Virus record (IMG/VR): IMGVR_UViG_3300011113_000747
Coordinates: 120,543-184,542 of that record
Origin: a virus
Direction: 5' to 3' (one strand)
Length of the DNA: 64,000 bases
Shown piece by piece: positions 1 to 64,000 of the stretch. Position numbers and translations under genes: made by a program. The notes below the pieces were generated by a model. The model saw only the letters and a list, made by a program, of their open reading frames with translations, was not told the DNA's origin and did not search any database. Position 1 is the first letter of the stretch; the number at the start of each line of letters is the position of its first letter.

Positions 1-2
1 AC

Positions 3-458
3 GATAAAGGTAATAATCAAGTGTGCGTTGCACCTTCACCTACTAGTTCATTTATCACTCAAGAAGGTTATATACCAGGTAGTGTTAGAATCGATACCGA
101 TGGTATATCAAAACCACCATTTTATGATCCTGATTATCAGCCAAATACCTCCTATCTTAATGGGGTATTGGACGCTAACATAGATAACTATGTGGTTGTA
201 CCTATAGGTAGTGATATACCACTCGGAACAAGAGTAAAACTTACAAATACTATAACAAATAAAACTATTAATGCATTTGTGGGTGATAGAGGACCATCAC
301 AGAATGGATTAGGTGAAATGTCTCTTAATGCAGCTCGTGAATTGGGTGTGTGGCCGGTACCTGGAGCTAAAAATTTAAATTCTGCACTGCAAAATCAACC
401 TATTAAATGGGAGTTTGATCTTACATCTCCTAAAGTAATTAAAAAAGATATAAGATAA
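3..458 (+). CDS. GH75-like hydrolase domain protein, C-terminal part (5' end outside window)
   Basis: The reading frame is open to the left edge, so this is the 3' part of a longer gene; the GTG at 21 need not be the start. The visible 150 residues contain DTDG, then LDANIDNYVVVP, then GDRGPSQNGLGEMS followed by an A..LG helix. From memory this is the pattern of glycoside hydrolase family 75 (chitosanase-type) domains, where the Asp of DxDG and the Glu of GE.S are the catalytic candidates. In a phage such a domain would more likely act on cell-wall or capsule glycan. Family assignment is by motif only; the gene ends 3 nt before the convergent gene at 461-925. Confidence 0.5.
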   Translation, partial: DKGNNQVCVAPSPTSSFITQEGYIPGSVRIDTDGISKPPFYDPDYQPNTSYLNGVLDANIDNYVVVPIGSDIPLGTRVKLTNTITNKTINAFVGDRGPSQNGLGEMSLNAARELGVWPVPGAKNLNSALQNQPIKWEFDLTSPKVIKKDIR

Positions 459-460
459 GA

Positions 461-925
461 TTAACCAATATCGGTAGGTGTTACATCTCTGATATTTTCA
501 CTATCTGCAATAAGCTGTTTCATTAAATCTTCTCTAGAAAGAAGTAGTCTAGTCTGATTATCTTGGATATTCATCTCTTTACGAGCTTTAATATCCATTT
601 CTTTAAGTTCAACAGAAGTCTTAATCTTCTCTTTAGATTGTAATAGCTTATTCAATGACTCTAGAGCTGCTGATGACGCTTTAACTACTTCAGCAAATGC
701 TAATATTTCTCTATCACTAGCACCAGCTTGAATATAATCTTTAAGATTTTCAACTGCCTCCATTGATTGTGTTACCAACGTAGCAGAGTTATCAAGTACA
801 AATTTTTCCAAGTTTTCAGCTGCTAACTCGGTTTTTGTAGATTGGGGTGGTTTGGTTGTTAGAGATGATTGTAATTGATCTAGTATTGAATCGCCTATTT
901 TCTCTAATTCGTCATCATTTTCCAT
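461..925 (-). CDS. Putative small terminase subunit (gp16-like)
   Basis: A 154-residue, highly charged, all-helical protein. Residues about 55-105 form two long helices joined by a short turn (AGASDRE), followed by an extended Lys/Glu-rich helix. This helical hairpin is the shape of the oligomerisation core of T4 gp16, which recognises DNA for packaging, but I see no decisive motif. The start is fixed by a late promoter box (TAAATA at 932-937, read on the minus strand) 6 nt before the ATG. It could also be another coiled-coil virion or scaffold protein. Confidence 0.4.
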   Translation of the reverse strand: MENDDELEKIGDSILDQLQSSLTTKPPQSTKTELAAENLEKFVLDNSATLVTQSMEAVENLKDYIQAGASDREILAFAEVVKASSAALESLNKLLQSKEKIKTSVELKEMDIKARKEMNIQDNQTRLLLSREDLMKQLIADSENIRDVTPTDIG

Positions 926-940
926 TTAAATTATTTAGTT
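926..940 (-). promoter_or_regulatory. Late promoter of the 461-925 gene
   Basis: On the minus strand ACTAAATA is followed by 6 nt and the ATG at 925. Confidence 0.6.
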
Positions 941-942
941 GG

Positions 943-970
943 TTGATTTCAAAAACAACTATGGTATAAT
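943..970 (+). promoter_or_regulatory. Sigma70-type promoter of dut
   Basis: TTGATT (943-948), 16-nt spacer, TATAAT (965-970), 6 nt, ATG at 977. It lacks the AGGAAA spacer element of most early promoters. Confidence 0.7.
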
Positions 971-976
971 TAGTTT

Positions 977-1429
977 ATGAACGAAGAAAGTTATCAACCA
1001 CCGAATTATAAGTTAGTTTTTGAAAAGACACACCCTGATGCAAAGCTTCCAGTGAAGAATCATGATAATGATACAGGCTTTGATGTATTTTGTGTAGAAG
1101 ATAAATTAATCCCAGCTAGAGGTTCTGCAGTTGTTGATGTTGGTCTTAAATTTGCAAACATCCCTCATGGATATTGGGTAAAGGTTGAAGGTCGATCTGG
1201 TCTTGGATTTAAGCATGGTATTATTCCGCATCCTGGTATTATCGATAACGGTTACAGAGGTAATGCTGGTATTAAACTTTACAATCAAACTGATATTGAT
1301 TACAATGTAAAGGCTGGTGATCGTATTGCTCAGTTTGTTCTTTACCCGCTTGTCTCTTGTCATGTAGAGTTTGGTGAGGTGCAAGAAACATCTCGTGGTG
1401 AAAAAGGTTTTGGATCTTCAGGAAATTAA
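977..1429 (+). CDS. dut: dUTPase (dUTP diphosphatase)
   Basis: Hydrolyses dUTP to dUMP and pyrophosphate, keeping uracil out of phage DNA and feeding thymidylate synthesis. All five trimeric-dUTPase motifs are present in order: DTGFDVF (32-38), EGRSGLG (71-77), the PGIIDNGYRGN block (86-96) with the catalytic Asp, GDRIAQFVL (114-122), and the C-terminal RGEKGFGSSG (140-149) that closes over the substrate. The 150-residue length is normal. It has its own promoter and would be read from a leaderless transcript. Confidence 0.95.
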   Translation: MNEESYQPPNYKLVFEKTHPDAKLPVKNHDNDTGFDVFCVEDKLIPARGSAVVDVGLKFANIPHGYWVKVEGRSGLGFKHGIIPHPGIIDNGYRGNAGIKLYNQTDIDYNVKAGDRIAQFVLYPLVSCHVEFGEVQETSRGEKGFGSSGN

Positions 1430-1436
1430 TTATACT
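1420..1436 (+). promoter_or_regulatory. Early-type promoter inside the end of dut
   Basis: AGGAAA (1420-1425), N5, TATACT (1431-1436), and an ATG only 2 nt later at 1439. Weaker -10 and shorter gap than the other copies. Confidence 0.4.
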
Positions 1437-1438
1437 AT

Positions 1439-1540
1439 ATGGGAAAGATACAAAAAGTTAAAGAGGTAATTCGTAAAGGATATAAAATTCGCAAAACAGT
1501 TACCATCACCAAAAAACGCGTCACTAAAAAGAAAAAATGA
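1439..1540 (+). CDS. Very small basic protein (33 aa)
   Basis: A 33-codon ORF in the gap between dut and the clamp loader gene, overlapping the latter by ATGA. The product is almost entirely Lys, Arg, Val, Ile and Thr and ends in a Lys run, so it could bind nucleic acid. Support is the promoter-like AGGAAA/TATACT just upstream and the exact overlap junction. No family recognised. Confidence 0.55.
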   Translation: MGKIQKVKEVIRKGYKIRKTVTITKKRVTKKKK

Positions 1541-2466
1541 ATTTAGATAAAATCTGGGTAGAAAAGTATAGACCGAAAACTATTGATGAACTCATTGTTG
1601 AAGAAGATATTAAGTCCATTGTTAGAGACTTTGGTAAAAATGAGCAGATCCCTAATCTGCTTTTTGTTGGTTCACCAGGCACAGGTAAGACTTCTCTTGC
1701 AAAGATTCTAGTTCATGATGTATTGAAATGCAATTATCTTTACATTAATGCATCTGATGAGAATGGTATTGATACTATTCGAAGCAAGGTGAGTAACTTT
1801 GCTCAAACTAGATCGTTTGATGGTAAAGTTAAGGTTGTTATTCTAGATGAGGCTGATGGTATTACTGCTCAAGGTCAGCAAGCTCTTCGTAACTTGATGG
1901 AGAGTTATAGTGGATATACACGTTTTATTCTTACTGCTAACTTCAAGCATAAGATTATTACACCATTGCAATCTCGCTGTCAGAGTCTTAGTCTTAAACC
2001 TTCTGTTGAACAAGCAGTCAAACGTTGTTTCTCTATTCTTAAACAAGAGAATATTGAACTAGAAGATGATCAGAAGAAGAGGTTTGTCGAGTTAGTTAAA
2101 AACTTCTTTCCGGATCTTCGCAAGACAATCAACGAACTTCAGAAGAGTGTTGTAGATGGTAAGCTTGTTATCAAGCATACACATATTGATAACGAAATTA
2201 TCAAGACTATTTGCAATTATGTTAATAGTAAACAAACTTTAGAAGCTCGTAAATACTATATTGCTAACGAAGATAAGTTTCAGAACGATTACCAAACGTT
2301 AATGAAGCAACTTCTTGAATATGTTTATACAGCAGATCTTGCTGAATACAAAAAGAAAGAGATGATTGCTATTATTGCAGAACATCTCTATCGTAGTGTG
2401 TTTGTTGTTGATGGTGAAATTAACTTCTTTGCATGTTTGATTACATGTGAGAAAGTTATACCATAA
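1537..2466 (+). CDS. 44: Sliding-clamp loader ATPase subunit (T4 gp44-like)
   Basis: AAA+ ATPase that opens and loads the DNA-polymerase sliding clamp onto primer-template. Walker A is GSPGTGKT (45-52), Walker B with DEAD is at 101-107, and the SRC arginine-finger motif of clamp loaders is at 146-148; the C-terminal 120 residues form the helical collar. Its 309 residues match T4 gp44 (about 320). It overlaps the 33-codon ORF upstream and meets the next gene tail to tail with no spacing. Confidence 0.92.
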   Translation: MNLDKIWVEKYRPKTIDELIVEEDIKSIVRDFGKNEQIPNLLFVGSPGTGKTSLAKILVHDVLKCNYLYINASDENGIDTIRSKVSNFAQTRSFDGKVKVVILDEADGITAQGQQALRNLMESYSGYTRFILTANFKHKIITPLQSRCQSLSLKPSVEQAVKRCFSILKQENIELEDDQKKRFVELVKNFFPDLRKTINELQKSVVDGKLVIKHTHIDNEIIKTICNYVNSKQTLEARKYYIANEDKFQNDYQTLMKQLLEYVYTADLAEYKKKEMIAIIAEHLYRSVFVVDGEINFFACLITCEKVIP

Positions 2467-3159
2467 TTACATATCGTCTAAAGCTTTTTGTAAAAACTTT
2501 ATACCGTCAGCTCTTTGCGCTGGATTTGCCAATAACGCCATTATCTGAGTAAGAGATTTTTGATTACCATCTGTATCTTCTAATTTATAGGTAGAAGCGC
2601 TACCTGGTGGTTGTGTCCAATCACCAATTAAAGCTTTAAGTTTATTTTTCTGTGGTGCAGTAAGTGTGCCAACTGTTTTATATGTATTGATAATATTCTG
2701 CAATGCAACTTTATCACCTGAAGCACCACCACCGCTCATATCTCTCATAGCAAATGCAACTGTAATTGCTTCATTAATGTTTTTATCAGTTATAACAGGG
2801 GCAGCAAGATATGAACTAAGTGCTGGGTCATTTACATCAGCGCGTATTACATTTTTGATAAAATTAGTTACAAATTGTTTATCCGCACCAGTTTTATCAT
2901 TATATTTTACCCGTTTACTTTGTAAAAATAAAGTTTCAAATTGAGCTTTAGCTTTATTAATTTGTTGTTGAGATTCTTGATTTGACTCTATTCGTTCTTT
3001 TGCACCAGCAAAAGCATAACCAAGAATTGGAATATTAGATGCTTTATTAATTAAATTGCTTTTAAATCCCTGAAGCATTCTATCCCCCATACCTTGAGGT
3101 GCCTTTTCAAGCATCTTCACATAGGCTTCAGCGATTAAGTGTTGATCATATCTATTCAT
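2467..3159 (-). CDS. Unknown protein with N-terminal capsid-targeting-like motif
   Basis: A 230-residue helical protein with no recognised family. The N-terminus HLIAEAYVKMLE includes I-A-E followed by A, matching the (L/I)xE|A/G/S site of the T4 gp21 prohead protease. The body includes a Gly-rich stretch (MSGGGASGDK). Its ATG overlaps the stop of the upstream gene at 3156-3743, so the two form a minus-strand operon from the promoter at 3744-3759. A role as a head-internal or core protein is inference. Confidence 0.6.
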   Translation of the reverse strand: MNRYDQHLIAEAYVKMLEKAPQGMGDRMLQGFKSNLINKASNIPILGYAFAGAKERIESNQESQQQINKAKAQFETLFLQSKRVKYNDKTGADKQFVTNFIKNVIRADVNDPALSSYLAAPVITDKNINEAITVAFAMRDMSGGGASGDKVALQNIINTYKTVGTLTAPQKNKLKALIGDWTQPPGSASTYKLEDTDGNQKSLTQIMALLANPAQRADGIKFLQKALDDM

Positions 3160-3743
3160 TTTTTTAACCCCTTTAAATATTCTTTAGTATAAGAATTTAC
3201 CTGCATTGATTTTGTAGCAGGCTTACTTGAAAGAGTAACATTAGTATTACGAAGTTTTCTATCACCAAAACCAAGCTTACCATTACCCTTTACATCAGAG
3301 TTATTAACGTAAGCTTCTTCATCTGATTCGAGCTCTTCTGGCTTGATATTAACCTTATGCTTAATTTCACGTTCAGGTGAAAGTGGGTTGAGATTTGGAT
3401 ATACATCATCTCTAACTAAAAGTGACGGGCAAATGGAAAGATAATCACTATAACGACCTCCAGCTTGGTCTAAGGCAATATCAACAACGAAATCAAATCC
3501 AGAGCTTTGTGGATTCGCTGGGTTAGCATTAGGTTTATAGGATTTAACATTAACAATACGCATGTTAAGACCTGAGCTAATCATGTTATCAATAATTGTT
3601 TTAATATCATCATTAAGCTCTTTATATGCTTCTTTAGACTTAAAGCCGTCGCTAAACTTCACGTAATCTCCAACGAGAAAACCACCATTACGCTGATATC
3701 TTTGATATACAGATTCAAAAAGCTTGATAAATTTCTTTTCCAT
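3156..3743 (-). CDS. Unknown, probable late virion-related protein
   Basis: 195 residues; the N-terminus KLFESVYQRYQRNGGFLVGD resembles a family of unnamed proteins in T4-like marine phages as I remember them. L-F-E|S near residue 10 fits a gp21-type cleavage site. The C-terminal third is polar and basic (NTNVTLSS.., KEYLKGLKK). Expressed from the late promoter at 3744-3759 and coupled to the gene downstream. Confidence 0.6.
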   Translation of the reverse strand: MEKKFIKLFESVYQRYQRNGGFLVGDYVKFSDGFKSKEAYKELNDDIKTIIDNMISSGLNMRIVNVKSYKPNANPANPQSSGFDFVVDIALDQAGGRYSDYLSICPSLLVRDDVYPNLNPLSPEREIKHKVNIKPEELESDEEAYVNNSDVKGNGKLGFGDRKLRNTNVTLSSKPATKSMQVNSYTKEYLKGLKK

Positions 3744-3759
3744 TATGATTATATTTATG
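3744..3759 (-). promoter_or_regulatory. Late promoter, minus-strand arm of a divergent pair
   Basis: Minus strand: CATAAATA (TAAATA at 3752-3757), then 8 nt, then the ATG at 3743. The longest gap among the late set. Confidence 0.65.
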
Positions 3760-3765
3760 GCTTTT

Positions 3766-3778
3766 CATAAATAATCAT
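3766..3778 (+). promoter_or_regulatory. Late promoter, plus-strand arm of a divergent pair
   Basis: CATAAATA (TAAATA at 3768-3773), 5 nt, ATG at 3779. The two divergent boxes share a 35-bp intergenic space. Confidence 0.7.
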
Positions 3779-5251
3779 ATGACATTTGCAGAATTAGCTC
3801 AGAAAATTATCGGTGAAGCAACTACTCCTGATCCAAGAGGTTTAAGAACATCACGCGTCGGCGCTAGTGATTTCAATCCAATTATTAGACCAGATAAAGA
3901 TAGAGGTCTTAAAGCAGGTAAGGATGCTCCAGGAGCAGGTGGTGTCGCTGCTAAAAAGCAACTTAGAAATGCTTTTAGGTTACTCCGAAATGATTCAGAT
4001 CTTTCTTCAGAAGTTAATGACATTCTTGCTGATTATGCAAGCAAAAGAATGAGTATTAGCCATGAAGATGAAGTGGTTATCAGAAACAATATTGCTAATA
4101 TTGACGATAACTCTGCAAAACTTAACAATTATGCTAAAGCTTTGCAGGATCACAATGAAGGTAAAGCTGTTCTCTCTGATCCAGATAATGTAAAATCAAA
4201 GATTCAAGGTCTTAAAGGTGAAATTGCTGATAAAAAAGCTGAACTCAAAGCAGTTCTTGATAAGGTTGAGTTTTATGCAGAAGATAATGAAGTATTAGAA
4301 CAAAATCTTCGTAAAAAACTTACAAGGGTTGTTAAGCAAGCAGCTCAAAAATTAATTGACAAACTTTCAACACCACAACAACAAGTTTCACAAGTCACAT
4401 CACTTGATCAACTTGATAAGTTAGTTGCAACTGATGAAGAATTACAGCAACAAGAAACAAAATTAGCTGTATTGAAGAGCTTAACAGATGAAAGTCCACA
4501 AAATAACATCTTGTTACGTTTCTTAGATTTATTTCTTAACAAATATGAAGATTACAAGAGTGGTTTATCAATGTCTGGTCCGCTTGCTACCATTGAACTT
4601 AACAAAGAGTTTAACAGATTACCACTTTCAGTGTTTGCTAACTTCTATAATTCATCTGTGAAGGATGCATCTGAAATTAAGTTACTTCCTGCATCTAAAG
4701 GAACACAAGCACTTTCAGGTGGCTTCAGAGGCTCACAAGCTGGTAAGAAAGCTGTTAGCCCTGTTGTTATGCAAGCTAAGAAATTACTTGATGGTAATTT
4801 TGGCTCTGGTCAACAAGGTGCTATGCTAAGTGCACTTAGCATGTTCAATAAGGGTGGTGCTGGTCCAAAAACAATGGAAAAGCTTCGTGCTATTGCTAAT
4901 GATATTATCAATGGTGTTGAAGGTTCACCTGCTAGACTTGCAAGTATTGTATATGGTAACGAAGGTCCAATCACTGAATCATTCAATGATCTTGTAGAAC
5001 ATTATCTTACAGAAGCTAAGAAAGGCGCTCGTTGCACTAAGGTTACAGGGCAGCAAGCTTCTTCACGCTCAGATAAGAAATATATGAGATGCGCGAGAGT
5101 TGATGGTAAGCTTAAGAGAATTCACTATGGTGATCCAAACTTAAGAATCAAGAAGTCCAATCCTAAGAAGCGTAAGTCTTTTAGAGCACGTCATAAGTGC
5201 TCATCTGCTAAACCAGGTACCGCTAAGTATTACTCTTGCAAGAATTGGTAA
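3779..5251 (+). CDS. Putative capsid-internal protein with basic Cys-rich C-terminus
   Basis: 490 residues. The N-terminus (ELAQKIIGEATT) contains I-G-E|A and the region before the tail contains HYLTEAKKG with L-T-E|A; both fit the T4 prohead protease consensus. Residues 130-220 are predicted coiled coil. The last 75 residues (from GARCTKVTG to SCKNW) are strongly basic with paired Cys, a tail I know from several unnamed T4-like phage proteins, perhaps metal- or DNA-binding. A scaffold, core or DNA-condensing role is inferred from the late promoter and neighbours. Confidence 0.6.
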   Translation: MTFAELAQKIIGEATTPDPRGLRTSRVGASDFNPIIRPDKDRGLKAGKDAPGAGGVAAKKQLRNAFRLLRNDSDLSSEVNDILADYASKRMSISHEDEVVIRNNIANIDDNSAKLNNYAKALQDHNEGKAVLSDPDNVKSKIQGLKGEIADKKAELKAVLDKVEFYAEDNEVLEQNLRKKLTRVVKQAAQKLIDKLSTPQQQVSQVTSLDQLDKLVATDEELQQQETKLAVLKSLTDESPQNNILLRFLDLFLNKYEDYKSGLSMSGPLATIELNKEFNRLPLSVFANFYNSSVKDASEIKLLPASKGTQALSGGFRGSQAGKKAVSPVVMQAKKLLDGNFGSGQQGAMLSALSMFNKGGAGPKTMEKLRAIANDIINGVEGSPARLASIVYGNEGPITESFNDLVEHYLTEAKKGARCTKVTGQQASSRSDKKYMRCARVDGKLKRIHYGDPNLRIKKSNPKKRKSFRARHKCSSAKPGTAKYYSCKNW

Positions 5252-5265
5252 TAACACAACATTTA

Positions 5266-5278
5266 ACTAAATAATAAT
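5266..5278 (+). promoter_or_regulatory. Late promoter of the 5279 operon
   Basis: ACTAAATA (TAAATA at 5268-5273), 5 nt, ATG at 5279. Confidence 0.7.
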
Positions 5279-5917
5279 ATGCCAGCAAAATCAGAAAAAC
5301 AACGCAAATTCTTCGGCGCAGTAATGGGTGCTAAAAAGGGTAAAGGTAGTAAGGTAAAAGGTGCTGCTAAAAAGGTAGCTAAAGAAATGCCTGAAAAAGA
5401 GATTAAAAAGTTTCTTAAGAAAGAATCTTATGATGACCTCGTAAATGAATATCTTAAAACCTACCTTCTTGAGATGGACGTAAGACAAGATCCAAGAGAA
5501 GGTTTTGATGGTGATCCATTTGTTGACCCAACTGAAGATATGGGTGAAGGTAAAATGTCGGTTGAAGAAATGCGTGAAGTTGTAGCAAGAGAAGCTGGTG
5601 AAGAAGAAGCTGCTGCAATGTCAGATAACGAAATTCAACGATATTATTATGCTGTTGTTGGTGTACCAGAAGGTAATATTACACCACAAGAAATGTATGA
5701 TGTGGTAGCAGCAGAAGTTGGTGAACAAAAAGCATCAATGATGTCTGGTGAAGAAATTAAACAATATTACTATGATGTTGTTGGTTCTTACCCACCAGAT
5801 GAAGATTACGAAGAAGAGTGTGAAAGCGCTAAGCAGGGTTGTGATTGTGGTGGATGCCCTGCATGCAGCAAAAACGATGAAAATAAGATGCTTAAATTTT
5901 ACGGTTTCTCAAAATGA
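5279..5917 (+). CDS. DUF3008-like basic-N-terminus protein with internal duplication
   Basis: 212 residues in three parts. Residues 1-48 begin PAKSEKQRKFFGAV and are Lys/Gly/Ala-rich, the signature of small DUF3008-type phage proteins. Residues 94-128 and 136-169 are two copies of an acidic module ending in YYY.VVG. Residues 188-196 are a Cys cluster (CDCGGCPAC). The mix of a DNA-like basic head and acidic repeats suggests a structural or packaging role, but no function is known to me. Overlaps the next gene by ATGA. Confidence 0.65.
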   Translation: MPAKSEKQRKFFGAVMGAKKGKGSKVKGAAKKVAKEMPEKEIKKFLKKESYDDLVNEYLKTYLLEMDVRQDPREGFDGDPFVDPTEDMGEGKMSVEEMREVVAREAGEEEAAAMSDNEIQRYYYAVVGVPEGNITPQEMYDVVAAEVGEQKASMMSGEEIKQYYYDVVGSYPPDEDYEEECESAKQGCDCGGCPACSKNDENKMLKFYGFSK

Positions 5918-6291
5918 AAGATTATAACAATACATTCACTAAGTTAATGGAGCAATATGCTGGTGAGTCTCCATATACAAGAGAAGAGCTTGAAGGTCTT
6001 ATCGCCGATTTAAGTGCAATGGTGAACAACCCTGCAGTTAAACTAACAAAAGATCAAGTTGTTGCTAAACTTAAAGGTTATATTAATATGCTTAATGATA
6101 CACCTGAAAATAAGCTTGATATGGAATATCTAGCTAGAGGTACAGGTGAACCAGTAATGGAAGCAAAGCAAAAAAAAACTAAGAAAGACGCTTGCTACCA
6201 TAAAGCAAAAGCTAAGTATGATGTTTTTCCAAGTGCTTATGCTAGTGGGTATATCTCCAAATGCCGTAAGCGTAAAGGTAAAATAAAATGA
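5914..6291 (+). CDS. Small phage protein with SAYASGYISKCRK tail motif
   Basis: 125 residues. The C-terminus carries CYHKAKAKYDVFPSAYASG and then KCRKRKGK, a short basic motif I have seen at the ends of many T4-like and marine phage proteins and that has no assigned function. The N-terminus KLMEQYAGE is helical. Coupled by ATGA to both neighbours, so co-expressed from the late promoter at 5266. Confidence 0.6.
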   Translation: MKDYNNTFTKLMEQYAGESPYTREELEGLIADLSAMVNNPAVKLTKDQVVAKLKGYINMLNDTPENKLDMEYLARGTGEPVMEAKQKKTKKDACYHKAKAKYDVFPSAYASGYISKCRKRKGKIK

Positions 6292-6542
6292 TTACGTTTG
6301 CTGAATTTTTTACTGAGAATCTTCGCGATTGGTTCAAATCACATCGCGATCCTAAAACTGGTAAAAAATTCAAAGGGTGGATTAATTGTAAAACAGGAGG
6401 CCCTTGTGGTAGAAATAATACTAATAAAGGGTCTTACCCTGCATGTAGACCTACTAGACAGCAGTGTAAAAAAATAAAAGGTAAGATGTATAAGAAAAAA
6501 GGACCAAAACGTGTCCAATGGAAGAGTAAGAAGAAAGACTAG
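6288..6542 (+). CDS. Small basic Cys protein (WINCKTGGPCGR motif)
   Basis: 84 residues, mostly Lys, Arg, Gly and Cys, with WINCKTGGPCGR and YPACRPTRQQCKK giving four Cys in two pairs, plausibly a small metal knuckle. The N-terminus MITFAEFFTENLRDW resembles that of the 490-aa protein at 3779. Last gene of this late operon. Confidence 0.6.
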   Translation: MITFAEFFTENLRDWFKSHRDPKTGKKFKGWINCKTGGPCGRNNTNKGSYPACRPTRQQCKKIKGKMYKKKGPKRVQWKSKKKD

Positions 6543-6545
6543 TCA

Positions 6546-6558
6546 TTAAATAATATAA
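6546..6558 (+). promoter_or_regulatory. Late promoter of the baseplate operon
   Basis: TTAAATA (TAAATA at 6547-6552), 6 nt, ATG at 6559. It precedes gp25, gp6 and the following tail gene, which overlap each other. Confidence 0.7.
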
Positions 6559-7053
6559 ATGGCAGTCAAATTAGACTTTTTACAACCTAGTGATTTTTCG
6601 AGGAATCTCGCAGATAATACTTACCTGTTTAAAGATCTTGCTCTTGACCTTGAACTGGAATATGCTAATACAGTTGAGCTTTTATCTCAACCTACGTTTA
6701 ACGATGCAAAAGCAATATATGATACTGAATCAGTATTACAATCGTTACGTAATATTTTTAACACCCTACCAGGACAAAAAATTCTAAATCCAACTTTTGG
6801 TTTAGACTTAAGAAGTTTTTTATTTAACCAGGCAAACAATAGAACAGGGTATGTTTTAGCTTTAACTATAAGTAAGCAGTTACCTATATTGGAACCTAGA
6901 ATTTCAATCACTAGTGTGGATGTTGATGTGTTTCCTGATGATCTTACATATGAAGTAAACATTTTTTTCAGGATCCCAAGCTTAGAAACCACACCATCTA
7001 AGCCACTAAATATTAAGGTTCAATTTAACAAAAACGGATTTACAATTGTATGA
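6559..7053 (+). CDS. 25: Baseplate wedge protein, gp25-like
   Basis: 164 residues, slightly longer than T4 gp25. Family hallmarks are the central LPGQKILNPTFGLDLRSFLF and the conserved EPR of LEPRISITSVDV, followed by a beta-rich end. gp25 is part of the baseplate wedge core where sheath assembly starts. It overlaps the gp6-like gene by 4 nt, the same gene order as in many contractile tails. Confidence 0.88.
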   Translation: MAVKLDFLQPSDFSRNLADNTYLFKDLALDLELEYANTVELLSQPTFNDAKAIYDTESVLQSLRNIFNTLPGQKILNPTFGLDLRSFLFNQANNRTGYVLALTISKQLPILEPRISITSVDVDVFPDDLTYEVNIFFRIPSLETTPSKPLNIKVQFNKNGFTIV

Positions 7054-8876
7054 GTACCAATTTTACAGATTATTCTTTACCAAAAACAGCTTATGCTGCA
7101 TTTGATGCAACAAGCTTGAGACAGCTTATTATCGATAGGCTTAATGAAAATAGCATTTTTAAAGATCAAAATTTTGAAGGAAGTAATATTAGCGCTGTCA
7201 TTGATTTGGTAGCATATATGTATCATGTCCTATTGTTTTATCTCAACCAGACATCTGCAGAAACTCTTTTTTCTCAAACTACATTGTTTGAAAATATGAA
7301 CAAAATTGTAAGTTTGCTAAACTACAAACCTATAGGTGATCAAACAAGTATAGTAAGTTTCAATACAACCTGTAAACCAGAAATACCAACTGGTCAATAT
7401 ACAATTCCAAAATTTAGTTATCTTAATACTGGTGGTAAAAGTTTTGCATTACTTGATGATCTTATTTTTGAAAAAACAAATTCAGATACCGAGATTGTAA
7501 CAACAAGTACAAGTGTTCTATATCAAGGTAAAATTACAGAAAATCCTCCATATATTGCAACTGGTGAGGATTTTGAAACAGTATTCATTACATTTGTAAA
7601 TCGTGTATCTGAAACAACAGAAACACAAAATGAAAAATTCATTTCAGATAATTCATTTAGAGTATTTGTTAGGGAAGTTGACACTGGAATATGGCATGAA
7701 TATGAAGAAACATCATCTTTATATCTCATTAACAATGTTGGTCGCTTTTATGAAAAGAGATTAAATGATCAAAATCAGTATGAATTTAAATTTGGTAATG
7801 ATGTCAATGGTCGTAAGCTAGTAGAAGGTGATGTAGTTGGTATTTACTATATTATATCTGATGGACCTTCAGGTGAAATAACACCAAATTCTTTAACAGG
7901 TATTATCACCTATTTTCAATCTGTACAATTCAACTCAATTAAAGAGTACATTTACGCAAATGAAAATTTATTACCTCAAAACTTACTTAGTTTTGTTGAA
8001 TTTAATAATGAGTTTGAATCAATTAAAGTCAAAGAACGTGAATCTGTAGATGAAATCAGAAACAACGTACCGAAACTATTTTCATCACAAAATAGAGCAG
8101 TTACCTTAAACGACTACACACAATACGTGGATAAAAATTACTCTGATATTATTGCTTCAGCAAAATCTATTAACAATAATACATACGTCAATAATTATCT
8201 GAGATATTATTATAGTTTGGGTTTATCATCTCCGAATAGAGATCCAAGCGTATTGCTAAATCAGGTAAACTTCATGACATCCACAAACTTCAACAACATT
8301 TATATGTTTGTGGTTCCTAAGTTTGGTATTACAAGAAATGAGCAATTCCCAACATCTCTTAGTGCTGGCCAGAAATTATTAATTGTAAACGAGCTTAATA
8401 AAATTAAATCAGCCACTCATCAAATAGTACCGATGGATCCGATTTATAAAGCATTTGCATTTGGTGTATTGTTACAAAGTGAATTACCATTTTATCAGAT
8501 AAAGGATACATCATATCTTGTTTTAAAAAGATCAGTTCTTTCTAATCTCAACAAAGAAAAGATTAAGTCACTAGCAACAGCTGTTGTGCAAGATTTTTTT
8601 GATATTAGTAATAATTCGTTAGGGATGTCTATTGATTTGAGTGTTCTCACTAATTCTCTTTTATCTATTGAAGGTGTTACTGGTGTTTTAACCCGTAGGG
8701 TATCAAATGGTCAGACCCGCGAAGTGCCATATATTAGTATGGTTGTATGGAACCCAAATTACCCTACTGCTGATGTACAACTTATATCTCAAAGTTTAGT
8801 TTTACAGGATTTTGAATTCCCATTTTTACAACAACAATCCTTAATTTCTACACACATTATAGTAGAAGATGAATAA
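7050..8876 (+). CDS. 6: Baseplate wedge protein, gp6-like
   Basis: 608 residues (T4 gp6 is about 660). The N-terminal SNISAVIDLVAYMYHVLLFYLNQTSAETLF and the middle ESVDEIRNNVPKLFSSQNRAVTLNDY are typical of the gp6/baseplate-J superfamily, whose dimers form the ring around the baseplate hub. It sits directly behind gp25 and overlaps the next gene by 8 nt. Confidence 0.85.
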   Translation: MSTNFTDYSLPKTAYAAFDATSLRQLIIDRLNENSIFKDQNFEGSNISAVIDLVAYMYHVLLFYLNQTSAETLFSQTTLFENMNKIVSLLNYKPIGDQTSIVSFNTTCKPEIPTGQYTIPKFSYLNTGGKSFALLDDLIFEKTNSDTEIVTTSTSVLYQGKITENPPYIATGEDFETVFITFVNRVSETTETQNEKFISDNSFRVFVREVDTGIWHEYEETSSLYLINNVGRFYEKRLNDQNQYEFKFGNDVNGRKLVEGDVVGIYYIISDGPSGEITPNSLTGIITYFQSVQFNSIKEYIYANENLLPQNLLSFVEFNNEFESIKVKERESVDEIRNNVPKLFSSQNRAVTLNDYTQYVDKNYSDIIASAKSINNNTYVNNYLRYYYSLGLSSPNRDPSVLLNQVNFMTSTNFNNIYMFVVPKFGITRNEQFPTSLSAGQKLLIVNELNKIKSATHQIVPMDPIYKAFAFGVLLQSELPFYQIKDTSYLVLKRSVLSNLNKEKIKSLATAVVQDFFDISNNSLGMSIDLSVLTNSLLSIEGVTGVLTRRVSNGQTREVPYISMVVWNPNYPTADVQLISQSLVLQDFEFPFLQQQSLISTHIIVEDE

Positions 8877-11133
8877 TATTACTGTTGAAATTTTTACAAA
8901 AGACTACAAGAACACAGTAGGTGTTCTTTCTGGTTATACATTGCCTATTACCCCATTTTATTTTGAGGCTAATTACCAAGTAGCTGTTATACCAGGTCAA
9001 GGTGGGTTTAGTTATATTACAACTGAAGAAACACCAACTGAGTATATAATTACAGAAACATTAGATACGTTAATAACAGAAATTGTTAATGCTGGTATTG
9101 TTTCAAATAAAAGAGTTGTGTGGGATTTTGGTGATGGTACATACTCAGCTGAATTAACTGGAATACATTATTACAAAAATCCAGGTGTATATACAGTTAA
9201 CTCCTATTTCTTTGACGCGACAGGTGGTGTGTATAAAAACACAACAACACCAACAATTACCTGTTTCAATTTTATACAAGATACTTTCAATGTCGACATT
9301 TCTAGCAGCTATATTTCATCATCTAAATATACACTTTCAGCAGCTAAAATTACCAATCCATTTTCTATAACATCACAGAGTTCTTGGCAAGATGTTATTT
9401 CAAGTAATAATTATGCTACGACATTTGGTCTTAATCTCTTAAGTGGTACAACAAACTATTTTACTCAGAAATTAGATACAAATAAATACGGACATCTCTA
9501 CCCTTATTCATCTTTTTATGATATTGATGATGATGGATTATATTATCAAATACAGGATATTACAATTGAAAGAACACCTATATATTGTGCTCTTTCTGGA
9601 GATTTGTTGTACATAACCACTAGCGAAAACCCAGTAAGTATTTTTTGTGGTGTAAGTGGTGTTAAAAATGTTTATGTTAAAGATGATAAACCTGGTGATA
9701 GACAAATAGTTGTTTATAGTAAAAATATTACGGAAAATAACACCCCTCCAATCATATTTAACGCTCAATTTTTACCAGCTACTGTAGCTGAATTAGCTTT
9801 TTCAAGTAATGGTATTACAGGTGAAGGTGCACCGAATACAGCATTTGATATTGATAGTATAAAATATGTTGGACAAAAAATTAACTTTGTTGTAACACTT
9901 AAAGACCCTGACTATTTTACAGTTAAAAATTTCTCTAACTTATACATGGGTAGTCTCACCGGACTACCAGGTATTAATATATTACCCACAAGAAGTGATG
10001 GTGTTATAGATACAACACTTGGTACCATTTCAAGTAATTTTACCTACCTATCATCTATAACAGGTGGTTATTTTAGAGGTATTTTTGTGCCAGCAGTTAC
10101 AGCTGAAAACATATATCTTCAAGCAATAACAGTTTCAACATCTGGTCAATATTTAGCGTTAGATGATACAATTACATTTTTAACGTTAGATTACCCACTC
10201 ACATTACTCACATTAGATGATTATTCAACAACAGATGTTGTATCGGGTAGAAGTAATTCCTTTTCTGTTTACCCTTCTGGTGGTAAATATAATATTGCAA
10301 AAATTAATGAAGATTTTGATTTTGGTGGTACATTTAATAAGCTAAGATATCAAGAATTTTTATTCGATAGCCCTGTATTGTTTAATGAGTTTTTTGGTAC
10401 CGTTTATGGTGGGGCATCTGCAGAGCCAACTGCACCAGGTAAAACCATTTATGAAAAAATAGCTAACTTTACATCTAACCAAGCAGATGTTTACAGAAGT
10501 AACTTACAATCATTACTTTCTATAAATGCAATGTTAGATGGAAAAGCTAACACCTATGAAACTACAAATTTTTCATCACCAAGTAAAATTAAAAGATTGG
10601 TAGATATTTTCAGTATAAACCACTCAAGATTGTGGGGATCTACAAATACATTCAATGAAAACTTTGATAGTTTATTCAATATTGATACATCAATATACGG
10701 TACTAACTTAGGTGATAAATTAGATTTTTATACCACTGTTTTAACATCTGGGTATGACAATTGGATAGTAGCATTAGAAAGATTTAGCAACACATATATA
10801 AAATGCAATACATTTATATCTCTTCTTTCTACCACAACAATTGATGCTGGTCTCTCAACTTATGCATTAAGTTCATATAATGATACATGGGGATGGAACT
10901 TAGTATTAGGTGCAGGCTTAACAGGTGCAGATATTACTAAATATTACGATTTCTACCAATTTATTAATACACCAGAAGGTACACATTACAATAACGTTAT
11001 TAACTTTAGCGATCCATACACTACTATTTCATATTCCAATTCTTCTTATAAAGATTGGTCTAAAAATGGAGGTATTATAGATGAAATGCTAATGCATACT
11101 CTATATACTGGTACTAATGTACTATCCTCATAA
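8869..11133 (+). CDS. Large baseplate or tail protein with PKD domain
   Basis: 754 residues. Residues about 84-125 form a PKD/Ig-like domain (VVWDFGDGTYS ... YKNPGVYTVNSYFF). The rest is beta-rich and Ser/Thr-rich; the C-terminal 180 residues are helical with WGWNLVLGAGLTGAD. Position after gp6 suggests a gp7/gp8-like wedge role, but I cannot align it to those proteins. The PKD fold suggests a surface-exposed or protein-binding arm. Confidence 0.6.
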   Translation: MNNITVEIFTKDYKNTVGVLSGYTLPITPFYFEANYQVAVIPGQGGFSYITTEETPTEYIITETLDTLITEIVNAGIVSNKRVVWDFGDGTYSAELTGIHYYKNPGVYTVNSYFFDATGGVYKNTTTPTITCFNFIQDTFNVDISSSYISSSKYTLSAAKITNPFSITSQSSWQDVISSNNYATTFGLNLLSGTTNYFTQKLDTNKYGHLYPYSSFYDIDDDGLYYQIQDITIERTPIYCALSGDLLYITTSENPVSIFCGVSGVKNVYVKDDKPGDRQIVVYSKNITENNTPPIIFNAQFLPATVAELAFSSNGITGEGAPNTAFDIDSIKYVGQKINFVVTLKDPDYFTVKNFSNLYMGSLTGLPGINILPTRSDGVIDTTLGTISSNFTYLSSITGGYFRGIFVPAVTAENIYLQAITVSTSGQYLALDDTITFLTLDYPLTLLTLDDYSTTDVVSGRSNSFSVYPSGGKYNIAKINEDFDFGGTFNKLRYQEFLFDSPVLFNEFFGTVYGGASAEPTAPGKTIYEKIANFTSNQADVYRSNLQSLLSINAMLDGKANTYETTNFSSPSKIKRLVDIFSINHSRLWGSTNTFNENFDSLFNIDTSIYGTNLGDKLDFYTTVLTSGYDNWIVALERFSNTYIKCNTFISLLSTTTIDAGLSTYALSSYNDTWGWNLVLGAGLTGADITKYYDFYQFINTPEGTHYNNVINFSDPYTTISYSNSSYKDWSKNGGIIDEMLMHTLYTGTNVLSS

Positions 11134-11144
11134 GTAATTTCCAT

Positions 11145-11159
11145 ACTAAATATAGATAG
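11145..11159 (+). promoter_or_regulatory. Late promoter of the 11160 gene
   Basis: ACTAAATA (TAAATA at 11147-11152), 7 nt, ATG at 11160. Confidence 0.65.
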
Positions 11160-13841
11160 ATGGAAAAGCTGTTAACATTCGAATTTGAAGAGGTTCAAAA
11201 CTCTATTGTAACTCCTGATAGTTTATCATATGGAGACTTACTGCAACCTTATTCGTTTTTAGAATTTCTTAAAAATACTAGTAATAACTACACACCTAAA
11301 GTATATAACGAATTTTATATTGAATATCTCAAAAGATGGGGCAATGTAAAAAATGACATTATTATCACAGATCAGCAGATTATTTCATCTCAATACACTG
11401 ATTTACTTAAAGACATTACTCTTAATTATTCAACTTTAGAAGAGCGTAGATTTCTTGCTAACATTGATTTTAGTGATCCTGAAGATCTTGAGATTGCAAT
11501 ACCTTTTTTTGTTCGCAAAATTAAAGATATTACATTACTTTACAAATCTTCGAGAGATCAGCTTACTTTTCAAATTGAAAAAAATAAGAGAAAAGGCACA
11601 CCTAATAGTATTGAAGTAGCTATACGACAGAATATTATTGAGTTTTTGTTTAATAATGAGAGATTTTCTTCACTTAACATACCACTATCTACAGTACAGT
11701 CAGAAATAAAGATTGAAATTGAAGATTTGGTAGATACCTTTCAATCTTACTTTAACCTAAAATCCACACCACCAGATTATGGAGGTACATTAAGACAAGA
11801 GTTTTATAGCGCTAACGTAAATGACGTTGACTATGCTAACTATATTGATCTTGAGGAGTTTTTAAAAACTAATGTATTTAATAATACATTTTTAACAGAA
11901 CTCGGAAAGAGCTTTACTATCAATGTTGATCTTACATATGATGCTGTTTGTGATCCACAAAACCCTATAGGAGATTTCTTAGAAGAACAAACTGTTGGTG
12001 GTGTCACCCCTCAAGATTATAATGCACTAAGAGGTGATTTAGTGAGACGTATTATTGGTGTTGATTATTATTTTATTACAAAAAATAACGACGGTGAAAT
12101 TGCAACAGGTATATTATTTGAAGCTTCCAATCCTGTAGGTAACCTACTTAACGTTGATACAGCATCAACTGCGTCTGTATTATCTGATGAATTAACTTCA
12201 CTTAAAAAAATCGGTCTCTATTTTGCACCTGAGAAACAAAGTATAATTAGACTCAATAAAACCGAAAATAAGTATGAGATTGATACAGATAATTTAGAAG
12301 AGGGTGTAACATATGTATATCCTGATCCTTCATTATATGGTAAGGGTTATGATTCCACATATCCTTTAATATTTTACTATAATAATTCATCAGTTTATAG
12401 AAATTCATCTAACGCGTTTGCTTTTGGTGATCCCAAACTATCACCAAGAGATCAAAACTATTATGCCTATTACTCACGTGAGCAAACATTTGAAACAGAA
12501 AATATAAACGAAAATAACTTCAATAATGCATTTTCACTGTTATATAACAGTGGTTATGTTCAAGATTGGAAACAAGACGTTTATGGTAATGAATATGGTC
12601 TTTTTAAAGATCAATATGGTGAATATTACAAAGGTAGGTATAGCTTTACTGAAATAGTAGATACTGGATCTGTAGTAAAATACTTACCTTTTAACGGTTG
12701 GTTATACAATGACCCTGTTAGTGGTTATTCCTTTAACTACAGTGAAAGTGGTAAATATATAGGTTTTGATGATGTGTACAAATCTGGTATTTCATTATCT
12801 GGGGGTAATTTTACCTCTAATGATGTTGATCAGTATTTGAATTTTAGATCCTTTACACCATACCAAGACATACCTCTTAAGTTCAATCTTTATCCAGAAT
12901 ATGGTTCAGCTGATCTATTAAGGTCTATACCTCTTGAATCATCCAAAACTCAGGTTAGTACTACATCAGGTGTTAGCGCAACAACTACAATAACTAGCAG
13001 GATGCTTAAACCTGGTACAATCTATGTTAAAGATGTTATAACAGGTAATATATCTCCTATATCTAGTGCGTTAACAACAACATTTAGTAAATATCCTTCT
13101 GCAGTTGAAAATGAGGTTTATACATCGTGCATAACATTAGATATGTTTTATGATACTATTATAGTAAGGACACCTTCATATCTAGTTTTTGATAAAATAA
13201 ACTATAATGAAACTGGATTTATAAATCCTAATACATTTAACATTTACTTAACTTCAAATCCATCTAGGTGTGGTAAATTTAGTAACTTGTTTTTTGAATC
13301 AAGTCTCAATTCTGTATTTTTCTTCAATACCACAACACTTGGTACGTTGAGTACTGATAATTACAAAATTATATATCCTGAAATTTACTATTTTGATATC
13401 GATAAACATCGACTTAAGAAAATTTTTCCAGAAGGTGTTTCAACTATTCAAGCTCTTTCTAGTAACTTTAGCTTATTTGGTGTTATAAGTGCAACTAACA
13501 TAGTGGAATTTTCTTGTGAAAAGATTTCATATAATAAATCCAACGATATGTTTGTAATAAACTACATTGGATATGATAGTAATAAATCACCATATCTATT
13601 CGATCATAAATTTAGGTATGATGGTGAAACTATTGAGTTTAAATATTCGAATGTTTATGCCACAGACTCATTTAAACAAACGTCTAATTTCCACACACTA
13701 ACATCAGATACAGAGTTTATAGGTGAGGTTTCAAATACTGGTGTTATTGCATACACCTCATTTTCATATAATTTCGACGTAAGTTCATCACAAATTTTAG
13801 GGCTCACGCTAAATAGAGAAGGGGGATATCTACAGTTTTAA
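11160..13841 (+). CDS. Large baseplate or tail protein, unknown family
   Basis: 893 residues, the largest protein in the window. The first 250 residues are helical and charged; the rest is beta-rich with many Tyr, Asn and Ser, as in large baseplate wedge or peripheral proteins. Its late promoter and the 1-nt stop/start overlap with the gene at 13841 place it in the tail module. A gp7- or gp10-like role is inferred from position only. Confidence 0.55.
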   Translation: MEKLLTFEFEEVQNSIVTPDSLSYGDLLQPYSFLEFLKNTSNNYTPKVYNEFYIEYLKRWGNVKNDIIITDQQIISSQYTDLLKDITLNYSTLEERRFLANIDFSDPEDLEIAIPFFVRKIKDITLLYKSSRDQLTFQIEKNKRKGTPNSIEVAIRQNIIEFLFNNERFSSLNIPLSTVQSEIKIEIEDLVDTFQSYFNLKSTPPDYGGTLRQEFYSANVNDVDYANYIDLEEFLKTNVFNNTFLTELGKSFTINVDLTYDAVCDPQNPIGDFLEEQTVGGVTPQDYNALRGDLVRRIIGVDYYFITKNNDGEIATGILFEASNPVGNLLNVDTASTASVLSDELTSLKKIGLYFAPEKQSIIRLNKTENKYEIDTDNLEEGVTYVYPDPSLYGKGYDSTYPLIFYYNNSSVYRNSSNAFAFGDPKLSPRDQNYYAYYSREQTFETENINENNFNNAFSLLYNSGYVQDWKQDVYGNEYGLFKDQYGEYYKGRYSFTEIVDTGSVVKYLPFNGWLYNDPVSGYSFNYSESGKYIGFDDVYKSGISLSGGNFTSNDVDQYLNFRSFTPYQDIPLKFNLYPEYGSADLLRSIPLESSKTQVSTTSGVSATTTITSRMLKPGTIYVKDVITGNISPISSALTTTFSKYPSAVENEVYTSCITLDMFYDTIIVRTPSYLVFDKINYNETGFINPNTFNIYLTSNPSRCGKFSNLFFESSLNSVFFFNTTTLGTLSTDNYKIIYPEIYYFDIDKHRLKKIFPEGVSTIQALSSNFSLFGVISATNIVEFSCEKISYNKSNDMFVINYIGYDSNKSPYLFDHKFRYDGETIEFKYSNVYATDSFKQTSNFHTLTSDTEFIGEVSNTGVIAYTSFSYNFDVSSSQILGLTLNREGGYLQF

Positions 13842-14377
13842 TGACAACAATTACACAAACAATTTCAACCAACCCATATATTTCCGAAGGTGATTACTTT
13901 ATTTTATACGATGAAATTACCATCAAAGGTGGTACATCTATCAAATTAGATCTACTTAATGTGGATGAATCTATATTTAAGGTAAAATATCTCAATATTG
14001 ATTGGGGAGATGGTACTACAGAAAAACATAGATTTAATATTTTTCTAGATTATTACAATGAGTCTATCATACCAGAAGTTTTATACAATAAACAAGGATC
14101 AGTATGTTTAGAATATACACATAGTTTTAACTCAGATCAATCAGCATATTTTACTCTATATTATATTAGTGTCACTATGCTTTATTTTAACGGTACTGTA
14201 GGTAAAGTCACAATACCAGTAAAAGTTTCAAAACCATCGATGTATGATAGAGTTGGTGAGCTGAAATTAATTAATAATCAAATATTACCTCTTTCATCTT
14301 CAAATACACTTCTCAATATTCAAACCGAAAAAGAGTTTTTTGTGATACCAATGATCACCAACGCAACTAACAATTAA
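13841..14377 (+). CDS. PKD-like tail accessory protein
   Basis: 178 residues, all beta. NIDWGDGTTEKHRF (about 47-60) and the later LEYTHSF strand fit a PKD-type beta-sandwich, the same fold as in the 754-aa protein at 8869. It starts on the last base of the preceding gene's stop codon, so it is translated with it. Confidence 0.55.
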   Translation: MTTITQTISTNPYISEGDYFILYDEITIKGGTSIKLDLLNVDESIFKVKYLNIDWGDGTTEKHRFNIFLDYYNESIIPEVLYNKQGSVCLEYTHSFNSDQSAYFTLYYISVTMLYFNGTVGKVTIPVKVSKPSMYDRVGELKLINNQILPLSSSNTLLNIQTEKEFFVIPMITNATNN

Positions 14378-14385
14378 ATATTAAT
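14373..14385 (+). promoter_or_regulatory. Late promoter of the 14386 fibre gene
   Basis: ATTAAATA (TAAATA at 14375-14380), 5 nt, ATG at 14386. It overlaps the stop of the preceding gene. Confidence 0.7.
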
Positions 14386-16014
14386 ATGTCAGATATCAGA
14401 ATTTCAGAATTACCACCACTTAGCGTTTTAGCATCTGTAAATGATGCTGACGTGTACCCTGTTGTAAATAATAACGTTACACAAAAAATTCGTTTTGATA
14501 CACTATACACCAAAATTAGTAGTGTTATTCTTACTGAAGTGGTGTTTAACTCTAAGTTCAATACACTTCAAACTATTGTAAGTGCTAATAGTGGTAATTG
14601 GAATAGTACATATACTACAGTTCAAGGTAATTCTTCAACATGGGGTGCCACAACAGTTAATATTTTAACTGCATTATCACTCTTTAGAGAAATTTCTAGT
14701 TCTTCATCTCCTAATACCTCAAATTGGCCAGCACATGGCCTTTCTGCATTTTCGTTATCTGCATCGAATGTTGATTTTGTAATTAATCCAAAAGGTACAG
14801 GAGCTATTATTGCACAAATACCAACTGGTACATCAGCTGGTGGTGGTAAGCGTGGTGAATACGCTGTTGATTTACAACGTATTCGTAACAATTCATTACA
14901 AGTTGCTTCTGGTAATTATAGTGTTATAGTGGGTGGTGAAAATAATAGAGTTACTAATTTGTATTCATCAGTTGTAGGGGGTAATAGTAACGCAATTTAC
15001 AATACATACTCACATATCGGTGGTGGGTCAGGTAATGAAATTTTCAATTCATATTCAGCTATTGGTGGGGGTTTTGATAATGAAACAACAAATGATTACA
15101 CCACAATAGGTGGTGGGTATAGAAATCAAGCTGTAACAGATTTTGCTACAGTTGCTGGTGGTAGTTTAAATAAAGCCAGTGGTCAGTATTCTTTTGTTGG
15201 TGGTGGTCAATCACTTTCAGCTGCAGGTTCATTTAGTACAGCTGTAGGTGGTCATACCTTATCTGCTAGTGGTGATTATTCTGCTATAGTTGGTGGTTTA
15301 CAAAATAAAGCAAATAGTGACTATTCGTTTATTGGAGGTGGGGTTAGTAATATTGCAAGTGGTGGTTATTCTTCTATATTAGGTGGTCAGTCTAATAATA
15401 CAAACAATAAGGAGAACGCTCATATTATAGGCTCTAATATTACTGCACCTCTTTCAAATTATACATACGTTAATAATATTTCCACAACAGGTAATGTTGC
15501 AAGTAACACAGCTGTAATTACAAGCTTAACATCCACTAATACCAATCTAACTAATTTAACAGCAACTAATTCGATTGTAACAAGCTTAACAGCAACCAAT
15601 ACCAATCTAACTAATTTAACTGCTACAACCACAACAGCAACCACAATTTCTGCAGCAACATATCAAGGTGCTCAGGCTATCAAAGCATGGGTAAATTTTG
15701 ATGGTACTGGTAGTATTGGTAGTAACGCTACAATAAATGCATCTTACAATATAAATTTTGTAAGGAAAGTTAATGTTGGTCTTTATACTGTTGTATTTGC
15801 AAATTCCTCAATTTTTAATAATCAATATTATATTATGTCTGGATCTGGCTCCGGTAATTTATTATTAACACCAGTGCTCAGTGCTGATAGTAGAACATCT
15901 ACACCATCTTTAAAAACTTCACTTAGCTGTATGGTTGCTATTTTAACAGGATCTGCAGTAACTACAAATAGAGCAGACTCTAAAGAAGTAGGCTTAATGT
16001 TTATTGGTAGTTGA
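14386..16014 (+). CDS. Tail fibre with YadA-like head repeats
   Basis: 542 residues. The N-terminus SDIRISELPPL is a common virion-attachment start of phage fibres. Residues about 170-340 hold roughly eleven repeats of 14-18 residues with the signature xx(I/V)GGGxxNxAxxxYS, as in the left-handed beta-roll head of trimeric autotransporter adhesins. This is followed by TNTNLTNLTATN repeats that look like a trimeric stalk, and by a 110-residue C-terminal domain, probably the receptor-binding tip. Confidence 0.75.
   Translation: MSDIRISELPPLSVLASVNDADVYPVVNNNVTQKIRFDTLYTKISSVILTEVVFNSKFNTLQTIVSANSGNWNSTYTTVQGNSSTWGATTVNILTALSLFREISSSSSPNTSNWPAHGLSAFSLSASNVDFVINPKGTGAIIAQIPTGTSAGGGKRGEYAVDLQRIRNNSLQVASGNYSVIVGGENNRVTNLYSSVVGGNSNAIYNTYSHIGGGSGNEIFNSYSAIGGGFDNETTNDYTTIGGGYRNQAVTDFATVAGGSLNKASGQYSFVGGGQSLSAAGSFSTAVGGHTLSASGDYSAIVGGLQNKANSDYSFIGGGVSNIASGGYSSILGGQSNNTNNKENAHIIGSNITAPLSNYTYVNNISTTGNVASNTAVITSLTSTNTNLTNLTATNSIVTSLTATNTNLTNLTATTTTATTISAATYQGAQAIKAWVNFDGTGSIGSNATINASYNINFVRKVNVGLYTVVFANSSIFNNQYYIMSGSGSGNLLLTPVLSADSRTSTPSLKTSLSCMVAILTGSAVTTNRADSKEVGLMFIGS
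15521..15625 (+). repeat. Direct repeats in the fibre stalk
   Basis: Two near-identical units of about 60 bp, each holding ACAAGCTTAACA and ACCAATCTAACTAATTTAAC, encode the TSLTxTNTNLTNLT stalk. Such repeats can change fibre length by recombination. Confidence 0.6.
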
Positions 16015-16043
16015 TTTGCAAAATTTGTCATTACAATTAGATA

Positions 16044-16739
16044 ATGACTGTAAAATTTGACGAAAAAACCCATACATACCGCAATTCGGAGACCGGAGAG
16101 CGTTATACGTCTGCTACACAACTCATTTCAAGATTTAAGAAGCCTTTTGATTCTAACTTTCACGCTGAACGTGTTGCAAAAAGAGAAGGTGTTTCGAAAG
16201 AGCTAGTGCTCGAAATGTGGGAAGCAGAGAAAGAAAAAAGTATTGTAAGGGGTAAGAACTATCATTCTCTCTTAGAGAATTACGTGAGATTTGGTGAGAC
16301 TAAAGAAGACTATACTTGGTTATATAAAGCTTTCGAAAAGCAGAGAGAAACACTCGTAGGTAATTGCAAAGCAGTACATGCTGAAAAGCTTCTATGGAAT
16401 CACGAATATAAGTTAGCAGGTACTTGCGACTTGCTTTATGAGCACGATTCAAGCTTTACCGTTCTTGATTATAAGACAAACAAGCAAATTACAGCATTTT
16501 CCAAATATAATGAATATTTGTTAGAACCTGTTGATTTCCTTTCATATTGTGAATATAATGTTTATGCACTTCAGCTATCCATTTATGCATACATGAATGA
16601 AATTTTAACAGGTAAAAAAACAAGGAACTTGCATATACTATATCTATATAACGACAAATTTATTTCATTTAATGTACCATACATGAAGTGTGAGGTGCAA
16701 GCAATGTTAGAGTATAATAAAGAAAAAAACGATAAATAA
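16044..16739 (+). CDS. RecB/Cas4-like PD-(D/E)XK nuclease
   Basis: 231 residues with the RecB-family nuclease signature in order: H74 in GKNYHSLLE, D129 in AGTCDLLY, the DYK core (D142, K144) in VLDYKTNK, and Q177..Y181 in LQLSIYAY. These residues bind the metal and cut DNA. Likely an exonuclease for phage recombination or host-DNA breakdown. A weak promoter-like TACAAT 6 nt before the ATG may drive it. Confidence 0.78.
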   Translation: MTVKFDEKTHTYRNSETGERYTSATQLISRFKKPFDSNFHAERVAKREGVSKELVLEMWEAEKEKSIVRGKNYHSLLENYVRFGETKEDYTWLYKAFEKQRETLVGNCKAVHAEKLLWNHEYKLAGTCDLLYEHDSSFTVLDYKTNKQITAFSKYNEYLLEPVDFLSYCEYNVYALQLSIYAYMNEILTGKKTRNLHILYLYNDKFISFNVPYMKCEVQAMLEYNKEKNDK

Positions 16740-16748
16740 AAATAAAAG

Positions 16749-17156
16749 ATGAGTAGTAATCAACTTGATAAGTTGCATGAGTTTGATTTTTGGTCTATGA
16801 TTAAAAATCTTAAATGGGGTGATCAAACAACGCAGTGTGTCGCAGCAAAGCGTTATATTATGAAAAATTTTCCACCTTATAAAGTGAGTGCATTCAGACG
16901 AATTGCTGATGCGCATGCAACCAAATTGGTGCATAATTATGAATCTGTGGTAAAATCTATTTTTTCCTTTTCTGAGATTTATAATGGTGCAATGGAAATT
17001 GTTGGGTTTGGCAAGGTTGAGTTTGAGAGGTATATGAATGATCCAATTCTTCTTTCTGGTGTTATCGAATCGCTAGTTGAAAAAGATGAGGATAATAAGT
17101 TCGTTTATGCTCTACCTTTTGAAGATGATTATTTTGATGAAGAAACAATCGTATGA
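16749..17156 (+). CDS. Hypothetical protein, possibly DUF4240-like
   Basis: 135 residues, helical N-terminus (HEFDFWSMIKNLKWG), a central EIYNGAMEIVGFGKVEFERYM and an acidic tail. The FW..I and IVGFG..EF pattern faintly recalls DUF4240, which has no known function. Overlaps the next gene by ATGA. A TAAATA box at 16733-16738 lies 10 nt before the ATG, longer than the usual late gap. Confidence 0.5.
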   Translation: MSSNQLDKLHEFDFWSMIKNLKWGDQTTQCVAAKRYIMKNFPPYKVSAFRRIADAHATKLVHNYESVVKSIFSFSEIYNGAMEIVGFGKVEFERYMNDPILLSGVIESLVEKDEDNKFVYALPFEDDYFDEETIV

Positions 17157-17647
17157 TTCAAATTGAACTCAAACCGACTAGAAGAGCTAAGAAGCAATTT
17201 GATTTTGTTGATTTTGAGGTATTAGAGCAGTGTGCTAACATTTTAGTGAATAACTTTCATAAAGTAGAAGCATCAAAAAAGCTAGCTCTTAAATTTGATA
17301 TATCTACTTACCCATCAAAGGAAGAACCCTGGAATCACTATAAGTGGAAGCAAAATGTCATTTGCTTTCATTCGTATGATTCTTATAAACCTGAATATAG
17401 GTTTCGTAGATTCATGGATAGTTTTATTCATGAATTTAGACATTGGGCTCAAGATAAGCTGCTAAAAGTATCGTTCTTCAAAAACTATTCTGCTGATGGT
17501 AAAGAGTATTATAAATGCCCTATTGAGAAAGATACTAGAACATACACAAAACTTGTACTTAATCCTACTCTAAAACTTTACAAAAATCTTTTAGAAGTTA
17601 AACATAAAACTAGCGAGTTCTCGAAATTGAATATAAAGTTCAATTAG
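17153..17647 (+). CDS. Metallopeptidase-like protein (HEFRH)
   Basis: 164 residues. SFIHEFRHWAQDK holds H93-E94-x-x-H97, a zincin-type zinc-binding helix, in a hydrophobic-then-polar setting typical of SprT-like and other small metallopeptidases. A third ligand is not obvious, so activity is uncertain. It lies just upstream of the putative lysis cassette; a cell-wall or protein-processing function is possible. Confidence 0.55.
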   Translation: MIQIELKPTRRAKKQFDFVDFEVLEQCANILVNNFHKVEASKKLALKFDISTYPSKEEPWNHYKWKQNVICFHSYDSYKPEYRFRRFMDSFIHEFRHWAQDKLLKVSFFKNYSADGKEYYKCPIEKDTRTYTKLVLNPTLKLYKNLLEVKHKTSEFSKLNIKFN

Positions 17648-17649
17648 AG

Positions 17650-17662
17650 ACTAAATAGTTTT
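17650..17662 (+). promoter_or_regulatory. Late promoter of the lysis cassette
   Basis: ACTAAATA (TAAATA at 17652-17657), 5 nt, ATG at 17663. Confidence 0.7.
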
Positions 17663-17863
17663 ATGGAACAGTTCATTTTTGATATCATTCAGCCATTTGC
17701 AAGCAACCCTTACTTCCACCTTGTTACTGCTGTTGTAACATTAGCATCAGCAATCTGCGCAGTAACACCAACACCAGCAGAAGGTACTTGGCAGAGTAAA
17801 GTTTATAAGGTAGTAGAGTTTCTTGCTATTAATATCGGCAAAGCAAAAGATAAAGGTAAGTAA
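17663..17863 (+). CDS. Small membrane protein, holin-like
   Basis: 66 residues with one clear membrane segment (about 18-38, HLVTAVVTLASAICAVTPTP) and a basic C-terminus (GKAKDKGK). It is read from a late promoter and its stop overlaps the start of the next gene, which looks like an inner spanin. That context, size and charge pattern fit a holin or pinholin, but holins have no conserved motif. Confidence 0.5.
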   Translation: MEQFIFDIIQPFASNPYFHLVTAVVTLASAICAVTPTPAEGTWQSKVYKVVEFLAINIGKAKDKGK

Positions 17864-18147
17864 TGTCAATTACTAACCTATTTACTTCTGTGTTTAAAGC
17901 TTTAGCTCTTTATTTAGAGCTAAAGAACAGGTCATTCTATAATGATCTCGTCGAGAAACACTATAAAAGAAAGAGGGAACTAATTAATGAAATTGAAGAA
18001 CTCCGTAATATTCCCAATAGTCGCAACACTAATGCTGCTGACGTCTTGTTGCTCGTGCTTGAGCAAGAAAACAAGCGATTTGACGATCTATCAACCTTCT
18101 ATAATAATTTTACAAAAAGAAGCGACGATTCAGACAAAAGAGGGTAA
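17863..18147 (+). CDS. Putative inner-membrane spanin subunit (Rz-like)
   Basis: 94 residues: a weakly hydrophobic N-terminal segment (LFTSVFKALALYL) followed by a long charged coiled coil (about 20-90). The second half of the gene is overlapped in another frame by a lipoprotein gene, the typical Rz/Rz1 arrangement that links inner and outer membrane at lysis. The N-terminal anchor is weaker than in classical Rz, so the assignment rests mainly on the overlap and neighbours. Confidence 0.5.
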   Translation: MSITNLFTSVFKALALYLELKNRSFYNDLVEKHYKRKRELINEIEELRNIPNSRNTNAADVLLLVLEQENKRFDDLSTFYNNFTKRSDDSDKRG

Positions 18148-18226
18148 ATATACCCCACAGTTTGATGAGGTGTGGCATTCTGATAAACGCTATAGAGAAA
18201 TCGAGCGTAAGTTATTATACAAGTGA
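17987..18226 (+). CDS. Putative outer-membrane lipoprotein spanin (Rz1-like), overlapping
   Basis: 79 residues starting inside the preceding gene in the +1 frame. Residues 1-20 are a lipoprotein signal peptide (KLKNS, a hydrophobic core, then LLTSC), so maturation would leave lipidated Cys. The rest is polar. Nested lipoprotein plus coiled-coil partner is the hallmark of two-component spanins and implies a host with an outer membrane. Its end overlaps the convergent gene at 18215 by 12 nt. Confidence 0.62.
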   Translation: MKLKNSVIFPIVATLMLLTSCCSCLSKKTSDLTIYQPSIIILQKEATIQTKEGKYTPQFDEVWHSDKRYREIERKLLYK

Positions 18227-18613
18227 TTTAGCTAGTATATCAGCTCGTCTTTGAGGTGTTATAATTTGTTCAGCAACTAGTAAATCTAGTCCTTGTTGAA
18301 CTCTTGGATCATCACTCCAAACCTCACCATTCCAAATAGTCAATTCTGCAAAGAAATATTTAACCATGTCATTGGTTGATGCAGCAATTGCTATTTTTTC
18401 TTGCACTGTAAATTCATTCCAGAATTCTACTCTGCTGTTCCAAACTTTGCGTGCTGCAAGAATTTGAACTATTTCATCATATGCAATTTGCAGTTCTTGA
18501 AGAGTGGGTTTATCTCCCGGACCTCTCCAATCTAGTGTATTGTAGTCATTAGCAGTTAATGCCCATTCTGCATTAGGATATTTTATTGAAAGTGTGAGAG
18601 GTATGTTAATCAT
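18215..18613 (-). CDS. Tail-fibre-associated protein, possible assembly chaperone
   Basis: 132 residues, last gene of the minus-strand fibre operon; its ATG overlaps the stop of the fibre gene at 18610. The N-terminus (YPNAEWALTANDYNTLDW) and PTLQELQIAYDE resemble small proteins encoded after phage fibre genes that help fold or cap fibres. No catalytic motif. The role is inferred from position. Confidence 0.5.
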   Translation of the reverse strand: MINIPLTLSIKYPNAEWALTANDYNTLDWRGPGDKPTLQELQIAYDEIVQILAARKVWNSRVEFWNEFTVQEKIAIAASTNDMVKYFFAELTIWNGEVWSDDPRVQQGLDLLVAEQIITPQRRADILAKSLV

Positions 18614-19668
18614 GGTCTTATTTCTGTAATTGTCATAGATGATCTTTGTGTTCCTCCATAATAAGGGGTGTTTAAGTAGTCATTTAAGTAAACTGTTTGA
18701 GTTGTTCCCGCTGTTCTACCAAATCTAATTCTAAATGTTTGAGTAGATGTTGATCCGGCTGTTAAAAAATATCTTAAACGAACTTGTGCTGAATGACCAG
18801 TATTGATCAATTGTTGAGAAACAATTGCAGATATATTTGCATCACCATCTCTAACTAAACATGCGTTTACACCCATTGCAGCACTAACATAAATGGCTAA
18901 TTGAACTTCTATTAAAAGAGTGGAATTAGCATTGGTTGGTGTAATAGAAAGATCAAGTTGTGGATATGCAGTACCAACACCGCTTAATGGAATACTATCA
19001 TTTAACGCAATAGTAATTGCAGATGATACTTGTGTTGCATCTTGAACACTAACTACTTGAGCTATTCTTGAAAATCCCCATGTACTTGTTCCAGAGTTAG
19101 CTTGAACAGTAGAATATACAGAAAGGTTATTGGCACTTTGAGTACTAAATTGCGTATATGTATCTTGCCAATTACCTGTTAATGCTCTAACACCTGTATC
19201 AATTGTTCCACCTCCACCCCAAGATCCAGAACTAGTTTGAACTGTAGAATAAACATTGTTCCAATTTGCAGATGAGGTATTAACAGTTGAATATACAGCA
19301 GCATTAGCAGCACTTTGAGTATTAAAAGAGCTATAAACACTATCCCAATTCGCAGATTTACTGTTGGTGGTAGAGTACACTGAAGCATTGCTAGCACTTT
19401 GTGTATTAAATGAGCTATAAACACTATCCCAATTCGCAGATTTGCTGTTTGTTATTGTATAAGCAGCGTTCCAGTTTGCAGAAGTAGTATTAACTGACGA
19501 ATATACTGATGAATTATTACCAGATGTGGTATTGACATTAGAATATACACTATTCCATTGATCGCTTGTACCACCGTTTGCATATACAATACCTGTGGTT
19601 GACAATCTGTCAACAAATGTTTTGTTGCTTAAGCTTTGTGTTGTTGATGTTGTTACATGAATTGGCAT
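18610..19668 (-). CDS. Tail fibre protein with repeated shaft
   Basis: 352 residues. Residues about 35-150 consist of repeated NxxSANWxxVYSxxxTxSA units, like a fibrous trimeric shaft; the C-terminal 140 residues form a compact beta domain, probably the receptor-binding knob. The N-terminal HVTTSTTQSLSNKTF is a short attachment motif seen in phage fibres. It lies between the 824-aa fibre and the small 132-aa protein, all on one strand. Confidence 0.7.
   Translation of the reverse strand: MPIHVTTSTTQSLSNKTFVDRLSTTGIVYANGGTSDQWNSVYSNVNTTSGNNSSVYSSVNTTSANWNAAYTITNSKSANWDSVYSSFNTQSASNASVYSTTNSKSANWDSVYSSFNTQSAANAAVYSTVNTSSANWNNVYSTVQTSSGSWGGGGTIDTGVRALTGNWQDTYTQFSTQSANNLSVYSTVQANSGTSTWGFSRIAQVVSVQDATQVSSAITIALNDSIPLSGVGTAYPQLDLSITPTNANSTLLIEVQLAIYVSAAMGVNACLVRDGDANISAIVSQQLINTGHSAQVRLRYFLTAGSTSTQTFRIRFGRTAGTTQTVYLNDYLNTPYYGGTQRSSMTITEIRP
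19318..19450 (-). repeat. Tandem near-identical repeats in fibre shaft
   Basis: Two copies of an approximately 42-bp unit containing GAGCTATAAACACTATCCCA lie about 84 bp apart. They encode the same NSKSANWDSVYSSFNTQSA block. Confidence 0.65.
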
Positions 19669-19669
19669 A

Positions 19670-22144
19670 TTATACTGATGTTGTTACGAGCTCTCCAGCA
19701 TCTGTTACTGTTACTCTATATTTAAATCCTCCAGAAGACTTTAGAATAATACCTTTTGTTGAATCGGTAATTTCAATATCTTGATTTGTTGAAACAGCTC
19801 CTGTTAACGTTCCACCAGAAAGAGGTAGATATGCTGTTTGCAGTGTGGTATTGACCCACAAAGATGACAATGCATTATATGTGAGAGTTTGCCCATCTGT
19901 TGGAGATATAATTCTTACATTATGCAACTCATCCAATTCATACCCGTTATCAATTTCAACATATATTTTACCATTGTTGGTGGAGTTGAGAGAAAAACCA
20001 ACTTTGACAACATGGTTAGGGGCTTGTGGTTTAACATCAGTAATACCACCTGATGCTGTTGGTGATAGGTAAAGAGTTGTACCTTCTGCAAATCCACTGG
20101 TATCAATGCCTTCAAGTTGACCAATGGCCATGATGTAGCCTTCTTGGTTAATTGCAGTTGCTTGCATTGTTATACCAATGGTATCTGCTGATCTATAATC
20201 ATTGGTAGCAATGGCAGGCCACATTTTGCCTCTGTTGCCTTGAGCGCCAGATAAATAAACTACTGTACCTTTAGGTATAATGGATCCAGTTTTGTTGACC
20301 CCAATAGTCCACAACATCTTGTTGATGGGGTAGTTTAATGTTGGATCACCATCCCAGAACACCAATGTTCGTTGTTCTTGATCATAGTAAAGTCGGCCAT
20401 CATGTGCTGGCACCCCCGTGAGTGGTGTAAAGTCAATGTAGTTAGTAGCCATCGTTGTGGATGACAACAGTCCACTGACGGTCACATTACCAGTAACAGT
20501 ACCACCAGACAACGGCAAATAAGCACCACTTGTACCACCACCCGCTAAGGATGAAAGTGAAACTGTATTACCAAAAGGTGTAATTGTAAGAGCTGCACTA
20601 CTTTCAGTAAAAGTGAGTGTTTGATAACCACCACCACCTCCTCCTGCAAAAATAGTAGCAAGGTCAACACCAGCAGAGAGAATCTGACCAGATGCTATGT
20701 TAAGGGTACCATTCATAGTACCTCCAGCTGCGAACTGTTGAGCTACTGATCCCCCACCACCATAACCAGCTACATATTTTTTAAGATTAGCTGATTCATT
20801 TTCAATTCTTGTTTCTAACTGCTTCTTTAAGCTATTAAGATCTTCTTTCTTAATTGCAACTAGATTGAAATCTTTGATTTTCTTTTCTACCGATTCAACA
20901 ATATTACCACCCAATTCCGACAACTCATTTGCGGTATTTGAAATAATCTTTTCAATCTCATTTTTCTTATCATCTAAGATAGCAGAGTGAGATCTAGCTT
21001 CGGTAAGAATGCTATTTAACCCTTGATTGATTTGTTCCTGTAAACTTGTCTCAGCTCTTTCAATCGCACCATTGATATCATTAATTCTATTATCAAAAAT
21101 AGATATTCTGTTTTCAACGAGTGTTGTAATATCATTAATCTTTTTATCAGCTGCTGATTGAAGACTATTAATCTTCTTAGCTACTAATGTTTCTGCTCTT
21201 TTAAGATTTTCTGTTACTACTTGCTTTGACTCATTACAAATATTTTCTACATCAGCTACGTTAGTTGTTTTTTGTTCCAGTAGCTGCTTTTTAGATTCAT
21301 CAATGAATGTCTGTATTGATTGAAATGCGCTATTTACTTGTGTTTCCTGATTAACTAATTCAGCTTGCAACTCTGCAATCTTTGTATTAATATCATACAC
21401 AACACTCTCTTTGAGATCTTGCAATTGATTGGTCTTTTCATCTACATTTGTAGTAACTATATTTGTATATAATTCAGCAGTTGCTTCAATACTTTCTCTA
21501 ATAGAGTTAGCTTCCGCAACAGCTCTATCAGATATAATTTCTACTTGATTGACCTTTTCATCAAATTTAGTTAATATATCAGATTTGAGGCTATCGATAT
21601 CAGTTACAGAAGAGCTCTTAAGCTCTGATAGACGTTTATCTATTAGATTCGTGAGGCTCTCAGAGAGCTGCTCGATTTTTTGCTTCTTATTGGAGAAGTT
21701 TTCATTGATAACTCTAATAGCATCAGCTTTATACTTTTCAATATTTACTGCTGCATTTTCAGAAACAATGTATGTTTCTTCTATAATAGGTTCTGGATCA
21801 GGTAAGCTTTCTTCTTCAGCAACTGATTCTAGAATCTCTTTTTCTTTAGCAAATACCTTTTTACCACCATCAAGTGATTTAATGTTGAGTATAACATTAT
21901 CATCCCCCTCTTTTAAAACATATAGTGAGTTATAAAGCTTACCATCATATTCAGTAGCAATTTTTAAAACAGGATCACCATTTAAACTATCTACCTTTTC
22001 AGCAATGATTTTATTACCACCGCAATTAATTTCAAATATATCAAAGAATACTTCTTTGAACTCTTTGCAAATAATATAATTCAACCCCTTATCTGCGGGT
22101 ATGAATGCAAAGTCTATATCTAAAATTTTAAGTGTATCACTCAC
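19670..22144 (-). CDS. Long tail fibre protein with coiled-coil and beta C-terminal domain
   Basis: 824 residues. Residues 1-120 are a small globular attachment domain, about 125-470 form one long coiled coil rich in Lys, Glu and Ser, then a Gly-rich hinge (GYGGGG, FAGGGGGGYQ). Two YLPLSGGTxTGxV motifs flank a beta domain (GRLYYDQEQRTLVFWDGD ... YIMAIGQLEG) found in fibre and spike proteins. Starts with GTG placed 5 nt after the late box, which supports this start over internal ATGs. First gene of the fibre operon. Confidence 0.75.
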   Translation of the reverse strand: MSDTLKILDIDFAFIPADKGLNYIICKEFKEVFFDIFEINCGGNKIIAEKVDSLNGDPVLKIATEYDGKLYNSLYVLKEGDDNVILNIKSLDGGKKVFAKEKEILESVAEEESLPDPEPIIEETYIVSENAAVNIEKYKADAIRVINENFSNKKQKIEQLSESLTNLIDKRLSELKSSSVTDIDSLKSDILTKFDEKVNQVEIISDRAVAEANSIRESIEATAELYTNIVTTNVDEKTNQLQDLKESVVYDINTKIAELQAELVNQETQVNSAFQSIQTFIDESKKQLLEQKTTNVADVENICNESKQVVTENLKRAETLVAKKINSLQSAADKKINDITTLVENRISIFDNRINDINGAIERAETSLQEQINQGLNSILTEARSHSAILDDKKNEIEKIISNTANELSELGGNIVESVEKKIKDFNLVAIKKEDLNSLKKQLETRIENESANLKKYVAGYGGGGSVAQQFAAGGTMNGTLNIASGQILSAGVDLATIFAGGGGGGYQTLTFTESSAALTITPFGNTVSLSSLAGGGTSGAYLPLSGGTVTGNVTVSGLLSSTTMATNYIDFTPLTGVPAHDGRLYYDQEQRTLVFWDGDPTLNYPINKMLWTIGVNKTGSIIPKGTVVYLSGAQGNRGKMWPAIATNDYRSADTIGITMQATAINQEGYIMAIGQLEGIDTSGFAEGTTLYLSPTASGGITDVKPQAPNHVVKVGFSLNSTNNGKIYVEIDNGYELDELHNVRIISPTDGQTLTYNALSSLWVNTTLQTAYLPLSGGTLTGAVSTNQDIEITDSTKGIILKSSGGFKYRVTVTDAGELVTTSV

Positions 22145-22156
22145 TAACTTATTTAT
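22145..22156 (-). promoter_or_regulatory. Late promoter of the fibre operon
   Basis: Minus strand AAATAAATA (TAAATA at 22150-22155), 5 nt, GTG at 22144. Confidence 0.68.
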
Positions 22157-22172
22157 TTTTCACACGCTGGTA

Positions 22173-22490
22173 TCAACCATATGAAACTGTTGAGTGAGAG
22201 TAATACTGAGCTCTACAATATACAAGACCAGATGTTGGTGATGCTGCAAACTTTGCACTTAAAAGATCACTTGATGTGATACCTCTTACAGGTACTGTAT
22301 CACCACTATTGATCGCAAAAGCACGTGCATCGGTTGTATTACCGTTATCGTAAATTAAAAGAAGCTGACCACTACCAGTTGGGTTAGTAATTAGCACTTC
22401 AGAACATGTAAAAGCAGAGAGCTTTGTAAGCCCAGTATGGTTAGCTGTAATAGAAAATGACGAACACTGATTAAGATTCTGAAAGGCCAT
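22173..22490 (-). CDS. Small virion-like beta protein
   Basis: 105 residues, nearly all beta and Ser/Thr/Gly-rich (LLIYDNGNTTDARAFAINSGDTVPVRGI), with no charged clusters or membrane segment. The style is that of small capsid-decoration or tail-tip proteins. Its own late promoter supports a virion role. No family recognised. Confidence 0.55.
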   Translation of the reverse strand: MAFQNLNQCSSFSITANHTGLTKLSAFTCSEVLITNPTGSGQLLLIYDNGNTTDARAFAINSGDTVPVRGITSSDLLSAKFAASPTSGLVYCRAQYYSHSTVSYG

Positions 22491-22504
22491 ATAATTTATT
22501 TAGT
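22491..22504 (-). promoter_or_regulatory. Late promoter of the 22173 gene
   Basis: Minus strand ACTAAATA (TAAATA at 22497-22502), 6 nt, ATG at 22490. Confidence 0.7.
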
Positions 22505-23107
22505 CTCTAAAACTGTATTTATCGCATCCCAGTTTATACACTTGAAGAAGTTTTTGACATATTTCTTTTTGTCAGATTGATAATCTAGATAGAAAGAATG
22601 TTCCCACATATCCAATCCTAAAACTGGATCACCCATAGAGCGATGCATTAAAGGGTTATCTTGGTTAGGAGTTGTATGAAGTTCACCCTTTGTAGTAAGC
22701 CAACACCAACCAGAACCCATAATTGATAAAGCTTTTTCTTCAAATTCGTCTTTAAAATTCTCATAAGACTTAAATTTTGATTCTATTAACTCTTTTACGG
22801 AACCATTTAGCGAGGTATTTTTCTTTAGGATTCGGAACCATATAGAATGATTTAATGCTCCCCCTACATTGAATCTAACAATATCATCATATTTTTTAAT
22901 ATTTTCAGCCATTTCAACTAATGGTTTTGGACGTTTAATTAATTCATTGCATTTTTTAATGTATCCTTTATAGTGTTTATTATAGTGCTCATCCATAGTC
23001 TCTTTAGATGTAAAAGGCTGCAGAGAGCTAAACGAATAATCTACTTTGACTGGCTTATAATAACCAACCCCCTCTATTAATAAACTAACTCTTTCGTTGA
23101 AATCCAC
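22496..23107 (-). CDS. sodB: Iron/manganese superoxide dismutase
   Basis: 203 residues, the family's normal length. All four metal ligands are visible: H41 (HYNKHYKGY), H87 (GGALNHSIWF), D166 and H170 (LDMWEHSFYLDY); GSGWCWL matches the conserved GSGWxWL. The enzyme converts superoxide to peroxide and oxygen. It starts at GTG, 6 nt after a late box, and sits between virion genes, so it is made late and could be carried in the particle or protect the cell before lysis. Confidence 0.9.
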   Translation of the reverse strand: MDFNERVSLLIEGVGYYKPVKVDYSFSSLQPFTSKETMDEHYNKHYKGYIKKCNELIKRPKPLVEMAENIKKYDDIVRFNVGGALNHSIWFRILKKNTSLNGSVKELIESKFKSYENFKDEFEEKALSIMGSGWCWLTTKGELHTTPNQDNPLMHRSMGDPVLGLDMWEHSFYLDYQSDKKKYVKNFFKCINWDAINTVLETK

Positions 23108-23120
23108 AAAAAATATTTAT
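23108..23120 (-). promoter_or_regulatory. Late promoter of the superoxide dismutase gene
   Basis: Minus strand AATAAATA (TAAATA at 23114-23119), 6 nt of T, GTG at 23107. Confidence 0.65.
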
Positions 23121-23139
23121 TCTTAAAATATATATTTGT

Positions 23140-23355
23140 ATGGATAACGCCAAATTTAAAAAATTCTTAGAAAAAGAACTTGAAAAGATTGCAGATATTG
23201 TTGATGAAATCTACGATAAATTAGAAGAAGTAGATGATATGGACATATTTGATTCAGCAGATGTGTGGTTAAGTGGAATAAAACAATTAATTAGTTATGA
23301 TGATGGTGATTTAGAAGTTGATTCTACAGCAGCTGATACCATAGATATACTATAA
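23140..23355 (+). CDS. Small acidic hypothetical protein
   Basis: 71 residues, strongly acidic and helical (EKELEKIADIVDEIYDKLEEVDDMD). Divergent from the superoxide dismutase gene. Its stop overlaps the start of the nucleotidyltransferase gene by one base. Only a loose AT-rich promoter (TATATATTTGT) precedes it. No family recognised. Confidence 0.55.
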   Translation: MDNAKFKKFLEKELEKIADIVDEIYDKLEEVDDMDIFDSADVWLSGIKQLISYDDGDLEVDSTAADTIDIL

Positions 23356-24107
23356 TGAAACGTATTGGCATTCTTCTGTGTGGTGGTGTGGGATCTCGAC
23401 TAGGTCAGATTACTAAAGCCATTCCTAAATCTCTAGTTCCAGTTTATGATAGACCACTAGTTGATTATCAGCTGCAGCTCTTTTACGACCTTGGTATTAG
23501 AGATGTAGTTATTATTACTAGACCTGACACTCGCGATCTATTTGTTAACTACATTCATCAATACTCCAATTGGGGTAATTTATTTAAATATATTGCAATT
23601 GAAACACAACCTAATCCAGGCGGCATTGCAGAAGCCTATCTTATTGCTGAAAAATTTATACCAGAAGGCTACAGTACGTTGCTCGGTCTTGGTGATAATA
23701 TCTTTCATTTTATTGATAACAAAGAAAAAGAAGATCTAAGACAGCTATGCATGCATGAAGATAATTTCATTACAACTGTAAAGGTAAAAGATCCAACTCA
23801 ATATGGTGTTGTAAAATATGATGAAAACGGCTTTATTGTTGATGTAGTTGAAAAGCCATCTAACCCACCTTCAAATGAAATTATTCCTGGATTATATTTC
23901 TTTGATAATACAGCGACAACAAAAGTAAGATCTCTTAAACCTTCTGCAAGAGGTGAACTTGAAATTACAGATCTCCAGCGTAAGTATTTGCAAGAAAATA
24001 CTCTTGGTGTTTATAAATTTGAAAATGTATTTTGGTATGATTGCGGCACCATTGAAGATCTTCAACATGCAAATAACTTCATGAAAATACTAGCAGATAG
24101 AAAGTAA
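23355..24107 (+). CDS. rmlA: Sugar-1-phosphate nucleotidyltransferase (RmlA-like)
   Basis: 250 residues. The N-terminus LLCGGVGSRLGQITKAIPKSLVPVYDRPLVDYQL is the glucose-1-phosphate nucleotidyltransferase signature (GGxGSRL, then KxLxPV). LGDNIFHF and the later VEKPSNPPS and GELEITDLQRKYL also match the family. It activates a sugar phosphate with NTP, probably glucose-1-phosphate to dTDP- or UDP-glucose. It is followed after 1 nt by a dehydratase gene, the next step of a deoxysugar pathway. Confidence 0.87.
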   Translation: MKRIGILLCGGVGSRLGQITKAIPKSLVPVYDRPLVDYQLQLFYDLGIRDVVIITRPDTRDLFVNYIHQYSNWGNLFKYIAIETQPNPGGIAEAYLIAEKFIPEGYSTLLGLGDNIFHFIDNKEKEDLRQLCMHEDNFITTVKVKDPTQYGVVKYDENGFIVDVVEKPSNPPSNEIIPGLYFFDNTATTKVRSLKPSARGELEITDLQRKYLQENTLGVYKFENVFWYDCGTIEDLQHANNFMKILADRK

Positions 24108-24108
24108 T

Positions 24109-25176
24109 ATGGAATCCTTCACACTCGATCACAAAACAGTTGTAGTAACAGGTGGATATGGTTTTATCATGTCCAATCTTATCAACATTATAAACGAAAA
24201 TTACTACCATGTGCATATTATCAATGTTGATAAATGCGGTGCTGGTTCAAATAAATCTAATATTTTACCAGAAAGAAATTATAATCGCATTGTTAATCTT
24301 AAGATGAAGTGTGAGGATGCAAAGTTTAAAGATTTGCTTGCTAAACATAAGCCAGATATCATTATTCACGGTGCTGCAGAATCACATGTGGATCGTTCTA
24401 TTACCGATCCTCTTGGATTTGTTACATCAAATGTTGTTGGTACTGCAAATGTTATCAATAGTGTTGATTGGTACCAGAAAAATATCAACAAACATTGCAA
24501 ATGCGTTTTGGTAAGCACTGATGAAGTGTATGGTCACTTAGAAGTAAGTGATAAGCCATGGACCGAGGATAGCCCTATAGCTCCTAGATCTCCGTATGCA
24601 TCCTCAAAAGCCGCGGCAGATCTAATAGCTTTATCCTTCCATAATACTTTCAAAACTGACTTTTGTATTGTGAGAGGATGCAATAACTTTGGTCCAAGAC
24701 AAGATGAAGAGAAGCTGCTACCAAAATACATTACAGGGTTGTTTAGAGGTGATGTGATGCCTGTTTATGGTAATGGTAAAAATATCAGAGAGTGGGTTTA
24801 TGTTGAAGACTTCTGCTACTTCATTTTAGATAGAGCAGTTAATTACTATCCAGGTAAAGTTTTTAACTACGGAAAAGGTGTTTCTAGAACTAATTTAGAA
24901 ATTCTAGATGAAGTTTATGAAACTGTGAAGTTTTTCTGTCGTAAGAAAGATTGCGAACTTATTCATAAATACGCAAAATTTGAAGATACAATTAAGTTTG
25001 TTGAAGATCGCAAAGGACATGACTTTAAGTATGCTATGAGATCTAAGTACCCACATCCTAATCTACCAGGTAAGAGTTTCAAGAAACAACTCTTTAACAC
25101 GGTTGAATTCTACTATGAGAAAACTAAAGCAGAACAAAGAGCAGCTAACCGCTGGTACAGAAAGCTCTTCAAATAA
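24109..25176 (+). CDS. rmlB: NDP-glucose 4,6-dehydratase (RmlB-like)
   Basis: 355 residues, extended SDR fold. NAD site TGGYGFIMSN at about 14-23 (the third Gly of GxxGxxG is Met), the catalytic Thr-Asp-Glu of STDEVYG, and YASSK (YxxxK). NCFGPRQ-like NNFGPRQDEEKLLPKYI and GNGKNIREWVYVEDF are specific to dTDP/UDP-glucose 4,6-dehydratases. It makes the 4-keto-6-deoxy sugar used for rhamnose. The end overlaps the small gene downstream. Confidence 0.87.
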   Translation: MESFTLDHKTVVVTGGYGFIMSNLINIINENYYHVHIINVDKCGAGSNKSNILPERNYNRIVNLKMKCEDAKFKDLLAKHKPDIIIHGAAESHVDRSITDPLGFVTSNVVGTANVINSVDWYQKNINKHCKCVLVSTDEVYGHLEVSDKPWTEDSPIAPRSPYASSKAAADLIALSFHNTFKTDFCIVRGCNNFGPRQDEEKLLPKYITGLFRGDVMPVYGNGKNIREWVYVEDFCYFILDRAVNYYPGKVFNYGKGVSRTNLEILDEVYETVKFFCRKKDCELIHKYAKFEDTIKFVEDRKGHDFKYAMRSKYPHPNLPGKSFKKQLFNTVEFYYEKTKAEQRAANRWYRKLFK

Positions 25177-25318
25177 AGCTCTTCAAAACGCAATTGTACG
25201 TACAATTGAGGAGATGAAACTCATGTGGAGTGGTGTGCCTTATGATGTAAAGATAGCAATTGAAAAACATATTGATTTTTTGTATAGAGAATTAAAGGAA
25301 AGCGGTTATAATATATGA
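25115..25318 (+). CDS. Small hypothetical protein overlapping rmlB
   Basis: About 67 residues if the ATG at 25115 is used, which overlaps rmlB by 62 nt; an ATG at 25214 would avoid the overlap. The conserved-looking part is the helical EEMKLMWSGVPYDVKIAIEKHIDFLYREL. An 18-bp perfect palindrome lies inside it (25191-25208). Overlaps nothing downstream but ends inside the promoter of the next gene. Confidence 0.5.
   Translation: MRKLKQNKEQLTAGTESSSNKALQNAIVRTIEEMKLMWSGVPYDVKIAIEKHIDFLYRELKESGYNI
25191..25208. repeat. 18-bp perfect palindrome
   Basis: CAATTGTACGTACAATTG equals its own reverse complement. It lies 17-34 nt after the rmlB stop, within a possible small ORF. Such a site could bind a dimeric regulator. 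Confidence 0.6.
25296..25312 (+). promoter_or_regulatory. Early promoter of the 25319 gene
   Basis: AGGAAA (25296-25301), N5, TATAAT (25307-25312), 6 nt, ATG at 25319. Confidence 0.7.
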
Positions 25319-25543
25319 ATGACCGCAAAATTTAATGATCAAAACACATACCTTATTGCAAGGTGTGATGTTGAGATGTGGGCGAAAGCAGAGAACGCTC
25401 TCTTTAAGAGGGTGGAAGACCATGTAAAGCGTCTAGAAAAAAATAAAGAACCCTTTACTATTCATTGGCTTATTAACAAAAATGTAGTAGTCACTACAAA
25501 GAATTCTGTAAAAGAGTTTCACTATCTTGAACCTAAAGACTAA
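25319..25543 (+). CDS. Small hypothetical protein
   Basis: 74 residues, mixed alpha/beta, basic middle (FKRVEDHVKRLEKNKE). The ATG is fixed by the promoter rule. Its stop is followed directly by the promoter of the RecA-like gene. No family recognised. Confidence 0.6.
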   Translation: MTAKFNDQNTYLIARCDVEMWAKAENALFKRVEDHVKRLEKNKEPFTIHWLINKNVVVTTKNSVKEFHYLEPKD

Positions 25544-25544
25544 A

Positions 25545-25561
25545 AGGAAAATCGATATAAT
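25545..25561 (+). promoter_or_regulatory. Early promoter with a true 5' leader
   Basis: AGGAAA (25545-25550), N5, TATAAT (25556-25561). Unlike the others the ATG is 25 nt away (25587), giving a leader of about 19 nt rich in CAA triplets with no Shine-Dalgarno. Confidence 0.75.
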
Positions 25562-25586
25562 AATAAGGTAACCAAACAACAACAAA

Positions 25587-26510
25587 ATGAAACTTAATCT
25601 ATCTAATAGTACCAAACTTCAAAAGGTTGGCGCCATTGACATTCCTGATCGATTCTTCAATCGTATGTCTACTGGTGTCAAAGAAATTGATAACCTTTTT
25701 GGTTCTGGTATCCTACCCGGCTCAACCTTTACCCTTACTGCAACTCCTGGTACTGGTAAGACTACTTTCTTTCTTCAGCTTCTTGATTCTATGCAGCTGA
25801 ATGGTTATGAGTGTGGCTTCGTTACTGGTGAAGAAGATGTAAGCCAGATTGCATTTACTTGTAAGCGTCTCGGTCTTCGCAACGTACCAGTTTGTAATGA
25901 GACGGACATCGACGAGATTCTTGCTCTTACTAAAGAGCTTGATGTTCTCATCATTGACTCGTTTCCATGCTTGACTACTAAGAAGAAGCTCAACTCTCGT
26001 GCTCGTGAGAAGTACTTCGTTGAACGTATCATTGATGCTGCAGCTGCTAACGATTGCGCTATTGGTGTTATTCTTCACATTACCAAAGGTGGTGATTACA
26101 AAGGTTCAACTTTGATTCCGCACGCTGTTAGCGCTAACTTTAAACTTGAACGCGATGAAGATAATGATGAACTTCGTATCTTCTCTGCTTCTAAAAATCG
26201 ATATGGTCGTTGCGAGACTCTGAATATCTATTTTGGTTCTCGTGGTTTCAATCTTACTGATATTACCGTTGGTGGTAACAATAAGAAAGAATCCAAGGCT
26301 GATCGTAAGCGTGAACAGCTTGACGCTATCATGGAGATGTCTGATGTTGGTGGTATCACCCAAAAGCAAGTCATCAAGAAGCTCAACATTGATGCTGGTA
26401 AAGCTTATCTTCTACTGAAGGATCTTACTAATACTGATAAACTTATCAAGTATGGTCGAGGCGAATCTGCAGTTTGGAAAAAAACTTCAACAAATACAGT
26501 TGAAGTCTAA
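25587..26510 (+). CDS. RecA-superfamily ATPase (RadA/DnaB-like) with C-terminal winged helix
   Basis: 307 residues. Walker A TPGTGKTT (53-60), Walker B DVLIIDSF (119-126), and ILHITKGGDYKGST (motif with the conserved Gly-Asp) mark the RecA/RadA fold; residues 1-45 (STGVKEIDNLFGSGILPGS) are the RadA-style entry. The last 75 residues look like a winged-helix domain (GGITQKQVIKKLNIDAGKAYLLLKDL). Likely a replication or recombination motor acting on single-stranded DNA. Codons are richer in C/G at third positions than in the structural genes, which with the leader suggests high expression. Confidence 0.8.
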   Translation: MKLNLSNSTKLQKVGAIDIPDRFFNRMSTGVKEIDNLFGSGILPGSTFTLTATPGTGKTTFFLQLLDSMQLNGYECGFVTGEEDVSQIAFTCKRLGLRNVPVCNETDIDEILALTKELDVLIIDSFPCLTTKKKLNSRAREKYFVERIIDAAAANDCAIGVILHITKGGDYKGSTLIPHAVSANFKLERDEDNDELRIFSASKNRYGRCETLNIYFGSRGFNLTDITVGGNNKKESKADRKREQLDAIMEMSDVGGITQKQVIKKLNIDAGKAYLLLKDLTNTDKLIKYGRGESAVWKKTSTNTVEV

Positions 26511-26527
26511 AGATAGGTTATTATAAT
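26500..26527 (+). promoter_or_regulatory. Sigma70-type promoter of the 26535 gene
   Basis: TTGAAG (26500-26505), 16-nt spacer, TATAAT (26522-26527), 7 nt, ATG at 26535. Confidence 0.65.
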
Positions 26528-26534
26528 GTATTAT

Positions 26535-26750
26535 ATGAAAAAGCTAGACATTAACCCAGAGTGGTATCAGAATAAGAACGTTCGTCCTAAGTCATTCCTT
26601 GTACGTATGGAACGTTCTCCAGATGGTGCATATCGTGTTGCTAAGGCATACGTCGAAAATAACGTCAATCAGTATGAGTCCGATCTTCAGCGAGTTGATG
26701 TTCGTGATCTTACTTCCGATCTCCGTCGTGGTACTATCTTCTCGTACTAA
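26535..26750 (+). CDS. Small hypothetical protein
   Basis: 71 residues starting MKKLDINPEW. The earlier in-frame ATG at 26526 overlaps the -10 box and is rejected. Basic and polar (RPKSFLVRMERSPDGAYRVAKAYVENN). It is the last gene before a strong terminator, so it forms a separate short transcription unit. Confidence 0.65.
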   Translation: MKKLDINPEWYQNKNVRPKSFLVRMERSPDGAYRVAKAYVENNVNQYESDLQRVDVRDLTSDLRRGTIFSY

Positions 26751-26772
26751 TTAAACCTGTTGTTGTGGTTGA

Positions 26773-26805
26773 GGGAGCTGAGCGAAAGTTCAGCTCCCTT
26801 TTTTT
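26773..26805 (+). terminator. Rho-independent terminator
   Basis: Stem GGGAGCTGAGC / GTTCAGCTCCC (11 bp, one G-T pair), GAAA tetraloop, then seven T. Closes the early unit ending at 26750. Confidence 0.93.
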
Positions 26806-26807
26806 GT

Positions 26808-26819
26808 TTAAATACTAAT
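26808..26819 (+). promoter_or_regulatory. Late promoter of the 26820 gene
   Basis: TTTAAATA (TAAATA at 26809-26814), 5 nt, ATG at 26820. It follows the terminator directly. Confidence 0.65.
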
Positions 26820-26996
26820 ATGGAACTATTAAAAATAATTTTAATTTACATTATTGCTGCATTAACTTGGATTGTGGGTGGTGTAGCGTTCATCGTGAGG
26901 GTGTTTGCATATGGTCTACTTGAAATGCATTTATTTTTAGAGTGGTGTATGTTTCAGCTCGTAAAAGCAGTTGAAACTATATATCCTGATGAATAA
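26820..26996 (+). CDS. Small membrane protein
   Basis: 58 residues with two overlapping hydrophobic stretches (IILIYIIAALTWIVGG and FIVRVFAYGLL) and an acidic end. The late box fixes the ATG; a start at 26760 would run through the terminator. Late expression and size would fit a lysis or envelope protein. Confidence 0.6.
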   Translation: MELLKIILIYIIAALTWIVGGVAFIVRVFAYGLLEMHLFLEWCMFQLVKAVETIYPDE

Positions 26997-27004
26997 ATGT
27001 TTAT
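26992..27004 (+). promoter_or_regulatory. Possible late promoter of the 27005 gene
   Basis: AATAAATG (one mismatch to TAAATA, 26994-26999), 5 nt, GTG at 27005; overlaps the preceding stop. Confidence 0.4.
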
Positions 27005-27904
27005 GTGAATTTACTATTAGGATCATCAGGATATGTCGGGCAGGCTTTCAAAAAATATTTTGAAGCAAATAAAATACCATATATAACACATAGTGTGAGA
27101 TTTCCTCTTGATGAAAGAGAGTTCACAAAAGTGTTATTAACAAACAAAGTTAAAGTGGTATACAACTGCGCAGGGTTTACAGGTAAACCAAACGTCGATA
27201 GTTGCGAGTTACCTGAAAATAAAGAGTTAGCTTTATTTGCAAATGCACTTTTACCTGCACAAATTTTAGATTTACTCACTAAGTTAAATGTTAGATTGGT
27301 GCAGGTATCATCAGGTTGCATTTATAATGATCCAACATGTGAGTATGGATTGGAACCATCAATTATTTACACTACTGATGATCTTCCTAATTTTACTTTC
27401 AATAACAAAAAGCGCTCATGGTATAGTGGTACAAAAGCTTTGGGAGAAGAATTACTTTTAAGTAAGAAGCATGCATCAGTAGCTATTTGTAGATTGAGAA
27501 TACCTTTCAATGGTGATGTAAATAGCAGAAACATCATTCATAAACTTATCAATTACAAAACACTTATTAATACTACAAATTCATTTTCTAATTTAGATGA
27601 GTTTGTTAATTCATGTTACATTATTGGTAATAACAGCTATGAAGAGGGTATATTTAACCTCACACAGCCGGGTTATATGACCACTAAAGAAATTGTTGCT
27701 TTACTACAAAAGTATAATCTAGTAGGTGAAAAAGAATATTTTGAAAATATTAATACATTTGAAGGTACAACTACTGCACCGAGATCAAACTGCGTGTTAG
27801 AACCTACTATGTTTTTGAATTATTCAAAAAACACAACTTTGAATACAACACCTATTGAAGTTTCTATGGAAGAAGCAATCAAACAATACGCTAGTAATCT
27901 ATGA
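27005..27904 (+). CDS. NDP-4-keto-6-deoxyglucose 3,5-epimerase/4-reductase-like (NRS/ER type)
   Basis: 299 residues, SDR fold: cofactor site GSSGYVGQ (6-13), NCAGFTGKPNVDSCE, VSSGCIY, and YSGTK (YxxxK). The GKPNVDSCE and later ...FNLTQPGYMTTKEI blocks closely recall the plant NRS/ER (RHM C-terminal) and Mimivirus L780 enzymes, which perform epimerisation and reduction in one protein to give NDP-L-rhamnose, rather than bacterial RmlD alone. With the RmlA- and RmlB-like genes this would complete the pathway without RmlC. GTG start. Overlaps the next ORF by ATGA. Confidence 0.78.
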   Translation: MNLLLGSSGYVGQAFKKYFEANKIPYITHSVRFPLDEREFTKVLLTNKVKVVYNCAGFTGKPNVDSCELPENKELALFANALLPAQILDLLTKLNVRLVQVSSGCIYNDPTCEYGLEPSIIYTTDDLPNFTFNNKKRSWYSGTKALGEELLLSKKHASVAICRLRIPFNGDVNSRNIIHKLINYKTLINTTNSFSNLDEFVNSCYIIGNNSYEEGIFNLTQPGYMTTKEIVALLQKYNLVGEKEYFENINTFEGTTTAPRSNCVLEPTMFLNYSKNTTLNTTPIEVSMEEAIKQYASNL

Positions 27905-28047
27905 ATGGTGAAGCAGGAAAAGGAGATAAATTAAGACAAGGAGCTGACTTAAAGGCTTATTGGGAAAACTACGACAATATATTTCGTAAAGATAAACCAA
28001 AAAATGAAACAACCCAACAATTACCTACGTCCGCCTCAAGACCCTGA
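27901..28047 (+). CDS. Small hypothetical protein (48 aa)
   Basis: 48 residues beginning NGEAGKGDKLRQGADLKAYW and continuing NYDNIF. The GDKxRxGxxLKAYWxNYDxIF pattern is one I recall from short unnamed ORFs of T4-like phages. It starts in the stop of the epimerase/reductase gene and overlaps the next ORF by 44 nt in another frame. Confidence 0.6.
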   Translation: MNGEAGKGDKLRQGADLKAYWENYDNIFRKDKPKNETTQQLPTSASRP

Positions 28048-28120
28048 ATCATCTTGTTTTATTCTGCTGATGGCGATTACATGGATTGCGATTTTAATTG
28101 CTTTTATATGTAAACACTAA
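28004..28120 (+). CDS. Small membrane peptide (38 aa), overlapping
   Basis: 38 residues; polar Pro-rich start (KQPNNYLRPPQDPE) and one membrane helix (CFILLMAITWIAILIAFIC). It overlaps the 48-aa ORF in another frame, and its stop codon is part of the late box of the endolysin gene. The position before the endolysin suggests a role in envelope disruption, unproven. Confidence 0.5.
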   Translation: MKQPNNYLRPPQDPESSCFILLMAITWIAILIAFICKH

Positions 28121-28128
28121 ATATTTAC
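28116..28128 (+). promoter_or_regulatory. Late promoter of the endolysin gene
   Basis: ACTAAATA (TAAATA at 28118-28123), 5 nt, ATG at 28129. Confidence 0.72.
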
Positions 28129-28905
28129 ATGAGCTATGCGAATGTAGGAAGAGTTTGGACCACAACAAGTTTTGTAGATTATTTAAAGCAATTGCCACCA
28201 CCAGCTTGGTGTAAAGCAGTTTGTATTCACCACACAGCTTTTCCTGACCTTGCCATGAGGCCTAAAGGCCTTACTATTCAGCATATCGAAAATATGCGTT
28301 TTGGTTATATCAATGAAAGAAAATGGTCTGCAGGGCCTCATTTCTTTACAGACGAAGATCAAATCTTCGGTATGACACCACCAACAGAAAAAGGTGTGCA
28401 TGCTGCTTCTTTCAATTCACTTGCTGTGGGTATTGAAATGTTAGGTGATTTTGATGTAGCAGATGATCCAAAGTCTGGTAGAGGGTTGGATGTAGTTGAA
28501 ACAACAGCTGCAACAACAAAAGCTCTTTTGAATTGGCTTAATTTACCAGCAACAAAAGATACAATTCTCTTTCATAGAGACGACCCAAAAACAAAGAAGA
28601 CTTGCCCTGGTAAGAAAATCAATAAAGATTGGTTTGTTGATCTAGTCAATAGAACCCAAACACCAGGTGTCCGAGTTATACCATCACCAGTTGTTATTCC
28701 AAATAATGTCACGGGTGTGGTTGATTATGTTACTAAGCATAAAGGTTACACAATTGATGAAGCTACAAAACTGCTTCATAGAGATGGTAACATGTTCTTC
28801 TTCGGCAATGATTGGCTTGAAGGCGCTTATTACGCAACAAGTGCACAACGTACAGTAGCTCCTATCAAAGAATTGGAATTAATTATTCCAAAATCTAGTT
28901 GTTAA
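28129..28905 (+). CDS. N-acetylmuramoyl-L-alanine amidase endolysin
   Basis: 258 residues. An Amidase_2 (T7-lysozyme type) domain covers about 25-175: zinc ligands H34 in CIHHTAF, H149 in LFHRDDP and C159 in KTCPGK are present. It cuts the bond between muramic acid and the peptide stem. The last 80 residues (KGYTIDEATKLLHRDGNMFFFGNDWLEGAYY) may bind cell wall. It has no signal peptide, so a holin is needed. Late promoter. Confidence 0.88.
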   Translation: MSYANVGRVWTTTSFVDYLKQLPPPAWCKAVCIHHTAFPDLAMRPKGLTIQHIENMRFGYINERKWSAGPHFFTDEDQIFGMTPPTEKGVHAASFNSLAVGIEMLGDFDVADDPKSGRGLDVVETTAATTKALLNWLNLPATKDTILFHRDDPKTKKTCPGKKINKDWFVDLVNRTQTPGVRVIPSPVVIPNNVTGVVDYVTKHKGYTIDEATKLLHRDGNMFFFGNDWLEGAYYATSAQRTVAPIKELELIIPKSSC

Positions 28906-28926
28906 AAAGAGGAAATACGCTATAAT
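28899..28926 (+). promoter_or_regulatory. Early promoter of pseT
   Basis: TTGTTA (28899-28904), 16-nt spacer holding AGGAAA (28910-28915), TATAAT (28921-28926), 6 nt, ATG at 28933. The -35 overlaps the endolysin stop. Confidence 0.8.
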
Positions 28927-28932
28927 TAGCGT

Positions 28933-29823
28933 ATGAAGAAACAGAAAATTATTTTGACTCGTGGTCTGCCTGCGAGCGGCAAGAGTACTTGGGCTAAAGA
29001 GCAAGTTGCAAAAGGCAACGGCAAGGTGAAGCGCGTCAACAAAGATGACTTGCGCGACATGATTGATGCTGGCATCTGGTCCAAGACCAATGAGCAGATG
29101 ATTCTCAATGCTCGTGATGCACTTGTTGCTCTCTTTATCAGCAACAAAGAAGTGGAAACGGTGATCGTTGATGACACCAACTTTGAAGAGAAACACTTTA
29201 ATACCATGGTTGGGTATGCAGACTCTTATACCAAGCTTTGTAATAGAGACATCACTGTTGAATACAAGGACTTCTTGGATGTGTCTCTTGATGAGTGCTT
29301 GCATCGTGATTCTCTACGTGCTAAGCCTGTTGGTGAAAAGGTCATCAAGGGCATGCATCAGCGCTACATTCTTCCAACCATTAAAGATGCTCCTGTCGCA
29401 AATAAGAAAGGCAATTCCATCATTGTAGACATTGATGGTACTCTTGCGCATCGTTGTGATCGCAACTGGTTTGAGTACGAAAAAGTTGATCAAGACCACC
29501 TGGATGTTGTTGTATACGGCATTGTAGAAGCTTTCCAAAAGAAAGGTTATACCATTCTCATTGTATCTGGTCGCGAGGGTACTGAAGTCTGCCGTCAAAA
29601 GACTCTTGCATGGCTCGACAAGCACAAGGTTCCTTATTACGATCTTATGATGCGTAAAGAAGGTGACCATCGTCGTGACTCCATTGTCAAGAAGGAGATC
29701 TACGATACTCTCATTAAGGATAAATTCGATGTGGAATTTGTCCTGGACGACAGAAAATCTGTTTGCGATATGTGGCGCGAAATCGGCCTCAAATGTCTCC
29801 AGGTAGCCCCTGGAGACTTTTGA
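28933..29823 (+). CDS. pseT: Polynucleotide 5'-kinase / 3'-phosphatase (T4 PseT-like)
   Basis: 296 residues (T4 Pnkp 301). N-terminal kinase with P-loop GLPASGKS (11-18) and R/D-rich acceptor site; C-terminal HAD phosphatase with DIDGT (166-170, catalytic Asp pair) and VLDDR near the end. It heals RNA or DNA ends (5'-OH to phosphate, removal of 3' or 2',3'-cyclic phosphate) for sealing by an RNA ligase, in T4 to repair host tRNA cut by anticodon nucleases. Own early promoter. Confidence 0.93.
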   Translation: MKKQKIILTRGLPASGKSTWAKEQVAKGNGKVKRVNKDDLRDMIDAGIWSKTNEQMILNARDALVALFISNKEVETVIVDDTNFEEKHFNTMVGYADSYTKLCNRDITVEYKDFLDVSLDECLHRDSLRAKPVGEKVIKGMHQRYILPTIKDAPVANKKGNSIIVDIDGTLAHRCDRNWFEYEKVDQDHLDVVVYGIVEAFQKKGYTILIVSGREGTEVCRQKTLAWLDKHKVPYYDLMMRKEGDHRRDSIVKKEIYDTLIKDKFDVEFVLDDRKSVCDMWREIGLKCLQVAPGDF

Positions 29824-30568
29824 TCTCCTCTTCTGTTGCATACCTGATTTTGTACCCTCTATGGTGTGACTGTCTGCCTCTCAAAGTATCAGAAAGACAG
29901 TTTCTGTTAAGGTTATACTTCTCAACTATATTAAGAAGCCCACATTCAAATGTAGTTGAGAGGTCCGGGTGAGTGAGTAAAAACCATCTATAACTTTTAT
30001 TAAAAATTTTACCAGCTTTTGCAAGTTCCCTCATTTTAGCTAATCGTTCTTTTTGGCTTTCAGATAGCTTTTCAAGCATTTGTGCTGATTTAACTTTACC
30101 TGGATTATTTTGTTTAAACTGTATTCGTTTAAGTTCTAAATGCTTTTGACCCTCTTCTGACTGTAACCACTTTTTGCGTGTTGCTGCAGCTTTTGCTTTA
30201 GTTTCTTCTGTGTGGTGCTTGCCATACATATGATTAGCAGCACCACATCTACCGACTTTATGATATGCACCGGTATGACCACCTCTACCACCTTCATGCG
30301 TATTGTATCCTAATTCACGGCTGTTATATTCTTTTATGAGCTCACGCTCTCTTGCAAGCCCCATTTCTTTACTTTCTACAACTTCCAAAGTTTCAATGAT
30401 GAAACTTTCAGGTCCATATTTCTTAATTGCTCTAACAAATTTGTAATCATATTTGCCTGAGAAAGCATCCCTACAATGACGACGCCACCTTTGTTCAATT
30501 GTTTGACCTGTATAGCCAATATACATCTTGCTATTTTTTGTATTTGTAATTTTATAAACTGTGTGCAT
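29789..30568 (-). CDS. GIY-YIG homing endonuclease (Seg-like)
   Basis: 259 residues from the ATG at 30568. GIY-YIG core VYKITN ... MYIGYTGQ at the N-terminus, catalytic Arg in RWRRH, Glu in the E.E..LI helix, then NUMOD-type DNA-binding repeats (GRCGAANHMYGKHHTEETKAKAA, SYRWFLLTHP). I prefer this start to the ATG 21 nt earlier because a late box lies exactly 5 nt before it. The last 35 nt overlap the end of pseT on the other strand. Confidence 0.85.
   Translation of the reverse strand: MHTVYKITNTKNSKMYIGYTGQTIEQRWRRHCRDAFSGKYDYKFVRAIKKYGPESFIIETLEVVESKEMGLARERELIKEYNSRELGYNTHEGGRGGHTGAYHKVGRCGAANHMYGKHHTEETKAKAAATRKKWLQSEEGQKHLELKRIQFKQNNPGKVKSAQMLEKLSESQKERLAKMRELAKAGKIFNKSYRWFLLTHPDLSTTFECGLLNIVEKYNLNRNCLSDTLRGRQSHHRGYKIRYATEEEIKSLQGLPGDI
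29795..29821. terminator. Bidirectional hairpin at the pseT / endonuclease junction
   Basis: GTCTCCAGG / CCTGGAGAC perfect 9-bp stem, 5-nt loop (29804-29808), TTTT on the plus strand. It lies inside the last codons of both convergent genes, where both proteins end in similar residues (PGDF and PGDI). Confidence 0.6.
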
Positions 30569-30581
30569 GCAATTATTTATT
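30569..30581 (-). promoter_or_regulatory. Late promoter of the GIY-YIG gene
   Basis: Minus strand AATAAATA (TAAATA at 30574-30579), 5 nt, ATG at 30568. Confidence 0.68.
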
Positions 30582-30635
30582 GAACTCATGTAGTAAATAT
30601 GTGGACATTTTGAATTTTAGTTGTATATTTTATTT

Positions 30636-30935
30636 GTGGATAATACTTCAACCGACAAAGACTTAATCAACCTACATGAGTGGAATGGCTTTGCTGAAAA
30701 GCGCATGACGTTGTTAGAAGCTCTAACCATCATCAACAATCGTTATAGAAGTGATGTAGGAGCTTTAGAAGATGAGTTGGAAAAATTTCGTGATGCAGTT
30801 AAAACTGCTCATGATGTTCTTTTAACTGTTGTGAATGAATGCAATCTTTATTACAAAGAAAGCGCAGACATTGACAATTATACACTTGATGATTGCTACA
30901 CAGCAATTGCTAAAATTAAACAATTAAAATATTAA
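30636..30935 (+). CDS. Hypothetical helical protein
   Basis: 99 residues from the GTG at 30636 (an upstream TTG would add five residues). Two long helices with heptad character (LLEALTIINNRY, VGALEDELEKFRDAVKTAHDVLLTVVNEC). Start is uncertain; only a weak AT-rich promoter is visible. First gene of a long rightward early operon. Confidence 0.6.
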   Translation: MDNTSTDKDLINLHEWNGFAEKRMTLLEALTIINNRYRSDVGALEDELEKFRDAVKTAHDVLLTVVNECNLYYKESADIDNYTLDDCYTAIAKIKQLKY

Positions 30936-30938
30936 ATT

Positions 30939-31391
30939 ATGAGCCTATTAGAATACGCAATGGATGAGTTGGATCGCATTGGCATGACTGCTGATGGTGA
31001 TGAATATAATGCAATGATGCGCAATCACATTCTACACATGGTTGAAGAATTTGCTAAAGAAGGTCATTCTGGCTTCTCTGCAAATTATGCAATTCAATGT
31101 TTGGAGAAGTTGTTGCGATTTGAGCCTCTGTCTCCATTGACTGGAGAAGATAGTGAGTGGCTTGATATCAGTGCTTATGGAGATAACCCTTGTTGGCAAA
31201 ACAAACGATGCTCAAGAGTATTCAAAGAGGCTGATGGAAAAGCATATGATATTGAAGGCTTTGTGTTTTGGTCATGGGCTACAGATGAAGAGGGTAATAA
31301 GTTCAAAAGCCACTATACCAATAAAAAGAGTCGTAGATATATTGAGTTTCCTTATACACCTAAAACTGAATACGTGGAGGATGTAGAGTGA
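30939..31391 (+). CDS. Conserved phage hypothetical protein
   Basis: 150 residues. Helical N-terminal half (LEYAMDELDRIGMTADGDEYNAMMRNHIL) and a second half with W-rich beta strands (EWLDISAYGDNPCWQNKRCSRVFKEADG, EGFVFWSW). I recognise this as an unnamed protein seen in many large phages but know no function. Coupled to the next gene by overlap. Confidence 0.65.
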   Translation: MSLLEYAMDELDRIGMTADGDEYNAMMRNHILHMVEEFAKEGHSGFSANYAIQCLEKLLRFEPLSPLTGEDSEWLDISAYGDNPCWQNKRCSRVFKEADGKAYDIEGFVFWSWATDEEGNKFKSHYTNKKSRRYIEFPYTPKTEYVEDVE

Positions 31392-32188
31392 GACACTTTC
31401 ATTGCATCGAATCAAATTGTGGCAAGCACAAGGGTTGGCGTTGTTGGATTTATCCCTTCGCCAACATCTTGAGCTCACACCATGACAGAGTTAATGTTGG
31501 CATTGAATTTTATCCTTGGACAGACGTAGACATGCCAGGCTTCAATGTATATGGCAAGGCTAATGATGAACACACCATTGGCTTCAGCGTCAATGTTCCG
31601 TTCCTCTTCTCTTTGTATGTTCATGCTGATTTAGCCAAATGGGGATACTCCAAAGTGTGGCGCAAAATTTTGCGGTTGGATGAAGATCGTAAATATGGCG
31701 GGCGAAGTTGGGGCATCAAATACATCAAAGATTCCGGCTGTATTGATGGAGGCTATTTCAACATTGAATTGGGTCGCTACGACAATTGCTGGAGTTCCAA
31801 AGATCCAAAATGGTTGAGTACAAGCATCTATCCTCGTGTTGTATTGTGCGGTAGAGCCACATACTCTGAGCAAGACAATGGAACTACACAACACACTGTA
31901 ACAATCAAAGGTAATAAAGAATATGCAGATAAAGAGTATGTTCTCGATTGCAGAGAATATATCTCCACCTGGACATGGAAGCGATTCAAAAAGCCTTATT
32001 CATTGAAGCGCTACGAAGTATCTACTCAAGACAAAGACGGTGTGCCTCACCCAGGCAAAGGCACTACATGCTACAATTGTGAAGAGAGTGCATTGCAGAG
32101 CCAAACCAGCCCAGCAAATAGCAGAGAAGAAGCCATTGCAAAGTTTGTGGAAAGCGTTGATTGGTATAGAAAGAATTATCCTCTATGA
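31388..32188 (+). CDS. Hypothetical protein with Cys-rich ends
   Basis: 266 residues from a GTG overlapping the preceding stop. Starts with HFHCIESNCGKHKGWRCW and ends with CYNCEES, so a zinc site is possible; the middle is Trp/Tyr-rich beta. No family recognised. Overlaps the nucleotidyltransferase-like gene by 4 nt. Confidence 0.6.
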   Translation: MRHFHCIESNCGKHKGWRCWIYPFANILSSHHDRVNVGIEFYPWTDVDMPGFNVYGKANDEHTIGFSVNVPFLFSLYVHADLAKWGYSKVWRKILRLDEDRKYGGRSWGIKYIKDSGCIDGGYFNIELGRYDNCWSSKDPKWLSTSIYPRVVLCGRATYSEQDNGTTQHTVTIKGNKEYADKEYVLDCREYISTWTWKRFKKPYSLKRYEVSTQDKDGVPHPGKGTTCYNCEESALQSQTSPANSREEAIAKFVESVDWYRKNYPL

Positions 32189-32889
32189 GTCTACTTGAAG
32201 AAATTGATTTAGATGCAATGATGGCACCTGTGCCGGTGAAGCGCAAGCCTGGTGAGTTTAAGCTCATCATGCCTGATGATGCAGAACTCATGAGTTTTGA
32301 AACATCAAAGCTCAAAGATTGGCGTTTATATGGCATTGAACCTATTGTTTGGCGGTTGCTAGAAACAAAGAAAGTATTTCTTGCTGGCGGTTCGCTGCGC
32401 ACTGTTATCGATGTAGATGATGAGGTGAATGACTACGACATTTTCTTTCACAATCTCGATGATGTAGAAGCAATTAAGAAAATGCTTTTAGATGCGGATT
32501 TTAATCTCTATTATGCATGTCCTGAGAATAAGCTATTCTCATACATCTATAGCGAGGACGAATCATCTAGCATTAAAGTTCAGCTCATTTGTGAGCAAGC
32601 ATATGTGAGTCCCATTGATTGCATCAGTCAGTTTGACTTTGGTGCCTGTGCTGCAGCACTGACTCACGAGAAGTTTTATTGCTACGATATGTTCATCAAC
32701 AATGTACGCAGCAAAACCATCACCATGCTGGCTCTACCATTTCCTCTTGCTAGCTTCAAGCGTGCAGCCAAGTATGCAGCTAAAGGATACAACATCGGAT
32801 ATTTCGCCGAACAATTCATTTGGGAAGTACGAATGATGCCAGCAAATTTGTTAGTTGAAGGCGGCGCAATGAGACGCTATATTGATTGA
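32185..32889 (+). CDS. Nucleotidyltransferase-fold protein
   Basis: 234 residues. AGGSLRTVIDVDDEVNDYDIFF (about 66-85) is a Pol-beta-type active site: GGxLR followed by DxD within DYDIFF. The arrangement resembles CCA-adding or MNT-type nucleotidyltransferases. It may add nucleotides to RNA, perhaps during tRNA repair given the PNKP and RNA ligases nearby, or modify protein or drug. No C-terminal domain beyond about 100 residues is recognised. Confidence 0.65.
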   Translation: MSLLEEIDLDAMMAPVPVKRKPGEFKLIMPDDAELMSFETSKLKDWRLYGIEPIVWRLLETKKVFLAGGSLRTVIDVDDEVNDYDIFFHNLDDVEAIKKMLLDADFNLYYACPENKLFSYIYSEDESSSIKVQLICEQAYVSPIDCISQFDFGACAAALTHEKFYCYDMFINNVRSKTITMLALPFPLASFKRAAKYAAKGYNIGYFAEQFIWEVRMMPANLLVEGGAMRRYID

Positions 32890-32919
32890 TTCTGACTTCT
32901 GGCCTAATGCATAAACTTT

Positions 32920-33201
32920 ATGACAACAGTAAAACTAATTAGAGACTCATATCCTTATCTCAAAGGAACAGAATTCATTGTAACAGGTGGTGATGATGGA
33001 TTTTGGAGTCGTTATGCATTCTATTCTGGAACGGTTGTTGCAAAAGGAAAAGAGCGTCACATCTCAGTTGAAAGATGCGATTGCGAATACATCTCCCCAA
33101 GAGAATACACTGGCAAAGTGCTTTTGCATGAAGAGTATTTGAATCCAAAGCCCATGTCGGATTCTGATTATTGGGAAGATTATCTCAATTCTCCCGGCTA
33201 A
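32920..33201 (+). CDS. Small hypothetical protein
   Basis: 93 residues, beta-rich (VKLIRDSYPYLKGTEFIVTGGDDGFWSRYAFYSGTVVAKGKERHISVE), possibly an SH3-like barrel. Acidic end (DSDYWEDYLNSPG). A 30-nt gap without a clear promoter separates it from the upstream gene. Confidence 0.6.
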   Translation: MTTVKLIRDSYPYLKGTEFIVTGGDDGFWSRYAFYSGTVVAKGKERHISVERCDCEYISPREYTGKVLLHEEYLNPKPMSDSDYWEDYLNSPG

Positions 33202-33206
33202 ATCAG

Positions 33207-33234
33207 TTGACAGATAAAGGAAACTCTCTATAAT
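33207..33234 (+). promoter_or_regulatory. Strong early promoter, full consensus
   Basis: TTGACA (33207-33212), 16-nt spacer with AGGAAA (33218-33223), TATAAT (33229-33234), 6 nt, ATG at 33241. The best sigma70 match in the window. Confidence 0.88.
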
Positions 33235-33240
33235 AAGAGC

Positions 33241-33522
33241 ATGATTCACACTGAAACAAAATTCGCATATCGTCACAAGCCAACAGGCAAATGGTGTAAC
33301 TTGGGACCATCATATAATTATGACGGTAATCTGCTGAAATTTAATAACATGGAGTTAAGATTAATAAATGAATTTCAAACCCATGAAGTTCTATATAGCG
33401 CCAGAAACATCATTGAAGAAGATTTGCTACGCAGTGTTATGAATGGTGAGCGTTATGCTGCAAAAAACTTTTTGGAATTTGAGCTTGTGGAAATTGAAAT
33501 AGAGTATAAATTAAAAGCATGA
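33241..33522 (+). CDS. Small hypothetical protein
   Basis: 93 residues, mixed alpha/beta (FAYRHKPTGKWCNLGPSYNYDGNLLKFNNMELRL), of the type seen in phage early regions. First gene after the consensus promoter, so probably highly expressed early. Overlaps the next gene by ATGA. Confidence 0.62.
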   Translation: MIHTETKFAYRHKPTGKWCNLGPSYNYDGNLLKFNNMELRLINEFQTHEVLYSARNIIEEDLLRSVMNGERYAAKNFLEFELVEIEIEYKLKA

Positions 33523-33704
33523 TTAAATTTATTAAAGAACTTTTCCGTGAACGGGTGTGGAAAGAAATCTCTCGTGAATTCCTAAGAAAAGAGCATACAA
33601 TAACTGGTGATGTATGTGCATATTACTACGTTACATATAAAGATATGCTTAGTGGTGATATTAAAAGTAAGGAAGTTGAAGTACCACTTCAACAAATATA
33701 TTAG
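33519..33704 (+). CDS. Small hypothetical protein
   Basis: 61 residues, basic N-terminal helix (KFIKELFRERVWKEISREFLRKE) and a beta C-terminus (VCAYYYVTYKD). Translated from the same message as the preceding gene. No family recognised. Confidence 0.58.
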   Translation: MIKFIKELFRERVWKEISREFLRKEHTITGDVCAYYYVTYKDMLSGDIKSKEVEVPLQQIY

Positions 33705-33716
33705 ATAGAAAACAAA

Positions 33717-33733
33717 AGGAACAATCATATAAT
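33717..33733 (+). promoter_or_regulatory. Early promoter of the HNH gene
   Basis: AGGAAC (33717-33722), N5, TATAAT (33728-33733), 6 nt, ATG at 33740. Confidence 0.75.
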
Positions 33734-33739
33734 TAATAT

Positions 33740-34339
33740 ATGAACAAGAGACCAATTCTTAAACTCAATGCAAGCTTCTTTCCGCTTGCTGCATCTCAAT
33801 GGGAAGATGTCATCATTGACATCTTTTCTGGCGCTGTTTGCCCTCTTGATATCTGGTATACACAGAATGAAGATGGCTCTTATGATGCAACTTCTGTTGA
33901 AACATTCAATGTTATTCGCAGCTGGAATGAATGGAAGCAACTGCCTATTCGTAGTGTAGATGACTTTGTTCATACAACATCTGGTCCAGTTCGTCTGCCA
34001 AGCGTTGTTGTTGCTTCTCGTTTCAACAAAGTCATCTTCAAGACTGTGCAGTTCCCAACCAAGCAGAACATCTTCAAACGTGACAAATACACATGTGGAT
34101 ACACTGGCAAGAAATTGCAGAAGCACGAATTGAGTGTTGATCATATTTTGCCTGTGAGTCGTGGTGGTAAGAATACATGGGATAACTTGATCACATGTGA
34201 AAAGAGTGTCAACACTTTCAAAGACAATCGCCTGCCGCAGGAATGCGGTCTCAAGTTGCTTTGGAAGCCAGAAAAGCCAACCAATGGACTTGTGTTTGAT
34301 AATGCACGAGAAGATTGGAATATGTTCTTGAATTCTTAA
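33740..34339 (+). CDS. HNH endonuclease
   Basis: 199 residues. The HNH core lies at about 112-165: FKRDKYTCGYTGKKL, LSVDHILPVSRGGKNTWDNL (catalytic DH and N), and the following TFKDNRLP. A CxxC zinc pair is incomplete (C..TG instead of CxxC). Related to free-standing phage HNH proteins near packaging or nucleotide genes; DNA nicking or restriction-like action is likely. Own early promoter. Confidence 0.82.
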   Translation: MNKRPILKLNASFFPLAASQWEDVIIDIFSGAVCPLDIWYTQNEDGSYDATSVETFNVIRSWNEWKQLPIRSVDDFVHTTSGPVRLPSVVVASRFNKVIFKTVQFPTKQNIFKRDKYTCGYTGKKLQKHELSVDHILPVSRGGKNTWDNLITCEKSVNTFKDNRLPQECGLKLLWKPEKPTNGLVFDNAREDWNMFLNS

Positions 34340-34355
34340 GGAAATAATGTATAAT
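34328..34355 (+). promoter_or_regulatory. Early promoter of the 34367 operon
   Basis: TTGAAT (34328-34333), 16-nt spacer with AGGAAA (34339-34344), TATAAT (34350-34355); ATG at 34367 after 11 nt, so a leader of about 5 nt. Confidence 0.72.
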
Positions 34356-34366
34356 TATAGTACAAC

Positions 34367-34978
34367 ATGAGCAATAGACTTTACAGTGAGTGGGATAAAA
34401 AATCTCACCCTCAATACAAATTTGGATTTTGGTACATCGTTCCAGGCTCTCTCTGTTGGGAGGGCTGGGATGATTGGAGAGAATTAATGAAAACAAAACA
34501 CCCCATTCAATACTTTGTTCGTGAAACAATTTATGATATTGTGTGGAGTACAAAGCGTCTCTATCGAGATAGCAAGTATACTATCAAATGCTTTTTCAAG
34601 CCATATCATTCTGATATTCGCAAAGCAATCCCACGCAAGTGGGCTGATGTTAGCAGTCTTGTTGTTGATGTCAATTTTGCTATGATTCTTTCTTTCAAGA
34701 AAGAGGCTGATGAATACTGTGTTGATTGGGATTATGGTGATCATCGCAAGTTTAAAAATTGGCTTGATGCTTCAGCTAAATGGATTCAAGAAGATCGCCC
34801 TGCCATTGAAAAACAACGTGATAATGCTTATCCACCATACCCTCTTCCAGAGCACATGCGCGGTTGGAATTACGACCAGCTTTACGGTGAGGTAAATAAG
34901 TTGGAAAAAATTATTGACGAAACAGACTCAGCCATCATCAAGCAAATGGTTGACTATCGCTATTACATGTGGACATGA
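34367..34978 (+). CDS. Conserved phage hypothetical protein
   Basis: 203 residues, Trp/Tyr-rich (SEWDKKSHPQYKFGFWYIVPG; EGWDDWRELMKTKHPIQYFVRETIYD), helical C-terminus. Similar unnamed proteins occur in T4-like and other large phages. No catalytic motif seen. ATGA overlap with the next small gene. Confidence 0.62.
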   Translation: MSNRLYSEWDKKSHPQYKFGFWYIVPGSLCWEGWDDWRELMKTKHPIQYFVRETIYDIVWSTKRLYRDSKYTIKCFFKPYHSDIRKAIPRKWADVSSLVVDVNFAMILSFKKEADEYCVDWDYGDHRKFKNWLDASAKWIQEDRPAIEKQRDNAYPPYPLPEHMRGWNYDQLYGEVNKLEKIIDETDSAIIKQMVDYRYYMWT

Positions 34979-35136
34979 AAATTAACAAAGAAGAACTATA
35001 CAAACTTTACATGCAAGAAGTAGAGGCTATTTGTGAAGTTTGTGATTGGAAGACAAGCTTTTCAGCATCAGAATGCGTCAATATTGTAGCTTATCTTCTT
35101 GAATTGAATCCTGAATTAATTACATATGACAATTAA
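34975..35136 (+). CDS. Small hypothetical protein (53 aa)
   Basis: 53 residues, helical (NKEELYKLYMQEVEAICEVCDWKTSFSASECVNIVAYLLEL) with a CxxC pair. It begins in the stop of the upstream gene and overlaps the phosphatase-like gene by 11 nt, so translation is coupled. Confidence 0.6.
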   Translation: MKINKEELYKLYMQEVEAICEVCDWKTSFSASECVNIVAYLLELNPELITYDN

Positions 35137-35557
35137 TAACTACACTGACTTTGACAATGCCCAAAAATATGCCAAAGATTATGATGCTATCATATCTCTC
35201 GGGTATTTTATGCCAGAACAGTATCGCGAAGGCAAGAAGTATATGTTTCTTGACTTTGAAGATGAGACTTTTGATTCTATAAACATAAACCCCAACAATG
35301 TAAAATATGCTCCCAAAGAAGGACACATTCGTAAGCTGCTTGAATTTATTCGTAGTCTTGCTCCTCATGAACGTTTGCTGGTTCATTGCTTTGCCGGATA
35401 TAGTCGAAGTCCTGCAGCAGTTATCATCGCAAAATGCGAGCGTGATGGAAAAACTATCCATGATGCAAAACAAGAGCTCTACGATGCAAGGATTCCTGAC
35501 AAATTGATTCCTGATCCCAATGACATTATGTTGCACAATTATCTCATGATCAAATGA
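35126..35557 (+). CDS. Dual-specificity / tyrosine phosphatase-like protein
   Basis: 143 residues. The P-loop HCFAGYSRSPA (C88 nucleophile, R94) is the HCx5R signature of cysteine-based phosphatases; the preceding LLVHC strand and following helix are as expected. A general-acid Asp may lie in the LDFEDETFDS loop. It may dephosphorylate proteins or RNA 5' ends. Overlaps both neighbours. Confidence 0.78.
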   Translation: MTINNYTDFDNAQKYAKDYDAIISLGYFMPEQYREGKKYMFLDFEDETFDSININPNNVKYAPKEGHIRKLLEFIRSLAPHERLLVHCFAGYSRSPAAVIIAKCERDGKTIHDAKQELYDARIPDKLIPDPNDIMLHNYLMIK

Positions 35558-35760
35558 AACTTGGAACTCGCACATACACCGAACAAGAAATTGCAATCAT
35601 TGAGGTTTATAAAAGCCATATTCAGTTCTTGCAAAAAGAAATTGACGAACACTGGGATATGCTTGCCAAGCAGGTGCTTAAGACCCAACCTGATGATTGC
35701 TTGAACGACCACGACCACTTGTGGGATTATGTTATGAATGACTTTCATTCAGAAAAGTAG
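35554..35760 (+). CDS. Small helical hypothetical protein
   Basis: 68 residues, one long helix (EQEIAIIEVYKSHIQFLQKEIDEHWDMLAKQVL) and a His/Asp-rich end. Overlaps the phosphatase-like gene by ATGA. The stop codon abuts the promoter of the metallophosphoesterase gene. Confidence 0.58.
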   Translation: MKLGTRTYTEQEIAIIEVYKSHIQFLQKEIDEHWDMLAKQVLKTQPDDCLNDHDHLWDYVMNDFHSEK

Positions 35761-35789
35761 TTGATAAAATTTGAAAAAGACACTATAAT
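35761..35789 (+). promoter_or_regulatory. Promoter with leaderless GTG start
   Basis: TTGATA (35761-35766), 17-nt spacer, TATAAT (35784-35789), 6 nt, GTG at 35796. No AGGAAA element. Confidence 0.7.
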
Positions 35790-35795
35790 ACATAT

Positions 35796-36509
35796 GTGAA
35801 AGAAAAAGATAAAATCATCTTAGTTGGCGATATTCATGGCGAATATAACAAACTGCGCTATGATATTACTCGCTTTGGTTATGAAGATGCATACATCATT
35901 CAAGTGGGTGATTTTGGCGTTGGGTTTCATAAACCCAACTACTACAAAAATCAAGCCTTCCCAAGGCTGAATGAAGTATTAGCAAATAAAAATTGCCATC
36001 TGTATGCTATTCGTGGCAATCATGATGATCCAGAATACTTCAAGCAGACCAACAATCCATTTGACTTCTCCAACATTACTCTGCTGCAGGACTACTCTGA
36101 ACTGGAGCTGCTGGGCAAGAGCATCCTGCTTGTGGGTGGTGCAGTGAGCATTGATCGCAAGGGTCGTGAAGAGGGTAAGAGTTGGTGGAGTGATGAAAAG
36201 TTCAAGCTCAAACTTGAAGATGAGTTTCCATATAAAGATCGCCAATACGACCTGGTTGTAACACATACACGACCAGGTGTCTGTGGAGCATTCAAAGGTT
36301 TCAGTAAAATTGAAAAATTTTGTTGGGATGATGCTGATTTGAAAAATGATCTCATTGAAGAAAGTCAATTGGTTGATTATCTTTATGAGAAGACCAAACC
36401 TAAAGATTGGATTTATGGACATTTTCATGAGAGCAATTTGATTACACATGGAGGCACAGTTTTCAGGTGCCTTGATATCGACGAACACTACGCTTACTAT
36501 TATGCCTAA
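35796..36509 (+). CDS. Calcineurin-like metallophosphoesterase
   Basis: 237 residues. Motifs in order: GDIHGEYN (11-18), QVGDFG (36-41), RGNHDDPE (73-80), VVTHTRPG and YGHFHES. These residues bind two metals in the serine/threonine phosphatase superfamily (as in phage lambda phosphatase). Substrate could be protein phosphate, nucleotide or RNA end. The stop overlaps the next gene. Confidence 0.83.
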   Translation: MKEKDKIILVGDIHGEYNKLRYDITRFGYEDAYIIQVGDFGVGFHKPNYYKNQAFPRLNEVLANKNCHLYAIRGNHDDPEYFKQTNNPFDFSNITLLQDYSELELLGKSILLVGGAVSIDRKGREEGKSWWSDEKFKLKLEDEFPYKDRQYDLVVTHTRPGVCGAFKGFSKIEKFCWDDADLKNDLIEESQLVDYLYEKTKPKDWIYGHFHESNLITHGGTVFRCLDIDEHYAYYYA

Positions 36510-36735
36510 ACAAAACACAAATTATATCAATGGGTGGGGATCTATCTTCACTCGCAAGCATCCATCTCTCAATTATGGGCAGACTGGCAAATACTGGACT
36601 GATGCAAGTTCGCCAAAAGGACATGCATGGTTTGCAGCATCTGTTGATGGTGGTTTTACAAAGCCAGCTGTTGCAGTAAAGTTGAGTTATATCTTCACAA
36701 AAGATAGTACTTACGTTGATGGAACAGAAGCTTGA
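36502..36735 (+). CDS. Small hypothetical protein
   Basis: 77 residues from the ATG at 36502, which overlaps the phosphoesterase stop; the in-frame ATG at 36448 would overlap much more. Aromatic and beta-rich (NYINGWGSIFTRKHPSLNYGQTGKYW). No family recognised. Confidence 0.55.
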   Translation: MPKQNTNYINGWGSIFTRKHPSLNYGQTGKYWTDASSPKGHAWFAASVDGGFTKPAVAVKLSYIFTKDSTYVDGTEA

Positions 36736-36764
36736 TTTTCCCACAAATTAGTATAAGTTATAAA

Positions 36765-37043
36765 ATGAGAAAACACATTACAACATTACTATTGGTTGCA
36801 ACTCTTGCTATTTGCACTCCCAGTTGTTCGACTGTTAAATCGACTTCCGACGCTGCCCTGGCACAAGCCAAGACTGGTGCATCAGTTGGGTTTGCAACTG
36901 AAAAAGTGGAGAAAGGTTATCAGGTGAGTGGTCATGCATCTACCAATGTCTTTGGCATTGAGCCATACAGCTCATTTGTTGCTGGTGTCAGATATGCTCC
37001 TAAGCGTCCTGCTGCACCAGCAGATGTTCAACCAGCTAAATAA
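36765..37043 (+). CDS. Lipoprotein
   Basis: 92 residues. Signal peptide RKHITTLLLVATLAICTPSC with a lipobox ending at Cys, then a polar domain (GASVGFATEKVEKGYQVSGHASTNVFGIEPY). It would be anchored in the envelope, perhaps for superinfection exclusion. A TTGATT...TATAAG promoter 7 nt before the ATG supports this start over 36732. A terminator follows. Confidence 0.72.
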   Translation: MRKHITTLLLVATLAICTPSCSTVKSTSDAALAQAKTGASVGFATEKVEKGYQVSGHASTNVFGIEPYSSFVAGVRYAPKRPAAPADVQPAK

Positions 37044-37062
37044 CAGCATTCAACCCAACAAG

Positions 37063-37090
37063 AGAGAAGTGGAAACACTTCTCTTTTTTT
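37063..37090 (+). terminator. Rho-independent terminator
   Basis: AGAGAAGTG / CACTTCTCT 9-bp stem, GAAA loop (37072-37075), T run to 37090. Confidence 0.92.
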
Positions 37091-37102
37091 GTGGATTGAT
37101 TT

Positions 37103-37119
37103 AGGAAAGATATTATAAT
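37103..37119 (+). promoter_or_regulatory. Early promoter of the 37125 operon
   Basis: AGGAAA (37103-37108), N5, TATAAT (37114-37119), 5 nt, ATG at 37125; TGGATT at 37092-37097 may serve as -35. Confidence 0.75.
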
Positions 37120-37124
37120 AAGGT

Positions 37125-37724
37125 ATGGATAATTTCGAACAACATTTGATGCAAAAGTACCCAGACTTGTTTTATAAAAATAAATCTGGAGAACTAGAAT
37201 GTCCTTGTGGCGCGTGGGTGCCAACTGGCTGGCACAAGATTGTTGATGGTTTGTGTGGTGCCATTATTCAATACACAAAATGCACTCAACGCTCTAGCAG
37301 CGAAATTACCAACAATGCTTATTACTTTTGGAAAGCATGCGCGTCATTTATTAATTGGTGCCATGTAAGGTTCATCAAAGTATTTCCAAAACTCAACAAA
37401 TTGGAATACAACAAGCCTGTATTTTCTCTTATTGAGAAGTTTCGCAAGCGTTACCGAAAATACATCAAATATGGCTGGGTAAATCCACCTGCTGTAAAAA
37501 TTGATCAAATCAAAGAGAAGTATGGTGAATTGCGCTTTTACTATTCTGGGGGCGATGAGCAAGTTGCTGGAATGGTTCGAATGGCAGAATATCTCTGCAA
37601 CCAAACATGCGAAGTAACAGGTAATCCTGGCGTTCTTTGCGTTCGTGGTGGTTGGTATAAGACCCTCTCACCTGAACTCTTAAAAGAAGGTGCATGTGAA
37701 GGATACAAACCAGTTAAACAATAA
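37125..37724 (+). CDS. Conserved phage protein (KEKYGELRFYYSGG family)
   Basis: 199 residues. CPCGAWVPTGW near the N-terminus, then IKEKYGELRFYYSGGDEQVAG and YLCNQTCEVTGNPG, a block I know from many unnamed phage and prophage proteins. Cys pairs suggest zinc binding. Function unknown. First gene of a long unit after a terminator. Confidence 0.68.
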   Translation: MDNFEQHLMQKYPDLFYKNKSGELECPCGAWVPTGWHKIVDGLCGAIIQYTKCTQRSSSEITNNAYYFWKACASFINWCHVRFIKVFPKLNKLEYNKPVFSLIEKFRKRYRKYIKYGWVNPPAVKIDQIKEKYGELRFYYSGGDEQVAGMVRMAEYLCNQTCEVTGNPGVLCVRGGWYKTLSPELLKEGACEGYKPVKQ

Positions 37725-37725
37725 T

Positions 37726-38055
37726 ATGAGTGAAGATGTATTCATTGATATGTTAGAAGATGATGAAGAATCGCCTTATTGCGAAACTTGCGGCAGTTGT
37801 GGCGAAACTGGATGCTGCCCTCCAATCAAATGCCAAGCAGTCAAATGCAAGTATGGCGAAATCAATTTAAAAGATTATAAATGCTTCCAAAATCAGTGGG
37901 AGATTATGTTTAATGCTTTGAGAGATATTGCATCTAATTATAATTTAGATGATGGTAATATTTTGAGACAACATTTAGCGCAACTTGCACAAAATGCTTT
38001 AAAAGCAGTTGACAAAGAATGGGATAAACTCTATAGTAAAGAAAGCAATGACTGA
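37726..38055 (+). CDS. Cys-rich hypothetical protein
   Basis: 109 residues. Residues 16-45 carry eight Cys (CETCGSCGETGCCPP, CQAVKC), a probable zinc-binding knot, followed by a helical half. The ATG right after the previous stop is preferred to the upstream in-frame start at 37690. Confidence 0.62.
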   Translation: MSEDVFIDMLEDDEESPYCETCGSCGETGCCPPIKCQAVKCKYGEINLKDYKCFQNQWEIMFNALRDIASNYNLDDGNILRQHLAQLAQNALKAVDKEWDKLYSKESND

Positions 38056-38365
38056 AAAACACACAATTGAACGCACCTACTATTATGACATGGGTGAAAA
38101 TGGCATTTATCCAGATGATGAAAGCATGATTGCTTTTCTTTTGGATGAATGCATTTTGTTTGTAGGTAATGATTATGGCGATGGCACAGTCAACCTATAC
38201 ATTAACATCAACGATTATTTTGCGCCGGCGGCGGATGCTGAAAACTTACCAACAAAAGATATTGCAAAACTGTTTGAAATGTATCGCAAAGACGGCTACA
38301 ATGGTGTAGCGCAATATGTCGCCGACAAACGAGGCATTACTAACAAACGCTGGAGAGACGAATAA
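38048..38365 (+). CDS. Hypothetical protein
   Basis: 105 residues, acidic (MGENGIYPDDESMIAFLLDECI; DYGDGTVNLYININD), basic end. Overlaps the preceding gene by 8 nt; the start at 38009 would overlap by 47 nt and is less likely. No family recognised. Confidence 0.6.
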   Translation: MTEKHTIERTYYYDMGENGIYPDDESMIAFLLDECILFVGNDYGDGTVNLYININDYFAPAADAENLPTKDIAKLFEMYRKDGYNGVAQYVADKRGITNKRWRDE

Positions 38366-38368
38366 ATT

Positions 38369-38809
38369 ATGAACTACGAACAATTCGCAATATGGCTGCA
38401 TGGATTTCTTGAGATTTCCAATGCAGAAGAAATTAACAAAGAACAAACGCAAATCATCAAAGATCATTTGGCTCTTTTGTTTGAGAAGAAAACTCCTATT
38501 CGCAAAGAAAAGAAAGAAGATGATTCTTTAGAACATTTTAAAAAGTTAGCAGAAGAATGGGAAAAAAGACGCCCAAAAGATATAGACCATCCTAAATACC
38601 CTCCTTATGCTCCTATGCCCATGCCGACATATCCAGGATTTGATCCATACAAAATCACATGTAGTGATGGTACAGTATCACCACTTCCAGAGTTAGGAAC
38701 GTCTGTTTCGGACTTAAATCCTTGCCAAGAAATTTCTTTAGGTAAGCAATTTGTAGGCGTTGATATGCAGTTTGATGCAGAAGCACATAAAACCAAAACA
38801 TACTGCTGA
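38369..38809 (+). CDS. Hypothetical protein with Pro-rich linker
   Basis: 146 residues: helical N-terminus, a charged segment (KKEDDSLEHFKKLAEEWEKRRPKD), then a Pro/Tyr-rich linker (PKYPPYAPMPMPTYPGFDPYK). The stop overlaps the start of the next gene by one base. Confidence 0.58.
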   Translation: MNYEQFAIWLHGFLEISNAEEINKEQTQIIKDHLALLFEKKTPIRKEKKEDDSLEHFKKLAEEWEKRRPKDIDHPKYPPYAPMPMPTYPGFDPYKITCSDGTVSPLPELGTSVSDLNPCQEISLGKQFVGVDMQFDAEAHKTKTYC

Positions 38810-39084
38810 TGAACGACGAACAATTTTTTTCTCTTATTGAAAATAAAGACAGCAGGTGGCCTTGTAAAGGTCATAAAGTAAAATTCAAAGGTGCAGATGG
38901 TTGGTTCTATCCGCACTTTGTCAATGTTATCCAATTCGCCAAAGACAATTTAGAGGTTGGAAAAGTCTATACTGTTCGTAATTGTGAAGTTTATTCTTCA
39001 TGGTGTGCAGTGTGGTTGGAGGGTGAAGGATTGAGTGATGCTTTCTTTCATCTTTCTATGTTTGAATGGCCCGTTAAAGAATAA
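38809..39084 (+). CDS. Small hypothetical protein
   Basis: 91 residues, SH3-like beta pattern (HKVKFKGADGWFYPHFVNVIQFAKDNLEVGKVYTVRNCEVYSSWCAVWLEGE). Proteins of this kind are common in phage early regions. No function known to me. Confidence 0.6.
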   Translation: MNDEQFFSLIENKDSRWPCKGHKVKFKGADGWFYPHFVNVIQFAKDNLEVGKVYTVRNCEVYSSWCAVWLEGEGLSDAFFHLSMFEWPVKE

Positions 39085-39088
39085 AATT

Positions 39089-39172
39089 ATGCCATTGTTT
39101 TTATTACATATTGGTTTAAAAATTGCGGAAATTATTTCCGAATGGATAGATAAACAAAAAACAAAATTATGA
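39089..39172 (+). CDS. Very short peptide (27 aa)
   Basis: 27 residues (start LFLLHIGLKIAEIISEWID), an amphipathic helix. Fills the gap between two genes and ends in ATGA overlap with the next, which is the only support. Confidence 0.35.
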   Translation: MPLFLLHIGLKIAEIISEWIDKQKTKL

Positions 39173-39450
39173 AATTTGTCAAACTAACAGCAAAGCCTGA
39201 CACTTGGTTCAAAGAAGGAACAGAAGTTTATAGCTACGATTGCGATCCTCCAAATCAACTTTGGAGAGTTTCACTTGACGAATGGGAAAGCTGTGTTAAC
39301 TTTCCAGGTATGAAAGCAATATGCGTTCGCGGACTTCGCAATACACAACTCGAATATGAAATCGAAATATTTGGAAAAGGAGAGAGATGGGATGGCGAGT
39401 TTTGCGGGTGTGATGAATTTGAAGTAGAAATTGTAGATGAACCTTTTTGA
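39169..39450 (+). CDS. Small hypothetical protein
   Basis: 93 residues, beta-rich with KPDTWFKEGTEVYSYDCD and CGCDEFEVEIVDEPF; acidic. Similar in style to the SH3-like protein two genes upstream. Four nucleotides separate it from the macro-domain gene. Confidence 0.58.
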   Translation: MKFVKLTAKPDTWFKEGTEVYSYDCDPPNQLWRVSLDEWESCVNFPGMKAICVRGLRNTQLEYEIEIFGKGERWDGEFCGCDEFEVEIVDEPF

Positions 39451-39453
39451 AAT

Positions 39454-39969
39454 ATGATCACAACAATCAACAAAGACATTCTGACGGTAGATAAAGGTGT
39501 AATCGTCCACTCTGTCAACTGCATTGGTGCAGTGGGCGGGCTAGCAGGCGCAATTGCACGCAAATGGCCCAAAAATGCAGAACAATATCGCGATCATGTA
39601 AAGCGTCAAACTCTTCCTATCATGCTGCTAGGCAGTGTGTTTGAAGTGAATGTAGCTCACAATGTTATTGTAGCCAATCTGTTTGGGCAGAACAATGTTG
39701 GCACTAGAGAAAGGCAAACAGAATACTCTGCTCTCATTGCAGGCTTTAAAAAAATTGCTAATACCTGTTTTGGAGGCAATGATAGATGTGAAGTGGATTA
39801 TGGTAATCCATTTGGGTCTATTTATGAAAAAATAGATTTGACTGACATTTATATTCCATATAAAATCGGCTGCGGTTTGGGTGGTGCCGATTGGAATATT
39901 GTAGAAGAAATTATCAACAAAACATTTGAGAAAAGCCATAACGACGTATATATTTGCAAACATGAATAG
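39454..39969 (+). CDS. Macro domain protein (ADP-ribose binding)
   Basis: 171 residues making up a single macro domain: VIVHSVNCIGAVGGLAGAIARKWP (ADP-ribose loop 1 region), LFGQ, and IYIPYKIGCGLGGADWNIVEEII (phosphate loop 2 GxGxGG-type). Such domains bind or hydrolyse ADP-ribose from proteins, nucleic acids or ADP-ribose-1''-phosphate. In a phage it could reverse ADP-ribosylation by host defence toxins or process tRNA-repair by-products. Confidence 0.83.
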   Translation: MITTINKDILTVDKGVIVHSVNCIGAVGGLAGAIARKWPKNAEQYRDHVKRQTLPIMLLGSVFEVNVAHNVIVANLFGQNNVGTRERQTEYSALIAGFKKIANTCFGGNDRCEVDYGNPFGSIYEKIDLTDIYIPYKIGCGLGGADWNIVEEIINKTFEKSHNDVYICKHE

Positions 39970-40477
39970 AGAAATTAAATTTCGAATTTGGGACAAACAA
40001 AACAAAACTTGGGCTGAGAACAGTAGTTCCTTGCACTGTTTCAGCAATTGGAGCATTTGCCCATTCACAGGCAAGCTGACTGATTATGTTGGCTTAATTG
40101 ATGGTGATCATGGCGACAAATACACTGCATCACCTGCACCTGATTATTACATGCAGGGTGGAAAGATTGTAAAAGATTCTCGTTATGTTATCCAGCAATA
40201 CACTGGTAAGAAAGACAAAAACAACGTTGAAATCTACGAAGGTGATATTGTTAAATACAGCAGATGCCATGTAGTTTCTGTTGAAGAACGCAAAAATGTT
40301 TTCAGTTCAAAGCTCATCGAAGATGGTGATTTTGTTGGTGAAATTATTTTTCTTTTTCCAAGCTTTTGCTGGTCTTATGATCACAAGAGGTACGATGATA
40401 TTGAAAATATGACTGGTGCAACACATAGATATGAAGTCATCGGCAATATCTTTGAAACCCCCGAACTCCTAAAATGA
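39962..40477 (+). CDS. YopX-family protein
   Basis: 171 residues from the ATG at 39962. NREIKFRIWDKQNKTW at the start, VIQQYTGKKDKNNVEIYEGDIVKY in the middle and YEVIGNIFETPELL at the end are the YopX signature found in many phages; the function is unknown. It overlaps the macro-domain gene by 8 nt. Confidence 0.85.
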   Translation: MNREIKFRIWDKQNKTWAENSSSLHCFSNWSICPFTGKLTDYVGLIDGDHGDKYTASPAPDYYMQGGKIVKDSRYVIQQYTGKKDKNNVEIYEGDIVKYSRCHVVSVEERKNVFSSKLIEDGDFVGEIIFLFPSFCWSYDHKRYDDIENMTGATHRYEVIGNIFETPELLK

Positions 40478-40734
40478 AAGAACAATACTTCAAATGCTCT
40501 TGCAGCAGCGAAATTCTTCGCGTTGCTTATGATGATGAACTCGAACAAACAGAGTTTTCCATTTGGGAGATGCAAAATGCTCACAAAGCAACATTGCGGC
40601 AAAGATTGCGCTGGTGTTGGAGAATTCTGTTTGAGGGTTCTCCATATGGTGATCAGGTAATTATGGAGAAAGAGCAAGTTGCAGATCTCGTAGAATATCT
40701 TGTAAAAATTCAAAACAACGATAAGGAAAATTAA
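40474..40734 (+). CDS. Small hypothetical protein
   Basis: 86 residues starting KEQYFKCSCSSEILRVAYDDE, with a central RQRLRWCWRILFEGSPYGDQVIM seen in small unnamed phage proteins. Its last codons overlap the AGGAAA element of the next promoter. Confidence 0.6.
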   Translation: MKEQYFKCSCSSEILRVAYDDELEQTEFSIWEMQNAHKATLRQRLRWCWRILFEGSPYGDQVIMEKEQVADLVEYLVKIQNNDKEN

Positions 40735-40740
40735 TATAAT
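40724..40740 (+). promoter_or_regulatory. Early promoter of the 40747 operon
   Basis: AGGAAA (40724-40729), N5, TATAAT (40735-40740), 6 nt, ATG at 40747. Confidence 0.77.
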
Positions 40741-40746
40741 AAAGTT

Positions 40747-41013
40747 ATGATTCTATACACCACTGAATTCAAAAAGAAAAACGGAGAGCTTCGTGCTATG
40801 AAATTTGTTCGACCATTTGATGAGCAGGATGAAGCTTTTATTAATGCTAACGTCAAAGGAGTTAAAAAACAAACTCTTAGTGAAGGCTTCGAACGCGTTT
40901 GGGATGTTGAAGCTAAGGGCTTCCGAGTGATTAACCACAACGAGCTCATTAAGCCTGTTGAACCAATTGGTTATGCAATCTATATTCCAACTACTAACAC
41001 ATTTGTATACTAA
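40747..41013 (+). CDS. Small hypothetical protein
   Basis: 88 residues (TTEFKKKNGELRAMKFVRPFDEQDEAFINANVKGV ...). Mixed alpha/beta, basic N-terminus. The stop shares a base with the next start. Confidence 0.6.
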   Translation: MILYTTEFKKKNGELRAMKFVRPFDEQDEAFINANVKGVKKQTLSEGFERVWDVEAKGFRVINHNELIKPVEPIGYAIYIPTTNTFVY

Positions 41014-41309
41014 TGATTGACCCTGACGATATCTCCAAGTCTGTACTAGAACTTGCGGAAGAAATTACATCTGCTGAACGTATTATTCAGTATGGTCACC
41101 CGTCTAAGAACTTTGCAGATATTGCTAAGATGTGGTCAGTTATCTTGAATGTAGAAGTTACACCACAGCAAGTCGGTCTTTGCAATATCGCAACCAAAAT
41201 TTGTAGAGAGATTAACTCACAGAAACGCGACAATCTAGTCGACATCTGTGGATATGCTAAGGCTATTGACCTTGTAAATAACGATTACTATGAAGACGAA
41301 GAAACCTAA
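41013..41309 (+). CDS. DUF6378-like phage protein
   Basis: 98 residues. ITSAERIIQYGHPSKNFADIAKMWSVIL and the later ATKICREINSQKRDNLVDICGYAKAID match the pattern of phage DUF6378 proteins (YGHPxxNF ... KxxRExxxxxxDNxVDIxGYA). All helical; function unknown, sometimes next to nucleotide-metabolism genes. Confidence 0.75.
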   Translation: MIDPDDISKSVLELAEEITSAERIIQYGHPSKNFADIAKMWSVILNVEVTPQQVGLCNIATKICREINSQKRDNLVDICGYAKAIDLVNNDYYEDEET

Positions 41310-41574
41310 ATCTAAGGTAAGACTTAAGAAGGTTAAATCTGTTAAAGAACCTAAAGTCAAAGTAAAAGAGCTTTATAAAAACAAAAAGAAACTAACTTCT
41401 AAATTAACTCCAGATAAACTTGGTGTTGAATATTTCTTTGAAGTTCTAAAATCTGACAAAGAAGGTAATCCAATTATTACCAGATCATCCAAATACAATA
41501 AAGGTAAATTGGTTAAGGAAATGGTATATAATTATTCTAAAGATGAAGCAGAATACAAAGTCAAAGAAATTTGA
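41290..41574 (+). CDS. Lys-rich N-terminus hypothetical protein
   Basis: 94 residues. The first 40 are a Lys/Val-rich basic arm (KTKKPKSKVRLKKVKSVKEPKVKVKE), likely nucleic-acid binding; the rest is beta (GVEYFFEVLKSDKEGNPIITRSSKYNKGK). Overlaps both neighbours by 20 and 32 nt. Confidence 0.55.
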   Translation: MKTKKPKSKVRLKKVKSVKEPKVKVKELYKNKKKLTSKLTPDKLGVEYFFEVLKSDKEGNPIITRSSKYNKGKLVKEMVYNYSKDEAEYKVKEI

Positions 41575-41809
41575 TATAATTACAGCAAGTGAAGCTAGAG
41601 GTCGTTTGCTGATTGGTAATCAAATTGTTTTACGTAAAGTTGAAAAGGATATTATCAAGAGTGCTGAACGTGGTCATGATTGTGTTGTAGTCAACTACGT
41701 AATTGATAGTGACTCACTAAGCTATCTTCGTAGTCATGGATATAAAGCAGAAGTTTGTTATGATGAAACTTCTGATGTTAAATATGGAACTTTAATCTCT
41801 TGGAAATAA
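41543..41809 (+). CDS. Small hypothetical protein
   Basis: 88 residues. IITASEARGRLLIGNQIVLRKVEKDIIKSAERGHDCVVVNYV followed by LRSHGYKAEVCYD is an alpha/beta pattern common to an unnamed phage family. Start at 41543 overlaps the preceding gene by 32 nt. Confidence 0.58.
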   Translation: MKQNTKSKKFDIITASEARGRLLIGNQIVLRKVEKDIIKSAERGHDCVVVNYVIDSDSLSYLRSHGYKAEVCYDETSDVKYGTLISWK

Positions 41810-41810
41810 T

Positions 41811-42881
41811 ATGGGTGGTAATCTTCTCAAAACCTGGAATCTTCCAGAGAAACGTATTCCTACAGACGAATACAATCAGATCAAAGACGAGCTCTGCAAC
41901 AAGTTTCGTGCAGATGGCAAATGCAATCGCCCAGTGCCTAGTCCTTTTGTTAAAGTTGCTCCAAGCATTCGCGACAAAGAGACTCATGGTGATCTTGACA
42001 TCATCATAGGTCGTTTTACCGATGCTGATATTCACATGCTATGGAAAGGTGAAAGTGACTTTGGTAAATATCTTGAAAATGAATTTGGCTATAAGCCGTT
42101 CAAGAACAGCAATGTCTATTCCTTCCCGTATCAAGGCTTTCAAGTGGATGTAACCTTTCATCCTATGAATGATTTCTATATGGCTGTAGATTACTCTTCT
42201 TGGGGTGATCTTGGCAACATCATGGGTCGTGTGTTTCATAAAATGGGGCTGCATTTTGGTCATTCTGGCCTTTCCTTTTGGATTCGTCAAGGGTTGTTTG
42301 ATGCCAATGTTCAGTGGAGTGATTCTGATCACATTTATCACAAAACTGTGTTGACTACCAACATGAAAGACATTTGTGAGGTTGGCGGTTTTGATTATGC
42401 TCGTTGGAGCAAAGGCTTTGACACCGAGAAGGATGCTTTTGACTTTGTAATCGACTCAAAGTATTTCAACAAAGAGTTGTTTGCGTTGGAAAATCTAAAT
42501 CATACCAACCGCACTCGCAATCGCAAACGTGGCATGTATATGCGCTTCATTGAGTATGTTGCTGATTGTGATAAAGTGGGTGAACCATTTCGCAGCAAGC
42601 ATGAATACTCTTTGCTTATGCAGTGCAGGTATTCTCAACTGCAGCGTGACATCAACAATTTCAGACTTGTTTATGAAGTTGATAAAGTAGTTAAAGAAAA
42701 AGTTAATGGCAAGCTTGTTGCTGAGTGGTGCAACTTGTCTGAAAATGATGGACCGCTGATTGGTAAAATCATGAGCGAAGTTCGTGATGTTCCTAAGTAT
42801 ATTCTTCTTGAAATGACTCAAGAAGAAATTAAACAGTTTGTTGTTGATACACACTCAAAATACGTTAAAGTGAATGAATAA
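41811..42881 (+). CDS. Nucleotidyltransferase-like protein
   Basis: 356 residues. SIRDKETHGDLDIIIGRF (D61, D63) and FQVDVTF (third Asp, about 112) form a Pol-beta-type catalytic triad. The remaining 240 residues are helical and specific to this phage family. It may transfer nucleotides to RNA or protein. It is the second such enzyme in the window and sits between the macro-domain and RNA-ligase genes. Confidence 0.7.
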   Translation: MGGNLLKTWNLPEKRIPTDEYNQIKDELCNKFRADGKCNRPVPSPFVKVAPSIRDKETHGDLDIIIGRFTDADIHMLWKGESDFGKYLENEFGYKPFKNSNVYSFPYQGFQVDVTFHPMNDFYMAVDYSSWGDLGNIMGRVFHKMGLHFGHSGLSFWIRQGLFDANVQWSDSDHIYHKTVLTTNMKDICEVGGFDYARWSKGFDTEKDAFDFVIDSKYFNKELFALENLNHTNRTRNRKRGMYMRFIEYVADCDKVGEPFRSKHEYSLLMQCRYSQLQRDINNFRLVYEVDKVVKEKVNGKLVAEWCNLSENDGPLIGKIMSEVRDVPKYILLEMTQEEIKQFVVDTHSKYVKVNE

Positions 42882-42882
42882 T

Positions 42883-43584
42883 ATGAAATACTATAAACTT
42901 TTAACTCAAGAAATGACTTCTCGCAATGCTACAGAATGGAAGTTAAACGTTCCAATTACTGTTGAAAAAGAAGGAGTTGAAATGTGTACTGATCAAGTAT
43001 TACATTGTTATAACCATCCACTTCTTGCAGTGATTTTTAATTCATTCCATGTATTGATTGAAAATCCAAAGCTTTTTGAAATAAATGTAGATAAGATTGT
43101 AAACACTGATGGATTAAAGTTTGCAAGTAAAAGTCAGACTTTGATAGAAGAAATCCCTCTTCCAGAAATTAGCACAGAACAAAAAGTTGAATTTGCTATT
43201 AGAGTAGCAAAAACGGTTTATAAAGAAAAGAAATGGAATGAATGGGCTGATAAATGGTTAAATGGTGAGGATCGTAGCGAAGAAAGTGCTTATACTGCTG
43301 CTACTGCTGTTAGAGCTGCTAATTATGCTGCTAATGCTGCTGCTTCTGCTTCTGCTGCTGCTTGGGCTACTGCTTGGGCTACTGCTTGGGCTACTGCTTG
43401 GGCTACTGCTAGAGCTGCTAATTATGCTGCTACTAATGCTACTAATGCTGCTAATGCTAATGCTGATGCTAATGCTAATGCTGCTGCTTCTGCTGCTTAT
43501 GCTGCTAATGTTGTTGATGATAAAAATGAATTTAACAGAAAAATGATTGACATTATTGAAAGTATTGTTAAAATGAATGAATAA
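42883..43584 (+). CDS. Protein with long Ala-rich repetitive region
   Basis: About 233 residues. Residues 1-135 are an ordinary alpha/beta domain (KLLTQEMTSRNATEWKLNVPITVEKEGVEMC). Residues about 135-215 are almost only Ala with Thr, Asn, Trp, Tyr and Ser, including four WATA repeats, predicted helical. Proteins with A/S/Y-rich helical repeats occur in other large phages without known role. The ATG at 42883 avoids overlapping the preceding stop. Confidence 0.6.
   Translation: MKYYKLLTQEMTSRNATEWKLNVPITVEKEGVEMCTDQVLHCYNHPLLAVIFNSFHVLIENPKLFEINVDKIVNTDGLKFASKSQTLIEEIPLPEISTEQKVEFAIRVAKTVYKEKKWNEWADKWLNGEDRSEESAYTAATAVRAANYAANAAASASAAAWATAWATAWATAWATARAANYAATNATNAANANADANANAAASAAYAANVVDDKNEFNRKMIDIIESIVKMNE
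43360..43407 (+). repeat. Four tandem 12-bp repeats
   Basis: GCTTGGGCTACT occurs four times head to tail inside a wider GCT-rich tract (about 43290-43510). It codes for AWAT. Likely prone to slippage. Confidence 0.85.
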
Positions 43585-43585
43585 T

Positions 43586-43897
43586 ATGGAAGAATTCAAA
43601 CTCGAATACACTGAACCAGACAAGGTCTACGAAACAGTAGACACTAAACCACAAGAGCCTCAATATCGTTATTACGAAGTTGAAGTGAGTCGCCGGCAGA
43701 TTGCTTATGTAACTGTGCGTGTACCGCATGATAAAGTGCTTGATTTTCGTAATAGTCATGAAATTGCGGAAAGAGCTGTTGATGAGCTTGTTCAAAACTA
43801 TGAATGGGAAACTGAGTATCCTCAAGATATTGAAGTTGAAAGCATCAAAGAAATGACCGAAGATGAAGCAACTGCATACGACGTTTACGAAGCATAG
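43586..43897 (+). CDS. Hypothetical protein
   Basis: 103 residues, acidic, with RYYEVEVSRRQIAYVTVRVPHDKVLDF and DELVQNYEWETEY. Domain looks like a small alpha/beta fold. The first base of the next GTG is the last of its stop. Confidence 0.58.
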   Translation: MEEFKLEYTEPDKVYETVDTKPQEPQYRYYEVEVSRRQIAYVTVRVPHDKVLDFRNSHEIAERAVDELVQNYEWETEYPQDIEVESIKEMTEDEATAYDVYEA

Positions 43898-44127
43898 TGA
43901 AGTTTGAAAAAATAGCACGCATTTGGTGGACACCAGATTTCGGCACTAATGATGTTTCATTTGGAATACACATTTGCTGGAAAGGAAGAGTTGATATCCA
44001 CTTCATGTGGGGTATGTTATCCATGGGCATTGTTCCCATCTACAAAACAAAAAACGAGAAATTAATTGCAGTTAGTAATTCATACCATTCAGATAAAACT
44101 AAGCCAACAAGAGCAAGCACACCATGA
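43897..44127 (+). CDS. Small hypothetical protein
   Basis: 76 residues from a GTG that overlaps the preceding TAG. Trp-rich beta pattern (ARIWWTPDFGTNDVSFGIHICWKGRVDIHFMWGMLSMG). Coupled by ATGA-type overlap to the next gene. Confidence 0.55.
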   Translation: MKFEKIARIWWTPDFGTNDVSFGIHICWKGRVDIHFMWGMLSMGIVPIYKTKNEKLIAVSNSYHSDKTKPTRASTP

Positions 44128-44309
44128 CACTACCAATACTCTACTCTCGCAACAGCAACATCAAAGGTTCTCGTGAGTATTGTGCACAACTGCTGCGCGA
44201 AAAAGATCAACTCATTGGCAAGCAAGCCACAGTCAAGTTCTTCAATTTGACTCCTGACAATGTACCGCGGTTTCCGTTTATGGTGGGAATCAGGGACTAT
44301 GAATGTTAG
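44124..44309 (+). CDS. Small hypothetical protein
   Basis: 61 residues, basic, with REYCAQLLREKDQLIGKQATVKFFNLTPDNVPRFP. The FxxLTPDxVPRFP segment recalls a short motif of unnamed phage proteins. Last gene before the RNA-ligase promoter. Confidence 0.55.
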   Translation: MTLPILYSRNSNIKGSREYCAQLLREKDQLIGKQATVKFFNLTPDNVPRFPFMVGIRDYEC

Positions 44310-44337
44310 TTGAAAATATTAGGAAATATGTTATAAT
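44310..44337 (+). promoter_or_regulatory. Early promoter of the RNA ligase gene
   Basis: TTGAAA (44310-44315), 16-nt spacer with AGGAAA (44321-44326), TATAAT (44332-44337), 6 nt, ATG at 44344. Confidence 0.82.
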
Positions 44338-44343
44338 AAGTGT

Positions 44344-45519
44344 ATGAATTACCTAGCACAACATTTCTGGAATAACGATACTAACTGTATCGACGGTCTT
44401 GCTCTGTGGAATGCTCTTCAGCCTCATATTGAGAAAGGCGAACTTGTTGTCAATGAGGGCAAAGGTGATCGAGAAGGTCTCAAGCTTGTCACATATTCCA
44501 AGACCTATCAGTATGAGCACAATTCCATTGCATGGGATCCTCTGGTGCAACATTGCCGCGGCATCATCTTTGATGCTACTGATGATTACAAGATTGTAGC
44601 TCTTCCTTTCTCCAAGTTCTTCAACTATGGTGAAGGTGGCATTCATTATCCTTCTGCTGGTGCTGAAATCACCAAGGTATTCTACAAGGCTGATGGCTCA
44701 CTAGGAATCTGCTTCTATTGGCGCGGCAAATGGCATCTAACTACTAGAGGCTCACTCAATTCTGATATTGGTGAGGTAGGTCAGAAGCTACTCGATAATC
44801 ATGCATTGCAGGGTGAACATTACATGGGTGAATCTTGCATCCTCAACACATACAATACTTACCTATTCGAAATCATTGATGACATCTGTCGCATTGTCGT
44901 CAAATATGACGAGAGCCTTTTAATGCTTATTGGTTCTCGAAACAATCGTACTGGTGAATGCTTCTTTGGTGGTAATGCAATTCCTCCTTGGCCTCATTAT
45001 GTTAACAACTATCCTTTCAAAACCAAAGAAGAAATGCATGCATGGCTCAACAAGACCAAAGGCACAGAGTTTGAAGGCTTTGTGGTTCACTTCTCTGATG
45101 GCTCTATCTTCAAGTTCAAGTCTGAAGACTATATGCGACTGCATCGCATCATTGCTCAGTTCACGTTCAAGCGTGTGCTGGAAGCTGTGCAGCTGCATCA
45201 AGAAGAAGAAATCCGCAAGGCATTGCCAGAAGAGCTCATTCCTGAATTTGATCAATTCATTGATTTAATTAATGATAAGATCAAAACAATTGTTCGTAAG
45301 GTTGCGTTGGTTGTTGCAGATGCTCCAAAAGAGTCTCGCAAAGAGTTTGCACTTTATTTGCAGCAGTATTATAAAGGAACGGACGTCTTAAAATATGCGT
45401 TCAAATACGTTGATTTTAATTTAGATGCAACTAAACTCATGGAATACATTTTGCAAAGCTTGCGCCGCGATGACTTTGAAGTTACAGAAAACAAAAACAA
45501 AGACCATATTGATTCATGA
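44344..45519 (+). CDS. rnlA: RNA ligase 1 (T4 Rnl1-like)
   Basis: 391 residues (T4 Rnl1 374). Nucleotidyltransferase motif I is YKADGS with the adenylated Lys at about 115; CRGIIFD (motif Ia region), EGFVVHF (motif IV) and FKFKSEDY (motif V) follow in order, then a helical C-terminal domain. It seals 5'-phosphate and 3'-OH RNA ends with ATP, completing the repair begun by the PseT-like enzyme. Confidence 0.9.
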   Translation: MNYLAQHFWNNDTNCIDGLALWNALQPHIEKGELVVNEGKGDREGLKLVTYSKTYQYEHNSIAWDPLVQHCRGIIFDATDDYKIVALPFSKFFNYGEGGIHYPSAGAEITKVFYKADGSLGICFYWRGKWHLTTRGSLNSDIGEVGQKLLDNHALQGEHYMGESCILNTYNTYLFEIIDDICRIVVKYDESLLMLIGSRNNRTGECFFGGNAIPPWPHYVNNYPFKTKEEMHAWLNKTKGTEFEGFVVHFSDGSIFKFKSEDYMRLHRIIAQFTFKRVLEAVQLHQEEEIRKALPEELIPEFDQFIDLINDKIKTIVRKVALVVADAPKESRKEFALYLQQYYKGTDVLKYAFKYVDFNLDATKLMEYILQSLRRDDFEVTENKNKDHIDS

Positions 45520-45866
45520 AAACTAAATTTTATACATTCAATCAAAACAACAGCGGTGGCAGCTTTCGTTATGATGCACAGCGAGGCATCACTCGCTATG
45601 TCATTGTGGAAGCAGTCGATCGGAACCATGCTATAAGCCGAGCAGAAAGCATTGGCTTGTACTTTGACGGTGTTGAAGAAGGGCGAGACTGTGAATGCTG
45701 CGGTGATCGTTGGTACAGGCCATATAGTGATGAAGGCAAAGATGAACCTTGTGTCTATGATACTCCAGTTGCATCACATAAGCGCAACGAGTGGGGCTTC
45801 TTCAAGGATGATCAAAAAGAAATTGCTGTTCATTATTTGGATGGCCGCATTGAATTGCTTTGCTAA
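45516..45866 (+). CDS. Hypothetical protein with Cys pair
   Basis: 116 residues: VIVEAVDRNHAISRAESIGLYFDGVEEGRDCECCGDRWYRPY with a CxCC cluster that could bind zinc. Similar proteins are common in phage early regions. ATGA overlap with the RNA ligase gene. Confidence 0.64.
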   Translation: MKTKFYTFNQNNSGGSFRYDAQRGITRYVIVEAVDRNHAISRAESIGLYFDGVEEGRDCECCGDRWYRPYSDEGKDEPCVYDTPVASHKRNEWGFFKDDQKEIAVHYLDGRIELLC

Positions 45867-45933
45867 TCATGCTCGTCACAGACCAACAGAGAAACTCAAC
45901 AAAAGAAGAAAACAACAGGAACTGCAGTAGTAG

Positions 45934-45961
45934 TTGATTCGCACAAAACCTGATTTATAAT
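45934..45961 (+). promoter_or_regulatory. Sigma70-type promoter of the 45968 lipoprotein
   Basis: TTGATT (45934-45939), 16-nt spacer, TATAAT (45956-45961), 6 nt, ATG at 45968. No AGGAAA element. Confidence 0.78.
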
Positions 45962-45967
45962 ATCTAA

Positions 45968-46231
45968 ATGAAAAACAAAATCCTCACGTTTATTGCAATG
46001 GCTTGTCTTTTTACCAGCTGCACTGAAAATCAAATGGCTAAACAGTTTGGGGGTACCATGAAAGTGGATCTTCCCCCAAATACTGAATTTGTCAATGCTA
46101 CTTGGAAGAATGACCAATTGTGGTATATTTATCGACCACGTAAAGAAGGTGAGTCCATTGACGTGATCACTATGCAAGAAGATTCCAACTTTGGTCTTTT
46201 GGAAGGTAAGGTGCAATTCAACGAACATTGA
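45968..46231 (+). CDS. Small lipoprotein
   Basis: 87 residues. Lipoprotein signal KNKILTFIAMACLFTSC, then QFGGTMKVDLPPNTEFVNATWKNDQLWYIYRP, a compact domain I recall in unnamed lipoproteins of several myoviruses. Envelope location likely; superinfection exclusion or inactivation of a surface receptor are options. Has its own consensus promoter. Confidence 0.74.
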   Translation: MKNKILTFIAMACLFTSCTENQMAKQFGGTMKVDLPPNTEFVNATWKNDQLWYIYRPRKEGESIDVITMQEDSNFGLLEGKVQFNEH

Positions 46232-46249
46232 AATACCCACATGCAATGC

Positions 46250-46277
46250 TTGCTAACGCATAAGCCTGTTGTATAAT
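46250..46277 (+). promoter_or_regulatory. Upstream tandem promoter
   Basis: TTGCTA (46250-46255), 16-nt spacer, TATAAT (46272-46277). It lies 26 bp upstream of the -10 of the next promoter and would give a short-leader transcript of the 46310 gene. Confidence 0.5.
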
Positions 46278-46286
46278 AATACAATA

Positions 46287-46303
46287 AGGAAAGTTGATAT
46301 AAT
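46287..46303 (+). promoter_or_regulatory. Early promoter of the 46310 gene
   Basis: AGGAAA (46287-46292), N5, TATAAT (46298-46303), 6 nt, ATG at 46310. Confidence 0.78.
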
Positions 46304-46309
46304 AATTGT

Positions 46310-46717
46310 ATGAGCAAGCCATTAATTCACGCACAATCGTCAGCACGCAAGTTTGGTGGAACTTGGGAAGATTATATCGACATCCACGAGCTAATGGATT
46401 CATCCAAAGCGGTGACTTCTCTTCCTACTCACAGAGCACTCACTCACAACACCTGGTTCGTTGCAAGCATATTGACTCGCATCTTCGGCGAAGTATTTCA
46501 TCGCAAGAGTGATGGTAAGCCTGTTTCGACTCGAGACATTGGTGAGCAGCACATTGCAGAAGATTATCGGGGATTCATTCCAAGTGCTTCTGACTTCATT
46601 GACTGCCTCAATGTGGAAGATTGGATGATGAATGGCAAGGGCAAGCCACCTTCTCATGCTCTCATCATCAAGCAACAGCAAAAGAATCTCAAAGAAAAAT
46701 CCGCAACCGTAGATTAA
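46310..46717 (+). CDS. DUF6915-like protein
   Basis: 135 residues. PLIHAQSSARKFGGTWEDYIDIHELMDSSKA followed by HRALTHNTW matches the pattern of DUF6915 proteins (HHALSSARKFGGxxEDYxxIHxWxDxSK), which are helical and of unknown function in phages and bacteria. Two promoters in tandem precede it. Confidence 0.75.
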   Translation: MSKPLIHAQSSARKFGGTWEDYIDIHELMDSSKAVTSLPTHRALTHNTWFVASILTRIFGEVFHRKSDGKPVSTRDIGEQHIAEDYRGFIPSASDFIDCLNVEDWMMNGKGKPPSHALIIKQQQKNLKEKSATVD

Positions 46718-46736
46718 AACAAACTAAAACAAACAC

Positions 46737-47261
46737 ATGAAAATCGAACAACTCAAGAAACAAATTGAAGACCACACCAGCAAGATTGCTGCTCTCAAGA
46801 AACAAATGATGGAAGAACTGCGCAAGGACTTTCATGGAGCTCTTGTGGAGCTCTTTGATGCCTATCCATTTGTACATGCAGTTCACTTCACTGCATACAC
46901 TCCGTACTTCAATGATGGTGATGAATGCACCTTCAGCAGCCACCATGATGACTGCGGCTTCAATGGCTATGATGGTTATGGTGATGATAAAGACTCATGC
47001 GTAGAAAATGCTTTTGGTGACATCGAGGGCGAAAACATTTGCCACACTTCTCGTGAAACCATTTATGTTAAAGGAGAAAACGGCAAGTGGGGAGATGTTA
47101 TCAATCCTAACTTCAATGCTCTACATAAAAAAGCAGTTGATGACTTCCGCGATGCTCTCAATGCAGTGGGCGATGAAGAATGGAAGGAACTGGTGGGTGA
47201 TCATTGCATTGTGATGATTGACCGCGAAGGCATTCACGTCGAAGAATACAGTCACGATTGA
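46737..47261 (+). CDS. Conserved phage hypothetical protein
   Basis: 174 residues. N-terminal coiled coil (IEQLKKQIEDHTSKIAALKKQMMEELRKDF), then a domain with YTPYFNDGDECTFSSHHDDCGFNGYDGYGDD that could bind metal. I recall it as an unnamed protein in T4-like phages. No promoter of its own. Confidence 0.65.
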   Translation: MKIEQLKKQIEDHTSKIAALKKQMMEELRKDFHGALVELFDAYPFVHAVHFTAYTPYFNDGDECTFSSHHDDCGFNGYDGYGDDKDSCVENAFGDIEGENICHTSRETIYVKGENGKWGDVINPNFNALHKKAVDDFRDALNAVGDEEWKELVGDHCIVMIDREGIHVEEYSHD

Positions 47262-47262
47262 T

Positions 47263-47652
47263 ATGAAATTTGAACGCAAAATCATTGAAACTGTAGATGT
47301 CACAATCCTAGACATCAGACTGCCAGTTCGCTATGAAGATGAGGATATTCCATATAATGCACCCATGAGAAAGGGTGAAGTGTGGCATGCTAAGATTAAC
47401 ATTGATGAAGGCAAGGTAATCAATTGGCCGCAAGGCAAAACACTTGACATGTACATGAAAGTAACTGACTCTGGAGTGTATACTCTTTATACAGATGAGT
47501 TGGAAGAAGTTGCTTCAAGGCATGACTATGTGCCGCATGGACTGGTGCCTGGTGAATATGGCGATTATGTGCATCTCAAAATTGATGATAACGGCAAGAT
47601 CACCAATTGGCCTGCAAAAATTAGTCTTGAAGACTTTGAAGAAGAAGATTAG
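47263..47652 (+). CDS. Hypothetical beta-rich protein
   Basis: 129 residues from the ATG at 47263 just after the preceding stop. ETVDVTILDIRLPVRYEDEDIPYNAPMRKGEVWHAKINIDEGKVINWPQG and a second copy-like IDDNGKITNWP at the end suggest an internally repeated beta fold. Function unknown. Confidence 0.62.
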   Translation: MKFERKIIETVDVTILDIRLPVRYEDEDIPYNAPMRKGEVWHAKINIDEGKVINWPQGKTLDMYMKVTDSGVYTLYTDELEEVASRHDYVPHGLVPGEYGDYVHLKIDDNGKITNWPAKISLEDFEEED

Positions 47653-47667
47653 GAAATAAGATATAAT
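47651..47667 (+). promoter_or_regulatory. Early promoter of the 47674 gene
   Basis: AGGAAA (47651-47656), N5, TATAAT (47662-47667), 6 nt, ATG at 47674; overlaps the preceding TAG. Confidence 0.78.
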
Positions 47668-47673
47668 AATAGT

Positions 47674-47865
47674 ATGAAAGATAATCTTAATAAGCTCGTT
47701 GGTTTTGCTGAAACCCTTTTTACTGGTAAGAATGTTGTTCATTCTACCGTTAAAAGCTCTACTAGTGTGGGTAAGTCGACTGAGAAGCGTTGCTTCTCTA
47801 TTGCTCTTGATCGTTTCAATAATGGTGGATATATTGTTAATCGTTCTAATCATATCTGGGGTTAA
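47674..47865 (+). CDS. Small basic hypothetical protein
   Basis: 63 residues, Ser/Thr/Lys-rich (NLNKLVGFAETLFTGKNVVHSTVKSSTSVGKSTEKRC) with a beta end (RFNNGGYIVNRS). No family recognised. Confidence 0.6.
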   Translation: MKDNLNKLVGFAETLFTGKNVVHSTVKSSTSVGKSTEKRCFSIALDRFNNGGYIVNRSNHIWG

Positions 47866-47867
47866 TT

Positions 47868-48143
47868 ATGAATGAAATTGTTTATTGTGGTTGTGGTTCT
47901 CAAGTAGAACCTGAACGTGTAAGTGTTCTCAATAGCCGCATTTGTTCTTCTTGCGCGCAAGTTACGCAGAAGAATTGGCAAAAGCCGAGGGGTGTTATGA
48001 TCTACGGGCATAAAACCGGTGCAGAGATTCAAGTACTTACCCCAGAGCAGTTTGCTAATCACCGTAAGTATAATCCATATGGTCGTCATACTGGTCGAGG
48101 CTCTGGCCTGCATCGTGTGACTAAGACTACTTCCTGCATGTAA
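47868..48143 (+). CDS. DksA/TraR-like zinc-finger protein
   Basis: 91 residues. CGCGSQVEPERVSVLNSRICSSCA carries two Cys pairs 19 residues apart, the C4 finger style of the DksA/TraR family that binds the RNA polymerase secondary channel, here without the coiled coil. A transcription-modifying role is plausible but unproven. Confidence 0.66.
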   Translation: MNEIVYCGCGSQVEPERVSVLNSRICSSCAQVTQKNWQKPRGVMIYGHKTGAEIQVLTPEQFANHRKYNPYGRHTGRGSGLHRVTKTTSCM

Positions 48144-48147
48144 CCAG

Positions 48148-48177
48148 TTGAACTAATCCAAAAAAAAACATTATAAT
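48148..48177 (+). promoter_or_regulatory. Promoter of the 48183 membrane-protein gene
   Basis: TTGAAC (48148-48153), 18-nt A-rich spacer, TATAAT (48172-48177), 5 nt, ATG at 48183. Confidence 0.65.
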
Positions 48178-48182
48178 ACAAT

Positions 48183-48560
48183 ATGAACGAAACTATTGAA
48201 CCATACGTTAAGAAGCTACTGGATGGCGGCATGAAGACTGCCGAAGATGTAGCGAAGTTTATTGAAACTCAGACACCTGAACTGGGCAGGGAAATGATTG
48301 CATGGGGTACTGTATCTGAAATTGTAGCACCGCTCATTGGTCTCACCCTATTTCTTACCATGCTCATTTTGCATATCAGGTACAAAGACTACAAAAATTA
48401 CTACTGCGGCTCTGCGGAAAACCCACCCGGGTTTCCATTCATTGTAATTCCAGGCATGGTTGGTATGATTATTTTCATCGCACAAGTCATGGATGTCATC
48501 TACCCTCTAGTTGCACCACGACTTTATGTTTTGGAAAAGATTGCCAGCTTCATCAAGTAA
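48183..48560 (+). CDS. Membrane protein, paralogue of the 54518 gene
   Basis: 125 residues with two membrane helices (about 50-66 VAPLIGLTLFLTMLILHI and 88-106 FPFIVIPGMVGMIIFIAQV) flanking a short cytoplasmic loop. The C-terminus LVAPRLYVLEKIASFIK parallels LAPKVYLLEYLTTLVK of the protein at 54518, so the two are diverged duplicates. Possibly an early envelope-modifying or exclusion protein. Confidence 0.68.
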   Translation: MNETIEPYVKKLLDGGMKTAEDVAKFIETQTPELGREMIAWGTVSEIVAPLIGLTLFLTMLILHIRYKDYKNYYCGSAENPPGFPFIVIPGMVGMIIFIAQVMDVIYPLVAPRLYVLEKIASFIK

Positions 48561-48563
48561 ATT

Positions 48564-48671
48564 ATGATCAAAGACAAATATCGTCTGGCACATTACATCC
48601 TCAGCTATTTCAATCCAAAAAATGAAACTCTCCAACAAGAAGAAAAACAACCGCAAAACATCTGCGCTTAA
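48564..48671 (+). CDS. Very small protein (35 aa)
   Basis: 35 residues (KDKYRLAHYILSYFNPKNE and a Gln/Glu-rich end). It begins 3 nt after the preceding stop and overlaps the zinc-finger ORF by 50 nt in another frame. Weak support. Confidence 0.4.
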   Translation: MIKDKYRLAHYILSYFNPKNETLQQEEKQPQNICA

Positions 48672-48777
48672 AAAGCAAATAACATGTCCCAACTGCAAAC
48701 AAAACATCGCTGCAGGTGAAGGACACTTTGCACCACCTTCTTTTGGAGAAAAAGGATTCTTCATCTGTCAAAACTAA
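48622..48777 (+). CDS. Small zinc-ribbon protein
   Basis: 51 residues: basic N-terminus, then TCPNCKQNIAAGEGHFAPPSFGEKGFFIC. The CPxC ... GHFxPPSFGExGFFxC pattern is one I recall from short conserved phage proteins. It overlaps the 35-aa ORF in a different frame. Function unknown. Confidence 0.66.
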   Translation: MKLSNKKKNNRKTSALKKQITCPNCKQNIAAGEGHFAPPSFGEKGFFICQN

Positions 48778-48784
48778 TTTCAAA

Positions 48785-48976
48785 ATGACAACCACTGATT
48801 ACGTTGCTGTAGATGCTCTCAAACTACATATTCTCAACATGAGAGAATATTACAAAGAGTTACAATCGGACTGCAAAAAATGGCGAAATGAAACATCTTT
48901 TCACATTTATCAAGGTGTGCTCAAAGCATTGAACGAGCTTGAAGAACAAATTGATGAAATGAAAGTTTCACTATAA
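48785..48976 (+). CDS. Small helical protein, tandem paralogue A
   Basis: 63 residues from the ATG at 48785. TTTDYVAVDALKLHI ... EQIDEMKVSL is the twin of the next gene; first 14 and last 12 codons are nearly identical at DNA level. Helical, no motif. Confidence 0.62.
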   Translation: MTTTDYVAVDALKLHILNMREYYKELQSDCKKWRNETSFHIYQGVLKALNELEEQIDEMKVSL

Positions 48977-48978
48977 AA

Positions 48979-49170
48979 ATGACAACCACTGATTATGTTC
49001 CTGTAGATGCTCTCAAGAGCTACATTGAACACTTTGTTGAAGAGAGCGAAAAACAACAAGCTAGAGCAGTTGAAATGTTTAATCCTGATGATGCTTCATA
49101 TTATGATGGCGTGATTGACGCTCTCAAAGCTCTTAAAGAACGAATTGATGAAATGAAAGTTTCAATATAA
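48979..49170 (+). CDS. Small helical protein, tandem paralogue B
   Basis: 63 residues, TTTDYVPVDALKSYI ... ERIDEMKVSI. Equal in length to the preceding gene and clearly a tandem duplicate that has diverged in the middle. Two nt separate the genes. Confidence 0.64.
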   Translation: MTTTDYVPVDALKSYIEHFVEESEKQQARAVEMFNPDDASYYDGVIDALKALKERIDEMKVSI

Positions 49171-49175
49171 ACCAG

Positions 49176-49203
49176 TTGACTGAATTAGGAAACACGCTAC
49201 AAT
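49176..49203 (+). promoter_or_regulatory. Early promoter of the 49210 operon
   Basis: TTGACT (49176-49181), 16-nt spacer with AGGAAA (49187-49192), TACAAT (49198-49203), 6 nt, ATG at 49210. Confidence 0.8.
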
Positions 49204-49209
49204 AACATC

Positions 49210-49566
49210 ATGAAAAAAATCATTAATTTCTTCGCAAGCCTCAAGTTTGTCTTCATGCCTCATTATTGGGTCATGGATGATGGTTATAATGAAGAATGGG
49301 ATAAAAAGTTTTGCGAGCTTGTTAAAGCGCACGACTTCGAACCAGACTGCGACCTTGACCAAGAATTTGGCAATCAAACATACACTGCATTCCTTGGTGA
49401 GTATCGTATTTGGGTAAGTAATTATCCTTTTGCCTTTTTCAGTTTTTGCGGCAAGCGTGGTGGGGATTATAACACGTCTAGTATTCGTCCCAGCCGCCTC
49501 ACCATTGCCAAATACTACAAGAAGCTCAAAGCTGATCTTGCCAAACACAACTGCACACATCGCTAA
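49210..49566 (+). CDS. Hypothetical protein
   Basis: 118 residues: hydrophobic start (KKIINFFASLKFVFMPHYWVM) and a Tyr/Phe-rich beta core (TAFLGEYRIWVSNYPFAFFSFCGKRG), basic end. Unnamed phage family. Confidence 0.6.
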   Translation: MKKIINFFASLKFVFMPHYWVMDDGYNEEWDKKFCELVKAHDFEPDCDLDQEFGNQTYTAFLGEYRIWVSNYPFAFFSFCGKRGGDYNTSSIRPSRLTIAKYYKKLKADLAKHNCTHR

Positions 49567-49571
49567 TTCAT

Positions 49572-49985
49572 ATGTTCTACCAAGACAAAACTCTCCAAAA
49601 CAAAATTCATGGTGCCAAGTTCCTTGGCTTCACTCGCAGGGATGAAAGCACCATTCTCATCACTACTGATCGTGGTAACATTAATGTGAGTGTTTCAGGT
49701 GACTGTTGCTCTCATTCCATCTTCTATGATGTGGTGGTGCCTGAAGAATGCTTTGGTGCTGAAATCACCGGCTTTGACACATGGGATCGTGAGAGTCCAG
49801 TGCCAACTGAAGAGCAGGTGAACGCAAAGGCCATTGCACTTTGTGGTGAGCATGGATGGTCTTCTGAATGTCTCAGCATTTGGGATGTCAAGCTTCAAAC
49901 CACCAATGGCACCATCTACCTGCGCCATGTCAACAGCTCCAATGGCTATTATGATGGTATTGTGATCATCAAATGTTATTACTAA
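49572..49985 (+). CDS. Conserved hypothetical protein
   Basis: 137 residues, mostly beta: GAKFLGFTRRDESTILITTDRGNINVSVSGDCCSHSIFYDVVVPEECFGAEI, and a C-terminal LQTTNGTIYLRHVNSSNGYYDGI. The GDCCSxSxFY block recurs in unnamed phage proteins as I recall. Function unknown. Confidence 0.64.
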   Translation: MFYQDKTLQNKIHGAKFLGFTRRDESTILITTDRGNINVSVSGDCCSHSIFYDVVVPEECFGAEITGFDTWDRESPVPTEEQVNAKAIALCGEHGWSSECLSIWDVKLQTTNGTIYLRHVNSSNGYYDGIVIIKCYY

Positions 49986-49986
49986 T

Positions 49987-50196
49987 ATGGCTCTTACAGA
50001 TTGTCCCAAATGCTGGAATGCAGAAGAACAATGCACTTGCAGTGAAAAACAAATTGGTACATACAAAGAAGAATTTGAAAAACTTCGACACATTTGCTTG
50101 AAGATTTATTATGCTCGCATTGCAATGAGAGAAGATCTGGTCATCAAAGGTCTTGATGAGATTGATGCATACTTTCGTGAACCTAACATGAACTAA
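49987..50196 (+). CDS. Small protein with Cys4 knuckle
   Basis: 69 residues. CPKCWNAEEQCTC at 6-18 could hold a metal ion; the rest is helical. Starts 1 nt after the preceding stop. Confidence 0.6.
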   Translation: MALTDCPKCWNAEEQCTCSEKQIGTYKEEFEKLRHICLKIYYARIAMREDLVIKGLDEIDAYFREPNMN

Positions 50197-50197
50197 C

Positions 50198-50608
50198 ATG
50201 GATAAACTTCAAAAGCTATTTGACATTGGATTTAGACAAATTGGTAAATGGAATTGTAATCCTAATCTTCAACTTGAAAGAAGCTTCAAAGGTACGCGTA
50301 AGAACGTCCTGTATGCCTTTGTTGTAGATGGTGAGCCTATGTATGTGGGTAAAGCAGGAGACTTTATGGGTGTTATGAACGCTTATAGGCATCCTGGTAA
50401 ACGCTCAACACGCATTCGAATCAAACAACATCTCATCGATCGAATTGAAGCTGGGTGTAATGTTATTGTTTTAATGTTCGAACAAACAGATGATATGTAC
50501 TTTCATGGGATTAAGCTCAATCTCTGCCATGCCCTTGAAGAAGAAATTATTAAAATTATGAACCTTGAATGGAATATAATTGGTAAGGTAAAAGGAACAA
50601 ACGTATAA
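50198..50608 (+). CDS. GIY-YIG nuclease-like protein
   Basis: 136 residues. NVLYAFVVDGEPMYVGKAG (about 36-54) is a GIY-YIG core with YAF in place of GIY and YVG for YIG; RIRIKQHL provides an Arg and a late Glu sits in ALEEEIIKIM. It has no DNA-binding repeats, so it is more like UvrC-type or stand-alone phage GIY-YIG proteins than a homing enzyme. Confidence 0.66.
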   Translation: MDKLQKLFDIGFRQIGKWNCNPNLQLERSFKGTRKNVLYAFVVDGEPMYVGKAGDFMGVMNAYRHPGKRSTRIRIKQHLIDRIEAGCNVIVLMFEQTDDMYFHGIKLNLCHALEEEIIKIMNLEWNIIGKVKGTNV

Positions 50609-50609
50609 T
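50593..50609 (+). promoter_or_regulatory. Early promoter of the 50616 operon
   Basis: AGGAAC (50593-50598), N5, TATAAT (50604-50609), 6 nt, ATG at 50616; lies in the end of the GIY-YIG gene. Confidence 0.77.
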
Positions 50610-50615
50610 AGATTT

Positions 50616-50873
50616 ATGGAAAGCAAAGAACCAAACATTACTGCTATCAAAGGTATTATCCGAGACCGGAATATCTGCGGTTACAATGATAAGCGCAAGA
50701 ATGGTCGTCGTATCAAGATCACCTCATGTATCTCTCATGCTGACCAAGATCTACTCGAACGTGTTTTGCCGCAATGTTACCCGCAGTATAAAGTAGCGGT
50801 TGGTAACTATATTACCAAACCTAGTTGGGGTAAGCCATATGTAGCTACCGCAATTCATTTTCGGAATAAGTAA
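50616..50873 (+). CDS. Small basic hypothetical protein
   Basis: 85 residues: KGIIRDRNICGYNDKRKNGRRIKITSCISHADQDLLERVLPQC. Basic beta region and helix. No family recognised. Confidence 0.6.
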   Translation: MESKEPNITAIKGIIRDRNICGYNDKRKNGRRIKITSCISHADQDLLERVLPQCYPQYKVAVGNYITKPSWGKPYVATAIHFRNK

Positions 50874-50878
50874 TTGAT

Positions 50879-51064
50879 ATGACTATTACCCTTCAAATTC
50901 CTGATCAAACATTGAGTAAATACTCAAACTTTATTGAAGCAGGTACTGGTGTCCCAGGACCTCAAACTGCAGAAGAGTGGTCACTATACATTACTGATAC
51001 AATAATCAATAATTATATGACAGAAAAATTCGGCACTGATAACAATAATGTTGAGTTTATCTAA
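50879..51064 (+). CDS. Small hypothetical protein
   Basis: 61 residues (TLQIPDQTLSKYSNFIEAGTGVPGPQTAEEWSLYITDTIINNYM). Resembles short phage proteins of unknown function. Stop shares a base with the next start. Confidence 0.58.
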   Translation: MTITLQIPDQTLSKYSNFIEAGTGVPGPQTAEEWSLYITDTIINNYMTEKFGTDNNNVEFI

Positions 51065-51321
51065 TGATTGTTGCAGATAAAAATAATAACATAATCAAAG
51101 TTGGATCTACTCTTTCAATAAGAGGGGTTGATCATAAAGTGATTGATATAATCTTACCATCAACCATAGAGGGTTACCTTATAGTAATGGACAACACAAA
51201 TGGCAATACTTATAAGGTATACCCAACTCTTTTTGGTGGGAAGTGGGATAGAGATAGAGAATACATTATAGGTAAAACTCCCACTAAAAAGAATTTGATT
51301 TCTAAGGGAAAGAAATTATAA
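51064..51321 (+). CDS. Small hypothetical protein
   Basis: 85 residues, SH3-like beta (VADKNNNIIKVGSTLSIRGVDHKVIDIILPSTIEGYLIVMDN), basic end. Last gene before the first tRNA. Confidence 0.58.
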   Translation: MIVADKNNNIIKVGSTLSIRGVDHKVIDIILPSTIEGYLIVMDNTNGNTYKVYPTLFGGKWDRDREYIIGKTPTKKNLISKGKKL

Positions 51322-51344
51322 TTATAGGGTAAGAAAGATTAAAT

Positions 51345-51437
51345 GCTCCAGTGGCGAAATTGGCTGAAACGCATGAGATTTAAAATCTCATACCCACGAG
51401 GTAAACACTGTCGGTTCGAATCCGACCTGGAGTACCA
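51345..51437 (+). tRNA. tRNA-Leu (anticodon UAA)
   Basis: Acceptor GCTCCAG pairs with CTGGAGT, anticodon stem TGAGA/TCTCA with loop TTTAAAA (anticodon TAA), long class II variable arm, T-loop TTCGAAT, and an encoded CCA end. Reads UUA, a common codon in this AT-rich genome. Confidence 0.95.
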
Positions 51438-51445
51438 TTTTCAAA

Positions 51446-51462
51446 AGGAAAGTCTATATAAT
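51446..51462 (+). promoter_or_regulatory. Early promoter of the 51469 gene
   Basis: AGGAAA (51446-51451), N5, TATAAT (51457-51462), 6 nt, ATG at 51469. Confidence 0.77.
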
Positions 51463-51468
51463 TAAAAC

Positions 51469-51861
51469 ATGAAGTATGTCCCAAAAGTTCCTAGTGTTGT
51501 TGAAGCTAAGACTCTCCTCGGTCAAGGTAAGTTCCCTTATTACCATCCTTGTAGTGTTTGTGGTAAAGCTTGCTCTACTCCAACTAAAGTCTTCTGGCAG
51601 AAACGCCTCAATGAGTTTGGCTCTGTAGAAGAACTCTATAGTAAGTTTACTTGCCGTGATTGCCGCAAGAGCAAGAAGCAGCTCAAGAAAGAACGCGTAG
51701 CTGCTCTAGTTGGTAGTTCTAGTTCTGTATCTACTTTGTATCAGCGTAAGCCGGGTGATGCAATCAAAATTGCTCCAGGTCATATCGGCTTCTCTGTCTG
51801 GGAAGATGGTAAGTTTCTCGGCACCACTATGCATCGTTTGGTTGACAAACAAAAGAATTAA
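51469..51861 (+). CDS. Zinc-binding hypothetical protein
   Basis: 130 residues. HPCSVCGKAC (26-36) and FTCRDCRKSKK (about 61-71) form a Cys4 site of the HNH/recombination-nuclease type, but no HNH catalytic His/Asn is visible. The second half is basic and then beta. May bind DNA. Confidence 0.62.
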   Translation: MKYVPKVPSVVEAKTLLGQGKFPYYHPCSVCGKACSTPTKVFWQKRLNEFGSVEELYSKFTCRDCRKSKKQLKKERVAALVGSSSSVSTLYQRKPGDAIKIAPGHIGFSVWEDGKFLGTTMHRLVDKQKN

Positions 51862-51877
51862 GGAACAAAGATATAAT
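51861..51877 (+). promoter_or_regulatory. Early promoter of the 51884 gene
   Basis: AGGAAC (51861-51866), N5, TATAAT (51872-51877), 6 nt, ATG at 51884. Confidence 0.77.
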
Positions 51878-51883
51878 AGATTT

Positions 51884-52087
51884 ATGAACAAATATAATAA
51901 AGGTAAAACCGAAAAGGTTATTGAAACTGAGTTCTACCATCGTAGGTGGAATGGTAGTGGTTTTCATTCACATCACAACAAGCTGACTGGTGCGTTTGGA
52001 ATCACCAAGAAGGAATGGTTCCGAATGGTTGAAGATCGTAATCGTAAAACTAAAGCTCTTCGTCAGAAAATCAAAAACGGAAAATAA
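51884..52087 (+). CDS. Small basic hypothetical protein
   Basis: 67 residues, rich in Lys, Arg and His (TEFYHRRWNGSGFHSHHNKLTGAFGITKKEWFRMVEDRNRKTKALRQK). The start is set by the promoter; longer in-frame starts run into the preceding gene. Possibly nucleic-acid binding. Confidence 0.62.
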   Translation: MNKYNKGKTEKVIETEFYHRRWNGSGFHSHHNKLTGAFGITKKEWFRMVEDRNRKTKALRQKIKNGK

Positions 52088-52088
52088 T

Positions 52089-52244
52089 ATGAGTGATAAA
52101 GTAACTGTGAATGCAGGTGGTGGTGGCTGTTTTAGTCTTATTCTTACCATCATGGTTTTGTGGGCTCTTTGGTTTGGTCTGCCAACTCCATGGGGTGTAT
52201 TTGAGATTGATATCTTTCCTCCGGGATTGTTTATCAATAGGTGA
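52089..52244 (+). CDS. Small membrane protein
   Basis: 51 residues: Gly-rich GGGGCF, one membrane helix (SLILTIMVLWALWFGL), then PTPWGVFEIDIFPPGLFI, a C-terminal pattern I recall in short phage membrane proteins. Starts 1 nt after the preceding stop. Confidence 0.62.
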   Translation: MSDKVTVNAGGGGCFSLILTIMVLWALWFGLPTPWGVFEIDIFPPGLFINR

Positions 52245-52251
52245 GTTTAAT

Positions 52252-52326
52252 GCGCTTGTAGCTTAAAGGTGAAGCGGGGGTCTCATAAACCCTAGAGTGT
52301 TGGTTCAAGTCCAACCGGGCGCACCA
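52252..52326 (+). tRNA. tRNA with CAU anticodon (Met or Ile2)
   Basis: Acceptor GCGCTTG/CGGGCGC (two G-T pairs), anticodon stem GGGGT/ACCCT with loop CTCATAA, T-arm TTGGT/CAACC... with TTCAAGT loop, and encoded CCA. CAU could read AUG, or AUA if the C is modified to lysidine; the sequence does not decide. Confidence 0.88.
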
Positions 52327-52331
52327 ATTTC

Positions 52332-52440
52332 GACTCAGCAGCGTGGACAGTGACATGCATGGCATTATAACAAGGCAATACCTAGTCCGCTATGTAGTCT
52401 TGCAAGGGCGGAGCTGGTGCAATTCCAGCCTGAGTCACCA
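52332..52440 (+). tRNA. Atypical tRNA-like element A
   Basis: Perfect 7-bp acceptor GACTCAG/CTGAGTC, discriminator A, encoded CCA (52438-52440), perfect T-stem GCTGG/CCAGC with loop TGCAATT, and a 4-bp D-like stem GCGT/ATGC. The part between (52359-52412) has no standard 5-bp/7-nt anticodon arm; it can form a GGCATT/AATACC hairpin with a 10-nt loop and a TCCGC/GCGGA arm. 109 nt long. It could be a tRNA with an insertion, a degenerate tRNA or a tRNA mimic. Confidence 0.55.
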
Positions 52441-52443
52441 AAT

Positions 52444-52535
52444 AGGAGGATAGTTTAACACGCGAAAACCAGAGTTGTATTGGCAACCGCCTTGAGTGGC
52501 ATCTGATGCAGGTTCAAGGTCTGCTCCTCCTTCCA
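52444..52535 (+). tRNA. Atypical tRNA-like element B
   Basis: Perfect 7-bp acceptor AGGAGGA/TCCTCCT, T at the discriminator, encoded CCA, T8-A9, D-stem GTTT/AAAC, T-stem GCAGG/TCTGC with canonical TTCAAGG loop. The middle lacks a standard anticodon arm: either GTTG/CAAC with a 6-nt loop plus GCC/GGC, or CAGA/TCTG enclosing 28 nt. It lies 3 nt after element A. Confidence 0.55.
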
Positions 52536-52541
52536 ATTTTT

Positions 52542-52769
52542 ATGAAAGAAAATACTGAAATAGATGAATTGCAGAGAAGATTGCATGACGCTCATGAATC
52601 ATCTGCAATGCTGCGAGACAAAATTGATCATTTAAAAGCTGAGATAGAAGATGCAAAGAACATTCTTCGCAAAGAACTTGATAGAGATTATGATGCTCAA
52701 GACACGCTGCGTACTTTAGTTGTTGTAGCTACAAATGCACTCTTTTATGCAAGAGGAAATAAACTATAA
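52542..52769 (+). CDS. Small coiled-coil protein
   Basis: 75 residues, nearly all one coiled coil (EIDELQRRLHDAHESSAMLRDKIDHLKAEIEDAKNILRKELDRDYDAQD). Starts 6 nt after the last tRNA-like element. No family. Confidence 0.6.
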   Translation: MKENTEIDELQRRLHDAHESSAMLRDKIDHLKAEIEDAKNILRKELDRDYDAQDTLRTLVVVATNALFYARGNKL

Positions 52770-52770
52770 T
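52754..52770 (+). promoter_or_regulatory. Early promoter of the 52776 gene
   Basis: AGGAAA (52754-52759), N5, TATAAT (52765-52770), 5 nt, ATG at 52776; overlaps the preceding stop codon. Confidence 0.75.
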
Positions 52771-52775
52771 TAGAT

Positions 52776-53378
52776 ATGTCAAAAATCTTCTTCACCTCCG
52801 ACACCCATTTCGGACACGCCAACATCATCAAGTATTGCGCCAGGCCTTTTGCTGATGCCAATGACATGAATGAAAAGCTCATTGCCAATTGGAACAATGT
52901 TGTCTCTCCTGATGATGTTGTTTACCATCTTGGTGACTTTGCATTTGGCAGCATCTCTGATGTCAATCGTGTGATGCATCGTCTCAACTTTGCTCACATG
53001 CACTTCATCAAAGGCAACCACGACAAGCCTTTTCTTAATTGGTACAATGATTATAAGTGCGGCAATGATGCACTTGCGCGCAAAGTGACCATCTATCCTC
53101 ACTTTCTGGAGACCAACATCAACAAGCAGAAGTTTGTGCTGTGTCACTACGCAATGAAGGTATGGAATGAAAGTCATCGTGGAGCACTGCACCTGTATGG
53201 ACATTCGCATGGTACTCTGCCAGATGATCCCAACTCCAAGAGCTTTGATGTTGGTGTGGATTGCCACAACTACCATCCCATCAGCTTGGAACAAGTGCTA
53301 GAGATCATGGACAAAAAGAAGGTGGAGAACAATTTTGAGAATCTACCTGGCGTCAAAGCAGGCATCATCAGAGAATAA
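52776..53378 (+). CDS. Metallophosphoesterase
   Basis: 200 residues. SDTHFGH (8-14), GDFAFG (53-58), KGNHDK (79-84), LCHYAM and YGHSHG complete the calcineurin-like metal site. The FTSDTHFGHxNII start is the form found in small phage and bacterial phosphoesterases near RNA-repair genes. Likely acts on RNA 2',3'-cyclic ends or nucleotides. It directly precedes an RNA ligase. Confidence 0.83.
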   Translation: MSKIFFTSDTHFGHANIIKYCARPFADANDMNEKLIANWNNVVSPDDVVYHLGDFAFGSISDVNRVMHRLNFAHMHFIKGNHDKPFLNWYNDYKCGNDALARKVTIYPHFLETNINKQKFVLCHYAMKVWNESHRGALHLYGHSHGTLPDDPNSKSFDVGVDCHNYHPISLEQVLEIMDKKKVENNFENLPGVKAGIIRE

Positions 53379-53381
53379 CAG

Positions 53382-53409
53382 TTGACTAGATTAGGAAACT
53401 CGCTATAAT
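53382..53409 (+). promoter_or_regulatory. Strong early promoter of the second RNA ligase
   Basis: TTGACT (53382-53387), 16-nt spacer with AGGAAA (53393-53398), TATAAT (53404-53409), 6 nt, ATG at 53416. Confidence 0.85.
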
Positions 53410-53415
53410 AATTGT

Positions 53416-54417
53416 ATGAAATTAGCTTCTATTGAACTCATCTCTAACATTCAACCTCATCCCAATGCTGATAAATTGGACCTAGCTAAGGTGCTAGGCT
53501 ACACCTGCATCATTGAAAAGGGCAAATACAAAGTTGGTGATGCAGTTGTGCTCATTCAGCCTGATACTGTGCTGCCTGACAAACCATGGGCTGAAGTGTT
53601 CAAGAAGAAAGGCAATCGCACCAAAGCCATCAAGCTCCGCGGTGTGTGGTCTTTTGGTATTGTCATGAGTCCTTATGATGTTTGCGACTTGAGCGATCTC
53701 AAGGGCATGCTGCTGCCCAGCAACATTGGCAAAGACATCTCTGAACGCATTGGAGTTACCAAGTACGAAGCTCCTCAGCCTCAGCAGCTGGACGCCAAAG
53801 GTCACTTGCCATTTGGTCTGGGTAAGACTGATGAAGAACGCTATCAGAACATTCTTGATTTGCCATTCGGTGAAATTGTTGATGTGACTCTCAAGATTGA
53901 TGGTCAGAGCGCCACTTACTACTGCCGCAAGGATCGTGAGACTGGTGAGTGGCATACTGGCATCTGCTCTCGCTCTCTTGAAATGAAGCCAGAGTGCAGC
54001 AACAATTACACTCGCATCAATATCAAGTATGACATTCTCAGCAAGCTACTCAACTATTGCAGCTTTAATGACGTGAGTTTGGCTCTGCGTGGAGAGATTT
54101 TTGGAAACAACATTCAAGGTCATGGCAACAATCCTCATGCCAAGATGCCTCTGGACTTTGCTGCGTTTAGTGTTTACAACTTTGATACCTTTCAGTATGA
54201 AAACACTGATGATGCTCACAATTATGTGAATGTGTGTAATGCATTGCAACTCCCAACTGTGCCTATCATTGCCACCAACATCCTCACTCCAGAGCTCATC
54301 AAGCACTATGCTGAAGACATCTCTGAAATTGATGGCAAGCCTTTTGAAGGTGTGGTCATCAAGCACAGCAAAGGATCGTTTAAAATTATCAATTTGAGTT
54401 ACGATTCTGGAAAGTAA
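53416..54417 (+). CDS. RNA ligase, DRB0094 (Rnl5) type
   Basis: 333 residues. The N-terminal 110 residues look like an OB domain (VLGYTCIIEKGKYKVGDAVVLIQPDTVLP ... LRGVWSFGIVM), followed by the ligase core: motif I KIDGQS with Lys160, CSRSLEM, LRGEIFG (motif III), FEGVVIKH (motif IV). This domain order is that of the Deinococcus DRB0094 ligase family, which seals 5'-phosphate nicks with a preference for 3'-OH RNA. It is distinct from the Rnl1-type ligase at 44344. Confidence 0.87.
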   Translation: MKLASIELISNIQPHPNADKLDLAKVLGYTCIIEKGKYKVGDAVVLIQPDTVLPDKPWAEVFKKKGNRTKAIKLRGVWSFGIVMSPYDVCDLSDLKGMLLPSNIGKDISERIGVTKYEAPQPQQLDAKGHLPFGLGKTDEERYQNILDLPFGEIVDVTLKIDGQSATYYCRKDRETGEWHTGICSRSLEMKPECSNNYTRINIKYDILSKLLNYCSFNDVSLALRGEIFGNNIQGHGNNPHAKMPLDFAAFSVYNFDTFQYENTDDAHNYVNVCNALQLPTVPIIATNILTPELIKHYAEDISEIDGKPFEGVVIKHSKGSFKIINLSYDSGK

Positions 54418-54419
54418 TT

Positions 54420-54491
54420 ATGTTTGAAGTCTTGGCTGCAAACTACCAAGAAGTTGAAAAGGTATTCAAGTCACTAAAATCAGTTGTTTAA
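54420..54491 (+). CDS. Possible 23-codon ORF
   Basis: MFEVLAANYQEVEKVFKSL and four more residues, starting 2 nt after the ligase stop and ending inside the next promoter. Only position supports it. Confidence 0.25.
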   Translation: MFEVLAANYQEVEKVFKSLKSVV

Positions 54492-54511
54492 ATTAGGAAA
54501 TTCGCTATAAT
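54484..54511 (+). promoter_or_regulatory. Early promoter of the 54518 gene
   Basis: TTGTTT (54484-54489), 16-nt spacer with AGGAAA (54495-54500), TATAAT (54506-54511), 6 nt, ATG at 54518. Confidence 0.8.
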
Positions 54512-54517
54512 AATTGT

Positions 54518-54937
54518 ATGAACGAAAATACACCTACCATTCAAAACACTCTCGAAAATGCCCTCATCACCTCCATCGAGGGTATCAAAAAGACCGGTAC
54601 AGAGCTTGTTGATGCTCTTTATCAGCAAGCCCCTGAAGTAATTGAGCAACTTTTATTGTGGCATGGTGTTGAATCATTTATTCTGTTCTTAGTATCGCTA
54701 GCAATGCTCAGTGTGCCGTTTATTTTTTATAAATTGGCTGCGGCTGCTTATACGAAGTTCAACGTCGCAAAAATGAGCGATGAATTTCCTTATTGGATGA
54801 TTACTATTGTATCTGGAATTGTTTCAATAACAGCCTCTACCGCAATGGCCATTGATCTAATGAACCTCAAATGGCTCAAAATCTGGCTGGCTCCAAAAGT
54901 TTACTTGCTGGAATATTTGACCACTTTGGTGAAATAA
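54518..54937 (+). CDS. Membrane protein, paralogue of the 48183 gene
   Basis: 139 residues, two membrane segments (about 52-72 SFILFLVSLAMLSVPFIFYKL and 93-110 WMITIVSGIVSITASTAMAI). N-terminal helical domain and C-terminal LAPKVYLLEYLTTLVK as in the protein at 48183. First of four small membrane-protein genes in a row. Confidence 0.68.
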   Translation: MNENTPTIQNTLENALITSIEGIKKTGTELVDALYQQAPEVIEQLLLWHGVESFILFLVSLAMLSVPFIFYKLAAAAYTKFNVAKMSDEFPYWMITIVSGIVSITASTAMAIDLMNLKWLKIWLAPKVYLLEYLTTLVK

Positions 54938-54938
54938 G

Positions 54939-54966
54939 TTGATTGTGACAAAACCTCTACCATAAT
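54939..54966 (+). promoter_or_regulatory. Promoter with CATAAT -10
   Basis: TTGATT (54939-54944), 16-nt spacer, CATAAT (54961-54966), 6 nt, ATG at 54973. Confidence 0.7.
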
Positions 54967-54972
54967 ATCAAC

Positions 54973-55176
54973 ATGAACAACAATAGCATCGTCGTTTATC
55001 GATCTGAAATGGAGCGTATGCAAGATGAATTTTGGATGGACTTTATGTCTTCCAATGCATCTTGGATGCAATACGTTATTATGGCATTCTTTGGCTTCCT
55101 CATTCTTTTCATTCTCGGTGTGTTCTGCACCGTCATTTACAACATGTTCAAGTTTCGCAAAACCTTCAAACGCTAA
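54973..55176 (+). CDS. Small membrane protein
   Basis: 67 residues: polar Met-rich N-terminus, one strong membrane helix (YVIMAFFGFLILFILGVFCTVIY) and a basic tail (KFRKTFKR), so N-out/C-in by the positive-inside rule. No family. Confidence 0.66.
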   Translation: MNNNSIVVYRSEMERMQDEFWMDFMSSNASWMQYVIMAFFGFLILFILGVFCTVIYNMFKFRKTFKR

Positions 55177-55182
55177 TTCATT

Positions 55183-55410
55183 ATGAATCCCCTTATTGCA
55201 TTTCTTCTTGACTATCTTGCTGGCGTCTTTGTTATGGCAATCATCACTCGTTATGAGAATGCCAAAGAAAAAAGCAAACAAACATGCTTGGACCCCAGCT
55301 TCAGCTTGCTGTCTTGGATTGGTGTTGCTATATACGTTATTTGCACTTTGGAAAAATCTTACAAAAATGGCTTCATTGCCAAGCTACTCAACTACACCGA
55401 CAAAGAGTAA
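55183..55410 (+). CDS. Small membrane protein
   Basis: 75 residues with two hydrophobic segments (IAFLLDYLAGVFVMAII and LSWIGVAIYVICTL) and a charged loop (RYENAKEKSKQ). The TAA shares a base with the start of the next membrane peptide. Confidence 0.63.
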   Translation: MNPLIAFLLDYLAGVFVMAIITRYENAKEKSKQTCLDPSFSLLSWIGVAIYVICTLEKSYKNGFIAKLLNYTDKE

Positions 55411-55496
55411 TGCTACCATACATCATCGTTGCCATTTGGTTGGTGCTGAGCATGTTGGCTTTGTGTTTGTTCAACACAAATGCAGATAACAGTTGA
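55410..55496 (+). CDS. Membrane peptide (28 aa)
   Basis: 28 residues, a single hydrophobic helix (LPYIIVAIWLVLSMLALCLF) and a short polar tail. TAATG overlap with the preceding gene; its TGA is part of the next -35 box. Confidence 0.5.
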   Translation: MLPYIIVAIWLVLSMLALCLFNTNADNS

Positions 55497-55520
55497 TTTG
55501 ATTAGGAAAATCCACATAAT
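55493..55520 (+). promoter_or_regulatory. Early promoter with CATAAT -10
   Basis: TTGATT (55493-55498), 16-nt spacer with AGGAAA (55504-55509), CATAAT (55515-55520), 6 nt, ATG at 55527. Confidence 0.77.
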
Positions 55521-55526
55521 ATCAAC

Positions 55527-55760
55527 ATGAACAAAACCTCACAATACTCCACTGAAATTCAATACAAAGTTAGGGACAATGAAAACCAACAATTCATCCA
55601 AGTTGCTCCTGATGCAGCTGGATTTGGCTGCGTTGAAGTTGCTTACATAAAAGATGGCATTATTGATCGTACTGATCGTATCACCATGCCGCCTGAAATG
55701 GCTCTGCTGGTTGCAGAAGCTATTAAGAAGGTTGCAGAACATATTATTACTAATGAGTAA
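55527..55760 (+). CDS. Small hypothetical protein
   Basis: 77 residues, beta then helix (QFIQVAPDAAGFGCVEVAYIKDGIIDRTDRITMPPEMALLVAEAIKKVAE). The pattern resembles a small phage protein family of unknown role. Confidence 0.62.
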   Translation: MNKTSQYSTEIQYKVRDNENQQFIQVAPDAAGFGCVEVAYIKDGIIDRTDRITMPPEMALLVAEAIKKVAEHIITNE

Positions 55761-55962
55761 TGAACTTGATCTACACCCCATCTGCTACTATGACATGGCT
55801 GAAGATGAAATCAATCGCTTCAAACATCTAAGAGAAACGTTTATCTCTGATAAACAGGCAGATCTAAGTAAGGTTTCACAATCTGAAGTCAACGAAGAGA
55901 TTCAAAGGGATTCTAAGCGAGACCATCACGCTCCTATCTCTTTTAAGTATGTCTATCCATAA
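55753..55962 (+). CDS. Small acidic hypothetical protein
   Basis: 69 residues from the ATG at 55753, overlapping the preceding stop. ELDLHPICYYDMAEDEINRFKHLRETFISDK, polar and helical. The longer in-frame start at 55654 is unlikely. Confidence 0.56.
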   Translation: MSNELDLHPICYYDMAEDEINRFKHLRETFISDKQADLSKVSQSEVNEEIQRDSKRDHHAPISFKYVYP

Positions 55963-55965
55963 TTA

Positions 55966-55982
55966 AGGAAAGTCGATATAAT
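55966..55982 (+). promoter_or_regulatory. Early promoter of the 55989 gene
   Basis: AGGAAA (55966-55971), N5, TATAAT (55977-55982), 6 nt, ATG at 55989. Confidence 0.8.
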
Positions 55983-55988
55983 AATTGT

Positions 55989-56240
55989 ATGAATAAAATT
56001 GATACTATTTCTGTTGGTGAGCTTATTGACATTCTCAAAGATTATGATGAGGGTATGCAAGTTGCTTTCTCTTGCAATTATGGAGATCGAGCTCGTACTC
56101 AGCAAGTGATCACCATCAGAGGTAATATTAATGAAGAAATTCTCTACAAGTCTGCCTATTCTGACTCTGGTTGGGCTGTTGATACCAATGGTTATAACGA
56201 AGATGAAGAAGGTACCACTTCGATGCTGATCATTAGGTAA
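55989..56240 (+). CDS. Conserved small phage protein
   Basis: 83 residues. DTISVGELIDILKDYDEGMQVAFSCNYGDRARTQQVITIRG matches the L..L..yD.dmpV.fs..YGD pattern of many short phage proteins of unknown function. Acidic end. Confidence 0.65.
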   Translation: MNKIDTISVGELIDILKDYDEGMQVAFSCNYGDRARTQQVITIRGNINEEILYKSAYSDSGWAVDTNGYNEDEEGTTSMLIIR

Positions 56241-56242
56241 TA

Positions 56243-56259
56243 AGGAAACTTGATATAAT
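56243..56259 (+). promoter_or_regulatory. Early promoter of the 56266 operon
   Basis: AGGAAA (56243-56248), N5, TATAAT (56254-56259), 6 nt, ATG at 56266. Confidence 0.8.
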
Positions 56260-56265
56260 AATTGT

Positions 56266-56679
56266 ATGAAAGACAAATATACTCTCCGCGAGCAGCTTGA
56301 AGCTTTTGAAGCTGATAAGTTTCTTGATGATGACTGCTTCTATTTTTATGATTGGTTCTGCCGTGATAAGTCTCTTGAGCGTAAGGCTCGTAGTCTGATG
56401 GCAAAGGTCAAGAAGTTCGTCAAGGCTGCTAAGATTGATGTTGATAAGACTTATGTCTTCTTCAAGAACAATTGCCCGGTGTATGGAAGCCTATATGATG
56501 ATTTCCGGATCTGCGATGCAGAATCTGGTGATGTGATCTATACAGTCGCACCCAGCCTTGGTTACGACAGGAAAAAGGGCGAAGCTGAAGTTTGGGGTCG
56601 CGCCAATAACTTCAATGATGCCATGCATCATGCTCCTTCCTGGTCGCAGCTGCTTAAAACCTTTACTGCACCGGCTTAA
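56266..56679 (+). CDS. Conserved hypothetical protein
   Basis: 137 residues: helical start (LREQLEAFEADKFLDDDCFYFYDWFCRDKSLERKARSLMAKVKKFVKAA), then FFKNNCPVYGSLYDDFRICDAESGDVIYTVAP. The NNCP.YG.LYDDFRI block is one I recall from T4-like phage proteins without function. Stop overlaps the next start. Confidence 0.66.
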   Translation: MKDKYTLREQLEAFEADKFLDDDCFYFYDWFCRDKSLERKARSLMAKVKKFVKAAKIDVDKTYVFFKNNCPVYGSLYDDFRICDAESGDVIYTVAPSLGYDRKKGEAEVWGRANNFNDAMHHAPSWSQLLKTFTAPA

Positions 56680-56915
56680 TGGAAAAGTCCGAGGAGCTTA
56701 CCATTGAAGAGGTAGATCTGATTATCAGATACTATGAAAAGCTTATGGTAAGCTTCCCAGATGCAATGAACCTGGATGATACTCTTAAGCATTGGCAAAA
56801 TCATAAGTCACAACTAATTAGAAAACAAAATACTAACAACATACACAAAAGCATATGGGACTCGACATGTACGTCTTCTACACCAATCGTACCAATCATA
56901 CTTCTGATGAGCTAG
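56679..56915 (+). CDS. Small hypothetical protein
   Basis: 78 residues (ELTIEEVDLIIRYYEKLMVSFPDAMNLDDTLKHWQNHKSQL), helical, similar in length and style to the protein at 57507. Its last 61 nt overlap the next gene in another frame, so the C-terminus may be longer than the functional core. Confidence 0.55.
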   Translation: MEKSEELTIEEVDLIIRYYEKLMVSFPDAMNLDDTLKHWQNHKSQLIRKQNTNNIHKSIWDSTCTSSTPIVPIILLMS

Positions 56916-57331
56916 TAAAGATTAACAACATTAAACACCTCAACCCCGAGACACCTGAAGCTCAGCCATTTCTACCGCTTCGAGAATATACAGCCCTCAA
57001 AGGAGTGTTCACCATTTTCCACGAAGGTGCTTATTGGCGTAAAGCCAACGCCATTCATGGCTGGTTTGTCGATAATGTGCAAAAGGGTGTTGATGATTGC
57101 GGGTACTATGAATTGACCCGCGAACATCTTGAAACGCTTCGCATTGCTTGTGCTCAAGCCCGCAAGACAAAAAATGGCGGACCTCTTCAGCCGCGTGGTG
57201 GTTTCTTCTTTGGATCTCTTGACATTGATGATTGGTATTGGGCTGATGTGAAGCGCACCATTGAACAGATTGACAAGCTTCTGGCAATGGATTGGGATGC
57301 TCGCCGTTTCTTCTACCATTCTTCCTGGTAA
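56855..57331 (+). CDS. Conserved phage protein (GLDMY... family)
   Basis: 158 residues. GLDMYVFY at the N-terminus, AYWRKANAIHGWFVDNVQKGVDDCGYYELTREHLETL and PRGGFFFGS are hallmarks of a widespread phage protein family of unknown function as I remember it. Acidic and aromatic, all alpha plus short strands. Confidence 0.72.
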   Translation: MGLDMYVFYTNRTNHTSDELVKINNIKHLNPETPEAQPFLPLREYTALKGVFTIFHEGAYWRKANAIHGWFVDNVQKGVDDCGYYELTREHLETLRIACAQARKTKNGGPLQPRGGFFFGSLDIDDWYWADVKRTIEQIDKLLAMDWDARRFFYHSSW

Positions 57332-57337
57332 TAAATA

Positions 57338-57354
57338 AGGAAAGAGTATATAAT
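57338..57354 (+). promoter_or_regulatory. Early promoter of the 57361 operon
   Basis: AGGAAA (57338-57343), N5, TATAAT (57349-57354), 6 nt, ATG at 57361. Confidence 0.8.
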
Positions 57355-57360
57355 AATTGT

Positions 57361-57504
57361 ATGAATACGAATATGAGAATTGGTTGCATTTTGAGTATTA
57401 TCTCGATCTGCATTTTTATGGTAGTGGCTAGCATCAAGCCAGTTGACACCTCTGTTATCAATGATAACATTCACTTTATTGAGTTCTGCAAATCAATCTG
57501 CTAA
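57361..57504 (+). CDS. Small membrane or secreted protein
   Basis: 47 residues with one hydrophobic segment (IGCILSIISICIFMVVASI), then a polar tail. No signal cleavage site is obvious. The promoter fixes the ATG. Confidence 0.6.
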   Translation: MNTNMRIGCILSIISICIFMVVASIKPVDTSVINDNIHFIEFCKSIC

Positions 57505-57506
57505 TT

Positions 57507-57713
57507 ATGGATCCTAAGCATATCATAACAGCAAAGTGTGCTTTGCTACATCTTAAGCAGTTTTATGATGAACAGCACGCTATAGCTAAGCAATGTCTAG
57601 ACCGGTGGCCTGGAGATAATAGTCACTGGGAGGAAAGTTTGAAGTATTGGTCAGAAAGAAAAGTTGAAATCGAAGAATGCTTACAAGCTTTTCGTGATTA
57701 TAAATTCCAGTAA
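57507..57713 (+). CDS. Small helical hypothetical protein
   Basis: 68 residues: ITAKCALLHLKQFYDEQHAIAKQCLDRWPGDNSHWEESLKYWSERKVEIEECL. Resembles the helical protein at 56679 (KxxxxWxxxKxxL end), so the two may be distant paralogues. Confidence 0.58.
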   Translation: MDPKHIITAKCALLHLKQFYDEQHAIAKQCLDRWPGDNSHWEESLKYWSERKVEIEECLQAFRDYKFQ

Positions 57714-57729
57714 GGAAACCTAATATAAT
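57713..57729 (+). promoter_or_regulatory. Early promoter of the 57736 operon
   Basis: AGGAAA (57713-57718), N5, TATAAT (57724-57729), 6 nt, ATG at 57736; the TAA stop runs into it. Confidence 0.8.
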
Positions 57730-57735
57730 AATAGT

Positions 57736-58044
57736 ATGAAATCTCAATTTAAATTGCTTGAAATTAAGCACGAAGATATGTTTCGTTGCGTTGTGGATAT
57801 GTTCCATGACTTTTGTTTCGTTGATAACGAGCCAGTTAAGGATCATATGTGGATGTTTGAGCCTCTGAAAAATCCGAATGAGTTCATCGATGCTGTTACA
57901 ACCGGTTCGATGGCATTTACTTATATGATCGGTCTTCATGAAGAACTTGAAGAGATGAATCGTAATAACGAAGATGGTGTGGTGATTGTTATGAAAGATA
58001 ACGAGCCTTGGACTTCTGTTATCGTCTCTAAACTCAGTTGGTAA
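57736..58044 (+). CDS. Hypothetical protein
   Basis: 102 residues, alpha/beta, acidic (KHEDMFRCVVDMFHDFCFVDNEPVKDHMWMFEPL). No family recognised. Confidence 0.6.
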   Translation: MKSQFKLLEIKHEDMFRCVVDMFHDFCFVDNEPVKDHMWMFEPLKNPNEFIDAVTTGSMAFTYMIGLHEELEEMNRNNEDGVVIVMKDNEPWTSVIVSKLSW

Positions 58045-58045
58045 T

Positions 58046-58270
58046 ATGATGGATAAGCTATCTTGGGTGGTGACCTACATTACAGAGTTTAAATCGTATG
58101 ATGAAAGACCTGGTGTAATTAGGCATCTAACAGAAATTGTTAAAGCTAATAACGCTGATGAAGCAATAGCAATGGTTGAGAAATATGCTAGTAACTCTGC
58201 TGGAAAGATGAGTTACGATTTCAAAGCAAGAGTTGCTACTTATGCTGATCTACTACATCATTACTCATAA
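58046..58270 (+). CDS. Small hypothetical protein
   Basis: 74 residues (SWVVTYITEFKSYDERPGVIRHLTEIVKANNADEAIAMVEKY), a single alpha/beta unit. An ATG one codon later is equally possible. TAATG overlap with the next ORF. Confidence 0.58.
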   Translation: MMDKLSWVVTYITEFKSYDERPGVIRHLTEIVKANNADEAIAMVEKYASNSAGKMSYDFKARVATYADLLHHYS

Positions 58271-58425
58271 TGAAGTCATATAAAATTACCCAGCATGTAA
58301 TTGGCTCACCAAATATGTATTGGGCTTTGAAACTACTTCGCAATGGTGAGGTTGTTAATGTTCACACAAGTAAGAATAAAACTTGCGTCATGGCTATTGC
58401 AAAAAACTGGATGAAATATAAATAA
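58270..58425 (+). CDS. Small basic protein (51 aa)
   Basis: 51 residues, basic (YKITQHVIGSPNMYWALKLLRNGEVVNVHTSKNKTC). Starts in the preceding stop and its own stop is part of the late box of the next gene. Confidence 0.55.
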   Translation: MKSYKITQHVIGSPNMYWALKLLRNGEVVNVHTSKNKTCVMAIAKNWMKYK

Positions 58426-58429
58426 TGGT
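58417..58429 (+). promoter_or_regulatory. Late promoter, exact T4 consensus
   Basis: TATAAATA (58417-58424), 5 nt, ATG at 58430. Confidence 0.75.
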
Positions 58430-58460
58430 ATGAATCGCAAAGATCAAAAAGATATCGGTA
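58419..58460 (+). repeat. Direct repeat, copy 1
   Basis: About 40 bp covering the late box and first 11 codons; the second copy is at 58783-58824. Confidence 0.8.
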
Positions 58461-58789
58461 AACTTTATATCGAAGCGGTGCAAGGCAATCTAAGACCTGT
58501 TACTGCTGATTATATTTACTTTGATGATGAGGGTGAGCTCTATCAGGTAGATCCATACAAGCTATTAGCTGGTGGTATTGAAGGTGATGTAGACCAAGGT
58601 GCAGCACTCTATAACAAGCTAAAGCAGAGAGGTGTGCGTTGGAAAGAAGCAAGAATTGCTGCGAGCGATGATGTTAGAGAGTTAATGCCTGGAGCTTATA
58701 ACCAAGTTTCATCAGAAGGGCGTTGGGTTCAAGTTGATAACTCTTTTCCTAGCGACCACTCATTTCTTGTTAAGTTAGGCTATAAATAA
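58430..58789 (+). CDS. Late protein, tandem paralogue A
   Basis: 119 residues starting NRKDQKDIGKLYIEAV. The first 16 residues match the next gene; the bodies differ. LYxEA near the N-terminus resembles short capsid-targeting starts in the 2.5-6.5 kb proteins. An exact TATAAATA box marks it as late although it lies among early genes. May be a head or neck protein. Confidence 0.62.
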   Translation: MNRKDQKDIGKLYIEAVQGNLRPVTADYIYFDDEGELYQVDPYKLLAGGIEGDVDQGAALYNKLKQRGVRWKEARIAASDDVRELMPGAYNQVSSEGRWVQVDNSFPSDHSFLVKLGYK

Positions 58790-58793
58790 TGGT
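58781..58793 (+). promoter_or_regulatory. Late promoter, exact T4 consensus
   Basis: TATAAATA (58781-58788), 5 nt, ATG at 58794; includes the preceding stop. Confidence 0.75.
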
Positions 58794-58824
58794 ATGAATC
58801 GCAAAGATCAAAAAGATATCAGCA
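58783..58824 (+). repeat. Direct repeat, copy 2
   Basis: Near-identical to 58419-58460: promoter core, ATG and first 11 codons. Confidence 0.8.
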
Positions 58825-59186
58825 AACTTTATAACGAAGCAGTAGGCCGTAATAAGAGAAAAGATCAGATCTTCCAAGCTGCTTACGCTCTTGGTAAGTA
58901 CTTAGATCAAAGGCCAAACGACTCTCATATTGGCAGCCTTAAGCAAGACTTCTCTAACGATCGCTTTACAGAAGAAAATGAAACTTTTGTTAATAGAGTG
59001 TTCCAAGCTGGTGAAGAAATTGGTTTGGATCTCGAAGCGATGAACTTAAGATGGAATGAGCTTCTTGCTCTTGTAAGCGATGCTATTGAAATTCCTCTCG
59101 AGACAGATGGTGAGTATGTTAATGTTGCTAACGATGATTCAGATTTGAAAGCAGCATTTGGTGGTACACCAGCTGGCTTCCACTAA
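58794..59186 (+). CDS. Late protein, tandem paralogue B
   Basis: 130 residues starting NRKDQKDISKLYNEAV, then a helical domain (IFQAAYALGKYLDQRPND, VNRVFQAGEEIGLDLEAMNLRWNELLALV). Shares promoter and N-terminus with the preceding gene. Ends 21 nt before a terminator that closes this late pair. Confidence 0.62.
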   Translation: MNRKDQKDISKLYNEAVGRNKRKDQIFQAAYALGKYLDQRPNDSHIGSLKQDFSNDRFTEENETFVNRVFQAGEEIGLDLEAMNLRWNELLALVSDAIEIPLETDGEYVNVANDDSDLKAAFGGTPAGFH

Positions 59187-59207
59187 TAACAAAAATTAAT
59201 AAACCCT

Positions 59208-59245
59208 AAATGAGGTAGGTTTTGTGGCCTGCCTCATTTTTTTTT
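59208..59245 (+). terminator. Rho-independent terminator
   Basis: AAATGAGGTAGG / CCTGCCTCATTT (12 bp, one T-G), 8-nt loop, nine T. Confidence 0.93.
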
Positions 59246-59251
59246 GTCTAA

Positions 59252-59268
59252 AGGAAAGTCCATATAAT
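59252..59268 (+). promoter_or_regulatory. Early promoter of the 59275 gene
   Basis: AGGAAA (59252-59257), N5, TATAAT (59263-59268), 6 nt, ATG at 59275. It follows the terminator directly. Confidence 0.8.
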
Positions 59269-59274
59269 AATGAT

Positions 59275-59556
59275 ATGAAAGATTTCAAAGAAATTGAAGT
59301 GATTGCTAATGTTGATGGTGTTGAGCAAGTTGCCTATATCGTAGATGGTTCCGATCTTGGAGCTAATCTAGTATCTGCTGCCCTTGATTATGGTATTGGC
59401 TTTAGTGTGCCTTTTGATAGGTTTGTCCAGGCTGGTATCGAAAAAAAGGTTTGGACTAAGAAGGATGATAAGCTTCTTCTTAGCGAGCAGGCTGATTGGG
59501 ATGACTTTTACGAATATGTTAGCAAGCTTGAAGACGAATTTCTTAAAGCAAAGTAA
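59275..59556 (+). CDS. Small hypothetical protein
   Basis: 93 residues (KEIEVIANVDGVEQVAYIVDGSDLGANLVSAALDYGIGFSVPFDRFVQAGIEKKVWTK), alpha/beta. The start follows the promoter; an earlier in-frame start at 59224 would lie in the terminator. Confidence 0.62.
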   Translation: MKDFKEIEVIANVDGVEQVAYIVDGSDLGANLVSAALDYGIGFSVPFDRFVQAGIEKKVWTKKDDKLLLSEQADWDDFYEYVSKLEDEFLKAK

Positions 59557-59565
59557 TTACAAACA

Positions 59566-59582
59566 AGGAAAGTTGATATAAT
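59566..59582 (+). promoter_or_regulatory. Early promoter of the 59589 gene
   Basis: AGGAAA (59566-59571), N5, TATAAT (59577-59582), 6 nt, ATG at 59589. Confidence 0.8.
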
Positions 59583-59588
59583 AATAGT

Positions 59589-59789
59589 ATGAAAGAAAAT
59601 AATACTAATAGTGCCGAAGCTCGTCTGCGAGTTATCCGTTTTGTAAATAGTGCTATTGATGATGCTTCATATGGGTATGCTGTTGGTAAGCTTGAAGGGT
59701 TGTTGATTAATCTCGTAACTAGTTGCCCTGAAGCGTGTGCATGGGTTAGCAAAAATCTCGAAGCCTATAAGAGTGAAGACAACAAATAA
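59589..59789 (+). CDS. Small helical protein, family with the 60759 gene
   Basis: 66 residues. LRVIRFVNSAIDDASYGYAVGKLEGLLINLVTSCPEACAWVSKNLEAY parallels the protein at 60759 (REFVDKHVHAPDAINGYARACGALRGVLEGMIKYVPEAREHFIKY): same helix layout, Y(A)xGxLxGxL and PEA. Likely paralogues; function unknown. Confidence 0.62.
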   Translation: MKENNTNSAEARLRVIRFVNSAIDDASYGYAVGKLEGLLINLVTSCPEACAWVSKNLEAYKSEDNK

Positions 59790-59805
59790 GGAAAATTAAT
59801 ATAAT
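59789..59805 (+). promoter_or_regulatory. Early promoter of the 59812 operon
   Basis: AGGAAA (59789-59794), N5, TATAAT (59800-59805), 6 nt, ATG at 59812; shares the TAA stop. Confidence 0.8.
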
Positions 59806-59811
59806 AATAGT

Positions 59812-60168
59812 ATGTTCAATTCATATAATCAAACGTTTGGTGTACCTCAAGGTGAGCATAATGAAGACTATGCTGAAGTAGCAAGTGAGCTCTTTTCAGA
59901 ATTTGATTGGAATGCTAGCGTTGCTGACAATACTGATAAGTTTAAAGCTAAGCTTGATGAGCTGCTTGCTGATACTTGGGAGAATGATGAAGGTGAAGAG
60001 TATAAGCTGTTGATTGATAACAACGCTAAGGCTCATATTCTTCGAGCTAGCTTTCATAACGCTAACGAGAACTTCTACGAGCTCGAAGATGAAGGTGATA
60101 TTGAGGACCGTTTTGTTACGCAAGATGAGTTTCTCGAGGCAGTTGAAAACGCTCTCAAATTGGTATAG
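59812..60168 (+). CDS. Acidic hypothetical protein
   Basis: 118 residues, very acidic (YDEVASELFSEFDW-like start, EDEGDIEDRF). Charge and helical content would allow DNA mimicry, but there is no specific motif. Confidence 0.6.
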   Translation: MFNSYNQTFGVPQGEHNEDYAEVASELFSEFDWNASVADNTDKFKAKLDELLADTWENDEGEEYKLLIDNNAKAHILRASFHNANENFYELEDEGDIEDRFVTQDEFLEAVENALKLV

Positions 60169-60169
60169 T

Positions 60170-60403
60170 ATGACTCAAAACGATATCAACATCCTCCGCT
60201 CCAAGATCTATCAAGTTCATTTCGCAATCGAACGTTTGTTCGCTCATGTGAAAGACAACAAAGAAGTATGGGAATGGGCTATTGCGAACGATATCGAAAA
60301 TGGTCACGCTAGCGATCTTTGCGATATAGCGGGTGTGCTTCATGAATGGAGTTTGGAGTTCGAAGCTGAATTTTCTAACTATTTTCAGAATAAGGAAAAT
60401 TGA
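60170..60403 (+). CDS. Small hypothetical protein
   Basis: 77 residues from the ATG at 60170, 1 nt after the preceding stop: NDINILRSKIYQVHFAIERLFAHVKDNKEVWEWAIANDIENGHASDLCDIAGVLHEWSLEFEAEF. All helical. Longer in-frame starts overlap the preceding gene and are rejected. Confidence 0.6.
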   Translation: MTQNDINILRSKIYQVHFAIERLFAHVKDNKEVWEWAIANDIENGHASDLCDIAGVLHEWSLEFEAEFSNYFQNKEN

Positions 60404-60409
60404 TATAAT
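60393..60409 (+). promoter_or_regulatory. Early promoter of the 60416 gene
   Basis: AGGAAA (60393-60398), N5, TATAAT (60404-60409), 6 nt, ATG at 60416; inside the last codons of the preceding gene. Confidence 0.8.
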
Positions 60410-60415
60410 AATAGT

Positions 60416-60736
60416 ATGAGTGATAAAATCTCCGATATTCGAAAACAAATTGATTTAGTCAGCAAACTACTTCAGGAGCTTCAGGCTGATTTAGATAGTT
60501 TAAAGCGAAACAATACCGCAATCTTCGACAATTTTAGTGATAATAATAGTATTGAACAAATTGGTGATGCAGTAATGGACTTTACTAGTCAGGGTGCTGA
60601 GTTCGCAATTCGTTCTTCAGGTGAATATGCTTACAACGGCTTCTATCTAGGTGAAACAGCTGATGGTGAGTGCCCTTGGGAGATCATCGTAGATGATGAG
60701 AAAGCTTGGGTGCTTAAGCTCAAAGAAATCGAATAA
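60416..60736 (+). CDS. Coiled-coil hypothetical protein
   Basis: 106 residues: coiled coil (ISDIRKQIDLVSKLLQELQADLDSLKRN) then a beta domain (GAEFAIRSSGEYAYNGFYLGETADGECPWEIIVDDEKAWVLKL). No family recognised. Confidence 0.6.
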   Translation: MSDKISDIRKQIDLVSKLLQELQADLDSLKRNNTAIFDNFSDNNSIEQIGDAVMDFTSQGAEFAIRSSGEYAYNGFYLGETADGECPWEIIVDDEKAWVLKLKEIE

Positions 60737-60752
60737 GGAACTTTAATATAAT
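60736..60752 (+). promoter_or_regulatory. Early promoter of the 60759 gene
   Basis: AGGAAC (60736-60741), N5, TATAAT (60747-60752), 6 nt, ATG at 60759. Confidence 0.78.
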
Positions 60753-60758
60753 ATAGGT

Positions 60759-60965
60759 ATGAAAATTGAAGATCAAAACATTCAGCTTGCGTTAGAAAGT
60801 GTCCGAGAGTTTGTCGATAAGCATGTGCACGCACCGGATGCTATCAATGGTTATGCTCGTGCTTGTGGAGCTCTGCGAGGTGTACTAGAAGGTATGATCA
60901 AGTATGTGCCAGAAGCTCGTGAGCATTTCATCAAGTATCATACACACTTTAATAAGGAAGGTTGA
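60759..60965 (+). CDS. Small helical protein, family with the 59589 gene
   Basis: 68 residues (VDKHVHAPDAINGYARACGALRGVLEGMIKYVPEAREHF). Apparent paralogue of the 66-aa protein at 59589. Its last codons AAG GAA GGT TGA are at the same time the AGGAAG element of the next promoter. Confidence 0.62.
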   Translation: MKIEDQNIQLALESVREFVDKHVHAPDAINGYARACGALRGVLEGMIKYVPEAREHFIKYHTHFNKEG

Positions 60966-60971
60966 TATAAT
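60955..60971 (+). promoter_or_regulatory. Early promoter of the 60978 gene
   Basis: AGGAAG (60955-60960), N5, TATAAT (60966-60971), 6 nt, ATG at 60978; overlaps coding sequence and stop of the upstream gene. Confidence 0.77.
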
Positions 60972-60977
60972 AATAGT

Positions 60978-61262
60978 ATGGGAGAAGTAACCTACAAACG
61001 CAGCAATTGGACGACCGAAGAGGTAATTGAACTGATTAAGGGTCAAAAAATCGTCAACTCAGACGGAGAAGAGGATGAATATTGCAAACAGCACAATTCG
61101 GTTGTTGATGATGTTGTTGATTACTTCTACGATTTCATTCGCCCGCTAACTGAATTTGGTGCGCTGGGTATGTGTAATGAAGATGGTAATGTCTATCATA
61201 TCGGCGGCATTCCTGAAGAATTCGTAGAAGAATGGAAAGCTAAAAGTATTAAGGAAAATTAA
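60978..61262 (+). CDS. Small acidic hypothetical protein
   Basis: 94 residues (VTYKRSNWTTEEVIELIKGQKIVNSDGEEDEYCKQHNSVVDDVVDYFYDFIRPLTEFGALG). Acidic, helical. The stop codon is part of the next promoter's N5 spacer. Confidence 0.6.
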   Translation: MGEVTYKRSNWTTEEVIELIKGQKIVNSDGEEDEYCKQHNSVVDDVVDYFYDFIRPLTEFGALGMCNEDGNVYHIGGIPEEFVEEWKAKSIKEN

Positions 61263-61268
61263 TATAAT
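61252..61268 (+). promoter_or_regulatory. Early promoter of the 61275 gene
   Basis: AGGAAA (61252-61257), N5, TATAAT (61263-61268), 6 nt, ATG at 61275. Confidence 0.8.
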
Positions 61269-61274
61269 AATAGT

Positions 61275-61472
61275 ATGGAAGATCAAATTATTTATCTAGT
61301 TTACGCGGTAGAAACTGACTCTGACGATTTGAATAGTCATGATGTTTGGGCTGCAGCTGATAGTTATGATGTAGCTGATAAGATTGCTAAAGCTGATACA
61401 GCTGATGAGCAAATTCGTCCGAACTGGTTCATTCAGCAATTCAAACTCAATACCAAGTCAGATATTGAATAA
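61275..61472 (+). CDS. Small acidic hypothetical protein
   Basis: 65 residues: IYLVYAVETDSDDLNSHDVWAAADSYDVADKIAKADTADEQI. The alpha/beta pattern (V.A..Y..ADKIA) resembles short phage proteins with a RAGNYA-like sensor repeat; function unknown. Confidence 0.58.
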   Translation: MEDQIIYLVYAVETDSDDLNSHDVWAAADSYDVADKIAKADTADEQIRPNWFIQQFKLNTKSDIE

Positions 61473-61488
61473 GGAAAGTCGATATAAT
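61472..61488 (+). promoter_or_regulatory. Early promoter of the 61495 gene
   Basis: AGGAAA (61472-61477), N5, TATAAT (61483-61488), 6 nt, ATG at 61495. Confidence 0.8.
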
Positions 61489-61494
61489 AATAGT

Positions 61495-61830
61495 ATGAAA
61501 CGCTACCTTAATAAAGACACGCTAATTATTACCGCTGAAGATATCGCTAAGTTCCTCGAGGGTAAGAAAGCTCGAGTTGCTAAGAGTAAGAAGTACGAAT
61601 ATGGTGAGCGAGTTACTCCTTGCGATACTTATCGAAAGAAAGGCCGCCATGAGTACATCTTTGTAAGCTCTATGCGTTGGGTGCCTTTTGATGGATACCC
61701 TTCTATGAGTTATGGAGGTTACATTCTGTTTAATCCTCGCACGAATAAGCTGATTAGTGCAACGAACATTCTATCTTTGGAGCACGATGAGAAGAATGTG
61801 GGTTGGTATGGCACACGCGGTAAGATCTAA
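61495..61830 (+). CDS. Basic hypothetical protein
   Basis: 111 residues, basic (NKDTLIITAEDIAKFLEGKKARVAKSKKYEYGERVTPCDTYRKKGRHEYIFVSSMRWVPFDGYPSMSYGG). Beta-rich second half. The promoter sets the ATG; the upstream in-frame start at 61384 overlaps the preceding gene. Confidence 0.62.
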   Translation: MKRYLNKDTLIITAEDIAKFLEGKKARVAKSKKYEYGERVTPCDTYRKKGRHEYIFVSSMRWVPFDGYPSMSYGGYILFNPRTNKLISATNILSLEHDEKNVGWYGTRGKI

Positions 61831-61832
61831 TA

Positions 61833-61849
61833 AGGAACTTTGATATAAT
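61833..61849 (+). promoter_or_regulatory. Early promoter of the 61856 gene
   Basis: AGGAAC (61833-61838), N5, TATAAT (61844-61849), 6 nt, ATG at 61856. Confidence 0.78.
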
Positions 61850-61855
61850 AATAGT

Positions 61856-62026
61856 ATGAACACCACACTAAAAGCCTCTCTTCTTCGCTTTGTCCTTTGG
61901 TCAGGTATTGCCATTCTCACGCATAACAACCCTCCAGGACCTTCTCTTCCCGAGCTGGTATTCATGTTGGCAGCAGGCGAGGTAATCATTGCCTCCTGCC
62001 CTTTCCTTGAAACAAAAGGAGAATAA
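61856..62026 (+). CDS. Small protein with hydrophobic ends (56 aa)
   Basis: 56 residues; two moderately hydrophobic segments (SLLRFVLWSGIAIL and LVFMLAAGEVIIASC) around a Pro-rich NNPPGPSLPE turn, so a hairpin membrane peptide is possible. Codons are more GC-rich than in the neighbours. Flanked by perfect early promoters on both sides, which supports it despite its size. Confidence 0.6.
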   Translation: MNTTLKASLLRFVLWSGIAILTHNNPPGPSLPELVFMLAAGEVIIASCPFLETKGE

Positions 62027-62042
62027 GGAAAATTGATATAAT
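62026..62042 (+). promoter_or_regulatory. Early promoter of the 62049 gene
   Basis: AGGAAA (62026-62031), N5, TATAAT (62037-62042), 6 nt, ATG at 62049. Confidence 0.8.
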
Positions 62043-62048
62043 AATAGT

Positions 62049-62204
62049 ATGAATCGATTTGATAAACTTGAATATCTGCTAGAAACTTGCTCAGAAGAAT
62101 TCATCAGTAGCTGTATTATGCTACGTGAGATGGTAGGGTGGATGAGTGAGAATGACTTTGATGAGTTCTATGATAAGTTGTGCAGTAATTGGAATATTCG
62201 ATAG
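62049..62204 (+). CDS. Small acidic helical protein (51 aa)
   Basis: 51 residues: NRFDKLEYLLETCSEEFISSC, then MLREMVGWMSENDFDEFYDKLCSNW. Acidic, all helical. Promoter and clean stop support it. Confidence 0.62.
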   Translation: MNRFDKLEYLLETCSEEFISSCIMLREMVGWMSENDFDEFYDKLCSNWNIR

Positions 62205-62209
62205 TAGAG

Positions 62210-62410
62210 ATGACAATTAAGAAATCAATTACTATTGAGGTCGAAATGACATCTAGTGCATCAGAAGCATGCTTGTCAGATCATATGAGTCACTTCATTG
62301 GTGAGATTAAAAGATATATCGACAATATGCGATATCAATCATGGCATAACACAATTAGCACATCATGGGATGAAAGCGAAAAGGTTGAAATTGATGTAAA
62401 AATTAGTTAA
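62210..62410 (+). CDS. Small hypothetical protein
   Basis: 66 residues from the ATG at 62210 (an in-frame TTG at 62189 would overlap the preceding gene). KKSITIEVEMTSSASEACLSDHMSHFIGEIKRYIDNMRYQSW: strand then helix. No promoter of its own. Confidence 0.57.
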   Translation: MTIKKSITIEVEMTSSASEACLSDHMSHFIGEIKRYIDNMRYQSWHNTISTSWDESEKVEIDVKIS

Positions 62411-62571
62411 AACCTTATAAAAATCAGATAAAAACTCATAGAATATATAAAGTATTCTCTGAGAACGGGTTAGAGCTAAGGCGGCCTAATAGGATAGAGT
62501 AAGCCATTGCGATCGAACACTTTAAGTGAAATACACGCTAAGGAAGCAATAGACGGAAATGTCGAAATATA
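62411..62571 (+). ncRNA. Candidate structured non-coding RNA
   Basis: A 160-nt gap with no ORF. It opens with a 10-bp hairpin, CTCATAGAATA (62435-62445) against TATTCTCTGAG (62453-62463) with a 7-nt loop and one mismatch. Further on ATTGC (62506-62510) pairs with GCAAT (62546-62550), enclosing a small CACT/AGTG hairpin, and GAC/GTC pair at 62552-62563. A weak TTGATG...TATAAA promoter precedes it. No known RNA family is recognised; it could also be a processed leader. Confidence 0.4.
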
Positions 62572-62588
62572 AGGAAATAAGATATAAT
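62572..62588 (+). promoter_or_regulatory. Early promoter of the 62595 gene
   Basis: AGGAAA (62572-62577), N5, TATAAT (62583-62588), 6 nt, ATG at 62595. Confidence 0.8.
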
Positions 62589-62594
62589 AAGAGT

Positions 62595-62945
62595 ATGACA
62601 AAAGACGAAATTAAGAAAGAAATTGAAAAGGCTCGAAAGAATTTGGAAGCGCTTGAAAAGAAGCTCGCGCAGAAGCATTCGCTGGGAGATGAGAGCGTTA
62701 AGAGTCGAATTAGCGACGCTGCGGATTACTTCCGAGCTGAGCTTGAAGCTGCGGGACTTAAAGACATCAGCATTTCGTTCGGTGAGGTGGCGAATGGAGG
62801 TGATTTCGCTGAGCGCTCTATATTTCTAAGCGGCGCGCATAAAAACAGTCTGAATGGCTGGAAATGGAAGTTAATTGATGAAACCAAACACGGGCAGCAA
62901 GTGCTTGTGCGCGTTGATATTGTGACTGGCAGGTGCATCGACTAA
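62595..62945 (+). CDS. Hypothetical protein with coiled-coil start
   Basis: 116 residues. Charged N-terminal coil (KDEIKKEIEKARKNLEALEKKLAQKH), then an alpha/beta domain (ISDAADYFRAELEAAGLKDISISFGEV) and a GCG-rich codon stretch. No family recognised. It ends 11 nt before tRNA-Trp. Confidence 0.62.
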   Translation: MTKDEIKKEIEKARKNLEALEKKLAQKHSLGDESVKSRISDAADYFRAELEAAGLKDISISFGEVANGGDFAERSIFLSGAHKNSLNGWKWKLIDETKHGQQVLVRVDIVTGRCID

Positions 62946-62956
62946 GAAGATTTTAT

Positions 62957-63034
62957 ATCCGGGCATGTTCCAAGGCAAGGCGACTTTGACTCCAAATCAG
63001 AGTGAGTAGAGTTCGATTCTCTATCCGGATGCCA
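62957..63034 (+). tRNA. tRNA-Trp (anticodon CCA)
   Basis: Acceptor ATCCGGG/TCCGGAT, anticodon stem TTTGA/TCAGA with loop CTCCAAA (anticodon CCA), T-arm TAGAG/CTCTA with TTCGATT loop, discriminator G, encoded CCA end. The D-stem is short (3 bp). Confidence 0.9.
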
Positions 63035-63045
63035 TTTATTGAATA

Positions 63046-63062
63046 AGGAAAGACGATATAAT
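63046..63062 (+). promoter_or_regulatory. Early promoter of the 63069 gene
   Basis: AGGAAA (63046-63051), N5, TATAAT (63057-63062), 6 nt, ATG at 63069. Confidence 0.8.
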
Positions 63063-63068
63063 AATAGT

Positions 63069-63296
63069 ATGAATAACGAACTTACTACTTCGCTCGTCTG
63101 GGTCGTCACCACTCCTTCCGCTTACCGCCTCAGCCACCAGTGCTTCCTCGGATCTGGCCCCACCAAGACTGCAGCCCTGGAAGACGCCTTCGGGCCGAAG
63201 GATAGCTGGGGCAACAGCACCAAGAAGTCCATCCGCAACGCTGACGTCTACCAGGTGACCGAAGATGAATGCCGCGAGATGCAGATGCGCAGCTAA
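63069..63296 (+). CDS. Small hypothetical protein with GC-rich codons
   Basis: 75 residues (SLVWVVTTPSAYRLSHQCFLGSGPTKTAALEDAFGPKDSWG). Third codon positions are mostly C or G, unlike the A/T-ending codons of nearby genes, suggesting recent transfer or selection for host-like codons. No family recognised. Confidence 0.6.
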   Translation: MNNELTTSLVWVVTTPSAYRLSHQCFLGSGPTKTAALEDAFGPKDSWGNSTKKSIRNADVYQVTEDECREMQMRS

Positions 63297-63309
63297 ATAA
63301 ACCTTATTA

Positions 63310-63326
63310 AGGAAAGACGATATAAT
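63310..63326 (+). promoter_or_regulatory. Early promoter of the 63333 gene
   Basis: AGGAAA (63310-63315), N5, TATAAT (63321-63326), 6 nt, ATG at 63333. Confidence 0.8.
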
Positions 63327-63332
63327 AATAGT

Positions 63333-63530
63333 ATGAAATATTCAACTGAAGACCGTATTGCTGATACCTTTATGGAAGCTCTCGATGACTTGAGCGATCA
63401 TAACCTTGAAGCGCTCCGTGAAGCGTTTGACTCTGGACCCATTACTGATCCTCGTAACCTTATTAAGATGCTGTTCCGGGAGGTGCTAGACCAGGTTCGT
63501 TATCGAGCGCAAGAAGGGGTTGATGCATAA
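63333..63530 (+). CDS. Small acidic helical protein
   Basis: 65 residues (STEDRIADTFMEALDDLSDHNLEALREAFDSGPITDPRNLIKMLFREVLDQVRY). Acidic, all helical. The TAA stop is the start of the next AGGAAA element. Confidence 0.6.
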   Translation: MKYSTEDRIADTFMEALDDLSDHNLEALREAFDSGPITDPRNLIKMLFREVLDQVRYRAQEGVDA

Positions 63531-63546
63531 GGAAAGTTGTTATAAT
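63530..63546 (+). promoter_or_regulatory. Early promoter with 5' leader
   Basis: AGGAAA (63530-63535), N5, TATAAT (63541-63546). The ATG is 38 nt away (63585), giving a leader of about 31 nt without Shine-Dalgarno. Confidence 0.75.
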
Positions 63547-63584
63547 AAGAGAGTAATTTAACATCCAAAATCAAATTAGATATT

Positions 63585-63914
63585 ATGAAAGAAAAGTTTA
63601 CCGCAACGATGGTGTTCAACTCTGATAAGGAGCTTGTTCAGGGACTTCGAGATGGGTACGATCTTGGTGAGAAGGAGCTGATGGCTCTTGTTATCCAGAC
63701 CGCTCTCGATCACAAAGACACTCTGAGTACTCGAGTTGCTAACTATAAGGAAGCACTTGAAGCATCGAAGGCGGCAATTGCTAAGCAGAAGGCTGACGAA
63801 AAGGAACAGGCAAAGATTGAGCGTGCTGCTCTGCGTGAGGCTAAGAAAGCCGAGAAGGCCGCAGAGAAGGAGAAGGCTCTAGTTGCAGCAAAGAAAGGTA
63901 AGAAGAAGGCCTAA
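63585..63914 (+). CDS. Lys/Ala-rich basic protein
   Basis: 109 residues. An ordinary N-terminal domain (VFNSDKELVQGLRDGYDLGEKELMALVIQTALDHKD) is followed by a helical tail of Lys, Ala and Glu (RAALREAKKAEKAAEKEKALVAAKKGKKKA), histone-H1-like in composition. Likely binds DNA or RNA. One of two genes with a real leader and early promoter, and followed by a terminator. Confidence 0.65.
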   Translation: MKEKFTATMVFNSDKELVQGLRDGYDLGEKELMALVIQTALDHKDTLSTRVANYKEALEASKAAIAKQKADEKEQAKIERAALREAKKAEKAAEKEKALVAAKKGKKKA

Positions 63915-63941
63915 TAGGAAGCAATTGAAAGGATGTTAATA

Positions 63942-63978
63942 GAGGGGTGAGTGAATAGCTCACCCCTCCTCTCTTTAT
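63942..63978 (+). terminator. Probable terminator hairpin
   Basis: GAGGGGTGAG / CTCACCCCTC perfect 10-bp stem, 7-nt loop, followed by a CT-rich tract with TTT. The T run is short, so strength is uncertain. Confidence 0.75.
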
Positions 63979-63982
63979 AATA

Positions 63983-64000
63983 AGGAAAGTCGATATAATA
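63983..64000 (+). promoter_or_regulatory. Early promoter cut by the window edge
   Basis: AGGAAA (63983-63988), N5, TATAAT (63994-63999). A start codon is expected at about 64006, outside the window. Confidence 0.77.

Follow-up and report, generated by a model that had tools for sequence, protein, structure and literature searches.

The window analysed here comprises the last 64,000 nucleotides of a virus record of 184,542 bases. The record also has 21 ordinary tRNAs in an array of their own. The window encodes PNKP and two RNA ligases, one of them of the T4 Rnl1 type, and ARAGORN calls only three tRNAs in it: tRNA-Leu, tRNA-Met and tRNA-Trp. Near the first two lies element A, a tRNA frame consisting of an acceptor, a D arm, a T arm and an encoded ACCA around a 54-nt middle (Table 1).

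Element A is missed by ARAGORN, and an Rfam scan of the window leaves it unmatched both at the gathering threshold and at E ≤ 10. The Rfam tmRNA models likewise give no match at E ≤ 10; the Rfam 15 covariance models hold no family for element A, and 12 relative loci give tRNA matches only. A relaxed pattern of acceptor, T arm and CCA, run over the window in both orientations, returned the three ARAGORN tRNAs, element A and the neighbouring element B, and nothing else.

The 7-bp acceptor and 5-bp T stem, both called perfect in the original prediction, and the encoded CCA that it reported are confirmed from the sequence. The prediction had also stated that the 54 nt between the arms cannot form a normal anticodon hairpin, and indeed element A has no anticodon arm (5 bp, 7-nt loop, U33); it is rejected by ARAGORN as well as by the Rfam tRNA model. 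What was called a “D-like arm” is present but was understated, as it has a good 5-bp stem. The observation on element A is confirmed; its interpretation is partly supported. The fold z-score of the element is −2.3.

Table 1. Element A, its parts and other features of the window (window coordinates).
Feature	Position	Strand	Remarks
GIY-YIG/NUMOD3 homing endonuclease	29789..30589	-	adjoins the PNKP gene
tRNA-Leu	51345		called by both ARAGORN and Rfam
tRNA-Met	52252		called by both ARAGORN and Rfam
Element A, whole	52332..52440		
Acceptor-like stem P1, 5' strand GACUCAG	52332..52338	+	7/7 bp with 52430-52436
Linker CA, 2 nt (positions 8-9)	52339..52340	+	family consensus CG
D arm GCGUG(GACAGUGA)CAUGC	52341..52358	+	5/5 D-stem pairs covary
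D stem GCGTG/CATGC	52341..52345 / 52354..52358		5 bp including one G.U; 8-nt loop, in DNA GACAGTGA
Variable domain, 54 nt	52359..52412	+	replaces anticodon arm; probable hairpin GUCUU(GCA)AGGGC near 3' end
T arm GCUGG(UGCAAUU)CCAGC	52413..52429	+	G55, not U55; 4/5 pairs covary; D-loop AG / T-loop G55 association
T stem GCTGG/CCAGC	52413..52417 / 52425..52429		loop TGCAATT
Acceptor-like stem P1, 3' strand CUGAGUC	52430..52436	+	pairs with 52332-52338
Discriminator A73 and encoded CCA	52437..52440	+	A73 at 52437, CCA at 52438-52440; read from sequence
Element B, 92 nt	52444..52535		rejected by ARAGORN and Rfam
tRNA-Trp(cca)	62957..63034		called by ARAGORN; 3-bp D stem; under Rfam threshold

A family of phage RNAs with a constant frame

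A counterpart of element A is carried by a related contig of 224,703 bases (L002), whose metallophosphoesterase is 95% and RNA ligase 78% identical to those of the window. Conservation between the two elements covers 27 nt at the 5' end and 29 nt at the 3' end; the D stem changes from CAUGC to CACGC, and the middle is 33 nt longer in L002 (87 nt). Just upstream of position 7160 in L002, before the counterpart, lies a gene with a tRNA-like end (..GGGGGTTCGAATCCCTCACTGCGCACCA) and an irregular 5' part; the window has a normal tRNA-Met at the same place. Element B is shared with L002 at 98% identity, and its internal hairpins GUUG(UAUUGG)CAAC and CCGC(CUUGA)GUGG are likewise preserved there; close copies were found in none of the other fetched loci. 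It has a perfect 7-bp acceptor (AGGAGGA/TCCTCCT), a TCCA end, the T arm GCAGG(TTCAAGG)TCTGC and the D arm GTTT(AACACGCGA)AAAC.

When the D-arm hairpin alone (GCGTGGACAGTGACAYGC) was searched against all viral contigs, 89 loci were found. Most of those examined have a 7-mer upstream that is very different between loci and, downstream, the T arm GCNGG(UGCAAUU)CCNGC followed directly by the exact complement of the 7-mer. The resulting elements, termed type 1, span approximately 80–220 nt. The T-arm query alone (GCCGGTGCAATTCCGGC) gave 106 loci with about 27 new elements, in many of which the D stem is altered on both strands (GCGTT/AACGC, GCGCT/AGCGC, GTGTG/CACAC, GCACG/CGTGC) and the loop stays GACAGUGA. 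Together, about 89 distinct elements are distributed over dozens of unrelated phage contigs. The element finder required paired stems, which inflates the pair counts for stems outside the fetch query; the fair evidence is therefore the fetch with a single arm, after which the remaining arms were found. The joint family pattern matches 106 times in 101 fetched loci and not at all in 5.1 Mb of shuffled sequence. The type-1 model (P1, CG, a 5-bp D arm with GACAGNGA, a T arm with UGCAAUU, P1') finds element A, which departs from the consensus in having CA, not CG, as its linker.

Across 56 distinct frames, 99.4% of the cells are paired and both sides have changed in 16 of the 17 pairs, including all seven pairs of P1, a result equalled by none of 500 shuffles; if the pairing partner is slid along the sequence as a control, pairing falls to 30–47%. 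This strong covariation had been proposed earlier as a check in related phages. The acceptor, D and T arms of a tRNA are all present in element A, and the earlier view of it as tRNA-like, not a normal tRNA and not a product of decay, is right.

The D-loop GACAGUGA and the T-loop UGCAAUU are almost invariant across the family, with G15, A16, A18, G19 and G21 of the D-loop invariant in the core alignment, and the linker is conserved as well (C8 in 98% and G9 in 91% of 89 elements). The acceptor GACTCAG of element A was found again in about 12 loci, with unrelated middles. An encoded CCA is present in only 4 of 88 relatives and is not a family trait, while in 57 of the 88 there is an additional G-1:C73 pair, which in histidine tRNA serves as the identity pair. 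These two features make tRNA-type end processing uncertain for the family; the encoded ACCA of element A does fit tRNA-type ends.

For the conserved 5' block, annotated phages and plasmids yielded nothing convincing, and the 16 exact D-arm matches among sequenced prokaryotes (84,980 genomes) include real elements only at L143, L147, L149 and perhaps L142. No description of the family was found in the literature. The type-1 elements constitute a family of phage RNAs that is widespread yet had not been catalogued before; its members are tRNA-like but not tRNAs. Their structure is well supported, and the function proposed for them is putative.

Other closed RNA elements occur in the fetched loci. 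One of these, here called type 2, has the organization P1 - GACGAUACU - variable domain - GGGAAAAUA - P1', in which P1 has 4 bp that covary (GGCC/GGCC, GUCC/GGAC, GCCC/GGGC). It is present in 18 copies in 16 loci (L206, L218, L088, L054, L047, L067, L118, L195, L234 and others), where many copies stand next to a type-1 element in tandem, with CCA(G/A)UUUAUG as the spacer between them. The same arrays have further closed elements: in L206, one (GGGAAUCA...UGAUUCCC) lies upstream of the type-1 element, and L086:7475-7595 is a closed element with the T arm GCGGG(UGAAAUU)CCCGU and CATCCCACCA.

The altered elbow

In tRNA, G18G19 of the D-loop docks on U55C56 of the T-loop. The type-1 loops have AG in the D-loop and G55C56 in the T-loop, and in element A, too, the two sites are replaced in a coupled manner. 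Covariation strongly supports docking of the type-1 D-loop on the T-loop in the manner of a tRNA elbow, in which A18.G55 and G19-C56 would replace G18.U55 and G19-C56. The same coupling is found in ordinary-size (66–95 nt) tRNA-like genes of the fetched loci: 41 have AG with G55, 146 have GG with U55 and 10 are mixed (Fisher 4e-31, a p value that ignores relatedness). The mixed cases include several with ..AGG.., in which A18G19 is still on offer.

Both elbow states are found within one genome in L164, L176, L227 and L163, and the first three have both kinds of tRNA, each with the matching D-loop. The A18.G55 elbow coexists with, and covaries against, GG/UUC inside the same tRNA arrays. L085 and L191 have related domains, with the elbow AG/UGC in the former and GG/UUC in the latter. 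Two independent elements, L071/L082 and L133, are exceptions to the rule and have AG with UUC. Since the AG/UGC covariation is also seen in ordinary phage tRNAs, the type-1 family looks tRNA-derived, and the elbow comparisons support both this descent and what would be a real tertiary contact. Neither A18 nor G55 comes up in two reviews of the elbow and the T-loop, a silence that does not amount to evidence of absence.

L163:826-4126 and L165 (minus strand) have nearly complete sets of ordinary-size tRNAs with the T-loop UGCRANU and the D-loop AG, and ordinary-size tRNAs of this kind also occur in L164, L189 and L021. A tRNA-Ser-like gene at approximately 3161-3256 of L163 has the anticodon loop CUCGAGA and a T-loop that is not UUC; similar unannotated stretches are present in phage DSS3_MAL1 and Caulobacter phage BL57 (MN602268, PQ287320).

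The exchangeable domain and its genomic setting

The middle of the type-1 elements is hypervariable and ranges from 29 to about 170 nt, its sole conserved position being the A directly before the T stem (98%). On average, it is slightly more structured than shuffled sequence (mean z −0.5). A stem of at least 6 bp with its 3' strand ending 1–4 nt before the T arm was observed 42 times vs 14 expected; structure beyond this closing stem is specific to subfamilies. For a candidate universal pseudoknot joining the loop of the closing stem to the 5' part of the middle, suggestive by eye, the conditional test gave a median p of 0.33, with 17% below 0.05. The middles of element A and its L002 counterpart are weakly similar (p = 0.008), and the small hairpin before the T arm of element A has an equivalent in L002, GUCUA(AUCC)UAGGC, both read directly from the sequences.

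Domain subfamilies recur with different acceptors, and one frame also occurs with different domains. In L109, L204 and L095, the flanks and frame align at 80–96% or better. L109 and L204 are 83–96% identical directly outside and through the frame, whereas the identity of their domains is 33.0%, vs 32.3% for shuffled sequence, and the break in the alignment coincides exactly with the frame boundaries; L095 represents a third domain state. At the level of these alignments, related phages are shown to replace the domain as a unit and keep the frame. Within the subfamilies L190/L156 and L077/L218/L226, compensatory changes keep the domain structure. At L227:3057-3248, the middle of a type-1 frame is occupied by a whole tRNA-like gene, which scores 36 bits in Rfam and whose own anticodon loop is interrupted by a 54-nt insert.

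The elements lie between genes, or directly 3' of a stop codon and 5' of a ribosome-binding site. No partner gene is conserved within 6 kb of the elements, the biggest cluster comprising 13 of 97 loci, and a riboswitch or leader of one gene was rejected as the loci have no common neighbour. A guide or antisense role was set aside as well: 22 domains, including that of element A, had no match at E ≤ 1 in 50,697 annotated phages, and within the fetched loci mainly family relatives were matched. An ATG precedes GCAATCG in many elements, but the element lengths are spread across all three frames, which indicates that this overlapping start codon does not signify coding. The suggested link to RNA-repair genes was not upheld for the RNA ligases, which are missing from most of the 40 family records (PF09414 in four, the RNA ligase PF09511 in one). 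No tRNA scores above the Rfam cut-off in 28 of the 40 records, which places the type-1 RNA outside the translation set.

Interpretation and relation to known systems

The current thinking, to which about an even chance is assigned, is that element A is a tRNA-derived, non-decoding type-1 RNA in which a constant elbow frame holds an exchangeable working domain that serves in conflict. Host tRNA-maturation enzymes would cut the RNA out of phage transcripts by reading the stack of the acceptor and T arm, and the fold of the frame may protect the RNA ends, by analogy with engineered tRNA scaffolds. Element A would not decode. It is the exposed, fast-replaced domain that would do the work, most probably by binding to or antagonising a fast-changing factor of the host or of a competing phage. 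More tentatively, the elements may be RNA-effector cassettes, in which the D- and T-arm blocks let recombination swap the domain as a unit and so give each phage its own rapidly evolving RNA against hosts or competing phages, some phages in addition having near-whole tRNA sets on the A18.G55 elbow.

Alternatively, the frame could be mere punctuation for processing or stability in polycistronic phage transcripts, and the middle a tolerated filler that drifts freely. The position of the elements between genes or between a stop codon and a ribosome-binding site would agree with this, as would the weak average structure and lack of family-wide conservation of the middle. However, middles of 80–170 nt persist in compact genomes, the closing stem beside the T arm is enriched, and the compensatory changes in the two subfamilies preserve domain structure, all of which makes the filler explanation unlikely. 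The original prediction had offered a decoy for tRNA-cutting toxins as one option, taken here as a decoy for tRNA-cutting or tRNA-sensing host defences. The tRNA-like elbow and acceptor, the RNA-repair genes of the window and the hypervariability, which an arms race would suit, speak for such a decoy, but one aimed at an anticodon nuclease should present an anticodon loop, which the family lacks, and the few ligases in the family records also count against it, so that it is rather more doubtful still.

Removal of a small intron or insertion from a tRNA, with re-ligation by the phage's own repair enzymes, would agree with the intact acceptor and T arm and with the presence of PNKP and two ligases, and the tRNA inside the relative L227 does have an intron-like insert. 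Against this, remnants of an anticodon stem are no commoner at the middle ends of 87 relatives than in shuffled controls (5-bp matches at the junction: 7 observed, 6.6 expected), and identical D- and T-loops occur with dozens of acceptors, which is unlike tRNAs of several isotypes. With ligases, the RNA-repair genes assessed, missing from most family records, a spliced tRNA, akin to the tRNA with a small insertion suggested earlier, is very improbable. Least probable of all is an odd but working tRNA that still decodes a codon: CCA is encoded in element A, and the ordinary tRNAs of some phages use the alternative elbow too, but there is no anticodon hairpin of 5 bp and 7 nt, tRNA models reject the element, and relatives swap the middle wholesale.

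The family is widespread in uncultivated phages and has escaped notice until now because tRNA finders reject its members and Rfam has no model for them. A coordinated change of the universal elbow from G18.U55 to A18.G55 would bear on how phage tRNAs are recognized, modified and attacked in the host.

Like canonical tRNA (RF00005), type-1 RNAs have a 12-bp stack of a 7-bp acceptor and a 5-bp T stem, a 2-nt linker, a D arm, a 7-nt T-loop with U54, C56 and A58, and elbow docking. Unlike it, they have C8, the A18/G55 elbow and a middle of 29–170 nt in place of the anticodon arm, their CCA is mostly unencoded, and they commonly have the extra G-1:C73 pair. Other non-decoding RNAs that imitate parts of tRNA are the tRNA-like structures of plant viruses and the YrlA RNAs of bacteria, but they have other hosts and partners; type 1 has no Rfam match and combines a constant frame with an exchangeable domain. 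tmRNA is a tRNA-like domain holding a large insert, as type 1 is, but it has no D stem and contains a tag reading frame and pseudoknots, whereas type 1 has a D stem, and element A is not matched by the tmRNA models. An interaction between the D- and T-loops of tmRNA is reported in a reference cited in PMC7912444. In engineered tRNA scaffolds, recombinant RNA is placed at the position of the anticodon arm (PMC3753655). Type 1 would work in a similar way, with a constant tRNA frame and foreign RNA at the anticodon position, but it is natural, phage-encoded and has a rewired elbow, and would represent a natural use of the tRNA frame as an exchangeable carrier.
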